Assembly: GCF_905475395.1 (NCBI RefSeq)
Contig: NC_058342.1
Location: 25,082,640-25,146,639, forward strand
Direction: 5' to 3'
Origin: Chrysoperla carnea
Lineage: Eukaryota; Arthropoda; Insecta; Neuroptera; Chrysopidae
DNA length: 64,000 bases
Shown here: positions 1-64,000 of the stretch, in pieces
Layout: each line of letters opens with the position of its first letter
How positions within the stretch are numbered: position 1 is the first letter of the stretch
Notes under the pieces: generated by a model
What the model saw: only the letters and a program-made list of their open reading frames with translations
Told to the model about the DNA's origin: nothing
The model's database searches: none
Program-made: the position numbers and the translations under genes

Positions 1-2029
1 TTAAACGAATTTTTAACTTTCTGATAAAAAAAACTACAGTTTTCATCCAGAAAATTAAAAATTTTTATGATATTTATAAACTCTCGAAAACAAAAAATTT
101 TGGAAAATACTTTCGAAAACTTTCGAAAACCAAAACAAATTTCCTTTCGGTCGCCATAATTGTGTTGGTTTTGAAACTTTTCTAATTTATTACAAATAAT
201 GCAAGCACTGGCATTCAACACTTTCTATACAGGGTATTTTAACAACTCAGTCAATTACAATATACATAATATATTTTTAAATATAGGCAAATTTTAGTAC
301 ATAAATATATTAAAAGTAGACAGAAAATATAAATGGTTTAAAATATTGTTTTTTCGACTCGAAAAGAATAATTTTCGACTTAAATTGATGAAAATTATCT
401 TAAAAATGAAATCACACTTTACACTAAAAGATAATTGTATAACCTTTTAAGATTTCAAAACTTTTTTAAAAAACATTGTTGCATGAATTAATTTTTTTCG
501 AATTAATCTTTTGAAACAATATATTTGAGTCAATATAACTTTCTTTAATGCAAATGTCGTGGATTCGAACCCACGTCGACTGCTAGCAACAAAATTTTTT
601 GTGTTAATATTAAAAGCTAGAATTATAGTCTGTACATAGAGGTCGTGTGAAACGAATCAACAATCGAGTTAAACAATTTCTAATTCGTTCGAATTTTAAA
701 CAAAATAAATAATTACGAGATAAAAACAAAGTTAATATGATTACTTGTCCGTGCGGCTTATAAACACTCTATGAAAAAAGTAAGCAACCCAAAATTATAA
801 AACAAAAATAATTTCTACTTGATAAAACAATGCTTACGATATTAATTGTTAGGAAAATTATTTAAAAGAAATGAAATTTCTAAACAAATGAAAGTTACTT
901 AAAAAACTAAAGCAAACAAAACTTAACCTTAAAAAATTTTTGACTTACCAAAAATGAATCATACTATTTTTCAACAAATTTTGTAACTTTATAAACATTA
1001 AGAAATTGTATTCTTGAAAATTGCATTTTACTTTTAACAAAATTATTCTAAACAATTAATTATTTTGATTATAGTGAAAAAAATTACAGTTTTAAAAAAA
1101 AAATTACACTACACTAGGATTATTAACCTCTTATAGCTCTTAATTAATTGTTTTTCCAAAACTCGCGCAACAAAACTGTATAATCATTTGGTTGCGTAAA
1201 AATAAATTTTCCCAATATAAACAAACAGTTTATTACTAATATCATTAATATTTTTGTTCGTCTTAATTAAGTTTTTTATAAAACGAAAATTTAATTACAA
1301 TTATTGTATACAGTATACTGTATGAGTACAGTGTCTTCAATGAGTTTTTTTCTTTTGAAATTTTTTGATCAATTATTAAAAGATAAATTAATAAATAATT
1401 TAAATTTAATTGTTTAACTTTCATTTTAATTTCTTCAAAATAAATACTTTTTTACTTAAATTTCGTGTCATTTGATTCTTAACAACGTCAATCAGATTGT
1501 GAAGATATCAAAACCGATATAAGTAGAGCTAGCTGAAAAGGCCCCAGAGTATTAAAAAATTTGGGGGGCCCATCCAAAAATCACTCGATGTAATAATATT
1601 GTGGAAATGCAAAATAAAAATAAAAGAATTTTGTCGAATAGATTTCTCAAATTATAACAGGGAAAAGTTTTTCAAATTTTTTCGATAACCACTCTTTTTT
1701 GGATACTTTTGGCATTAGGAGCTTCATCGATTTTTCTCTGTTTTTCTCGCCGTTTTTGGGCGCCATATGAATAAGTACTTTTCATTTTCAAACTGTGTGG
1801 CTTATTGCATTCATGCGCTTAGGGAGAAATAAATCACTTATAAATTTTGGATTCAGGATACAACTGAAGTTATTAAAGCCAAAATTGTACTAAAATTATT
1901 TTTGAAAAACGATTTTACCTATTTGAAGTTTCATCCCTGGAAGATAAAGTTTATTGAAAAATATACAGAGTGTCCAGAACAACAATTAAAAAAATTTGGA
2001 AAACGGTTGACCCTGCAGGTCATCCCTGT
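1..2029. other. Non-coding AT-rich stretch
   Basis: No exon-like reading frame, splice-site pair or RNA gene is supported here. A TΨC-arm-like motif occurs near 551-575 on the minus strand, but no cloverleaf can be built around it. Near 230 and 1966 lie short motifs resembling the CAGGGTGTTC-type ends of mariner-like elements seen elsewhere in the window. Confidence 0.6.
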
Positions 2030-2722
2030 AACTTCCCGCTAAGTATTGACTCATAACGTGTAAAAAATTTTATCTATTCTGATGTTATATCCACTCGCAT
2101 TTTATTGTAATTAGATGTGATCTTAGTGTTTGATAAAACACTATTTTTTAAATTTTCAAATCGCAATAACTTTAGAATGAATAAACCGATTTTCACGCGG
2201 TTGGTGACATTCGACGCAGTTTTTGAAGCTTCATGAAGAATCTTTAAGTTTCAATTGATAGAACAAAAAATTTTGAGGTTATTCCGAAAAAACACTTTTT
2301 TGGGTTTTCTTTTGTCAACGATAACTCTTGAACGAATCAACCGATTTTGATCGGTGGTGATCGACGTGGTTTTTTTATGTTGAGAGCTGATTAGTTTTTT
2401 TAATTGATCGATACAGCCGTTTAAAAGTTATTCAAAAAAAACCACTTAAAAAAAATTTTTTTTTTGCAGTTTTTTGAGATTTCTCGAAATCTATCGCATC
2501 GGTCCAAATAGGCCTCAAAATCTAAGTTTGGTCAAGCCCTTTCGAATGGCACCAACCGCGATCAAATCGGACAAGCCGTTCAAAAGTTATGAGAGGTTTA
2601 CATACATCCACACACACTTAGGGAAGCTTCCTGACACCTTAAAACGTCGAGATCTGATGAAAACTCGATTTTGGCAAAACGGGGTGAAAACAATAACTTC
2701 CCTATTTTCTTAGCGGGAAGTT
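2030..2722. mobile_element. Non-autonomous TIR element, about 693 bp
   Basis: The ends carry a perfect 14-bp inverted repeat, AACTTCCCGCTAAG at 2030-2043 and its reverse complement at 2709-2722. The interior has no intact transposase. It contains repeated phrases such as AACGAATCAACCGATTTT and CGTTCAAAAGTTAT. The open frame at 2474-2713 runs into the right TIR and has no recognisable domain. A target-site duplication is not obvious. The superfamily is not assigned. Confidence 0.65.
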
Positions 2723-2819
2723 AAAAATTAACACTAAATACTAAAGATGTAAACTGATGATGACGCTTGATGATGAGTTTGAGCTTCAAATTAGGGTTCC
2801 ACCTAAATAAATAAGAGTT

Positions 2820-3460
2820 ATGTTTAGTGTCAAATTTTAAAAATGAGTGGAAAAAAAAATTTATTAACATCGAAAGTCGATAACTCGAGATATGCGTACT
2901 AAAAGTAATTCCCTAACCTCATTTTTAATAAAACACATAGTAATTATTAATAAACAAACATCCCAAAAATATCTCCAAAGCATCTTTGATATTTTAAATA
3001 GAGCGCGTCCAGCTTTTACAAATAGTCATTTATGAGTGACTCATAAGAAAAATCATTTTCTACTTTTTAGTACAATAAAAGGTTGTCCCTAAAAAGTATT
3101 TTGATTTAAATTGAAAACTAAACGTTTGTACATTAAATATGTTGAAAGCGATGGGAAAATCCGGTCATACTTACCATACAACTGCCTTTTCCTCCCTTTT
3201 ATTTTTTTGAAGTCCTAGTAATCATTTTGGCCCCATCCTGTGCGTGACCCTTTTCATAAAAATTTTTATTTTGCTCTTCGTAAATCAACTTATCACCCCC
3301 TTGTGGCGCCCTTATGGTACAAATTTGTTTTTCTTATTTAACCTTTGTCCGGGGCCCCTAATCAATACGGGGCAGTTAGGCTGTTGTCTTATTCGCCTAA
3401 TGGATAATCCATCACTGAGTGAAACTAAATAAAAGCTTGTAAAAACGTAAATGAACTACT
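2820..3460 (+). repeat. Dispersed repeat, related to 46600-47070
   Basis: Several blocks match a second locus: the AGCTTTTACAAATAGTCA region with TGAGTGACTCAT near 3010-3045, a block containing CTTACCATACA near 3171, and the end block GAAACTAAATAAAAGCTTGT near 3420. In the other copy the first block is one arm of a hairpin at 46738-46890. No coding capacity is recognised. Confidence 0.5.
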
Positions 3461-3805
3461 AAGTACGCTATTAAAAAAATATTTATTTAATAATTTCATG
3501 GACAACATCTTGACAAAAATTATTACAAAAAAAGTAAATTAACGCAGTCTCTTATGGCTGTTTGATTAAAAAAGTGTCCCAAAATAGTACTAAATAAAAT
3601 GACTAGAGTGGCGCTTGTGTAGCAAAAAGGTGTTTGATTTGAACTTCGCTATCCTTCTCTAATAAATTATCTATTAACAGGTACACTTTTGCTACAGCAG
3701 CGCAATCTTTATTTAATACTTTACAACGGACACTTTTTAGATACACAGATGTTGAATAAGTTAGATAAAATACAAAAAAATTTTTATTCAATATATCACA
3801 AAATA

Positions 3806-4103
3806 AATCATTTTTTAAAATGAACAGGTCTATGAATTTTGATTCTTTAATTACAACAATTAATTTAGTTAAAGCACTTTTATCACAGATTGATTGATCA
3901 CAAAAAAAAAAAAAAAAGCATGAAATCGCTCATCGATTTTACGCAATAGACCTTTTCATTTCAATTACGATTGATTATTGTTTCGGACAGACAGTAATAA
4001 GTACGACAAAGCTACAAAATATTTTTTATTCATTATATCACAGTTTTTTAACTAACTGTCCGAAACAAAAGGTAATCATTTTTTAAAATGAACAGGTCTA
4101 TGA
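3806..4103. repeat. 30-bp direct repeats flanking 238 bp downstream of zinc-finger gene 1
   Basis: An identical 30-bp sequence (beginning AATCATTTTTTAAAATGAAC) occurs at 3806-3835 and 4074-4103, ending 7 bp from the stop codon of the neighbouring zinc-finger frame. The spacer contains a homopolymer A run and an inverted pair built on TGTTTCGGACAG (near 3980) and CTGTCCGAAACA (near 4056). A local tandem duplication or a small inserted element would both explain it. Confidence 0.6.
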
Positions 4104-4110
4104 TCGTATT

Positions 4111-5024
4111 TCAATTCTCAAGTAAAACAATTAAGTTCCGATGTTCATGACCTTCAAATTTTCCTTTTTCCGGAAATATTCGATCACATTCATCGCATGA
4201 ATAATGATCTTGTCGTGTATGATTTATTTTATGCTTAATAAAATTAATTTTGAGAGTAAATTCTTGATCACAGATTCGACATTCATACGGTTTACCTCCA
4301 GTATGAACTTTTTTAACATGCCGCCCCAAATTACCTACATTGACGAACGTTTTGTGACAAATTTCACACATATATAACCTTCCGTTGTCGTGAAATCGTC
4401 GTACATGCCGCTCCAAATTACCTAGCTTGACGAATTTTTTATGACAAATTACACATTTCAATGACCTTTCGTTGCCGTGAAATTGTCGTAGATGCCTAAG
4501 TAAATATGAAACCGCCTTGAATTTCTTATCACAAACATCGCATGAATATTGTTCTGAATCTAAGCAATATGTGTTTTTTTGATGAGTTATTAGATAATTT
4601 TTCCGGGCAAAGGTCTGATTACAAATATCACAGACGTGAGAATAAGGTATTGTTTTTCTTAGATGCATTTTCTTAGATGAATTTGACTTATCTTCATTTT
4701 CATCTTGATCTACATCATTTCTCCATTATCATCATTATCTGAATAAATTTCATCACTTTCCGAAGTTTCTTTTGATATTTCATCAATATCTTCTTTAATT
4801 ATCAATTCGGAGTGAATTTGTTCCATTTTACAATTAGTTAAAGTCGAAGAATTTTCGAAATCAGTCTCATTTTGAATAATTTGTTCAGAGTGTAACTGAA
4901 TTTCTACAACTTTCGAATCAAAATTTTCATTCTCATTTGAATATTGTTGTTCAGTTTTAATATTTTTTAGTAACATTTCATCAATTTCTTCTTTAGTTAT
5001 CAATGTTGAATGATTTTTTTCCAT
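4111..5024 (-). pseudogene. C2H2 zinc-finger protein with an apparent one-base frameshift
   Basis: Two adjacent minus-strand frames look like one gene. The upstream frame (ATG at 5022-5024, stop at 4710-4712, 104 codons) encodes an acidic, Ser/Glu-rich N-terminus with one IKTE SUMO-type site. It ends in the acidic tail SDNDDNGE. The downstream frame (4111 to about 4722) continues in the same character, NDVDQDENEDKSNSSKK, then gives six C2H2 fingers. The first finger is degenerate in its second half. The others follow CX2C-X12-HX3-4H with knuckles such as CDVC, CVIC, CEIC, CRIC and CDEC. The frames differ by one base, consistent with a single-base loss within about 4711-4724, and no intron signals lie there. 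Function is probably sequence-specific DNA binding in the nucleus. It could be a young pseudogene, a polymorphism or an assembly error, in which case it is an intact gene of about 300 residues. Confidence 0.7.
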
Positions 5025-5305
5025 TTTTTCCTTGATTTTTTCCAATTTTTACCTTGAAAAGATCATATTTATTGAAAAAGGACCGCCATTACCTCTAATG
5101 GTTTTTATCAAAAAATTTACTGAAATTCAAAAATTATCTTACCTTTAAGTTAAGAATTTATATTCGTTGTCATTCACTTATGTTCTACAAAATTAACATA
5201 GTAATTAGATGAATATTTAATGTCGTTTATCAAAATTATGGATTATTGAAGTTTCGTTACAACTAAATTGCACGTGGGAATCAAAAGAAGTGGCAAAAAA
5301 AAAAC

Positions 5306-5723
5306 CAGTGTTCCCAACTTAGTGGTTTTACTACTAAAACTAGTAGTTTTTATATTTTGTTAGTGGGATTATTTACTTTTTAGTGGCTAGTGGTTTTTAT
5401 TCATTGATGAATCTTAAGAATAGAAATTCTATAGGTAAAAATTGTTTGCAATAGAGTAAAAATGTGTACTCTATTGTTTTTCTATTTTAAATAAAGAACT
5501 GTTTTCATACATATTAATTGAATTTTTATTAACCTAAAGTTATTTGAACATCATCATAAAAATCTAAATAGAATTTCAGAAATATAAGTTTTAAATTTTC
5601 AATTATTTGCTTCATAATAAATTAAAAGTTTTGAATTTTTATTATGGCAGAAGTCTTAGTGGTTTTCTAGTGGTTTTCTATCGTCTGTTTAGTGGGTTTG
5701 AGAATTTAAAGTTGGCAACACTG
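5306..5723. mobile_element. MITE with CAGTGTT(C/G)CCAACTT ends
   Basis: The left end CAGTGTTCCCAACTTAGTGG and the right end TTTAAAGTTGGCAACACTG are imperfect inverted repeats. A-rich runs flank both sides (AAAAAAAC against AAAAAACA), compatible with a duplicated A-rich target of about 8 bp, but too low in complexity to prove it. The interior has repeated AGTGGTTTT and CTAGTGG phrases and no coding potential. A hAT-type origin is possible. Confidence 0.6.
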
Positions 5724-8444
5724 AAAAAACACTATCAACACACTGAGAATGACAGTAATGTTCGTTACTAGGGCTCTACACATTATAAATTATAAAAGTT
5801 AGATCGATCGCCATTTTTATGCTAATGTCAAATAGACAAAATGTTCTCAAATACTATTTTTATGTAAAGTTTTTTAAGCTAATTATTAATATCAATGGTA
5901 CATTTTTATGGAATAAAGTAATATCTCAAACTTACGCGAGATGTGGTACCGAGTGATAAGAGCATCTCGTAAGTAAAATTCGAGTATTTCAAGGTATATG
6001 TTAGTTTGTACATCTCCAGGAAGTTTTAAAATTCACGTAGATTGGGGTAAAGTCAGTTACCATTTTTCTACTAGTGGTGAATTTAAATGGCTGTCTCATC
6101 GTTCAACACTCATTTCAAATAAAGTCGATCTGATATAAATTAAACATAATTCGAACATGTTTTAAATTATCTATCAATTACTTTTAACTTTTCTCTAACT
6201 ATTCCAAAATGTTATTAAAGGCTATTCACAAAGTATGTACGTAACGCTAACTGACAGAGGGGGTTGGTTATTACTTACTGTGGTGAGGTGTGAAATAAGT
6301 AGTAGGGGGGGGGGCTAATGGAAACGTTATATTCGCAGTTTGTTACCAATTTAATTTTAATTTTTGAATTGTTTGTTTTTTGTAAATTTTGATTATTTAT
6401 AGGGAAATTTAGAAATTGTGACGTTATTGGCAGGGAGCATAGCAGGTGGAGGGGAGAGCTAAATCGATTGCAATGCTATTATCTTATAAAATTTTCAATA
6501 AAGCATGGGTTTTATTTAAACTTGTAAATTAATGTAATAAATTAATATACAATCCATAGACATACATGTCTATATGCCATGTAATTATATCTGTAATGTG
6601 TCGTTACTACGGTAACTTCCTGAAATAAAACTCATGTACCAAGTCGAACATTCGCAGGTAGGTTTTCGAAAAGTTGAAATTTAGTGCGAGGTATTTTTTA
6701 AGTGTCCTCTTTATCCTGAAAATAATTTTGTTGTTGTTGATATTTAAATGAATAAAAACAAATCGAAGGATAATTTATATTACTTTATTTATTATATAAA
6801 TTTGAATAAACAAAAATTACAAAATTTTTTTTGTGTGGAATATATATTCATGGAATGTGGTTTTTCCAAACTAATAATTACATAATTGGCACCCATTAGT
6901 TCTTTAATAAAATTAAATTTTAATATTGCTATGAAAAAATTTCACATTTGTGGTATCAGAATAACTGGCTAAACATTTGGCAAAGGGTGATGAGTGCCCC
7001 AGTTTGCGGCGTCGGGAATTTTTCACATGAGTTCAACATCCTAGCTGCTCAAAATCTCGCAACTCTGAGGTCGAGTTACATATTTAAATACTATTTTAAG
7101 TTTAACGAATAAAATATTAGGTTAGCGGTCTTCTGGGTGTTTGGAAAAATAAATTGAGATTTATTTCTCCTCCAGTGAAAACAACTCCATAATATCCCTA
7201 CCTTCAATTTAATTATTCGTTGAGTTAATCTGAGATGTAATAAACAAGATTGTAAACAACATTTCCGTTAAATATTATATATCTATGCGAGCTAACACCC
7301 ATAGGTCTTTTTTATATCGCTAGATAGATTCTTTCTTAGCATTAAAATCTCATAGGATTGTCAGAGAGAATCATTCCATACCCACATTCGAACCCGTTTG
7401 AGATTAGGCGTTTTAATTTTTTGTGAATTTTCCTTCCTGGTAGCTGACTTCATTCAACTCATGTAGTGATCATTTTGTCAAGAGATGTTAGTCGTGCGAA
7501 ACTGACATGCCAATACGATTGCATAAAGCACCATACACACAAAAAGCGGTAATTATAAATTTGTCAAAAAATACTTGAGATCAGAGAGCCCGAAGTTAGT
7601 GATATACTGTTCCTTTCTCCCACCCGTATTTTTTGACGTCTCATCACTTCTGTTCTAGTTTAGCGCATGATACGTTTTAGGGTAACTTTAGATTTAAAAA
7701 TAGTTATTCTGATACCAATTTTTATAAATAATAATTTTTTTCTTTATAAATACATGGAAAAGTAAGCATTTTAGGCGAAATTAGAACAGAGGCAGCAAGA
7801 GTGGTCATAATATGTACTTTTAAAATATTCCTCTTGGTGGTTCGTGTTCGATTATGATCACTCGGATGCTTTAATCGTAAATCATTCGCCTATAGCCTTA
7901 AGAATATGTACAATAATTTTTAAGAACATTTCCAAAATTCTATCGTAATATATTTTCAAAACAAGCAAAAGTTGAGCATCCAAAAATATTAATAATTTTT
8001 ACTTTTTTTAGCGACTTTAATAAAATTATCTATTTTCTCTAAATTGAACCTGCTATTGACGAAAATAGCCAAAAGATTTTCTAACAACTCAATGAATAAT
8101 GGTTTCTGGAATCCTAAAATAGTGCCATCAGTTGATTTTTATCTCAAAGCTTCATTCTGTATAAGAAAAAATTTACAAGTCGCAAGAATCGCAAGAAAAA
8201 TTGCGATTTTTGACTCACGGGAGGGTTGTTCCTTTTTCAAAATGACTTTTTCTGACAAAAAAAAAAAAAAAAAAAAACTTTTGAAGCAGGGAAGGGCGTA
8301 CTCTTTCACACCATAGCTCAGAAACGTTCTTATAGGGTTTTATCTGTTTGTTAAAGTTAGGCGTTTACACAACCAACGCATTCGTGACATCAAAGAACTT
8401 TCCCCAATTTCTTTGACAGTGTAAACAACCTCTTACAAGAACTA
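5724..8444. other. Non-coding AT-rich stretch
   Basis: No supported exon, RNA gene or complete transposon is seen. A run of G lies near 6305-6314 and a long A run near 8258. The open frame at 8044-8316 is made of low-complexity sequence and has no domain. Confidence 0.5.
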
Positions 8445-8712
8445 CAGTGGTCCTTCGGTAATCCGGCTCCTGGCTAATCCGGGGCACCCGGTAATCCCAC
8501 TATTGTTTTTGTATTGAAATATGATTTGTACTTCAGAGTAACATATAGAATCTTATCATTGGATTTGTGATTTGTCGGATTACAACGTACTCTTTTGTAA
8601 AAAAAAAAACTGACGGACTCTAGGGGGTCTTAGGCCGTACTTTATAATCCGACGAATTCGATAGTTCGACACTACCCTGTAAAACGTTTTTCGGATTACC
8701 GGCAGTCCACTG
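8445..8712. mobile_element. Tigger/pogo-type MITE, 268 bp
   Basis: The element begins CAGTGGTCCTTCGGTAATCC and ends CGGATTACCGGCAGTCCACTG, an imperfect inverted repeat of about 22 bp. It is flanked by TA on both sides (8443-8444 and 8713-8714), as expected of the Tc1/mariner/pogo superfamily. The inside has several CCGG-containing copies of the terminal motif (GGCTCCTGGCTAATCCGG, CACCCGGTAATCC) and no coding capacity. Confidence 0.8.
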
Positions 8713-8722
8713 TATTATTATG

Positions 8723-11400
8723 AATCCATTCAATGTCGTTGTAACCAAGTTTGACTGTATTTGCGTATTGAATTTTGAAAATGAACTTAATTAAAAAAAA
8801 AAAAAAAACTAAATTATTCTTATATTAGTTATACAAATAATAATCACATATGGAATATTAAGTTTTAAATATGAGCTTTTGATTGCACAAAAAATTTCAA
8901 TCACGCCATAATTTGCAAATTTTAATCCTTATATACTCTGATATTTTGTTTTATTAAATTTCTAGAAAAATGGATTGAGCTGATTCTGAAATTAAACATA
9001 TTAATTAGTCGTTAAGGAACTCCTTGTAAGGTAATGTAGTTATATCTTGGTGCTCAAAGTGGTACAAATTCTTCGAGTTGTTTACGGATTCTGTAAGTCG
9101 GCAATCTTGTACTGGTAGCATTCACGCTTCTCTTATACCAGTACGAGATATATAGGTTGTTCCATTTTCGATGTTATAATACAATGTAATAACCCGTCTT
9201 AGAGTTGAAATTATTTTTACCTTATTTTCAACTTTGATTATGAATTTCATTATAACTTAAGGATAATTAATTGTAGAGAGGTTTACTTTGTGGAACTCCA
9301 TAATTAGGATAAGAAATAAAATTTTTAATTTACTTTGCTATTTATTATTTTGCACGGTATTTATCTTTTATTTATGAAAGTGGACTTAGCAAAGTATATT
9401 AAAAATTATATTTCTTATCCCATGAGTTAAGGAATATAGACGAAAAATCAAAAAATAAGAAAGCTAAATAATTAATCAAAATTTTCAATTTTACAATATT
9501 TTGAAAATTACTCCAGATATCGAAAAATTGTATTCTTACTTTTCGAATTATTGTCAAGTTTTAATTCACCATCAAAATTGAAAATATATATTTTTTAAGT
9601 TTGTGTCCCCACTACCGTGCTCATACATCCTTAATTAGCCGGGCACAACGGGTTTTTTTTTCAACAAAATCAAGAACAGGAACGACTTCAAATTTTGGTA
9701 GACTTTCCTTATTATATGAAGAATTGGCTGCCAAAACACTAAAATGGCGGCACATTTAAAAATAGAGCTCGAAAATGGAATATCTTTATAAATCAGTTGG
9801 AACCATTTTATCCAACATCGAACGAATTCGATGTAAATTGAATGTTCTAACTTCTTAACCCCACCCTCGAAATAGTTGTATCATTATAAGAAACGCCGTA
9901 TTTATGAAAATTAAGTACGAATTAACATTGTAATGGAAGATCCTTTAGGGCAATAACATCCTGTCAGAACTTACATTTTAATTCGTTTATTTGCTCTCTT
10001 AATATTAAATTGAAAATGGCAGTGAACGATATAAGGCTTATATTATATATATAGATATACAGGATGTTTGAAAAGTCCCGGAACAGTAGCCAAAATTGGA
10101 AAATAATGTTTTAAGGAAAAAAAAAAATGCGTACAAAAATTTTAGAGTTGCATAAATTCTGACCTTGAAGGTAATTTTGACTTGCAATTCAATTAATAGA
10201 TTTTCGTTTGTCCCGTCCACCAATCCGTTAATACGATAACTCAAAAGCGAATATCGAGCTAAAATTTTTATAGCGTACTAAAGCCGTAAAAATTGACGTT
10301 AAGTTCGTAAATGAGCAACCTAAATCAATTGATCATCTTGTAAATCGTAAGAGATAGAACAATAGTTGTTCCTTATAAAAAATAAACAATTTTTGTTTGA
10401 AAAATATATTCTTAAATATCTTTTTTTCCTTTTTTATAATTTTGGAGAAAATGACCACCAAAATTTTTTCCTAAGTTGCGCTCTCACAGGTAACAGTGAT
10501 GTTTACGAAAGAATGATTCAAATAAAACTTTTTGATAAGGAATAACTTTTACATTTAAACTTTTGTCCTATCTTTAACATTTTTCAAGATGAACACTTTT
10601 TCATTTGATTGAAGTTCGAAAAATCGAAAATGTGCACAAATTTTTTTTAATGCATAGTTTCTCTGAGAGGTATACTTTTTTTTATGGAGTTTTTACAACC
10701 TAATAAACAACTTTGAAAAATTTCAAAGATGCATTAATTTTTCTCTTTTAGATATTTAGTTTAATTGTACTACTCTAGATAGACTGTACAAAAATTATTC
10801 TGGTGTTATCGGTACTTTTCTAACACCTGATACATCAGTTTAAAGTTTAAAGAAGCATGTTTATTTATTTTTTTTTTTTAATATAACTCACTCATATTTG
10901 AAAACTTAAAAAATTAAAAGCTTAACTATAGCATACTTATCACTTGAATTCAATTATTTTAAATTACGCTACAAATGTGTGCGTATGCATGATGCGTCAG
11001 CTAACCATCTAAAAAATGCTCTACCTAAATTATGTCAACCGATTTCACCAGAGTGACTACAGCGAATAATAAATATGGCAAATATTTTTATTTATATCAA
11101 TTTTTATGGCTTAGAGATGACATTATCTGAAAAAAAAGATAATTTTATAATTAAAAAAAGAGAAAATATATATGTATATATATTTTCTTTGTTCAAATTA
11201 TTTGCCAAGCGCGTTTTTCCTAAGCGGTACATTTTTAGATTATTCGTCAAACCTAGGCATAATAAGCTTTAAAATGAGGGGTGAATCATGGAATTTGATA
11301 GAGGAATAAGGAAGATAAGGGTAAGACAGAAAAAAAACTAGCTAGAGTAATAATATATAAGATAATGGGGTTTAACCTCCGTTTCTCAGACCACTTCTAT
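8723..11400. other. Intergenic stretch with a hairpin and an old dispersed repeat
   Basis: No exon is supported. Near 8723-8760 is a single pogo-like end (TACAGTCAAACTTGGTTACA on the minus strand). At about 9305-9420 is a hairpin with arms containing GGATAAGAAATAAAATTTTTAA and ACTTTGCT. At about 10190-10580 is a diverged copy of the dispersed family described at 52464-53039, recognised by ACTCAAAAGCGA, GTTCGTAAATGAGCAACCTA, GAGATAGAACAA and TTGTTCCTTATAAAAAATAAAC. Confidence 0.5.
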
Positions 11401-11423
11401 AACAGAGGCCACCCGCATCATTA

Positions 11424-11622
11424 TATTTAATTTTTATTTATTTGTTAAACTTAGTTGGAGTCGGTTACTTCGTTCTTATCCAAGTGACTACAATGTGATC
11501 AATATACCGCCCCATTATCTATATTTGTTCACACTGCCGCTGCCTGGATTCGAACCAGCAACCTCATCCATTAGTCATAACAACTAAACACACCTTTACT
11601 AGCTCGGCTACTGAGCCGGTCA
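11424..11622 (-). repeat. tRNA-derived SINE
   Basis: Read on the minus strand, a tRNA-like head carries an A-box-like CGGCTCAGTAGCCGAGC (about 11601-11618) and a perfect B box GGTTCGAATCC (11546-11556). These are spaced like a pol III internal promoter. The unrelated body follows, and the 3' end is an A-rich tail, AAATAAATAAAAATTAAATA. A full tRNA cloverleaf does not form, so it is not scored as a tRNA gene. It lies just downstream of zyxin in the same orientation. A target-site duplication was not found. Confidence 0.65.
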
Positions 11623-11658
11623 GTGGGTGTTTACACCTAGTCTTTTTGGGGAAAGACT

Positions 11659-11775
11659 TACACTCCGCAAAAATAAAAACGCGACACTTTTTATTTCGTT
11701 AAAAAAACTCAATATTTGCAGAAATGTAACTTTGTTATTCTTGGGCCTTTTGGGCTTTACCAGAGCTCATTTTAA
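11659..11775 (+). mobile_element. Tc1/mariner-like terminal fragment
   Basis: CACTCCGCAAAAATAAAAAC followed by GCGACACTTTTTATTTCGTT matches both ends of the more complete element at 30471-30782. Only one end is present. It lies 63 bp or more beyond the zyxin stop codon, so the fragment may be part of the zyxin 3' UTR or mark its limit. Confidence 0.6.
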
Positions 11776-11837
11776 GAGGAATGTGTGGCTAAACAAAAAT
11801 TTAAAAAAGCAGATTTGGGAAAATTACCTTGAATATT

Positions 11838-14800
11838 TTACAATTCAGTTGTCATATGTTTGGTTAATGCTTGAACACGAATTGCGTTACAACTTTTACA
11901 TAATACATGTCCATCTAAAGGATAACAACCACGGCCTTCAGCTTCAGACGACAAAACTAATCCACAATCCTGTGAGGAAAAAAATTGAAAAAATTAAATT
12001 ATATGAAAAAAATTATGAAAATTTAATAACATACTTCACATTTATAACAACCAATATGAAAACTTCGATCTAGTGCCACAACTCGTACGGTTTCTTCTTC
12101 ACCTTGTTCGGGCATTATTGGTAATTTACATACACAGCATCTTGGAGCAAATTTTCTAAAAAAAAAGGATATATTAAATTTAAAAAAAAAAAAAGGTGTG
12201 TACACTTAAGTACGCGCTTGAGAAGTTATACTTCTTTGGCGTAATTAAAATAGGAAACTGTAATTTTGATTATATAAGCTTATCTATTGTGAGTGATATT
12301 TTGTTTATCAACTAACTTCATGGTGTTACAAAATTTAAACTAACTTCAACTTAATTGTACCTTCAAAAATTGAACCAATTTACACAGATAAGGATTTGCA
12401 AACGCCATTGAAAAAAATTAACTAAGCGAAATTCTTAAGGTAGTCCGGTTGTTTGATGAAGTACTGTAAATGTTAATTATTTGCGGTAGATGATAGTTCA
12501 AAAAATCTTAATCACAATAAACACAATTTTGGGTCCTCTTGCGGGGCAAAATTGTGAATTATTTCATTTTAAAATTGTGATCATGAAGAAAATTTATCAC
12601 AGATTCTGTTAATGCAAAAAAAATTTTAACTTACGGTGCTTTCCAAAAAGAAAACATAAAAAATTTTGATTTTTGATGCTTTTACGATATTTTTAGAGCA
12701 TTTTATTAAATTTACATCACACAAATTGCCTAATTTACCATATTTTTAGAACATTTTATTACATTTACGTCATACAAAATTGCCTAGTTGACTAGACACG
12801 TGACGGACGGACTACTTTAAAATAAATTAAAACGAAATTCAGGACCTTTTTGAATTTCTAATCATTTCTCGCCCTTTACAACGTCAATAAACGGATACCG
12901 TATTTGTTGCAGAATTTTACTTGGCGTTTTCCGAAACTATGTATACGACCTCAAAAACAAAACTTACTTATGGAAATCTTCAATACAATGAATTTGATTG
13001 GTTGCATCCACAGTAAACGGGACACCATCTAAACTTTTATTACACACCACACATGTGAAACATTGAGGATGATAAGGTTTACCAGTAGCTCGTAAAATCC
13101 GATCCAATATTGGTTTCACACAAACCGAACATTTTTCTAACGTATTCTGCAATTATAAAAGAGAAAATTTAAAATTGTGTTTCTGTAGAAATACCGATAG
13201 ATTCCTTTTGGTCAATATACGACGGTTTTTAAACAGAAATTTTCGCCATGCTGAGAAATGTCCAGATCTGTAAAACGAAACAGTGGGGCACATATCAGTA
13301 TCTTTTCAGATAGGCAGACCGACACATCGGACCCTTGAGGCGTCAAAATTCCAATCGAGGATAATCTATGAATGCTTCGAAGAACTGAATCGCCTGGCAC
13401 TGAATAACACACTGATCTAAGTACCGGGCCACTGTGGCGTTAAATGGAATGAAACAACGTCCTTGAGCCTGTCATTACCATAACTATATGTTCCATAATT
13501 TATCGATTCAAGAAATGGCTACGACAAGTCTATTTTCATTACTGGGACTTTACGCAGGGCATACGACAAGCCAAACTGTGTATAACCACATCTAGGCCAT
13601 TCGATTGTTCTCGCTTGATGTAGTTGAAAAAAAGGTGCGTGGATAAAAGTATGAGTTCTTACGAAATTAAATAAAATAAAACTTACCAAATAATCTTGTT
13701 CGCAGTATGGTTTCCCATCCTGTGGGTAAAAAGGTTTGCCTTGTAAATTAATATCACATTGAGAGCACGTAAAGCAATCGATATGGTAAAAGTTATCCAT
13801 TGCAGTACATCCATTTTCTTCACCGACAATTTTCTCGTTACATTTCACGCAAATACCTAAAAAATTATAAATTAATAAATAAGTAACTAAATTAATATTA
13901 AAATTTAATTTACCGTAAACTTCATTTTGGTCAGCAGAATCTAAACCTTGAACCAGTAGATTCGTTAATTTATCAACCTCTAATTCTTTCGATGGTTTTG
14001 GAACATTTGGCAAAGTTCCATTATTACTTAATTTATTTGCATTTTGTCCATATAATGAATATCCACTACTACGTGTCGAATTTTGACTGGATGGTCGTGG
14101 ATTAATTGGTTCGTAAATTGATTCGTAAGTTGATGAAATCTAGATAATAAAAGAAACCAAATTGGGTTATTTTGCTCTCTAAGATGTAGATAAAAGATAT
14201 GGCGCATTATGTTCATTTTTACCGTTTTTTTATTGATTTTTTTTCAAATAGGAAGTTGACTCTAAAAATAAGATGTATGCCGGGAAAGATAGTGGTTTGA
14301 TTATTGCCACTTCCGATGCTAAAATCCGGAAAATCGTAAAATTGAGTTTTTAGGCCAAAAGATGCAATAATTGAAGAAAATGAAAATAGGACTGATTTAG
14401 GTCAATATAACCTAAAAATACCAACCATTGTAGTTTTGGTCAATACCTCGACTTCTGAACTTGCTTTGAACAATTGGGGCCTCGAAAAAGTAGTAAAATT
14501 TTGCCCTGGTCCAAATATTGGGCCTAAGCAAAAAATGGGTGGTATATTTGAGCACCCTTACTCTAAATTCAAATTTGCAACCCCTAGCTATCAATAAAAA
14601 CAATTTTTAAGCGCTTTGGAGATAAAAAAGTGCACGTGATACGTCAGTGCGGGCGCAACGTCGGTATACCATGTTTATGAAATTTATCTCCTTTGCCGTA
14701 AAATCGTCAAAAACTTCTGTATCCGCGCTTGTTTTATGAATAGAATTTCTTGAAAAAAATACTTCGTAAAACTATATTGCCTCAGAAACCCTAATCAATA

Positions 14801-17800
14801 AAAAAAAAAATATTGAGTTTAATTTAAGTAAACTTTCCTACTTACATGCGATGGTGGATTATACGGATTATATAAATTATGATGAGTTGCTAAATCAGTT
14901 GCCCGACGCAACTCGCTGTAACTAGATGAAACCGGACTTGCTGGTGGCGGTACTTCATCCGTTAACGAATCATTTCCAGATGATCCACACATAATAATTG
15001 GTGGTAAATTTGTTGGATGATGATTTTTATCTCCACCCATTATCGGAGGCGGTGGCGGCAAATCGTTATCTGATGGACGTCCTAAGGGTGCATAAATCGA
15101 TTCAGGTTGATGATCATTATATCGATCATAATCTGTATGCGTATAATTCGATGCTGAACTCGCACTTCGAAAACTTTGATTTGGTTCGCGTACAGCTGCA
15201 TCTGAATCATATTCCAAACGGGATGCGGAACTACCCGCTCGAAAACCGCGACGTTCTAACATATCCGTTTGATTCTCATAATCGGATATCGATGAACCAG
15301 GATAGTTTAATGTATCAAATTCACGTGTTGTATTCACAACAGATGATCCTGCGGGATGAATTCGTGTATTTTCATAGGTGGGTGCTGTATTTTCATTTCG
15401 AGATAATTCGATATTCGAATATTCATGGTTACCACTGTGTATATTCGAGTAAACATTGTAAGACGGTTGTTTTATATAATTCGTTGGAACCTGGAAATAT
15501 TGTAGTAATGAAAAATAAAGTCAAAATAAATTACAACGACATCGATTAATAAAGACGAATTGGTTATTAGGTAGATTTATCAAGATCCGGAGCGAATCTT
15601 ACAAAAAAATTTTACCTGAGGTTGAGCTTTATAAAAATTCGATGTATTTTTTTGTGTATATCCATCAAACGATTGATACGGTGAAGTTTGTCGTTGCGGA
15701 CCACTAGATCCCATTGGTGGATACATAACATTGGCACTTATTGGTGACGGAGGCGGCGGTAAGCCTTCATCCAGCAACGTTTCGTCCAGTTCTGAAGGTA
15801 CTGGAGGCGGTGGAAACGGTGGTACATTACATTGTGTATAATCTGAACTTATATCCAATGGTGGCGGTAGATCATTCGTTGCTGAAATGATAAAATTTCG
15901 TAAATATTAAAGGTATTATCAGTCGGATATCCTAGTCTAAATTTTGGCTACCCAAAACTTTCTAGTCAGAGGAAATGCGTTTCATAAATGGCTGTATTTA
16001 CAGGACTATATTGTTAGTTCAAATTTATTTGGTGAAATTCTCAAAGGGATTTTGGGAGTTAAAGCCCCCCTCCCCCCAGTCCGTTTGGGGATTAAAGCCC
16101 CCACCCAGTTCGCAATGGCCTGACGAAACCCGATATTAGACTTGGTAAGCTTATTCCTTTTTTTAAAAAAAAACGTTGAATTGCGAGCTTTTTTGAGCAA
16201 GTTATTAACTATACAAGTGAAATCAAAACTTGAATGACTTGAAATTACACTCCTGGGATTATATCTTCTGGGATAATGATTGTAAACGAGTCCATCGGGC
16301 ATCGATTGAAAACTGAAAGAATTTTTTGTGCCTGCATAACCTCTCTTTTTTTAAGAAAATATTTTATTCTTATCTTTTCCCTGAGTAATATCCGTTTTAA
16401 ACTAAATGTCTTTACCATGAAAGCACACGAGACCCATACTCATGGTCCATATCATCGGGGGGGGGGGGGGGGCTAGGCCGATAAATTTGCTTACATTACA
16501 CAATTTTTTTCTATTTTAGGCAGATACTAAAAAAGTTTATAGAGTAAATGAGGGTATTGTTAGCGACTTTCTGGCAACCCTTAACAGTGACAAGCCAATG
16601 ACATTGCCGAGTGTGACAGAAAATGTGGCCTTAAGGTAAATATTTATAGAACTCGGGGAAGTTTGTCAAAAAATTTCTATAATGATAATCAGTAAATGAA
16701 TTAATAGAAATTTAAAAATCCAGAATTTATTAGACACGGTCCAGATTAAATCAGGCCATTTATTGAATGTCATAGAGACAGAATATTTAAATGGCCAAAT
16801 GATAATAACCTGTCAGATTGTTTTTTTTTTTTTTCACTGGACAACAACTGTACTCTCTGATCAACTATAAAATTTTAGGGATAAATCAAATCCACGTTTC
16901 CGATGTGAGATATCTGTAGATTATTTTTGTCATTCACTATTTTTACTTTCCAACAAAGCCCCAAATTTGTGTGTGCCCAAAGGCCCTGGCATAGCTAAAG
17001 ACGGCGTTGTTTCTAACTAAAAAATGATAAAACAATAGCGCACAGTATGCCCCACCCATATTTTGATTTTTCATATTATTCTATAAGATAAATTGTCGAG
17101 AAATTGATGTTTGAAATTGCATGAATGACAAAAATTGAATGGTAATTATAAGGAAAAGTCGAACTTCTACATGAAAATTTCAGATATACAGTGTGTCCCC
17201 GGATAGAGGTAACTATACTTGTAAATTTTCTTATTTTGCATTATAAGAAAAAAAAGTCATTCTTTATAAGAAGTTTTGCTTATTATGAAAAGTATGTAGG
17301 AATATTTAAAACTTCTAAATACTGTACAGGGTAGCCAAAAATTTGGTATCACTATTTTTGGTAAACTACCCTTCGTTTTTAAAAGTTGACAAAATGTTAC
17401 TAAAAAAAGTTACTCGAAATTAACAATTATGACTCTATACAAAATATCAAGCAGATCTTTCCAACTTTGACAATTCCATTCTTAGTGAATGTTTATCCGA
17501 GAAAATAAATTTTCTTTTTAATTTTAGTCCACAAAAAAATGCATTCTCGGATAGTACGTGTTAATTGAATTATTATTATTTTCTTTCTTATGTTTTTTCA
17601 TAATTAGAGCTTTTGTTCGAGTAAAAAATGATGTTATAATTAAAGTACACGGATCTTCTTGATATTTTGTATAGAGTCATAATTGTTAATTGCGAGTAAC
17701 TTTTCTTAGTAACATTTCGCCAATTTATAAAAAAAGAAAGGTAGTTTACCAAAAAGAAAAATAGTGATTACAATTTTTTGGCTACCCTGTACATTATTAA

Positions 17801-18560
17801 GAAGTTTTAAATATTCCTACATACTTTTCAGAATAAGCAAAACTTCTTATAAAGAATAATTTTTTTTCTTAAAATGCAAAATAAGGAAATTTACCTCTAT
17901 CCGGGGACACACTATATTTTGCTGGATAGAACCTTAGGTGCCAACGCCCAACACTCACTCGGAAGCCTGATATAATTTTTGAATAATATTTAAAACATTG
18001 ACTTACCATAAGTGATTTTATGAGGATTAGATTTTGTCTCATGTAAAATATTACTATAAATAAGGCCATCTTTATTTGCATATGTTGCACCAGTATCTTT
18101 TGGAAAAGAACTAAAAAATTAAAATATCTAATTAAATTTGAATCAATTTCATAGCGGATTTAATCATTTACCTATGCGATGAACCTATTTCCGGTGGTTT
18201 TTCATAAGGTTTTGGCACGCCTATAGTAGGTAAATTTGAATAGACCTATAAAAATCACATATATTTTAGCGCAACTTTTATAATATTAAGACTGTTAAAT
18301 AAAATAATAAGAAATAAAAAAATAAAAAACCTGATGTTTTTTAGGTTTTGGAGGTACAGCAGGCCCTATTTTTTTCCCAGCTTTTTTAATTTCCTGGTCA
18401 ATTAATAAAAAAAATAATAATAATAATAATAAAAACCAAAACAAAAATAATAAAAAAGATTAGAGACAATTAAAATTTTACTTACAGCATTAACATTTTT
18501 TTTCAATTCGGCAGTTGTAATTAATTGCAATTCAGCTAATTGCTTATCCAAATCATCCAT
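11838..18560 (-). CDS. Zyx: Zyxin, LIM-domain focal-adhesion protein (11 exons, 684 aa)
   Basis: Exons: 18486-18560, 18331-18393, 18172-18245, 18007-18110, 15616-15881, 14846-15490, 13914-14139, 13687-13856, 12968-13146, 12035-12155, 11838-11969. All introns are GT-AG and the phases join without a break. The start is the first ATG after an in-frame TGA. Residues 1-480 are proline- and Ser/Tyr-rich. FPPPP at 128-132, followed by acidic residues, fits an Ena/VASP EVH1-binding site. Three LIM domains form the C-terminus: about 487-541 (ICVKC...CFTCSQC), 546-601 (CSVC...CFTCVVC) and 606-670 (CCVC...CYKCEDC, then CKSC). The end, [10 protein letters not shown], is zyxin-like. The family (zyxin/LPP/TRIP6/ajuba) links actin and Enabled at adhesions, and in flies zyxin feeds into Hippo signalling through Dachs. 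Introns carry a LINE fragment, a foldback element and a G16 run. LPP or TRIP6 orthology is less likely in an insect. Confidence 0.95.
12687..12786. repeat. Two-copy tandem repeat, about 52-bp unit, in zyxin intron 9
   Basis: Two adjacent units share ATATTTTTAGAGCATTTTAT or its GAACATT variant, then AAATTTACATCACACAAA(TT)GCCTA with few differences. The units begin at about 12689 and 12741. No function is implied. Confidence 0.6.
13200..13625 (+). mobile_element. Degenerate non-LTR retrotransposon fragment (RNase H region) in zyxin intron 8
   Basis: Plus-strand frames, with frameshifts and stops, read RNase H-like segments: [37 protein letters not shown] then [14 protein letters not shown]. 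This is the pattern of the RNase H domain of jockey/R1/I-type LINEs, which includes the WVPGHxGxxGNExAD box. It is followed by [16 protein letters not shown] and RPFDCSR. The latter segment is closely matched by the minus-strand fragment at 40994-41500, so both belong to one family. It is opposite in orientation to zyxin and clearly dead. Confidence 0.75.
16457..16472 (+). repeat. G16 homopolymer in zyxin intron 4
   Basis: An uninterrupted run of 16 G lies in an AT-rich intron. On the transcribed zyxin pre-mRNA it is C-rich. Length is likely polymorphic and vulnerable to sequencing error. Confidence 0.9.
17189..17913. mobile_element. Long foldback element with CAGTGTGTCCCCGGATAG ends (zyxin intron 4)
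   Basis: The left arm (17189 to about 17555) and right arm (about 17560-17913) are inverted copies along nearly their whole length. Paired landmarks include GTGTGTCCCCGGATAGAGGT with ACCTCTATCCGGGGACACAC, AGAAGTTTTGCTTATT with AATAAGCAAAACTTCT, ACAGGGTAGCCAAAAA with TTTTTGGCTACCCTGT, and GACTCTATACAAAATATCA with its complement. No transposase frame is present. Ends beginning CAGTGTG next to TA suggest a Tc1/mariner-type MITE. Inner TACAGGGTAGCC motifs suggest a second element nested symmetrically inside. Confidence 0.8.
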
Positions 18561-19125
18561 TTTTTTTTGCAAATTTAAATTCTTTCAACTAAATAGTATT
18601 ATATTGAAAGTGAATTGTTTGAAAATAAATTAATTTATTTGAATTAAGTAAATAAGATTATTAACCTTTATAGTTAATAGGGCAAGCCTATAAAATTTAT
18701 TATTTGCTTAATTGATAATAAAATTCATGACGTTTTATTTAACATCATTTTTTTCTTAAAATGTCAAACTTTCCGTGTAAATTTTTGTTGCGCTATTCAT
18801 TTATTTTGAGATGACACATACGTCAATTTTTTTTGTTAAGATATGTGGTTAGGTGAGTAATACTCATAAGGTTTGTTCCATGGAGGTTAGGGAGAAGGAG
18901 AACGATCGAAATTTGTAAAATTTATAGTTCATTTTTCAGACACCAGCCGCGCTGTCGTCGGTAAGTAGTATCTGCGAAGTTAGCTGTTTATGAGTACAAG
19001 TAGATGAAGTTAGTATCATTCAAATTTATAAAGTAGTATAGATAAATTTATAAAGTAGAATAGATAATTTATAATTTATTCATTAGTAAATAATAATAAT
19101 AATTAATAATAATTTCATTATTTGC

Positions 19126-20056
19126 TTTTATACCATGCATAAATGTAATATGCAAGGTATACTAAGTTTAGTCCCAAGTTTGTAACGCTTAAAAATATTG
19201 ATTTTACGCCCCAAATTTTGGTATAGGTGTTCATAGAATCACCTAATTAGTCCATTTCCGGTTGTGCGCATCATAGATCAATTGGGTCTTGGGTCCGTAG
19301 GATCCATCTTGTAAACCGTTAGAGATAGAACAAAAGATTAAATGTAAAAAATGTTCCTTATAATAAAATAAACAACTTTCGTTTGAAACATTTTTTCGTA
19401 AACATCATTGTTTACCAGGGAGGGCCCCAATTAGGCGGAAATTTTATAGTATGTGCCATGGAGGTTATAAAGAAGGAGAACGATCGCTATAGAAAATATT
19501 GTCTCCAAAATATGGACAAAATAAGTGAGGCGCTGGAATCGCTAAGTTGTCTCATTAAAAGCGGGCTGTTGCGCGCTAATTTCAAATGATCTATCAACGT
19601 TTACTATACGTGTATATAATATCATTCAAAGGAAAAAAAAGAGCAAATAATGAAATTATTATTCATTATTATTATTATTTACTAATGAATAAATTATAAA
19701 TTATCTATTCTACTTAATAAATTTATCTATACTACTTTATAAATTTGAATGATACTAACTTCATCTACCTGTACTCATAAACAGCTAACTTCGAAGATAC
19801 TACTTACCGACGACAACGCGGCTGGTGTCTGAAAAATAAACTATAAATTCTACAAATTTTCAGGGACAGACGCGCTAATGCCTTAGCGCATAGCGATAGT
19901 TCTCCTTTTTTATAACCTCCATGGTATGTACTATACTTGAATATCAGTTATGTATGTGTCACATGTAATATGTGTTATGTGATAAAAATCAAAACTGACT
20001 ATGCATGGTATTTCAACAATTAACTCAATCAATTGTTTGTTTTCACTTGTTTTTTT
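19126..20056 (+). mobile_element. Dispersed family A copy inserted in element X
   Basis: It begins TTTTATACCATGCATAAATG, continues AAGTTTAGTCCCAAGTTTGT, TTTTGGTATAGGTGTTCATA and GAGATAGAACAAAAG, and ends CAATTGTTTGTTTTCACTTG. The same order is found at 52464-53039. It splits element X copy 1 in a T-rich run, and is itself split by element X copy 2 at 19456-19924. Confidence 0.75.
19456..19924 (+). mobile_element. Element X copy 2, uninterrupted (469 bp)
   Basis: The TIR-like ends are CCATGGAGGTTATAAAGAAG and the complementary right end CCTTTTTTATAACCTCCATGG-type sequence. TATGTG lies to the left and TATGTA to the right, a probable 5-bp target duplication (TATGT). The interior has no recognised transposase; a short open frame (19383-19589) crosses the left boundary and is not a gene. 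Confidence 0.75.
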
Positions 20057-20652
20057 CCTTTGAATGATATTATATACACGTATATTAAACGTTGATAGAT
20101 CATTTGAAATTAGCGCACAACAGCCCGCTTTTAATAAGACAACTTAGCGATCCCAGCGCGTAACTTATTTTGTCCATATTTTGGGGACAATATTTTCTAT
20201 AGCGATCGTTCTCCTTCCTTATAACCTCCATGGTTTGTTCCTTTGAATATACATATATAAGCTAGGCTTCTAGCGTCAAATTTGATCACATACATGGTAT
20301 AATTTCGATCAGAGTGCATTCTAGATAAAAAGCAACGATAAAACTAAAAATATTTTAGCTTCAATTTATTGACGCTGGTATCATACAATTCTATAATTAA
20401 AGTAGTGTATCGTTACCATGGAAACGTCTGTCTCCAATAAAACTCACGCACGGTGCGAATAACGGAATGAATTTCTCTCCAGTAAGAGCACTGAACAGTG
20501 CGAAGTGTATATCGGAACGCACCCTTAATTGTTTATGGTAAAGTAACAACGATTGTGTATATCTGTATTCTTTGTTACCATTCACAAGAATTCACGATGG
20601 TTACTTAATGAAAAATCGGTATTCCTACAAAAAGAAAAAATAACTTATCAAA

Positions 20653-22068
20653 ATGGAAAATAGTTCATCAGAATTTATGATAAAAAATGAAATGTTAGAC
20701 GACAGTGTTACAATCGAAGATGGTCGAATTAAAAATGAAATATCATTAAAAGATAACAGCAATGGTAATGATGAACGAATTCATGAAAATACGGGACAAA
20801 TATACACAATAAATTACAAAGATATCAAAATTGAAAAGGGTTTAACTACAGAATTAAATATTAAATATGGAAGAGACACAGTGGAAGATGAGCGAATTAA
20901 AAAGGAAATACGTGATGATAACAGTGCCACAATGGAAAATGTCCAAGATAGCAGCGTTATAAAAAACGAACAAAGCTCTTTAAATGAGGAGCATTTGTCT
21001 ACCATTAAAAACATGAAACTTGAAAAAGAATTACATACAGAAATAATGGTCAAAGATGAAGTATTAGATGAAGGTCTGTTAGAATCACGGGTTCAAATTG
21101 GAGAAAACCCGTTTTCATGTGATGTAACACAACATAAACGGATTCATTCGAAAGAAAAACTATTTTCATGTGATATTTGTAATAAAACATTTACTTATGT
21201 AGGCAATTTAGTTAAGCATAAACAAATTCATGGTGAAGAAAACCTATTTTCTTGTGATATTTGTGGCATAACATTTAATCACCAAAACAGTTTTACTCTT
21301 CACAAACGAATTCACAGTGAAGAAAAACTATTTTCTTGTGATATTTGTAATAAAATATTTAATGACCAAAACATTTTAATTTTGCATAAACGAATTCATA
21401 GCGGAGAAAAACTATTTTCATGTGATGTTTGTAATAAAACATTTACTTATGTAGGCAATTTAGATAAACATAAAGAAATTCACATGGAAGTAAAAGTATT
21501 TTCATGTGATATTTGTAATAAAACATTTAATCAACAAAGAAGTTTATTTTCACATAAAAGAATTCACAATGAAGAAAAGCCATTTTCATGTGATGTTTGT
21601 AACAAAACATTTACTCAAATAAACCATTTTCATCAACATAAACGAATGCATACCGGAGAAAAACGATTCTCTTGTGATATTTGTGGAAAAAAATTTACTC
21701 ATGAAAGCAATTTAGTTAAACATAAACATAGTGTAGAAAAACGATTTTCATGTGATATTTGTAATAAATCATTCACTTTTCAAAGTAATTTACTTCAACA
21801 TAAAGTAATTCACAGTGGGGAAAAACCATTTTCTTGTGATATTTGTAATAAAACATTTAATCGAAAAACGACTTTAGTTCAACATAAAAAGATTCACAAT
21901 GAAGAAAAACCATTTTCATGTGATTTCTGTGATAAGTCATTTATTGATAAAGGCAATTTAATTAGACATGAACGGGTTCACAGCGGTGAAAAACCATTTT
22001 CATGTGAAATTTGTAATAAATCATTTTCTTGTCAAAGTAATTTAGTTAAACATAAACGACTTCATTAA
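20653..22068 (+). CDS. C2H2 zinc-finger protein, C-terminus truncated by a retrotransposon (471 aa)
   Basis: Single open frame from ATG with context AAAATGG. Residues 1-150 are acidic and hold six ψKxE SUMO-consensus sites (K11, K27, K59, K83, K104, K134), such as MIKNEM, RIKKEI and MVKDEV. From residue 154 comes a collapsed finger (FSCDVTQHKRIH, centre missing), then eleven fingers. Most have the stereotyped FSCDICNKTF start. Finger 7 ends KHKHS with an irregular second histidine and shortened linker. Fingers 1 and 4 are almost identical (TYVGNLVKH, TYVGNLDKH), suggesting block duplication of three fingers. Probably a nuclear DNA-binding regulator; the target is unknown. The stop TAA at 22066-22068 begins 1 bp inside the LINE fragment that starts at 22065. 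HTGEKPFS resumes after the insertion at 22553. Confidence 0.85.
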   Translation: MENSSSEFMIKNEMLDDSVTIEDGRIKNEISLKDNSNGNDERIHENTGQIYTINYKDIKIEKGLTTELNIKYGRDTVEDERIKKEIRDDNSATMENVQDSSVIKNEQSSLNEEHLSTIKNMKLEKELHTEIMVKDEVLDEGLLESRVQIGENPFSCDVTQHKRIHSKEKLFSCDICNKTFTYVGNLVKHKQIHGEENLFSCDICGITFNHQNSFTLHKRIHSEEKLFSCDICNKIFNDQNILILHKRIHSGEKLFSCDVCNKTFTYVGNLDKHKEIHMEVKVFSCDICNKTFNQQRSLFSHKRIHNEEKPFSCDVCNKTFTQINHFHQHKRMHTGEKRFSCDICGKKFTHESNLVKHKHSVEKRFSCDICNKSFTFQSNLLQHKVIHSGEKPFSCDICNKTFNRKTTLVQHKKIHNEEKPFSCDFCDKSFIDKGNLIRHERVHSGEKPFSCEICNKSFSCQSNLVKHKRLH

Positions 22069-22539
22069 ACTGGTGTAAAACAGGGGTGCTTGCTTTCTCC
22101 CCTCCTATTCCTAATAGTGCTTGACAAAGTGATGCGAAAGGTCAATGAAAACAGACGCAGAGGTATCAGGAGGAAGATGATAGAACGACTAGAAGATATT
22201 GATTATGCTGATGATCTTTGCATTATGTCACATACCATCAAAAACCAAAGAGTTGAGAATAAACAACGCCAAAAACGAAGATCTTATCATTAACAACCAA
22301 CAGATACAGCGTGTACGACAGTTCCAATACCTCGGAAGTATTGTTTCTGAAAATGGCGGCTCTGATGAAGATGTAGAACAAAAAATCAGAAAAGCCAAGG
22401 CAGTGTTTGCGCAGAAATTACCGAAGAAGGCAAATCTTGGGGAGAAGTCAAGTCCATGGCACAGAATCGAGTTCGTTGGCGAGCATTTGTTGAGGCCCTA
22501 CGTCCCCTTCGGGATCATAGGACATAAATATATATAAAT
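22065..22539 (+). mobile_element. Non-LTR retrotransposon fragment inserted in the zinc-finger gene
   Basis: The plus strand reads reverse-transcriptase sequence GVKQGCLLSPLLFLIVLDKV, then LEDIDYADDLCIMSH with the YADD catalytic box. After a frameshift it reads INNQQIQRVRQFQYLGSIVS and DEDVEQKIRKAKAVF. It then jumps to a C-terminal-type segment, VKSMAQNRVRWRAFVEALRP, followed by a stop. Sequence between the last two blocks is missing, so the copy is 5'-truncated and internally deleted. The 3' end is AAATATATATAAAT. Flanking 13-bp duplications ATAAACGACTTCA lie at 22052-22064 and 22540-22552. Confidence 0.9.
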
Positions 22540-22611
22540 ATAAACGACTTCACACTGGAGAAAAACCATTTTCTTGAGATATTTGTAATAAACTTGATGG
22601 ATGAAAATAAA
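22540..22611 (+). pseudogene. Severed 3' end of the zinc-finger gene with poly(A) signal
   Basis: After the target duplication the frame resumes as KRLHTGEKPFS, then TGA where TGT (Cys) is expected, then DICNKLDG and a stop. This is the start of one more finger, now decayed. AATAAA at 22606-22611 is a plausible polyadenylation signal, so the current transcript may carry the retrotransposon and this remnant as 3' UTR. Confidence 0.75.
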
Positions 22612-25600
22612 ACTCAAATATTTTTTGTGTAATAATTTATTGCTGTAATCGATTTGTTAATTCAACATAAAAATTATATTAGAAAATTAAATTTGTTTTC
22701 ATTTTTTTGATTGCTCTGTGACAAAATGTACAATTTGTTTTTCTTTCATATAAATAAAAAAAAAACCCTAATATTTCCAGTCGATAAAAATAAAACTTTT
22801 CACGAAAAACAAAAAAAATTCAATTAATCATTAATTAACTAGACTAGAGAAATAAGAACTTAAAATTGAAAAAAAAAACCCATTTAACATTTTTTTTTTT
22901 TTTGTTTTAATTATTTTAACTATCAACAATGTTTTTTTTACAATAAGTGCACCTCAGGATGGATGTACTAAAATATTAAAATATATCCCACAGGATAATT
23001 TTCATTAAAATAAATACTTTTTTGTTTGAAAATATATTTTAAACAATTTACAAAACAAGATACGAGCGTTAAGTAATACCTCGATGTCGTCGCCATTTTG
23101 TTTAGTAGCTAAACGTAGCCATTTAATTTGTTCTTTTTCCACAATCATGTATATGTCACCGTAATATTGTATAATTTCCGTTAGATTGTAAACTACCTAG
23201 TAAAATTGTAAATTTATCTTCCAAAAAAAGACCAAAAACTAAAAATCTATAATCTACTCGATCTACTAAAAATAACGCAATGATTTGATTTTCGTTAAAA
23301 GATGTTGAGTTAGTTACAAACAATATTATGTTGACATATACAGCACATTTGATAAATCATTTCCCAGGCTACATCCATGAGTATGAGAGAGTACATATAC
23401 ATTAAGCAATGTGTATAAAAAAGATACTATTATATGTTTACTTGTATGTGTTTGTAGCTTTACTCAGTGGCTGTTGTTTTTTTATTTATACTGAGGGTAT
23501 GTAGAGAGAAATAATCTTATTACACTGTAATGACTTTGTCTTTTTCTATTTCGAACTGTCTATTAACACCATCCGGGCCATTCCTATCCTTCCAGTAATT
23601 GGTTGTCAGGGGGGATATCCAGACTTCCACGGATTGGCCATATCTTTAATGCTGTAATTGTTAACCCTGCGATTGCGGGTATCTTAATTACATCGATCCG
23701 TGGATAATGTGAGTACCAGCACCATTTCTATTTATAGTGTAATGCAAGAGTCAAAAGAACAAACTAAATTTCCCAAAATGCTCAAGTCGATAAGTTAAAC
23801 CCATTTTATATATATATAAATTTATTCTGATTTGAGGGGAGCCATTTTACGCCGACCTTAAAGTTCATACTAATAAATAAGTTATAGGAAAAAAGCGTTG
23901 AAATTCCTAGCACCATTACTCGTACCTCTTCTCGTTGCGCATAACCTACCAGCTGAAGGTAGGTACCATAGACAAACTCTTATTGGAAGAACCGTACGAC
24001 ACTATTGAGGGATACACGAATTCAAAATTTTTAAAGATTTTATTTAAAAAAATTTTGATGATGTAGCTAAGATTTGAACCAATTATTTTCAGAATAAGAA
24101 GCCGATGTTATAACAGCTCGACTGTGTAAGGTATACATGGAACAGTCAAAAAAGAAGGTGTTACTTTCAAAATAGTTCGTGTAACTCTCAAGAGATACGC
24201 TAGTGTCGCTTATTTCCATTCCATTAATATGATTGTATCGTCTTATTAATGTTTGTCTATGACAGGTACTGTTAAAGTACGAGTGCAAGGCCTCTTATAA
24301 CAGAAGAGTCAAGGATTCAGTACCCAAAACATTCTGTTCTTGACATTGAAATAAAAAATTAAAATAAAATACGCCGTCATTTTGCAAAAAAAATTATTTG
24401 TGTCAAAATCGAAATTAAGCATTAAAGATTGCCCCTGATTGATGATATTAACAACACAGCCATTCTCAAAATTAATAACCAAAAAATATATTCTATCAAA
24501 GAAAAACAATACTTATTTTTTTGAAAACACCTGTATATATTAATATATGTATATACACAGAATCTTCAAAAAAAATTTATAAACCTTTTTATCGTAAGAA
24601 AAAGATTGGTCACTTTTTGAAGATCCTGTATGTATAAATCTACTATTTTAATATATATATATATAATATATATTTTATTATTTAATTAGTTAATAAACAA
24701 ATATTTACAAAAAAAGCTTTCATTTTTTAATGATTTGTATCGATTTTAAAACAGTATTTGTTAAAATTTATTATACCGAGTGATTCAAATATATAGGTAT
24801 TGCGAATTGTTATCAGAGAAATTATTAATTTTACAAGAAATTGTTTTTCTAGTAAATTAATTTAATTCTGAAGACTACGAGCGGAAAAACGTTAGTATGA
24901 AGAAATCATACAAAATAAGTAGGAAGAGACACGAATTATTATATGGTTTACGAATTGAAAAAGGGTAGCGGATAATTCAAATCAATGAGGTATGCTAAAA
25001 ATTGGAAGTCACATTTATAAGTAGTTATTGAATATTCTAAGAAAAATCCAAAGAAAAAAAAATAACACGAAGTATATGGATTCTGTGATAAAAATTCGAA
25101 ACGCTTCAAATTGAAACACTCGTGGTATATCTGTTTCCCGTAGACTAAAAAAAATTATCTTATTTTTAATATATTATTAATAAGATTGTTGCATGATAAA
25201 AAAGAACTCGCATTTTTCTTTATATAAAATTTTCTTGTTTATGAAAAATCTTTCATTTCATCTTGTCTGGAAAACATTTTCATTTAATACATAACATTAA
25301 TTTTAATTCGCAAAAATTGGGCGCCATGTTAATTTATGAAGACAAAAAAAACTACGGTATTTCGTTACAAAAAGGCCCCTTGCGATGTCGAGTGCCTAGA
25401 GATGTATCACCATCAAATTCGCCACTGGAGGTATAACAGACTGGATTATCTTAGAGTGGCGCCAAACAAAGTTACCTCACAGCGTATTATTGCAGGTATA
25501 GTATCTAGTCTTTGCCTTAAAAGTAAAGGCAAATCAAAAATTTGATCCTAAAGAGAGTGAGAGGCAAAATTTAAAGATACAACGATATTTAGTAAGTGAG

Positions 25601-26739
25601 TAGTGAGTAATCTACGTCCAGGAGGGCGGGGAAACTCCTCACCTTCACTGTACCGGTCTAATTCTTGCCATGAGAAAACTCACTTAGGCCAGCAACTCTT
25701 TGGCCTATCCGATTTGAAATTCATTAACGTTAAAGTACTTTTTCTGTTTTTAAAAAGCTACAAATGATTCATTGGATGAACTAGCCTCCTTTTTAGGTGC
25801 CAAATTTTATTATCTAGGTGTGTGTATCACTTTGGAAGTGTCATTATAAGCTAACCATCGAACAACTTGCAATCCTAGTGACAAAATGTAAAATTGATGG
25901 TACCAGGGTAGTGAAATATTCGTGATATGCCATGAAGGATTTTTCTAAAGCCATAAACGATTCCAGAAAGTCGAGTTGTATTAACAGGAAGATCTGTGCA
26001 CTACGGGGCGGAAACGAAAACGGAACTTTTATCTTCATGATTGAACTGAATTCTTGGCTTAATAACCTGAGATAGATGCCTATTAAAGAAAAGTCTATTA
26101 TCAGCGACAATTTCAAACGTTTAAGCAACTATGTGGACCAATCAGGTAACGTGAAAAGAGGTAACGAGTTTCAAAAAATTCAAGATAAATTTACTGTGTT
26201 TCGTATCAAAAGAAAAGTCGCAAAATAATTAATGTTTTTAAAAAAAAAAGTTTAATATCACTTAAATGGTCTATTGCGGTCTTTTTTTAAAATCATTTGA
26301 CCTAGTTTATTTTTTAAAGTTGTACATGGTATTAGATTTGGTCTATGCAGACTCAAAGGTTTCGTTTACACGCTACCACTTAGTAATGCTTAACAGGTAG
26401 CGTTTAAACGAAGCCTTTAAATCTATAAAGACCAAATCCAGTTATAATGTATTTGTGCCCTTATGTTATGTGTATTAAATGAAAATCATTTTTTACCCAT
26501 TAAATCCAGTTCAAACACACAGTTTTTATGGAAATTATAGCGATGTAATATTTTTTCAAGGAAAATTGTGTCAAATTCTAATTAACACAAAACTTAAAAA
26601 TTTAAATCGATTAAATTATATACCTCGAAATCATCAGAAAAATTTCCCAATTGACTGTGCAATATTTTAAATACGAATAACGTTAAAATAACAAAGCTCA
26701 GTATATATATATAAAAAAAAACAAAAGCCACCATAAAGA

Positions 26740-27660
26740 ATTTGGTAACGGCTACCGAAATTTGATAGCAAATAATTTATAAATAGCTAATTATTTACTA
26801 CCAAATATAACTGATAGCTACCAAAAATTATTTTGGTAGCTAATAATAATTTGATATCAAAAATTTTTAATAACTAATAATTTGCTACCAAACATAATTT
26901 GGTAGATAATAAACTTGGCTACCAAAAAAATAATTTGGTAGCCAAATGTTGAGCTATTTATTTTAAGTTTGATGTGTACAATATATTTTCTTTTAATGTG
27001 AGAATAATTTTTAAAAGCTTTCTCAATTAAATTATGTTTAACCTAATATAATAAGCTGTTTTTTTTTTTTACATAAGAAAAATTATATAATAAAACTGAA
27101 AAAAATCCCTGTATTTTATAAAAAGAAACATTGTTTCAATTTTCGTTTTTATTTTTTTTGTTATTTTTTTTAAAATTATTTTTTTGTTTTTTGTACCAAA
27201 AATTGACTATAAACCCCTTAAAAGTCAGTTCGAAAATTTTGTATAAATATTTTATTAGTTGAAAATGAAAAGTAATGGCAATTACGTATTTTAGAACCTT
27301 AGCCGTAGATTTTTCGATAATATATTCGAGTTGGTAGCATTCAAGTTTAAAAATTGTATGGATTCTAAATGTAATTGCTAATTTTTTTTGTATTCAACCG
27401 ATTCTTTAGAAAAATTCGCACATTCGTCTTCGATAGTTTTTTTTTTAAACGCTTGTGTTTAACATATTGTCGCCAAGCTAAAAATTAATAATGGTAGCTC
27501 ATGATAGTTTATAATACGATTGCATAATGGCAGATATTTAAATTTTTAACCAAAAAGGTTGGTAGCTAATAAAAAATGGAAGCTGTTAAAAAAAAAGCTG
27601 GAAGCTAATACTTTCTTTGCTGCGAAAACATAATAGTTACCAAATATTATGAAACTTTAT
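26740..27660. repeat. Scattered array of TACCAAA/TTTGGTA motifs
   Basis: The motif GGTAGC or its complement GCTACC, usually joined to AAA or TTT, recurs many times in both orientations between 26748 and 26945 (for example GCTACCAAAAATTATTTTGGTAGC). It reappears at 27330-27345 and 27555-27645. Spacing is irregular, so it is not a simple tandem repeat; nested inverted copies of a short hairpin would explain it. Confidence 0.6.
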
Positions 27661-28554
27661 ATTTGGACTCGATAAACTTTATATTTCAACACTCACGAAG
27701 CTGATTTGAGCGACGTCAAAATTTGTTAGAAACTTGGACCGTCACTAAATTAGCAACTAGTAACATACACAGTAATTGTAATTACGATTAGCTAATTCAT
27801 ACAGATAATGACTACTTGGTAATAGAAATGCGTATTTATATAATATAAAAATTGTCCGTAAAATTGGGGGAAAATCGAAATTTAATGCGACAATTTTACA
27901 ACATTCGTCGAACACAAATTTATGATGAAAACCAGCTCTGTGTGTTCCATAACAAATGTGAAAATTTTCCTAAATTTTATGAAATCTAAAAGATAAAATT
28001 TATTCTCTATTTTTCTCTTTAACTTGGGTTTAAAACCTTTTTTTTATTTTTCTGATATATATATATATATTTTATATATTGAACAATTTTCATGAAAAAT
28101 ATACAATTTTCTTTCTGCCCTAGATCATTTTGTTAAAAAAGATATGACACTTTTTTTTCAATAATTTTTCCTTTAAATTAAAACGAAAAAAAAAAAATTT
28201 ATATAAAAATATATATATATTAGTACTTTTCGTTAAATTTTATGTTTCCCATTTTCATTCCTAGTCCAATATACTGTTTGTGTTTCAAAAAAATTTCAAA
28301 ACTAATTATTTTGGAATGTGTAAACAGTTTTGGATAATTTTTGGTTATGGACCAGAAGACGAATAATCTCTGTGACAATAATTGTTTAAAAACCTAGCCA
28401 ATAAATTAAACGATGTTAAAATCTTGTAACATTCAATTTAATTTTCATTCAATTTTCCTACCGATGAAATTTGGTTAATTTCTGTTTATTATTTACAATA
28501 AAAAGTGTATAGTACAATAAAATTATTTAAAAAATTATAGTTATAAGGAAAAAA

Positions 28555-28790
28555 ATGTTCCCTGATATAAAAGTCCGATTCAAATTTCCAATTCATTCTG
28601 ATTGAATTCCGATTCAATCCAATAGAATCCAATATGAAATTTCCAATTCGACAACATTCATGTATTGGAACCAATTGGAAATGTCTGACTAGTTCTATTG
28701 GATTGAATCGGAATTTAATTGGAAATTTTTCCCAACTGAATCTTATTTATCCCAATTGGTTGAATTGGCAATTTCCGATTCAATAATCGT
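28555..28790. repeat. Array of CCAATT/AATTGG and GATTGAAT motifs
   Basis: Over about 235 bp, TTCCAATT or AATTGGAA recurs at least seven times and GATTCAAT or ATTGAATC at least five times, in both orientations. The pattern is locally palindromic at several scales. No coding or transposon ends were seen at its borders. Confidence 0.6.
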
Positions 28791-29339
28791 ATTTTTTTAC
28801 CATTGCATCTTTGAAATTTTGTTGTAAAAACTTCGTGCCGAAAAATCGACTACTCAGCGGCAAAAGGGGTTAAACCGACCAATTAAAAAAAAAAACTATC
28901 CAATTTCTTTGATAACCAAAACATCCCTTATTAACTGTACCAAAAACAGTTTGGTAGATAAAATGACTACAATAAAAAAAACCATTTTGTTCGACGAACT
29001 GGTCTATATTTTCGAATACACAAACAGTAAATTGGAAAAATTTATACACACACAAAGAAAAAAACAGGAAAAAAAATTATTGTGAAAATATAAAAATTAA
29101 CAAAAAATCTCTATATAATATCTGCATTAATTATATTTTTTATCATACAAAAAATCAAGGCCAAAAAGCCCCTACTACAATGGTATTAAATTTTGTACAA
29201 GCTCATCATAGTCAAAATCAGTTATAACGACATCGGTTATGATAACGAATTGGCAAGGTCCTGACTAAATTCAAATACATATGTGAATATACCGTTTAAA
29301 ATGACCACCATTAAAACATTATTCATAATATATGTAATA

Positions 29340-30083
29340 CAGTGGAACTTGGTTAAGTGGAATTTGGATAATTGAGAAACTTCCATAACTGGAACTCATG
29401 CTGAGGTCCCAACACTTTAATACTGGATTTGGGGTACGATCTTTCGATTTTAACGTCATAATTACCTCTATAACTGAGACAGCTAGTGAATTTTATATGC
29501 ATTCACCTCTGTAACTGAGATACCATCGTTTTATTTGTTTCCCACTTAACTAATTTTGAGCCTCATTGACTTACAGTTTTAGTTTTGCTTTACTATCATA
29601 TCACGGATGTTTATTTGAAAAATGCCGAAACGAAAGCTCAAATCGTTATCAGTGCGTGAAAAACTGAAGTTAATATCCATTTATGAAAATGGGAAGACAC
29701 GTGATGAAGTCTGTGTCGAATTTAATGTGCCAAAATCTAGTCTTTGTAGAATAACTCAGAATAAAGATAAAATTCAATCACAATGTTCTGAAGAACAAGG
29801 AAAACTAAAACGTGTACGTTTATCAGAATATCCTGAACTTGAACAGTGTTTGTTAACACGAGTCAAGCAACTTCGTAACAAAAACGTTTCGATAAGTGAA
29901 CCGATGATTTAAGAAAAAGATTTCGAGGGCAGACTCGATATTCATAATTTTTGTAGCAGTAATGTAACTGAAATAACTTGTATTCTGACCTCTATTAATG
30001 GAAGGAACTGGGTAAGTGGAATATGTCTATAAGTGAGGCAAATTTGCAGGTCCCTTGATGTGTCACTTAACCAGGTTCCACTG
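29340..30083 (+). mobile_element. pogo/Tigger-family element, internally deleted (744 bp)
   Basis: The ends CAGTGGAACTTGGTTAAGTG and CACTTAACCAGGTTCCACTG are near-perfect inverted repeats flanked by TA (29338-29339, 30084-30085). Further GGTAAGTGGAA-like subterminal copies occur inside. It keeps the start of a transposase gene (next entry) but no DDE catalytic domain. Confidence 0.88.
29622..29912 (+). pseudogene. N-terminal fragment of a pogo/Tigger transposase (CENP-B-type HTH, 96 aa)
   Basis: The frame starts MPKRKLKSLSVREKLKLISI and continues DEVCVEFNVPKSSLCRIT, the first helix-turn-helix of CENP-B-like, psq-type DNA-binding domains in Tigger/pogo transposases. It then enters a second segment (YPELEQCLLTRVKQLRNKNV) corresponding to the start of the second HTH of such proteins. 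It stops at TAA after ISEPMI. The full family protein is about 450-500 residues, so the catalytic DDE region is absent. If expressed, it could still bind element ends, but that is inference. Confidence 0.82.
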
Positions 30084-30470
30084 TATATCTACTATATAGC
30101 CAGCAGAGAAAGATGTCCAGCAAACCAAAGAAGTTTCCAGACCACCAAATTAGCTCTTAATGACATTTCTTAATTATTTCAGATTGATAAAATGTCGCGC
30201 TTAATAATTGATGTTTCAATGTCGTTATAACAGGTTTTAACTGTATTTTTATATATTTTTTTTTTACTTTTTATTTTTTTAAATAAACTTTGAACTTTTT
30301 TATTTTATTTAAAATTTTTTTTTAATCTATTTATACAATTTGTAGAGTTTTTCTTTTTAATTAATAAATTACAAAAATTTACATCAAAACTATTTGAAAT
30401 ATATAACAAAATTAGCTAATCTTCTTTCATTAACGGTTTTTTTCAATTATTATGCAAAAAAGTGATGCTA

Positions 30471-30782
30471 ACACAAAAATAAAAACGCGACAATTTTCGT
30501 TTCGTTAAAAATACGCAATATTTGAAAGTATGCAACTTTGTTATTTTTGGTTATTTTAGGGATACAGGAATGAAATTGAAGATGCACTAAACTCAAGGCC
30601 ATTTCTTAAAGGAAAAACAGTTGTTTATCCTGACGCACGGCGCATGCCTAAACTGTTATAATCGTTAAAAATTCCAGACGTTAGCCTTCAAATTGATGTG
30701 TGTTGCATAACCGTACGATGTCAAGTTCGATTCATTGTATTTTTAACGAAACAAAAAGTGTCGCATTATTTTTGCGGAGCGT
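30471..30782. mobile_element. Tc1/mariner-like MITE, about 310 bp
   Basis: The left end ACACAAAAATAAAAACGCGA followed by CAATTTTCGTTTCGTTAAAA is inverted at the right as TTTTTAACGAAACAAAAAGT followed by GTCGCATTATTTTTGCGGAG. The interior has no open transposase frame. One end of the same family is at 11659-11775. Confidence 0.7.
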
Positions 30783-30873
30783 ATCTTATTTAGATATGTT
30801 CTAAAAAAAAACTTGAACACCCACTTTTTAAATACATGGTAAATATCGATTGTTCATGCAAATACTGAATATA

Positions 30874-31326
30874 CATAGGATGTTCTATAATTGACTTTAG
30901 AACTCCTTTCTTTCTTTATAAACTATTCAAGACAAACGAAAAAATTCTTTACCAAACTTCTATCTGAGGTCTAATTATCGATATATTGTTAATGAAAAAA
31001 TCCATCCATTCACAGAGCCACTGAAAGTCAGTTTTTATGAAATCCAAAAGTTAAAACAAAAACTGTTTGCTGTCTTTATCGTCGCGTCAACAATCAAAGA
31101 AAGTGAGATAATTTAATAATTAAATGCGACGATAAAGACATCAAATTGTTTTTGTTTTAATTTTTATATTTCAATTAAATTATTTTACAGTTTTTTGGTA
31201 CTAAAGTACGCTTAGCACGCCTTCTGATTAGGCCTCAGATCGAAATTTGCTGAAGAGCTTTTTGATTCGCCTTGAATAAATTTTCCAGGAAGTTCAAGGT
31301 TCTACGGTCAATTACAAAACACCCTG
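30874..31326. mobile_element. MITE with CAGGGTGTT-type ends, about 453 bp
   Basis: The left end CATAGGATGTTCTATAATTG and right end CAATTACAAAACACCCTG are imperfect inverted repeats next to TA. The interior carries a strong hairpin with arms GTCTTTATCGTCGCGTCAA and the near-complement TTAAATGCGACGATAAAGAC. Ends match those of the 178-bp element at 38569-38746. Confidence 0.65.
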
Positions 31327-32454
31327 TATACATTTTACTGAGTATGGTCAATTTGGTATTGATCAAGATCAAATAATTTGCTATAGTATTTTTTTACGAA
31401 AACATGTTTTCGTCTTAAGTTGTGTCATTCAAAGTAATCTTGAATTTGATATTGACCTCCAAGATCATTTAAAAGTTGACCCAATAAATTTCCTACAGGT
31501 CATTACGGCAAAGTGGGGTCTCGCGTTGGGAAGAAGACTGAATTCATTTTGCACACATACCGTTTTCAGGCTCTGCTCGAAAATCGTCCAAATAATCACA
31601 GGAAAATATCAGAGATTTAACAGATTGTGTTAAAAATTCTTTAGATAATTATTTTGGAGAAAAGTTATTATTCAGGCACAGTTTAATAAAATTCCACACA
31701 CGATAATCCCGACGCCATCATTTATAAGGCGCATCCTATCTCCTATCTACAAGTAAATATTTCCCTACGAATGACCCAACTTCGAGAATTCCCTCGCTAT
31801 TTCAGAAAGATTTTGTTTCAAAAATGAATGATTTCCAAACTTGAATCGTAAATTTCTTCAAATTATTTTGACCATTTCTACACCAAAAATAAATTATGCA
31901 TAAATCATGCATACAAAATAAATCGATCGAATCATATCTCGAGCAAATTGTTAACCACTAAAATTAGCTTATTGAGCTCACAGATCACAGACTTATTCAA
32001 AAACCACAAAAAAAAATTTCTTACTCGAGGATAATGTTTGATGAAAAAAGTTAATTTTTGAGAAACAAGAAAAAAATAATTTTGAAAAATCGTTGAGTAT
32101 TTTAAGTTTTTTCCCAATTTAAAAATGGGGTATCTAGAGTTCATATATTTCTGGAAAACCACCGAATTTAAAATTTATTCGAAATTGAGTATTATTATTG
32201 TACTGACTTCTCACAAATAAGAAAATTTCACACTGTTCTCGGAGATTTTTCCACTTCCATTTTTATCAAAGCGCAAAAATCGTACAACATGGAAAGAACA
32301 AACAAATATTTCATTTCTCCCAAATTGTTGATTAAGACATCCGCAAGTTACTATTTAGTTACTATTCCAACAATAAATGATTATTAAGACCGAGCGCAAA
32401 TTGAGACGCATCTTGGTGAGATGACGTGATGTAGTTTTATGTAGATGGAGGTCA

Positions 32455-32783
32455 TGCTACCATTTTCATAACATAGAGATCTCTGATGATTCCACTTGTA
32501 GAGTTTATATGGAGGATGATGAAACCTCCATACATGTTATTTGCATCTACAAGAGCCTGCAGGGCGTCAGGTTTAGAATGTTTGGATCCGAAACCTTGAA
32601 TCCATCAATCATAATAAAAATTTCTTTCTGCGTAGTGTCTGACCTTGACAGAATCCTATAGATTCATCTGCCTAAAATCGGAGACATCTAGCTTTCGAGT
32701 GACATGTTGTTCTCAAGGAGAACACAGAGGACATCTTAGTCTAGGTGGTAGGGACTCATTTGCGACATCTGTCCTACGTATTA
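32455..32783 (+). mobile_element. 3' end of a LINE with 18-bp target-site duplication
   Basis: The duplication TTATGTAGATGGAGGTCA is at 32437-32454 and 32784-32801. The plus strand reads DDSTCRVYMEDDETSIHVIC, the cysteine/histidine motif that ends ORF2 of jockey/R1/I-type LINEs. A 3' UTR shared with the fragment at 40994-41500 follows (GTCAGGTTTAGAATGTTTGG; CTAGGTGG(T/C)AGGGAC(T/C)CATTTGCGA). The 3' tail is TATTATTA. Confidence 0.85.
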
Positions 32784-33118
32784 TTATGTAGATGGAGGTC
32801 AGTGTGTAACTTGCGTTACTACTGTTCGCCATATTTGTTCTCCATTTGCACTCGGTCTAAAAGATTATTGACTGTTTCGTTTCGTAAAAAAGGTTTCCAA
32901 TTCGAAAATTATTTCTTTCTTTTTTTTTTTTTTTTTTTTAACATTCTTTGATACAAAAATAGCAAATTTTAGAATTTTTTTACGAATTACAAAATTTTGA
33001 TACCTAAAACAACATTCAATCTTGGAAACCTTTTTTCTATGTGCTATAAATAAATTTGTGACGCCAAAAAATCAAGGACACTTACTTGGAAGCCAACATT
33101 CAACGTGGTATCTATATA

Positions 33119-33505
33119 CAGGGTGCTTCAACTTTTATGTCAGTATGTAAACATTGAATAACTTTGACATTTGTCATTCGATTGAGTTGATTAGACATAT
33201 TTTTGAAACGTCATCATGAATCGTTTCACTCCGAAATAGTGACGCTGTACATTGAAAATAGTCGTTCAGCTATGTGAACTCAACAGGCATCATGTGGCAA
33301 CACTATTAGTCGTTTGGTGTCAAATTTTGTTAATCACGGGACAATGGGAGATCGTAAAATGAACTGGTTGAAGCGGTCAGAGAGATCGTTATAGAGAACC
33401 CAAAAGTGCCGTACCATCACCAAACAGTCGCTCGAATGGTTGACACTGAACCTGAATTTTGGAAATAAATTTTCGACCAGTTCATACTCTCTGGCGGCGT
33501 TAATA
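33119..33505 (+). pseudogene. Degenerate Tc1/mariner-superfamily transposase remnant
   Basis: It begins with an element-like end, TA-CAGGGTGCTTCAACTTTTA. ATG at 33216 starts MNRFTPK, then a stop. Other frames continue with VEAVREIVIENPKVPYHHQT, typical of the region between the two HTH motifs of mariner-like transposases (E(N)IEAVR...ENPxxS). At least three frame changes or stops are needed. No DDE/D catalytic region or right end was identified; the open frame at 33609-34076 that follows has no domain I recognise. Confidence 0.6.
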
Positions 33506-34374
33506 AGCAATTTGCTGCATTTTATGTCCAAAAAGTGATACTATTTGGACCCAACAGCAGAAAAAAGGACACATTTTGTTATGCTAATAATAAACGGCCA
33601 CTTGATCGATGTTGTCTTCAAAAATTAGTCCAAATAAATTGCAAAGGCAAAGTTTACATACCGACATAAAAGATGGAGTACACTTTGTAATTTATTCGAG
33701 TCTTCTATGCAGCCATTATCGCGAATTATGTGATTTATTTCTCAGGAATCTCAATTTTGAAAATGAAGCTGCTTACAGATTGTACAAGGAGACAACGATA
33801 TCTTTAGAACATCTCAAAGTTTGGAAGTTTGTCAAGTTTATCCTTTTTAAAAGTATCCCGTTTGAATTGAGAATGGTTTCTAAGTTTGAATTGCCGAAAT
33901 CTGTTTGTGTTGTGATGTACAAAAACCTTTTAGCTCTTTTATTCGTTCCTAAAAAATTCTTTCCAAAATATTTCACATATCTCATTAAATCACATAGCCT
34001 AGAACATTTCGTCCTAGAAAAATCATTTCTAGTAAATTCTTTTCAAAATACAATTTCTCGATTCTCAAAGTTTTGAGAAATATTTCACACAGTCAAGAAC
34101 ATTTCGTTCTAGAAAAATCAAATCACTAGATACCCTTAAGTAATAAGTACAATTAGCAAAATAGTTTTCAATAATATATATACAATTTCTAATGTAAAAA
34201 AAGGTCTCCAATTCGAAATTTAATTTTTTTTTTAAATTTTAATATGCAATACAAAAATAGCAAATTTTAGAAAATTTTTTTTATACGAATTACAAAATTT
34301 TGATTACCTAAAAACAACATTCAATATTGGAAACCTTTTTTTGTGTTTTTGCAAAAAAAGCTCGACTATGTTAT

Positions 34375-37300
34375 TTATTTTTTTTCGTTAGAATTATTTA
34401 AATTTTTCTCTTTTGATTGTTTTGATTTGGAATCGACTGATTTTGAGTTCGTAACACTTGTTATAGGTGATGTAATCGCTGAAGATGATGGCGACAGCGT
34501 TTGACTGCCAGTTAAAGAGCATGGTGTGGCTCCAGTAGGGGGAGGTGGAGGTTGTGGACCTGGTGGATAACCCAATCGATGTTGATTATAAAACATTGCA
34601 CTCATTAACGGTATATTATGGTATGCAGACAATTCGAGAATACTATTCATATTTTTCGGACAATTATGTTGTGGTAATAATCGATTCTCATAATTCGACA
34701 TAATTTGATTCGCCGCACTAATCGCATAATTTGAGAATAAAAAATTTGGACTTAAATTCGGTGATGATAAATTCGGTATAAATGGATTCGCTGGCACAAA
34801 ATTAAACTTTTGCTGTGATGGCACTGTCGTTAAATCCGTTTTACTTAAACTTTTCGGACTTAATTGATTCTTAACTGTTGGTGATTTCGTTGAACTGGTA
34901 CCACTTTTATCCGAACCTGATGCACTTGAACTACTTGCCCCGCTACTCTTCGTTTTATGATCATAATTTTGTTTCGAATGTGTTGGTGACATTTTATAAA
35001 TTTGTTTTGGACTCATACGATCCAATTGTGGACTCTTCGTTTTATGTTGATCAAAAATTGGATTCATTTGTATAGTGGGACTTGATTTTTGACTTTTGGG
35101 ACTAATTAATAATGTTTTTGGACTACTGACACGTTCAAATTTTGGACTGGAAGGCACATTTTTTTGTTTTTTATCCAATTTTTGTTGTGATTGAGGGGAC
35201 ACTTGCGGTGATGAGTATAACATTTTGTTTTCAGGTGTTTCAGTATTATGCACATCGATACGCAAATTTGAGTTTAACGACTTTTGAAATTTTGTATCAT
35301 TTTTTTGCTTAAATCGTGGACTATAAATTGGGACCGTTGTTTGTGATATTTTTAATTCGCCTAACTTATTATCTTGGTTATTCATTTCTGGGGGAGATTC
35401 TTTTATCCTAACTTCAGATGTTTTCTCAACATCTTTTGTTTTCTCAATTTCAAGTTTTTCAACGTTGTTTTCTTTTGGTGTTTCTTTTTCTTTTTCACTT
35501 GGAGCAGTAGGTGTGTTTGTATCAGACGAAGCTGGTTGGGGTTGTTCTACAGCTTCTGAACTTGATTTTTGTTCGATTTTCGCTGATAATTGAGGAGGAT
35601 TTGTTGTTTTTGGACTGTTACGTAATTGTAACATTTCCGAAACAGTCATCGTTGAGTTCCGTGAGCTTAACGATAATTTTAAACTGTTTCGTGATGCTTG
35701 AAATACTTTATCACTTGATGTCATGTTTGTTCCAGTTGATGGTACTTCCGTTTTGGATGCTTCAAGTTTTGTTTCATCGCTTGTTTCTTTATTTTCACTT
35801 GGAGCGGGAGGAGGAACCGTTGAAGGAGTATTAACTTTCTCCGTGGTTTCAGATTGAGGAGAATTTGATACGATATCAACTTTAGGAACAATCAATTCAC
35901 TGGAGGTCACTACCAGTGGTGTAGCTATTTCACTAGGTGTACTCTTCGGTTGAGGTGGTGCTTCTTTGTTGAGTACCTGTTGTACAGACGTAGTTTTCGT
36001 GTTTAATTTACCCGCAATTGATGTTAAACTTTTAACCGGTGATGTAGCTCGTATTGGAGTATTGGTAGAGCTTGGCATTGTTCGCTTAACCGTTGAAGAT
36101 AGCGTTAAAATTGAGGATGTCGTAGTTGTTATGGAGTTCACAACTTTTGTATCATTTTTTGTTGTAATTGTGTTGCTTGCCGTTGGGGATGACATGGGAT
36201 ACATTGGTTTTACACCAGATGCTGGATTCCCAAGATATCGTGGCATATTTCGCACCTGAAACAAAGAGGTGATTTGTGCAAAAATAATCATTAGGTATGG
36301 AGAACGCTCGGACTTTCAACTATTACACTAACAGGTTTTTAGGCAGACCTTAACCTCCTTCCGTGTTATTTGTTCCTTTTGAAGCAAAAATACGTCCTGG
36401 TAACGCGTTCTATTAGAATTTCGAGTACTAAACTACACACTGATCAACAAGTTCTTTCGGAACTTCTACCAAGACAGGAACCAAAATTCATTCTATGATC
36501 AAATCTTGAAAAAACAATGATCAAAATGGCCTCACAATAACTTTGAAGAGAAATGGCTTTTGTCATGCTAGTGAATTTGTTACTTCGTTCTCCTCAGGAT
36601 AGAATGATTCGATGATTCGGAACAGACGATTATGATATTCTGAGCCAGACGGTTTAGTTCCTCGAAACAAAAATGATTGCAAAAGCCATTTAACTATCAG
36701 AGAAAAATATGCCCCATTGTATCATTTAGGGTCATCTCAATAGACCGAAAATTTGGAAAAATTACAGAAATTACTGAAGGTAGTGCAAGCATCAAGGCAA
36801 TTTTTAATTTTAATATAATAGTTTTTTTTTTAATTTCCACGGACTAGTTTTGGAGAAATCTATGAAAACATATCATCAAAGTTTAATATGCCTATTTTTG
36901 AAGTCATTTTTTTTAAATAATCAGGCAACCCCTCCTAAAATTTTCAGAATTGATTCAGTCTTAGTCCAACTTCATATTTAAAAAAATCAAGCTTATTATT
37001 TAAAATTGCCTTGGTGCTCATTCAAAGTTTCTTCAAAGCTCTAAAATATGTGAAATTATGAGTTTTAATTTTCTATTCGACAACGGAACCCTAAAAAGTG
37101 ATAAACATTTTTTCTATGCATAATTTTTTGAGTTTTTTTGTGAAAAAATTTATGATTATTACAAAAATTGTGCTTTCCCAATCCAAGATACCACTAATGC
37201 TCACGTTGGTATTCTCTTTACGGGTGACAAAGACGAAAAAGTTTTTCCCACCACTTTCTACATCGAATTCATTGAGGACAAATTTTTTCGATTTGTACTA

Positions 37301-40300
37301 AAATTTATATTATTTTGTACGCACCTTAAAGAATTTATTTGGTTTTGTTGTTGAAACTGGAACAGAGATGGCCGTTGCAGCGATTAAATTCGATGCAGAC
37401 GATACAATTGTCGTGGTTGTAGGAGTCGTAATCGGTGAAGATGATGCTGTTGACACTGACAAAGGAATTTTCTTCGTATCAATATTTGGTATATATCCAC
37501 CGTACGGATGATTCAAGTTACGTGGGGGTAACGTTGGATTCCAAGCTTTTGGTGGATTTCGTAACGTCTTATAACCAATTGGTTTGTTTGACTTGTTTAA
37601 GGTTGGCGGAGCCGTTGTTATTGCAATTTTTGGTTGTAGTCCAATTTTTTGTTTTGTAATTGGTGTCGTAACTGCAGGAGTTGCATGTCGTATGGCCGCT
37701 ATTGGCGTTGATATACTTTGCTGGTTGATTACTGGTGTTGGTTTTCTCGCAGTACCTATAAACCGAAAATTTTTTTAACTGAATTTTCTATTTTAGTACC
37801 TTGTTTAAATAAATCAAAAATAACGCGGCGATCGTATTAGTTATTTGAAATTCCTTGACTTTTCCATAATGATATCAAAAATTCCATGTGTCGTTTCTGA
37901 GGTATCATAATTTGAAATTTTCCTATCAAAAAAATACGAAAATTTCTTTTAGCTTCATATTTTTAAAGAAAAATATTCACCCTCTTATAAAATTTTGGAC
38001 AATATCTCAAAAATTATTTGTCCAATAGTCAAAGAGACTTCATGAAAATGTTTTTTTATCAAAATTGGCGACAGAACAGAGATTTTTGGATTTTTTAGGC
38101 CAAAATGACTCTTGCAAACGTTTTTTATCTGAATAGCAGATAAAATAATTTGAACTATTTTTTGAAATTTTCGTAGAAAACCCTTTAGAAAAAATCGAGA
38201 AAAACAATAAAATTTTGATTTCATAATTTGATGAAATTTCATACATGTGGTAATTTTGACCCAAAGAGTACAAAAATCGGGTTCATTTTTTGATTGGGTG
38301 AATAATTTTTCAGAAATCGCTAAAATCTTGAACGAAAAATGTTTATTTCGGAGAGATTTTGGAAACATCTCCCTAGTACTCATTTATTCGTCAAACGAGC
38401 TGGATTTTAATATTTCTGGATCAAAATTACTATAAAAAAATTATTTTTATTTGAATCGAAGACAAAAAAAAATTATCCCAATTGCTGTAATACTCATTAT
38501 TAATCTCTGAATCTACGCTTGATAAAGCTTGACTGAATAATAGTCTTGGCCATTATTCTTAAGTAATACAGGGTGTTCTATAATTGTCAGTAAAAAAGAA
38601 GAAATTGTTTACCAAATTTGGATCTAAGGTCTAATTTAGGAGATAATTAACCTACTTTTGTATAAAGAACATTTGACAAAATTTTCCTCTTTTTTCTCAG
38701 TTTATTCAGAAAGCGAAAATTCTGCAGACAATTATAGAACACCCTGTATTACTATAAGTTGCCTACTAAATCTAAAAAAAAAAGGTTAAATAAATTATAC
38801 AAACCTGCAATGGACATTTTAGGTGTTGACGCTGATAAAATAGTAGTCGTTTTTGTATTAAACATTTGCGTTTGTGTTTGAGATTGTGATTTCGGTATTG
38901 ATAGAGGGGGCTTAGGCGTAGGCGCACATGTTGTAATTAATTTACTTGTTTTGAATATATCATCACTACTTGTCAAAGGCACTTGGTGTTGACTCGCTAC
39001 CGCTGTCACTACCGCTGTTAATTTCTTTTGTGTGTTACCGTCCGTTGAATCTGTTGATAATTTTCGTTTCCGTTCATTTTGTTGGGATTCAACTGTGACT
39101 GGTGTCGATGCTGTTGATGGGGACGCAATTGACGTCGCTATTGTTGTCGGTATTTTATGATTCTTTCGTACTGACTTTAAATCGGATTTCTTTAAACGTT
39201 GCTGCTGCATTGGTATCACAGATGCTGTACTATTTTCAATTGGAAGTTTTGTTATTTGATTCGTCATCGTTTGTGTTATCTCGGCTGAGGATGCAATACT
39301 TGTTGTCACAGATATTATACCTGTAGAGCAAAATGCGAATTTATTAAAATTTTTAAAAATTGATTAAGTGCGTATCATACACGCATAAAAGGGTTCTGTG
39401 GTTTACACTAATACATGATGATAATTTTCAAACAAAAAAAAAACCGTCCAGTTTTTCAACTCGATAATTAGGAAAAAAAGGTACGAATAATCGGAAACAG
39501 ACGAAAAAATCATTTTACTAAAAAAAAACAAAAAATAGGAGGGTGTAGCGCTAAAAAAAATGAAACTTGCTGATGTTAAATACGCTGAAAACTTTATGAG
39601 AAACGTAGTTTCAACGTGAATTAATCGCGTTTTTCACCATTTTTTTTTTTCGGCTTGTATGATTCGCAGGAAATTCGTTCGAAGCTCAAATTAATGGCTT
39701 CTTTTTGTAAAAAAATTTTCGTCGCAATATAATAGTTACCGCACAATTTGTGATAATGCAAAAATAGGCAAAAATAATGACTTTTCTTCTTTTTCACGAA
39801 ATTCCCTAACTTTTCTAACAGAATTTGAATTTCCTGACATTCCCAGGTTTTCCAGTAATGTGGCCACCGTGATTTTGCTAAAAAACGAGTGAATTTGGTA
39901 GGCTTCCAAAACCACGGAAATTAAAATTTTGTCCTAACTTGCGCCCTCACGGAAGATTAATGAGGTTTAGAAAACAATGTTTCAAACAAAAGTTGTTTAT
40001 ATTTTCTGTAAGGGGCGTATTTGGGATTTAAACTTTTCTTTCATATTTAATATTAAAGCTAGGTCTTACGGATTTATGACCCAATTAATTTATGACCAGC
40101 CACTTTTTAAGTTCTGAATACGCTTTAAAAATTTCAGCTCGATATTTTCAGCTCTTCGTTTTTGAGTTATCTTCATACGGGTAGACGAACAGACGGAAAT
40201 GGAAACAATATTTCTAAGCATTACAAACTAAGGTTTAAATTAAATATACTGCTAAAACAGATTACAGGGTGTAATAACTAAAACTTACCTGTTTCACTAA

Positions 40301-43300
40301 TTTGTAAATGTACTTCTTTATCACCTGACTCATGCTGTATATTATCACATAAAACAACGTCATTCAATTGTTTATCACTTATATTATTATTATTCAAATA
40401 ACTACTATCAGTTACTAGTGCACTAGGTATTATTGAAGATGATGTTGTAGACGTAGTAGTATTATTTATTGATGTTGTCACTTCATTTATTAAATTATTA
40501 TCTAAAAAATTTGAATTTGTTTGTTTATTGTCCGTTTTACTAACTTCTGTTGGCGTTGGTACAACCGGCACCAAAGGTACCATCACGGTCGCACTTGACA
40601 CCGATGTCGCCGTCGTCGTAATACTATCGGATTTAATTGGATCCGTTACCGGCACTGTCATTGTTATCGACACTGATGTGGTTGAAGCAGTTACTAGTGT
40701 TGTTGACATCGAAGCTGATGTTGTTTGAGGCGCTGCCATTGTGGTGATTGTTGGAAGTGCTGCTTCTGTTGATAATTTCGTATCATCTGCTGGTGCAGTT
40801 GATACAGATATATTCTTGTTACAATCATCCGCTGTGATTGATGTAACATCTTCATGATTTTGAAAATCATACTTGATTTTCTTTCGACATTCGGTTTCGA
40901 ATATACGATATGTTAAGTGCAAAGGGCCTTTCTGTAAAAACAAATATGACAGGTAGTTAGATAAGCATTTTTTCCTGAAAGTCATGGAGTTTCTACTAAT
41001 AATAATAATAATAAAACATAAAGAAGGGTATCGCAAATGGGTCCCTGCCACCTAGATTAAGGATTTTTCTATGCCTCCTTCAGAACAATCTGTTAAGCGA
41101 AGGCGAGACGTTTTCGGGTAAACGATTTCAATGCCAAGCGCTTCGCAGAACGGATTCAGTTTCTCTGCCGGGATTTATTCCAGGATTGATAGCCCCAAGG
41201 TTTCGGACCCAAACATTCTAAACCTGATGCCCTACGGATTTCTGCAGATGCAAATAATATGGCCCTTCCATAAAGGCCCTACAAATGGCATCATCAGAAA
41301 TCCCCAAGTTATGAAAGTCGTAGTTCAATCGACAGTATTCTGTCAAGAGTCCCACCACCCTTCTCAACTGTGCTCTACTAAGTTTCAGGCGAGTGCAGTC
41401 GAATGGCCTAGCTGTAATATACACAGTTTGGTCTGTCGTATGCCCCGCGCAAAGTTCCAGTAATTCAGAGAGGCTGAATAGATCTTGCTTTCTGTAAAGT
41501 ATGGAGTGTACTGTATAAAATTTCTAAAATAAATAAACTTACTCTTTTCCACAGATAAATGTACGCCACATCAATAAGCGTAAAATCTTCACATAAAGCA
41601 TCATTCTGATACAGAATATCAACTTTATGATCTTTCGTTAAACCATATTTCGCACGAATTAATTTTTGTAAATGCAATATTGAAACAGCTGCCGGACATC
41701 GTAAATACCTTCTTGACTGTAAACAAACAAACAAAATTAAATCATAATTAGAATTACAAACCCGATTCAGGTGAGTTAAGATCCTTGAGCTAGTGATAGG
41801 CCAAGATGTATGATTACTACCTGAACATCGCTTGAAGATTCGTTATTGTTATTATTGTAGTACTCCAGTGATAAGCTAATATAGTCATCACTAGTATAAA
41901 TATAACTTCGTTCCGATAATTCACCAGATAATTCTGGATCTGCTGGTTTTGTAACTGTTGGATTTGATGCATAAAATGTTTTCCGTCTTTGCATTTCATC
42001 TAAAAAAACAAAAAATTCGTGAGCAGCAGGATTCATCACTAGAGTCATATTTCCCCCCTAATCTTAACTAAGATGCTTTTTATAAATATGATTTTTTTGT
42101 CTTTTGTCAAAACCATGAAATTTTACAAAAAAAACTGCTTAAAAACATGATTCTGTGGTTAAAAAATGAGAGTTTAGAGGAGCTGAGAAGCCTCTACCCC
42201 CAAAAGGCACATCCTTGACACTAACGTTTCGTTAATTCAGTTTAATAAGAATATTACAATACTTTGGGCTTGTTCCATTTTCAAATTCACAAGGCAAAAG
42301 GAACGTAATGATTAAAAAAATGTCAGAAATAAAAAAACTACTTACTTTGAAAGAGTCCTGGAACAAGTTTATACACAATATCTTGTAATGTTTGATCACT
42401 TCGTAAATTTAACAACGGTTTGGTCTTATGAATTTGCACTTCACAAATCGGACAATATTTATTTGTTTCTAAGTACTTCACAATACAACTTCGGCAAACT
42501 AAAAAAGAAAATTTATAATATTAAATTTTTTATTTTACTATGAAATCATTTCTAAAACTTTTCAAAATCTTTGTAGTGTTTAAAAACACAATAATTCTAG
42601 AATTGGTAAGATTTATCTAATTTTGAAGGCTAAATATTCCTTTATGCAGCGCAGATTTGAAATATTAGTAGGAATTTAATTGCCTGAATGTTGACTCACA
42701 ATCAAAACTGAATTCAAAAACCTGAAATTCGATTGTTGTTGGGAAAATTTGAATGGGCGATTTACTAAATGAAAAGCTACAAGTGAATCCGTAGTCCTTT
42801 TGTTTCTAGCGAATTCTTCTCATCTTAAAATATACATTCAAACTTGTTCGTTTATTAAAAAAAGATTCTAAATACAATCCTGCTAGTCTAATTTTTAAAC
42901 GCTAACCAAAATTATCCATGACTGGTACATAGATGTAATATATATTGCCTATAAGATTAATCCTTCGACCGTCGCGTCATAAGCGCGACGCGCCACATTT
43001 AAAAGTTTATTTTAAATTATGAAATAACCATAAACGTCAGAAGGTCTCAATAAATGTAATACATATTTTAAATATTCTAGTTAAATCAAATTTCATTCCA
43101 ATTATTATGTCTCGAAATTAATTATTTAATTTTAAGTATCCTGGGATTAGAAAAATGCGGGGCTTTGATTATTACGCGACCAAAGTTTGGTAATTAATTT
43201 TGAATGCAGTGTTGTCAGATACTCAACATAACCGTAGGTCCATCTATGTTTCATTATTTGAACTTTATCTAAGGAGAAATTTTAGGGCCCTAGGGTCTTA

Positions 43301-43921
43301 AAAATCTACCGGCAATACCGGATGATATCTTACGGTTTACGGAGCTTTTTACTATCTGTCAGATTTCGAATCAATCGTAAAAGTTTCAAAAGCCATCACC
43401 AAAAATTTATTCCCGAGCAGGTTAAAATATTGCATTTAGGATTCAAAACGTATAGATATTACCAAAATTTTAGTTGGATTTTCGTGGTGAATAAAATGAT
43501 TTTCTACCAAAAAATTAACATTTAAAAACTTTAAATTACTAATAATTTTTCGCTCCCAATAAAATACTGCCACAATTTTTTTACCTCTAATTGAATACGC
43601 ATTTGAAATTATTAAAAGTTTTCATTTTCAAGCATTCAATTAATAGAGAAATTTTATCAGGATTAATTGAATGTCAACTATCTGAAATCCCGTTTCATAA
43701 GAGATCTGACAGCCACCTAAATTGCTACATCGAATTATAATTTACAAAGATTTTCACTTATTCTAAAAAAAAAAATGACAAGCGTAAAATAATAAACGGA
43801 AAAACTTACAAGAATGTAAACACTCGGTGATTGTAGTCGCATTAATAAAATAACCTTCACAGATGATACATGTTAGATGCGGATTCAGATCCGTTAATTT
43901 TATTTTCAACGGGCTATGCAT
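34375..43921 (-). CDS. Psc: Polycomb-group RING protein of the Psc/Su(z)2/BMI1 family (8 exons, 1362 aa)
   Basis: Exons: 43810-43921, 42346-42498, 41821-41999, 41543-41716, 40289-40931, 38805-39320, 37325-37755, 34375-36255. All are GT-AG with matching phases. An in-frame TAA lies just 5' of the ATG. A C3HC4 RING uses C18, C21, C34, H36, C39, C42, C53 and C56. It is followed by [18 protein letters not shown], nearly identical to the BMI1/Mel18 pattern. A RAWUL ubiquitin-like domain covers about 148-220 ([20 protein letters not shown]). The remaining 1100 residues are disordered and Ser/Thr/Pro-rich, with [11 protein letters not shown] at 654-664 and a cluster of SP(K/T/Q) sites in exon 8. Family members form PRC1 with RING1/Sce, ubiquitinate H2A, and in flies compact chromatin through the long C-terminus. 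Psc versus Su(z)2 identity cannot be settled here. Confidence 0.93.
38569..38746. mobile_element. MITE with CAGGGTGTTCTATAATTGTC ends, 178 bp (Psc-like intron 6)
   Basis: The 20-bp left end CAGGGTGTTCTATAATTGTC is perfectly inverted at the right as GACAATTATAGAACACCCTG, with TA on both sides (38567-38568, 38747-38748). It is mariner-like in form, has no coding sequence, and lies 59 bp from the donor of exon 6. Confidence 0.88.
39890..40215 (-). repeat. Diverged copy of dispersed family A in Psc-like intron 5
   Basis: In reverse orientation it shares the signature order of family A: a segment ending CTCAAAAACGAAGAGCTGAA, ATATCGAGCTGAAATTTTTA, AAAGCGTATTCAGAACTTAA and a later AACAACTTTTGTTTGAAACA. 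Similarity is lower than between the copies at 19126 and 52464. Confidence 0.5.
40994..41500 (-). mobile_element. 5'-truncated LINE in Psc-like intron 4
   Basis: On the minus strand one frame reads [60 protein letters not shown] and [13 protein letters not shown]. This is the region after RNase H in jockey/R1/I-type ORF2. The reading frame then degenerates. The 3' UTR matches that of 32455-32783, and the element ends in a (TTA)n tail at about 40994-41012 (CTACTAATAATAATAATAAT on the plus strand). The exact 5' limit is not visible. Same orientation as the host gene. Confidence 0.82.
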
Positions 43922-44493
43922 TTTTTAAGCGTCATCCCAAATAACATATATATAACACGATTCAGAATTCTACGGTAAAGCATACAAATTCATCGATTTT
44001 ATTAATTAATATCCAAAATGTGTAAAAATTTTGGTTAAAAAAAAAATATTAAAAATTGTACATAAACTTTTTTTGCATATATGTATACACACTCGCACAT
44101 ACCAGAATATCTCAAACAATTTTGTTTATAAATAACATTGTTATAATATTTTGAATAATAATGACGGATATGTTTATGAAATGTTTTTGTTACATTTATT
44201 TTAATCAATTTGTTTGAGTATACATTTGGTTCAATCAATTTTTTGACACTTTTACAAGAGTTGGTAGTTACATTTACAGTAAAATTAAAATGGCGGCTGT
44301 ATTTATTACGATGAATAAATACGAATTATTTACTACGAATATCCATCATTCATATTGTACTTATCATAGAATAACATATTTATTAGAACCGACACTTATT
44401 AAAATTCGAAACACCATTTATTGAAACATTCTGTATAAAATAAGTTTACGAAAAAGTTTCAAATAAAAGTTGTTTGGGTATACCGTTATATTT

Positions 44494-44680
44494 ATACCAT
44501 ATATATATGAAACATATCAAGGTATACAATAAGTTTAGTCCCAAGTTTGACACGCTTAAAAATATTGATGCTAAGAACAAATTTTTGGTATAGGTGTTCA
44601 TAAAATCACCCAAAGAGTCCATATCCGGTTATCTGCCTTGAAACACGATAGCTCAGGACGTTAAAAGTGAAATTAACCGA
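44494..44680 (+). repeat. Truncated family A copy
   Basis: ATAAGTTTAGTCCCAAGTTT, CGCTTAAAAATATTGATGCT and TTTTTGGTATAGGTGTTCAT are found in the same order as in the copies at 19126 and 52464. It loses similarity after AGTCCATATCCGGTT, with only GACGTTAAAAGTGA and nearby sequence recognisable beyond. Confidence 0.65.
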
Positions 44681-44729
44681 CAAATCAGTAATTTATTTTT
44701 TATTCAAAAAGTAACATAATTGAGACTTT

Positions 44730-45504
44730 GTGTATATTGGTATGGTATGGTATGGTATGGAGGTTAGCGGGCCATGCTCGAGCATCGCGCCTCGAAGCAA
44801 TGGTTCAGAGCACCTAGCCAAATAGACCCTTGTACTCTATCCCCGCTACGCTTTTCAGTGGCTATTATAACCAACTGATGTACTGAAACCCAGGATTTGC
44901 CTAGCGCTGAGTTTCCTAATTTCTTCTGGTTCGACTATGGCCAGACCAAACCATTTCCTTTGCTGCTGTATGAGCGCCGGGCAGTAACAGAGAAAGTGGA
45001 TCGATGTTTCTTCTGAATTTTCTCCGCATCTGTCACACGCGGGAGATTGTCTTTTTCTACGATGACTCTAATATCAGCTCTGTTTAGTTTCAAGATATCC
45101 TCGGCTCTGTTACCAAGCGAGTTTCCTTCACCCAACAGGCTTTTGGCGATTCGCCCTCTCTCGTAGCTGGCCCATGCCTTTAATTGTTGGTTTTTCAGAT
45201 CATCTCGTAATCTGTTAAGACCTTCTTGGTATGGCATCCTCGCAAGCTTTTCTTGAGTTGGAGCCATGGTGGTTCCCAGTTTGACCAGCTTGTCTGCTCT
45301 CTCATTACCGTTCCAACCAAAGTGTCCGGGGATCCAGATAATATTGACTTTGTTGTGCCTCGCCAGGTTGTTTAGACTGTTTCTAGTCTCCTTGACGAGT
45401 CGCGATGACACTGTACAGTTTGATAGCGCTTTGAGTGCTGCTTGACTGTCTGTGCAGATACTAATCACATTATCCTTCAAATTGGCCAATTGCAGGTGGT
45501 CAGC
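44730..45504 (-). mobile_element. 5'-truncated LINE with RNase H domain, 16-bp target duplication and (CCATA)n tail
   Basis: The duplication ACATAATTGAGACTTT lies at 44714-44729 and 45505-45520. From the truncation the minus strand is in frame: ADHLQLANLKDNVISICTDS, QAALKAL, then the RNase H box IIWIPGHFGWNGNERADKLV and a linker to RADIRVIV. Near 45060 one frameshift separates this from CDRCGENSEETSIHFLCYCP, the terminal C/H motif, which ends QILGFSTSVGYNSH and stop. The 3' end is a (CCATA)4 tail at about 44738-44760. RNase H plus the CCHC-like end fits a jockey/I/R1-group LINE. It is a different family from 40994-41500, judging by 3' sequence and tail. Confidence 0.92.
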
Positions 45505-46737
45505 ACATAATTGAGACTTTCCGGATATTAGTAGCTTCTATTTTGTTATTAGACAAAGTGCCACACGTAGTTTCAGCACTAACGCACGTATAGAACAAAT
45601 CCGTGTTTATGTGTATTTAAAAATTATATTTAATTCAAGGCTAGTCACAAAAATAATTTTTGATAAGGTGAAGCCGTTTTATACTAGACTTAATAATTGT
45701 TATGCACATTAAAATTCACGTGACAAAGCCGCGTGGTACAGTTACATCTCTAAAAGAGTTAATACTTTTTAAAACCATGTCCGTAGTATTTGAGGGTAAA
45801 ATGGGACAACCACTACTTTGTAATGTCATAAATATTTTAAATTATTCGAAATTAGTCAAAACATCTATTTTTTCCCAAACTATAAAAGATAGAAGGTTCC
45901 TAATTTGCAGATATCTTCAAATATTGTGTGTCTATAGATTCTGATTTTGTATCAAACCCAAAAAATTTTGGCTGTAAATGTCGTATTTTATAAATAATAA
46001 TGCAAACACTATACGCACTTATACATAAATAAATCTATAATTAAGAGTATTACAAATTTAGTCTAAAATTTGAATCAAATATAAGTAAAGTTTTGCCATA
46101 AAAATCGACCTTTTGACACTCTGAAATTAATTTAATTATGCACCTCTGAAACTAAAAAAACTCATGAGTAGCAGAGATCCATCGATACGTATTATGGTTG
46201 AAGAGAGATAACTATATTAACAGAATTTTAAACAACACTTCGTAGACTTTGTACACTAATATTATATGAGAAATATTTGAGTAGGTAGCGAATTTAAACA
46301 AAAATGGTCTTTATGGCAAACAAACCACTTTTATTGGATTTATTGGAAAATATTTTTCGAACAGTGTCTAGATTCCGTAGAATCAATTATAAGATATAGG
46401 TAATGAAAAACAATTTTGGGTAGAACTTTTCAGCCCGTTATTGTCTAAACAATACGGTTTGCGGAAAAAGTGTTTCGAACAAAAAATGTTAACCTATAAA
46501 TGAACAACAATTTTCTAATTTAAAGTGTTCATCTATTGATTACCAGTTATGGAGTAGAGACAGCTTTTCGTTGAGCCTAAAATTCTAGGTCAAGTTTAAT
46601 GTTGCGTAAGATGTGCGCCTACACACCCGACATTTTTTGTTTGAAGCTTTTTTATCGATAAACTTATTTTTCTAGTTGCAAGCATGTCAACTAAAAAAAA
46701 AAAACTTTTTAAGGAACAAGCTTTTATTGTAATAAAA

Positions 46738-46890
46738 AGTAGAAAATAATTTTATCTATGAGTCATTCATTCCCGACTATTTGTAAAAGCTTGAGGCGCT
46801 CAATTTAAAATATCAAAAATGAATCGGAACGCCTCAAGCTTTTACAAATAGTCAGGTATGAGTGACTCATATATAAAATTATTTTCTACT
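46738..46890. repeat. Hairpin with 60-bp arms
   Basis: Arms at about 46738-46801 and 46828-46890 pair through AGTAGAAAATAATTTTAT, ATGAGTCA, GACTATTTGTAAAAGCTTGA and GGCG. The loop is about 26 bp. A single arm is found at about 3008-3065, so the hairpin arose by inverted duplication of part of the dispersed repeat at 2820-3460. Confidence 0.75.
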
Positions 46891-47903
46891 TGGAAGCGAT
46901 GAGTAAATCAGGACGAAACAACCTTACCATACATTGTCATCCAAACTAAATGTGCATGCAAAATTTCAGCTCAATCGGAAATCGGGAAGTGGGTCCAATT
47001 TGACTTGCAAGATTTGATTACATACAGGCAACGGGAAAACTAAATAAAAGTTTGTAAAAAGCACTCCGTTTATAAAATCCATTAAATAAAATATAAGGTA
47101 TAATTTTCTTTAGCCACACGATTCGCAATTTGTTTCTTTAAAGTACGAAGTCTTCAGTACTTCAATTTTAAATATTACATAAAATGATTATGCAATTTGA
47201 CCTTAGGTATTCGATCTTTCATCCCTACAATAATGTTCTAGTTCCACAGCGTCCTCAAATTTTTCAGCAATAAAACATAAAATTTTCTTAGAAGAAATTT
47301 GACTATTAAAGCAAACGATCCGCAATTCGTTTAAGGATGAATCTTTATGACCTTTAATGCCCTAATTTCACAGTTGTGTCCTCAGAAAAAGTTTCATAAC
47401 AATTTCACCGTGTCCACTGTTTTCCAAAAATAAAATTTGCTTCCAGGTTTTTCAGTTGAATAATTCAAATATTGCCTGAAAAAATTAGTACTTTTAAACT
47501 GTTTTGATAGTGGCATGAAAATTTTACGAAACTAAAAAAAATCCCTGACATTTCTAGATTTACCAGTGATGTGCTCACCATGAATTTGTATTTTAAGGAG
47601 GTTTCACTGTAATATAAAAAATTCAGATAAAATAAAAAACGAGATATAAATTTTTTTGGAATTTTTTTTCATTTATTTAAAGTTTTTTTTTTTGTTAACA
47701 ATTAGGTAGTTCCTTATTTTTGATCTTACAGAATTATTTTTTGACTAAGCCATAAAAATTGATGTTTCCTTTAAAATGATCACATTTTTTTTATAACACA
47801 TGTACGTTTTTCGCTAAGAGTGACATAATTAATTGTTGGGGGAATTAAAATAGATCAAAATAAAAATCAGTTTCTTCTAACCGAATATAAAAAATTTTTT
47901 TCA

Positions 47904-47909
47904 TTTATT
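47904..47909 (-). terminator. Polyadenylation signal of ATP synthase beta
   Basis: AATAAA on the minus strand lies about 25 nt after the stop codon (47934-47936). It is the nearest canonical signal and would give a very short 3' UTR. Confidence 0.6.
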
Positions 47910-47933
47910 CTCTAAAATTTTTGTAGAATGTTC

Positions 47934-51280
<3,347 letters not shown>

Positions 51281-51299
51281 TTTGAACTAGTGAATTCCT

Positions 51300-52463
51300 G
51301 TGGCGTTTTAGCAGGAATGGCTGATTACTGAATATCGACGACTTTCGTACCGAAGTGTGACCTACATTGAGTATTCATCTCTATGATTTTCAAGTGTTCA
51401 ACGATTATGTTCACTAATTACAGTATGTGTAACTAATCATGTGTCGTTTAAATAATACAATTTACTTGACAAATTTTTAACATGTTTAAATAAATTTTTT
51501 TGTTCTCTATTTAGAATAAAATTTTCAGAAAAAATTTTAATTTTTTCCTCTTTAAGGTAGACAAATATTTTTGATTTTTATGAAAAAATATTTAAATTAA
51601 ATAAATTTTTCTTTTAATTTTCCTCTGTATATATGAAAATATTTTATTGGACATATGACTTCCATATATATATATCAGCATGTAGACGAAATGAGAGCAT
51701 ATTTTAAGGAATATTGTTTCTCAAAAGAATTTCCTTTTCTATACATTTCAAAGAATTTTTTTGAAGGAATGAAACTTCAGAAAAGTAATTTTTCCATTTT
51801 CACATTTCAAAGGATCTGTAAAATTGGAAACTTCTGCAAAATGTTAATTTTTTTGATTGTAAACCTACCTTAAAAATAAAGGGATCATTGCGCCTACAAT
51901 TTATTTTGATGATTATGCTAAAAATTATATTTTTTGTTTAAATCCAGAAAATTTGAGCCATCGCCTGAAGACAAATATCATAAATTGGAGACTCCAGATC
52001 AAATCCAGGGTAGTGGTAACAAGTGATAGTACTATCGTGTTCGGGTTTACTTAACTACTAGTGCTCTGTTTCCTTCAAGTGACTAAGCCTGTTCTGCGTA
52101 TCTGTTACTGTTGTTTTGGATTATTTTAGAGAATTGTCATGTTGACAAGCATGAGCGTGGTGGTCAAAGTCTCGTGAAGGATACAGAAAATAATATATTG
52201 TCAGATAATGTTGGGACGTTCTGTCCCATGCCAACTGACCATATAGGAGTATTACATATATGACTTGAACATATACCTAAATAGACTTATAGATCTCTGT
52301 TATAGTAATAAATTAACTTTTCTAATTCCTAAATTTTTTTAAAACTTTGCCGGGCACTCCTCTTTTACAACCCGTTCCATGTATTTTTTTATGCTAGAGT
52401 TGAATTATGGGTAGTAGAAAATACGAAACAGAACGCGCTTTGCAAGACAAATGAAAATTTTTA
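51300..52463. other. Upstream region of ATP synthase beta, no gene seen
   Basis: The first 120 bp upstream of the ATG are less AT-rich and probably hold the 5' UTR and promoter. No convincing core promoter motif can be named. The open frame at 51655-51873 has no domain and unusual low-complexity composition. Confidence 0.4.
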
Positions 52464-53039
52464 TTATACCATGTATATATGAAATATACATAGTATATTA
52501 AGTTTAGTCCCTAGTTTGTAACGCTTAAAAATATTGATGCTACAAACAAAATTTTGGTATAGGTGTTCATAGAATCGTCTAATTAGTCCATTTTAGGTTG
52601 TCCGGCCGTCCGTTCGTTTGTGATCACGATAACTCAAAAACGAAAACGTATCAAACTGAAATTTTTACAGCGCACTCAGGACGTAAAAAGTGAGATTGAG
52701 GATTGAGTTCGTAAATGAGCAACATAGGTCAATTGGGTCTTGGTTCCGTAGGACCCATCTTGCAAAGCGTTAGAGATAGAACAAAAGTTTAAAAGTAAAA
52801 AATGTTCCTTATAAAAAAATAAACAACTTTTGTTTGAAACATTTTTTTGTATACATCACTGTTTACTCATGAGGGCACACATTAGATGCAAATTTTATAG
52901 TATGTATTAATATGGGATTATCAATTATGTATGTGTGACATGTTTAGGTATATGTGTAATGTGATAGAGTAATCAATACTGTCTATACTTGGTGTTTCAA
53001 CAATTAACTCAGTCAATTGTTTGTTTTCATTTGTTTTTT
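52464..53039 (+). mobile_element. Dispersed family A, most complete copy (about 575 bp)
   Basis: It runs from ATTATACCATGTATATATGA, through TTAAGTTTAGTCCCTAGTTT, TTTTGGTATAGGTGTTCATA, GATAACTCAAAAACGAAAAC and GTTAGAGATAGAACAAAAG, to CAATTGTTTGTTTTCATTTG. Other copies are at 19126-20056, 44494-44680 and, more diverged, 10190-10580 and 39890-40215. No protein-coding frame is kept. Class is unknown; lack of obvious terminal repeats leaves a SINE, LTR or DNA-element origin open. Confidence 0.7.
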
Positions 53040-53776
53040 ATTTAAATTTTGGTCACAATGTAATATGACACCAGTGCAGCCTTAGTCCGATTTCTTGTCT
53101 TCTTCTAGAATGTGAATGATATTCTCTCGAGCTTCTGCCATTTTTTGGGTAGATGTCGTTGCTGGTTATACAATAATAGTTGTATTCAATGAGTATCATC
53201 AAAGTGATGAACTGGCGTCAACTTGACGAAACACATCAAATACAACTATTTTCACTCAAATCTGCTCGTTGATATTTTGTGTAGAATACTTTCAAATCAG
53301 GATGCCATATTTTAGTGAGCTATCTTCCTGGCTTACTATAGTATAAATAACATACCCCGCCGAACTTTGTACATAACGAATGGGAAGATCGTTTTCTGCT
53401 TACCATGGCTTTCAAAAAAACTGTAGAGGGAGGTATATACTGTAATTGAATACAACCGCCTTTTTTTAACTCACATTATAAATATATTGAGAACGCCGAC
53501 CTGACGATTTACTCCTGTATTTCTAGTTTATAATATTATATGTCTGTGAGCTATACTGTGCTTGCAGGCGAATATAATTCGTTTTAGGGCATCTGGTGGG
53601 TTGCAAAATATAGTACCAGTACATGAATGTGATGACATAGAAATCATTGACAAGTTATTGACAAAATAGAAACCAAACTAGAAAACTTTAAGTTTTTATT
53701 CAAACGAGGGCTTTAATATCAAATTTAAAGTATCTGTGACAATATCAAATTTGAAATTTAGTCGAATATTTTACAT

Positions 53777-54019
53777 TGGTGGAATATGTTTCTTAGGTGT
53801 CAAATATCATTCCATGAGTTAGTTGCACAAATGTTTCTATTTGTTAATAAATGAAAGTTTGTATTTGTTAATAAATTGTTAATCAATTTAAACGGTAAAC
53901 TTTTACATGAATCGTTAAGTTTAATAAAAAATTTATTGTTTTTTAACAAATAGAAACATTTGTGCAACTAACTCATGGTTTACGAATGACATTTGACATC
54001 TAAGAAACATATTCCACCA
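53777..54019. repeat. Foldback hairpin, arms about 75-90 bp
   Basis: The left arm begins TGGTGGAATATGTTTCTTAG and continues CATGAGTTAGTTGCACAAAT, GTTTCTATTTGTTAA; the right arm repeats these in reverse complement, ending CTAAGAAACATATTCCACCA. The right arm has an extra GTTTAC-containing insertion. The loop is about 80 bp and AT-rich. It is a MITE or a local inverted duplication. Confidence 0.75.
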
Positions 54020-55269
54020 GATTTGAGGAAAAATTAAGCGATTTATTTCATTTTCCTTAATCTGCTACATCTTTGACTGAAGTATAATTCAAGCACCTAC
54101 CTTCGCAAGATCATACCATGTGTCAATTTTACCATGGAATATTTTTACTGAATACTTTACGTCGAATGTGAAAAATAGATAATTTCGTAAGATTGCGTTT
54201 GGACTCTTGGTAAGAGAGAATTTTCATCTTATTTTTTATTAGGTGATGAAAAAGTCGAGATTCTTAAGGATTTTGGAAAGGATTGTAATAAATAAGAAAA
54301 CAAATGATTTTTATAACACAGGCAATGTTTTTATTATTTTTCATTATACCAAAAAGAAAAAAAAATCAAAACTGAAAAAATGATAATTGTTATACATTAT
54401 ATTATTTTTTTCATTTTTCTTTGTATTATAGGTACATATATTTTCCAATGTATTTATAACACAAAAAACGATTTTCTGTATGGTGTTCAATTAACAATAT
54501 TTTCTTTTTGTCCTTATTTTTAAAATTTTTATTAAAAGCAATATTTTTTGTAGTTTTTTTTCATATTTTTTAATAATTAATATTTAAATATTTGATATTT
54601 CCAAAATATTTTTTGTATAATGTTTCTAAAATGTTTTCAAATCTGAATATTAGACGCATTTAATATATTTTTTAAGGGATCGAGGAGACTTAAAAAATTG
54701 GTGGTGAATTCCTTCCAAAAAATTTTTTATTGTCCTTCAAAAATAATCTTACCACTTTTTTGTGCACGTTTTTTTTGTGTTTGTGTATGTGTCACCATAT
54801 GTAACGGAAAAATTTCACCATTTATAAAAATAAATCGAGAAAAAATAATAAATAGAACATTTTAGAAACATTTTCGATTGTTTTTTTGTTGTAGAAATAA
54901 TGTGTATTCGACAAGTTAAATAGCAGTTTTTTAGAATTTTTTTTTTTTAAATATACTTTTTTTTACAGTAATAAAACTAAATATTAAGTACACTCAATAC
55001 TAGATTTTAAAATGGAATGTTATTTTTTTATTTTTTTTAAATTTAAAAACAGTTATTTTTAATATTAATACTAACAAGGAGAAAGAATATGTATAATTTA
55101 ACAATTTTTTTAAATAAACAATTTAATACTTTATACGCATATGACGCATTAAATTCTGCATCCCCTCCATTTTATTTCTTCTTTAAGAATTTGTATTTTC
55201 TTACATTGACAACATTTTTGGTCACATTGTTTTAAATTGTCATTTTGTTTCTTTTTTTTTACTACATTT

Positions 55270-55955
55270 TTTTGAGCTTGCGCATATCGTAGCTTAATTA
55301 GCCCTTCAATTAACAGTTTAGCCTTTTTACTAAACGGCGCCGTTCAACTGTACGATATTCAGCCATTCAATCAAACAGCTAGGCAAATGACACGGATCGA
55401 TAACGTTTAAGGTCTTCCAAAGCCTAGTTATTTTAATTTAGTTCCATTTCCTACTACCTGGCGCTGAAACTCACACTGCCAATATGGCGTCGGCAAGCAA
55501 CAATATTGTTTGTGTTTCTAACAACAGTTTTGATTGCGTTTTCGCAAAAAATATTAAAATGGAAGAGTGTAGTGACAAAAAGTTGGAACTAAGTATGATA
55601 CTATTAAAAACTGGTTTTCACTGTCATGTCAGTCATCTTTTGATGGTCAGTTATTCCAAAAATTAAGTTTTAGGCCAACTGTGAATCAGTGTCGCAATAA
55701 TAGATGTGGTTAAATTAAAAACAAAGTTTTTTGCGGATCCAAATGCCATGGAAGTTTAACTTCCGTTAATCAATAATATTTTTTGTTTGGTTACCCTATT
55801 GGATGAATGGCCTAAGCATCAGCCAGCCAGTTCATTAAATGTTGTATTAGACGCTACGGTTGAATGTAATTCAGGCCGCTAGTTGAGCGGCCTTTAGTAA
55901 AGGCTAGGCTATTAACTGAACAGCTAATAAAGTTAGTTAGCTGCGATAAGTACAC
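55270..55955. mobile_element. Probable foldback element, about 690 bp
   Basis: A left block (GTAGCTTAATTAGCCCTTCA, ATTAACAGTTTAGCCTTT, ACTAAACGGC and GTTCAACTG) is related in inverted form to a right block near 55865-55950 (CAGTTGAGCGGCC-like, TTTAGTAAAGGCTAGGCTAT, TAACTGAACAGCTAATAAAG). Identity is moderate. The short open frame at 55484-55666 in the middle has no recognised domain. Confidence 0.45.
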
Positions 55956-57610
55956 TCAATTAAACTCTAGTGTGCGCTACCTGAAAAGTGCAGAAAAAAG
56001 AAAACAAACTTTGACTGACAAAATAGAATTCAAAATATCAGACTCATAAATCAATAAAATCTTACGAAATGCTTATTCTCGAATTTGAGTGTGCAAAATT
56101 CCGATAATAATTTCGATATTTTATCGGCCCTATTGTTTTAAGCCGGACATGATTGCTATTAGATTTAGATTTGTTATTTAAAGTGCCCCTAAAACTCAAG
56201 TCACACGAGCGTCAATTTCAACGCATCTTGGTTTAAGCTGCACAGCTTTGTTAAAATTGCTTAGTGTTAACTAAAGCTCTAACGTGCATTGAAGAATACA
56301 TATTGCTGTAATGCACGTTCAAAAATTTGCATGTTTTACGTTTCGAATGACCTCAGTTTAAGTTCTTAAAGTGCAGAAATCAAAATATCCGTGTTATTTA
56401 TTTATTTAAAACACAAAAAGCATTTTTTTGATCGAATTAACCTCAATTGATTGATTTTATTCCTCCGATTAATTTTTAAATTCTAAAAATATGCCGCCAA
56501 GTAATATTTTTACTTCCGCTTCACGAAAAGAACGTGAGAGTGTAAAAAACAAATGAATCCTTTGTGTTTAGTTTCGAAATAAGATGGAAAAATCTGCAAG
56601 AAATGAATATATCATGGATGCGTATAGAATTATTATCGTTGAACGAAAAAAACAAAATGGCACAATGGCTAAGATTAACAACGAGATTTTACAAAAAAAT
56701 AACCCATCATGGAGGAACTTACAATTGTTAAATTATATACATTCTGTTTTTTTTTTTAATGTTAAGGGATGCTAAAAATTCCCATTGCAACAGTAGTTAA
56801 TGTCTATATATTTCGTTTTAAAAGAAAAACTTAAATAAAACTGGAAAAACTTAAAAAAATGTTTTTCTTTTTAATAATTATGGCATAGAAAAATTTCAAT
56901 AAATTTTTATATCTTAAAAAGTGCAAAATACTCTTTTTCTACGGTAAGGATTAATTATTCGCTATCGAAATTTCATCCGACAAATTTAAAACTCCGCATA
57001 AAATTGTTTTAAACGTTACGCATCGGAATAATAAAATTAAGTTGCCGTTCACGAAATTTTGGCGGCGAATACTTAACCACTCCCGTTTATTTTAATATCT
57101 AAGAAAAATGATGATTTCCAAAAAATTTGTGCGAATATAAATGTGAATAATTAAATAAAAATTTTTTATTTAAAAAAAAAAATGTAATGCAGTTTGATTT
57201 TTTTTTTTGCTTGTGAGAGATGGATTTTTGAAGAAAAGTCACAAAAGAATGAGCATCTTATTAGTTATGAGAGAAGGGGGATGTAGTGGGGTTGATTAAA
57301 AATAAATTATTTTAAACTTTATACATGCACGCAATTTTATTTCGAGAGATTGGATTCGCATTGTATATGTAGTTTAAAATTTCGACGAATATGTTATAGT
57401 CTATTTTGATTCGAACATAATTTTTTTAAGCCATGAAAATACGATGTAAATTTTACTGATATGTGCTTTATTTTTTTCGACCATAACAATTCGAATAGGC
57501 AAGATAATTTTATAAATAATATCTTCGTCAAAATGTTTTTAGTTTTTTTATTTGTTTGTTTTTTTAATCTAAAGAAGTCGGCATAACTTTAACTCTACAA
57601 TTCCAAAATA

Positions 57611-57865
57611 CTCTATTTTAGGCGCAGTGCAAATTATATGCCGATCAAAGTTTACAAAAATTTCCCTTGTAGATTTGCAATTTTACTTATTTACTTCGAA
57701 AGTGCAGCAACCCCATTTACGACAGTAGTCTCATTTTTAAATTAAAATGAACAATCGTAAACTAAGTGAACGCACCCTAATAAATAAACTACAATAGCCA
57801 TAAACTTAAAGCAATATAGACTTATATTTAGCGCTCATAGAATTTAAAATCTTTTTTTGCATTCG
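57611..57865 (+). repeat. Dispersed repeat B, copy 1
   Basis: Shares with 60797-61095 the ordered blocks CTATTTTAGGCGCAG, TCAAATTATATGC(C/T)GATCAA, CAACCCCATTTACGAC (or its TAACCCC variant), GTGAACGCACCC(T/C)AATAAAT, ATAGACTTA-type sequence and AGAATTTAAAATCTTTTTT. Both copies are in the same orientation, 3.2 kb apart. Confidence 0.75.
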
Positions 57866-58501
57866 AATCGTAGAGTATTAATAATGCCATCTTCTTTTAG
57901 TTCATAATAAAGCAATTGTTTGAATATAGTTACAAGTGTGCAGTTTGCGATTTTGTGTATGTAATTAGTAATATTTATTTTTTTAGTGTATTTTTGTTTT
58001 AGCGAAAAGAATAAATATTAGAAAATCAAAAAGAAAAGTGTTATTAATATTAGCAAAGCTATTTTTATATATTTATTGTGAAAAAATTGTATCTAAATTG
58101 CGTTTTCCCATTTTGAAATGGTATCAAATTTACATAACTCAGATATAATGAGGCCAATTAATAATTTAAAGGCCGATCCGATTTTGATATTCAATAAATG
58201 AGTAACCGTAAATCTGATACTAACAAAATGGTAGGTCGCTGATTAAATCTGCATCTTTTACTACAATTACTCACAAGATTCAATTAATTTAAATTCCTGT
58301 GTGTCGATAAATTAAAAATTGAAGTTAATTATAAATTAAGAATCGAATTGGGCGGATCCTTTTACTTGTATAGGTTACGCAATTGTGTATAAAAACTTTC
58401 GGTTCATGTTTTGAATTAAACGGTTATCCATTTAGAATTAAACAGTTATCCATCGTTTAACCGAATATTTACCCCTTCCATTTTATTATTGAATACATGG
58501 T

Positions 58502-58756
58502 GTGAAACAAATTTTTTTGCGAAAAGTTTTTTTGAATTATTTTCAAAGTCATATTAAAGCTGTAACATTATTCCAATCACCATTTTACTTGCTGTCAGAA
58601 ATGAACTTACATTATATATGTGAACGCTCACTACTAGATTTTCATTTACAAGAACGAATACTAAATCCATTACTCAAGCTGTGTGATTTTTTAAAGCTTG
58701 ATGAATTACGTAATGAAGTTTGTCAAACTTCATGCTGTGGGAATGTAAAAAATTAG
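58502..58756 (+). CDS. Unidentified open frame, possible exon or gene relic
   Basis: An open frame of about 84 codons contains a non-repetitive, moderately charged stretch, EMNLHYICERSLLDFHLQER followed by LNPLLKLCDFLKLDELRNEV. It looks more protein-like than other frames in this region. A plausible acceptor (ATTATTTTCAAAG, ending at about 58548) lies inside it, and a weak donor (AAT-GTAAAA) near its end. I do not recognise a family; a helical BTB/BACK-like or transposon-derived segment are guesses. It may be chance. Confidence 0.2.
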   Translation: MKQIFLRKVFLNYFQSHIKAVTLFQSPFYLLSEMNLHYICERSLLDFHLQERILNPLLKLCDFLKLDELRNEVCQTSCCGNVKN

Positions 58757-60796
58757 CTTAACCTTTTTCGTATATTATTGGTAAATGTCTTCGACATTAA
58801 AGGCTTATAGCTCGATAAATGAAAGCTTTCAGTTCACCTCAGTTCAAACGATCTCGTTTAAATTCATTCCCGCTGATATATATTTGAGAACGACCTGGCA
58901 GACAACACCAGATCGCAAATCTATGAGTATGCTCGTCCTCAATCCATGAGCTGTGGGGGGGGGGCGTTATGGATAACCGTAATTAGTAGTGACAGACAAT
59001 GTTTTTTCTATTCAAAACATAACCGATCGTTTTATTTTGCATTTGGAATTACATTTTGATACCGTTTTTTAATAGTTTTTTGTTTTTCATTTTAAATATT
59101 TGTTTTTTTAAATACTTTTTATACTTTTTTTTTTTAATATTTAATAATATTTTTAAAATTATTCAGCACTATTAAGGAAACTATGACACAGTAAGCTCAA
59201 AATGTTTTTTTTTATACTTTAAAAAAATCAATTCATACTCCCTTCACGAAAAGCTACGAAAAATATATATATATATATATTTGAACTTATTTCTATTATA
59301 TTTTTATTTATATAATTATTTATATATATATTTATAAGTGTGGGAAAATTAATAAAATGGGTGAGACAGAGTGTTCCAGTGTAAAATATATGGATCGATG
59401 ATGAAAGATGGATGTATAGAGGCATTTTTTTTGTTGACTGACGTTATGATATTCAATTGTGTTTTTTTTAATTTTTTTTTGTTGTATAAAAATATTCTTT
59501 TAGGCTCAAAAAGAAACATGGGAAATAATCTTGGATGTATATTTTTACTTGAACACTCTGTAAATGAAATTATTTATTCCATGTTAAATTAACAAGTTAA
59601 ATCTGATTTAGATGAAATTTACTCTCCTATTATTTCAAATAGAAACAGCATAAAAACGCAAGCTAGTAAAAGTTATTTGAGCACATAGAAATTTGCCCTT
59701 TATTTCTATCAATGTTTGGGACTTTCATCCCAAAATTAGAATTATATAGAGATTAAATTCTAACAAGAAAGTCAAGTCTTCGCAAATCATTCTAATTTTG
59801 AAAATTTTTTAATTAATTCAAAGTTTTTCTCATCAATTCAGTAAAATCGGTTAAAAAACCTCAATTCGGATGGCTTCGTTATACTTCGGTTGTGCCCGTA
59901 AATTAAAACTAATGTATTAGAAAAATTTCCAAAATTACAAACGCTTAACAAAGCTTTATCTCTTTTAATGAAAATTATTTTGGGCTCATTGACAATTCAA
60001 AAATTGCGTTGCGTTGTCATTTTGAAACAAATAGCCAAGATTCAAATCCATTTCTAAGAATTACATCTAAAATGGATCAGATTTATTCCTTGTTAATTTA
60101 AACAGAATAAAATTTAAAAAAAGAGGAAGTGATTTTTATTTGTTTTTTTTTTTTTTTTCTTAAAATGGTGGGATAAATTCAAAATGAAGGAATTATTTTA
60201 AAGTTGTTTTGTTTTTTTTTTTATACAATTAATAACACATTGAGGACATTTAAAACACCATATTTGGACATCTTCTGATATTTAACACTGATTGGACGAT
60301 TAAGTTTAAATATATTCAATCTTACGGCTATCGATTATTAATTAAAATCTAAATTTTTTCTTAACACTCAGATGAGAATTTTCACATATAGGTTATGTGA
60401 TATTTTCATTTTTCTTTTAGTGTGTGAAAAGCATAAAAATGATATATCTAAAAACTTTTGTGAAGAACATATATTATCTATTGCTTTTGTTTTCTTAGAA
60501 CTGTTAGTAGTGTGTGGGTCAGTGGGTGTGGCAGGTATGTGATTTGTGTGATTCGAATTTGTTTTAGACGAATTTTTTTTACGAAAAAATTTTCTTCCCA
60601 TCTGTGCTACTAATGCGATATAAATGCTAAATTCTATTCTCAAAGTATGCTTCAAAAACAAACCAGGAACTAATATGATCTAAGAGTCACGGTCATTTGA
60701 TAGTTAAAGAGACCTTCACGTTATTCGTCAATTTACAATTTTCTGACGTACAATTGTTAATAATTAAGTAATTCGAGAAGCTTTTCTCAATGATAG

Positions 60797-61095
60797 TCTA
60801 TTTTAGGCGCAGGTCAAATTATATGCTGATCAAAGTTCAAAAAACTTTCCCATACAGATTTATTTGATTAAGCAGTATCACTTTGCTTATTTACTTCATT
60901 GCAGTAACCCCATTTACGACTTTAGCCTCATTTTTTTATTAAAATTAACAATCATTAACTTTGTGTGATTTAAATATTCATGGTGAACGCACCCCAATAA
61001 ATAGAATACAATAACCATAGACTTAAACCAATATAGACTGTACATGTAGCATCAAAATATGTCTACTTTTAGAATTTAAAATCTTTTTTCATTTT
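60797..61095 (+). repeat. Dispersed repeat B, copy 2
   Basis: Matches 57611-57865 in order and direction, with about 45 bp of extra sequence in the middle. It contains GTGATTTAAATATTCATGGT, absent from copy 1. No coding frame. Confidence 0.75.
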
Positions 61096-62261
61096 AATCT
61101 AATTTTAATAATTGTAAATAGTTCAAACTTTGATACTTAAACATATACAAAGTATTTAAACAATTAATTCAATTAGCTGTTATCTTCATTTCTTTTAAAT
61201 TTTCTCTGTTTTGAACTAAGCAGGTGTATTACTTTGATTTTCGAGACTATGGTCAGATAATATTCCCAACTTAGAAAAACCTCGAATTTTCGTTGACCAT
61301 GACCATTCGCGAGAACTCATTTTTTAAGTAAATGAATTATATTAGATGAGCCATTTTTATAAATACAAAAATTCTTGGAGACTTCTTTGATCGTCAGTCA
61401 AATATCTTTGAGTGAACATTTTTTGTTGGAAAGAAGCATTTATTTCGCAGTTATCTAAAATATTTAAGATAATTTTTACAGCATTTTTATTATTTTTAAA
61501 TTTGATATATCTTTGTGTTTTTTTTATTTTTTAAATTTTTTGATTTCATATGTATTAAAATTGCTTAAAGTTAAATTTTTTTTTTAAGGTTAGGTTTAAA
61601 TTTTTTGCTGCACTACATTATAATAGAGCTGTCTTTGTTTTACTTTTGTTTTTAAAATAGCTGCACTCCGAAAAAAAAGTAAAATGATAAAATTGTTTTT
61701 ATCTTAACAAACATTAACAAACAAAAATTCAACTTTTTCTGAAACGTTTTTTCTTTTATTTTAAAGAGAAATTATAATAAAAATTTTGGAGAAATATTTA
61801 AATATATCTAAAATGATGAGCTCTGTTTTTGTTTTTTTTCTAATTAAAAACCGCTGGCAGATAATAATAATAGCAATTTTTTTAAGAAAGAAAATTAATA
61901 ATTATACTTTTTTTTGTATACTAAATGTGTGCTTATGATTTGCATACCGTTTACATTGTTGAATTATCCCACTCTAATTGGTTTACATTTTGATATTTGT
62001 TACGGCGACCTGAAAAAATATTTATGAATCATTATTTTCAGTCATATTTTCCACGAAATTATAATAGAAAACCACCTAGAACACGATTTCGGGGAATTTT
62101 GTTAAATTCAAATAAGATAAATTTCGATATTTAAGGTTATATACTAGTCAGAACAAGATCTTAGACGAAGTCATAGAATTCAGTAATTCAGAGATGATTC
62201 CTAGGAGGAAAATCACGTTTTTAAGACTGCACATATACAGAGCCTCTCAATTAAGCTAGAA

Positions 62262-62457
62262 CAGGGATGGCGAACCAATGGCACGCGACAAAATATTTTG
62301 GGCACGCCATCGATGACAAAGAAATTTATTATTTACGAACGCAAGTGATCCTATGAATCCTACGTTCGTTTGTTATTGTAGTTATATCGTGGATTACAAT
62401 TGGTAATTTTTTTTGTGTACAAAATTTGTTTTCTTAGATAAAAGTTCGCCACTCCTG
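62262..62457. mobile_element. hAT-type MITE, 196 bp
   Basis: The ends CAGGGATGGCGAACC and AGTTCGCCACTCCTG are inverted repeats of the CAGGGGTGGCGAAC type. AGCTAGAA (62254-62261) and AGCTAGAG (62458-62465) flank it, an 8-bp target duplication with one mismatch, as expected for hAT elements. The interior includes GGCACGCGACA and GGGCACGCCAT and has no transposase. Confidence 0.88.
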
Positions 62458-63914
62458 AGCTAGAGGGTTAAAAATTTGTATGTAGGTTGAGTTGGTGTCA
62501 AATAAATGGCTTTTGGGAGTGTCAACTGTCTAACACCTCTATCTCCTTTTTATATCGAAATATCATGTTTTTTGTGCGAATTTTAAAGTTTTGCGTACAA
62601 TATTAAATTAGTGTCAAGCAAGTGTCTTTTGGTAGTGTCAGCTTTCCAATCCTTCTTTTTCTCATTTTTAAGTCGAAATGTCATGAATTTTCGTGATTTT
62701 TAAGGCTTTGTGCACGTTTACAGCTCGTCCAAATTGAGCTATATGGTTAAAAATTTGTGTGAGAGATGAGTTCCTTCTTCCCTTCTATTATTTTATGTAA
62801 ATATTTAGTGTGTTCAAAAACGTGAAAATAAACAAATTTCATTTCAATAAAGCATAGAATGAGGGGGAAATATGATTCAGAGCTCTTCTTATATGAGCTT
62901 TTTTTATATTTATGATTAGAAAGTTTAATTTTTATATTAAATTATATTTTAAGTGATGTGTGAAGCAGTGACGTTTTAGGCCTGGCATACATACATGACA
63001 TATGATCCCTCCGTTTACTTCCTATAGGGCAATACCTAAATTTTAAACAATTAGTTAAAATTAATAACACTGGTCAACAATAATTTCGTCAAGTAACGTG
63101 AGTTTATTTTTCGGAAAATTTTTGACGTTCTGAATTCAAATCTGTGCTCAAAATTTCTCCAGCACATTCTCCTGCAAAAGCTATTTTGAATATTTCCAAA
63201 TTTTTTTCCTTTAATTGTTTTGGAGGAAAAAAAGAAATTAGAAAAATTCAAAATGGTTTTTGAATGGTACTTTCAGATGACGAAAATTTTTCCGAGGAAA
63301 AACCTTACTTTCCGGTATAATACGACTTTGAATAAACGAAGTTTATCCATGTTTAGGACAGAATTTCTCGGAAACGTGACGTGTTGAAGCAATTTTGAGT
63401 TTAGATTTGGATTCAGTATGTCAAAAACATTTCGAATTGTTCCTAGTGGTCCGGAATGTCCTAGTGATAAATAAATATAGCTTCGATAATTCGAATCTTA
63501 AGTTCGAAGATTCGAGTTATGGAGATTTAAAGAAATTAACTCGTATTATAAATGTCTCAGATAACTTTATTAAAATCGTTACTTTGAAGATTGCTGTCTA
63601 GAACTATGAAGATAAATATAGAAATTTGGAAACTGGACAATGCAATAATTTTAGATTTTCTACAGACTTTCTACGAAAGCAGGCAAAAGTGTTTTACTGA
63701 GCTTTATATTTTGAAATATTCGATAACAGGTAACAATGAAATCGAGTTTTTTATTTTTTTTTTTAACGCGAGTTATTATTGCTAGTTATATTGTTACGCC
63801 TCCCGATAATTTTCCTTAATACGCCACTGATTTGAATTAAAAATTAGCTGTAGTAGTAAAAATGGCATTATATTTTATGTTAAAAATTTAATATTAAGAA
63901 TCAATGGTTCTTAC
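62458..63914. other. Non-coding stretch with an internal diverged duplication
   Basis: Two diverged units at about 62470-62580 and 62600-62720 share GTGTCAA(A/G)-CAA-TG-CTTTTGG(G/T)AGTGTCA, and TCGAAATATCATG against TCGAAATGTCATG. A related phrase, ATATGGTTAAAAATTTGTGT, follows. The open frames beyond 63000 lack domains. Confidence 0.4.
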
Positions 63915-63979
63915 CACCGTTAGTTCCTGCGATGCAATTTTCTTCATCATCGCTTGATTCGCCAACGCAATGATCCAAT
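63915..63979 (-). CDS. Probable internal exon of an unidentified gene at the window edge
   Basis: A 65-nt segment is bounded by a strong acceptor (TTTTCTCTTCTAG) and a good donor (GGTG-GTAAGA) on the minus strand. It is richer in G and C than its surroundings. One frame reads LDHCVGESSDDEENCIAGTN; a second frame is also open (WIIALANQAMMKKIASQELT) and the third has a stop. The acidic frame looks more like conserved protein. The gene would continue on both sides, upstream beyond 64000. No family is recognised. Confidence 0.45.
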
Positions 63980-64000
63980 CTAGAAGAGAAAAAATGAAAA

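Follow-up and report, generated by a model that had tools for sequence, protein, structure and literature searches.

A LINE insertion closes the reading frame of a probably functional C2H2 zinc-finger gene

LINE elements insert by target-primed reverse transcription, a route that leaves a 5'-truncated copy with a target-site duplication. In Drosophila, the CHKov1 gene is reported to be truncated by the non-LTR element Doc and to encode a much shorter protein; the Doc allele is polymorphic and selected, and its expression and phenotype were shown (PMC3197678). The APEZ / zinc finger 271-like proteins, as described in PMC6444547, contain numerous tandem C2H2 domains (3-45 repeats) with a penta-peptide linker.

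We analysed a stretch of 64,000 nucleotides of Chrysoperla carnea (the window), in which a C2H2 zinc-finger ORF is closed by a stop codon at the edge of an insert (Table 1). Judging from the sequence, it is quite probable that this ORF is a functional member of an expanded C2H2 family, capped by a 5'-truncated LINE at the cost of no more than a 16-residue stub. Direct reading agrees with the earlier note, which had described a frame open over 471 codons and an array ending in RLH: the C-terminus of the protein reads ...HKRLH and is immediately followed by TAA. The fingers recur with a period of ~84 bp and are joined by linkers such as SGEKP, TGEKP and NEEKP. Ten of the 11 have standard spacing, the exception having its first Cys at 21673, and the last one (from 22003) possesses both Cys and both His, i.e. 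all four zinc ligands; a finger relic sits ahead of the array. No KRAB domain was detected in a Pfam scan of the protein, and no relatives were found in the viral contig collection searched. The search of its own genome (559 Mb in 337 contigs, as for all own-genome searches below) gave 124 matches (best 40 of 793 candidates scored), the paralogues among these best 40 being 64-89% identical by piece.

The sequence GTGTATAT[CT]GGAACGCACCCTT occurs at 20501-20530, 140 bp ahead of the ATG, and also ahead of the second ORF of L013 (-184), of L018 (-170) and of L024 (-204), i.e. in 4 of 33 ORF rows with the window gene counted; it is possibly a core promoter common to a subfamily. Directly 5' of the gene, nested inverted repeats of foldback or MITE-like appearance occupy 18878-20233, with arms of 221 nt and 184 nt, each 96% complementary. 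Elsewhere, the minus strand of the window carries another C2H2 gene, of a different kind (4111-4725), and two ORFs (44935-45537 and 48680-50023) that look like the RNase H part of a retroelement and like ATP synthase beta. Rfam and tRNA scans over the window returned no matches.

Table 1. Features of the finger gene, the insert and the displaced 3' sequence (window coordinates)
Feature	Position	Strand	Basis or remark
C2H2 zinc-finger ORF, 471 aa	20653..22068 (stop included)	+	Pfam zf-C2H2 163.5 bits, 11 stretches
11-finger C2H2 array	21169..22065	+	H-x-H replaces H-x3-H in the finger starting at 21673
Target-site duplication, left copy ATAAACGACTTCA	22052..22064	+	direct reading
Filler TT at 5' junction	22065..22066	+	absent from 9/9 element copies with printed 5' context
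TAA stop made at junction	22066..22068	+	filler T + element AA
LINE block 1, reverse-transcriptase core	22067..22241	+	profile match, own-genome copies
LINE block 2	22240..22413	+	own-genome copies
AATAAA within insert, possible early poly(A) signal	22258..22263	+	consensus match only
LINE block 3, running to AT-rich 3' end of element	22413..22539	+	own-genome copies
Target-site duplication, right copy ATAAACGACTTCA	22540..22552	+	13/13 identical; element 3' end at edge
Displaced linker + partial-finger stub	22553..22592	+	finger homology ends sharply at 22592
TGA stop inside displaced stub	22575..22577	+	direct reading
AATAAA 3' of insert	22606..22611	+	consensus match only

The insert comprises 475 bp (22065-22539) between perfect copies of ATAAACGACTTCA. 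It contains a reverse-transcriptase match (Pfam RVT_1, 31.9 bits for a cut-off of 29.6, E 1.4e-7) and gave 77 own-genome matches, the window's own included (best 40 of 155 candidates scored); when block 1 was searched alone, 19/19 candidates were scored. The Pfam match and the same-genome copies together confirm that the insert is, as previously noted, a retrotransposon reverse-transcriptase fragment. No relatives of this piece were found in the viral contig collection searched. The element sample consisted of 29 further loci, or 24 once loci repeating the same copy were dropped. Over block 1, the 10 other copies that match at least 168 of the 175 bases are 89-97% identical. Between blocks 1 and 2, the window copy is devoid of ~70 bp found in other copies, and between blocks 2 and 3 it is devoid of 385 bp found in the four copies measured, the joints of both internal deletions overlapping by 2 to 4 bp. 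L033, the closest block-1 copy (97%), has deletions that differ from those of the window copy.

Upstream of AAACTGG, the element continues in all nine copies with printed 5' context, and it does so without TT. The window copy is thus 5'-truncated and carries two filler bases, the second of which forms the stop codon with the first two bases of the element. The first inserted base completes the final His codon of the last finger, and the TAA does begin 1 bp inside the fragment, as had been claimed. At the opposite edge, the right 13-mer begins directly behind an AT-rich tail that is common to the ends of many copies. Considering its 5' truncation, the 3' end at one edge, the target-site duplication and the absence of terminal repeats, we conclude from sequence features that the insert is a LINE-type (non-LTR) retrotransposon copy. 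Note that the start of the element (22067-22079) resembles the displaced host linker (22554-22566) at 11 of 13 positions, a likeness that was noticed after the fact and is reached at 3 of 62025 window positions outside the gene; either annealing at the 5' junction or coincidence could account for it. Another copy, L050 (= L038 copy; 1501-2216 and 2467-3174), has a different gene of the finger family as its neighbour, with ~250 bp between the copy and the 3' end of that gene; this is a single case among the other copies sampled, and the location is possibly due to chance.

The 13-bp duplication that the earlier note had placed on either side of the insert is perfect. The corresponding stretch recurs in every finger, so we checked for a tandem-repeat origin, in which the 13-mers would be homologous parts of two adjacent fingers and the insertion would have replaced the finger body. 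Such an origin is in line with the repetition of the stretch every 84 bp and with its exact sharing by adjacent paralogous fingers, which was observed in 110 of 351 pairs and in 33 of the 221 pairs whose first finger is not of the commonest form; to the eye, the bases ahead of the right copy also look like finger sequence. These AT-rich bases, however, are the LINE 3' end, as seen in other copies, and the exact 13-mer is present in none of 383 paralogous fingers (27 loci; L003 was left out, as were L001 and L005, which represent the window gene and a duplicate locus) and in none of the other nine listed fingers of the window. Moreover, joining the flanks without the insert restores a unit of the normal 84-bp length. 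Given these three points, the two 13-mers are most simply read as a target-site duplication; the tandem-finger origin, which we consider highly improbable, was rejected on the 0/383 count and the position of the element 3' end.

Behind the right 13-mer, the finger frame resumes in the way anticipated from the first inspection of the sequence, with RLHTGEKPFS, a stop, the short tail DICNKLDG, a second stop (22602-22604) and AATAAA. The displaced stub has the layout of a linker followed by C-x2-C and is close to the family-majority finger unit (3 mismatches in 22 positions, then 1 in 18, i.e. 4 in 40), whereas an ungapped comparison beyond 22592 yields 46 mismatches in 66 positions. Counted from the insertion point, the next in-frame stop leaves 7 residues; should that stop be younger than the insertion, the count up to the second one is 16. 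As the last finger is complete and family homology ends 40 bp past the duplication, the clear loss amounts to this stub of at most 16 residues. The proposal that the insertion had severed a complete finger, which then decayed, was accordingly dropped. When the bases at ~22618-22675 were treated as a decayed finger, an nhmmer unit model gave 3.1 bits, a score reached by 5 of 1000 shuffles; their alignment score was matched by 5 of 500 shuffles against the window's own last fingers and by 227 of 500 against the family majority unit. For regions farther 3', scores were matched by 144, 222, 172 and 426 of 500 shuffles. A much older finger relic farther downstream is a possible reading of these comparisons. 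The 3' flank up to 23125 has itself as its sole own-genome match, the other matches being confined to 23126-23487, a region of dispersed repeats with many inverted neighbours across the genome.

The ends of the paralogues provide a reference for the end created by the insertion. In a sample of 30 ORFs from the 29 best-matching paralogous loci with at least three fingers each, which is not random (two loci give two ORFs each; L001, L005 and one L003 ORF of a different kind were left aside), the distance from the last finger to the ORF end is at most 9 residues in 30/30 cases and at most 2 in 24/30. The LINE-made end is thus of the family's usual kind, and, from the sequences, other members have reached similar ends without an insertion. 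In 3 of the 30 ORFs (L016, L017 and L026), the frame closes within the linker or on reaching the next Cys, and a linker/finger remnant is found behind the stop. It is therefore a realistic possibility, which we rate somewhat below evens, that the window array already ended at the linker or one codon-step past it, so that the LINE hit a dangling tail and changed little. The abrupt end of homology at 22592, behind 40 bp that are close to the family majority, points in the same direction. On the other hand, with ~3% change since the insertion, one change in 40 bp also fits decay after the insertion, and an array that had ended beforehand differs from the explanation that we prefer, capping by the LINE, in timing only. 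No second, empty-site copy was found among the best 40 of 793 own-genome candidates scored.

We also considered splicing that would excise the insert and restore a continuous array. Among 120 GT-AG pairs (donors in 21990-22199, acceptors in 22430-22599), not one adds a finger; the longest product has 494 aa, and the 12 longest listed all lose the histidines of the last finger. Even exact removal of the insert would meet a stop after TGEKPFS. As we found no point in its favour, we regard splicing across the insert as having next to no likelihood, and it was rejected.

We then estimated whether the truncated gene has been maintained. Compared with the clear majority of 22 copies (the five repeat loci, L031, which is the window's own, L032 and L033 being left aside), the window insert differs in 15 out of 471 columns; 14 of these differences are private, and L033, compared separately, has none of the nine comparable private substitutions. 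The private fraction is 14/471 for the window copy and 0.005-0.030 for the 22 others, i.e. the window copy sits at the upper limit of their range, so the insertion is not young. If 12-14 neutral changes had occurred, the 471-codon frame would have remained open with a probability of 0.06-0.09, and open with all 40 ligands still present in the 10 standard fingers with a probability of 0.012-0.006 (0.003 in a simulation at 0.03 per site). Some private substitutions, however, could be reverse-transcription errors or stem from source lineages missing from the sample, and two of their clusters might each count as a single event; if only 5-8 changes postdate the insertion, the probability of an open frame with its ligands rises to 0.14-0.05. 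The dN/dS of the fingers, suggested as a check in the earlier note, could be obtained in part: a value of 0.61 (pN/pS 0.151/0.231) indicates weak constraint, for nine fingers each compared with its nearest finger, a choice that biases the estimate.

Without constraint, the array would be expected to remain open with its standard ligands intact in ~0.6-1.2% of cases, so the protein is probably still used. This makes plausible the suggestion that the shortened protein is the working form, and the sequence comparison indicates that the gene was probably kept in use after the insertion, presumably by selection. The converse would be a dying gene, in which the insertion hit or made a pseudogene whose frame has merely lacked the time to close since a recent event. 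Broken family copies do occur (for instance L027, with split frames, and L014, whose ORF has no start in the usual place), one window finger is off-spacing, and pseudogenes are reported for such a family in Oncopeltus (PMC6444547). The divergence of the insert and the low probability of an intact array at that age both speak against a dying gene, which we hold to be unlikely.

Taken together, the data suggest the following course of events. A 5'-truncated LINE copy landed in the last zinc-binding His codon, behind its second base, most likely by target-primed reverse transcription, as inferred from the truncation, the 3' end and the duplication. The inserted T preserved the His codon, and the following bases gave TAA. 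At most the linker and the partial-finger stub, up to 16 residues, were lost, so the DNA-binding array is unchanged and the protein ends like its paralogues. In the presumed transcript of the gene, the LINE would now act as the predicted 3' UTR or its first part. The locus offers a clean, datable case of a mobile element that provides an intact-looking regulatory gene with its stop codon and predicted 3' UTR, and it comes with built-in controls in the same genome, i.e. the element relatives and the gene paralogues, and it illustrates that an insertion within a coding frame can be near-harmless when it falls behind the last domain. A more elaborate scenario strikes us as far-fetched: a transposon would have closed the frame of a finger gene of the kind proposed to bind and repress transposons, its insertion with two filler bases by chance sparing the last zinc ligand and placing a stop where the family usually ends, and the trimmed form would have gained an advantage over a version ending in a dangling half-finger. 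The event is an ordinary one, a further example of something known, and it opens no new mechanism.

The insert resembles a typical truncated LINE in its 5' truncation, AT-rich 3' edge, 13-bp duplication and extra bases at the 5' junction, and departs from it by two internal deletions, which date from the insertion or later. As in CHKov1/Doc (PMC3197678), a non-LTR insertion in coding sequence shortens the product and places element sequence in the transcript (here predicted); in contrast to that case, the window gene loses a stub only. The gene itself fits the APEZ / zinc finger 271-like family of Hemiptera, next to which we place it by resemblance. Both hallmarks, tandem C2H2 domains with linkers (11 fingers) and a large family (the 124 matches among the best 40 of 793 candidates scored), were found. 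The hemipteran proteins (PMC6444547) share with it long C2H2 arrays with short TGEKP-type linkers and many diverged paralogues genome-wide, some of them broken, and there is no KRAB domain here; unlike them, the window gene owes its end to a LINE.
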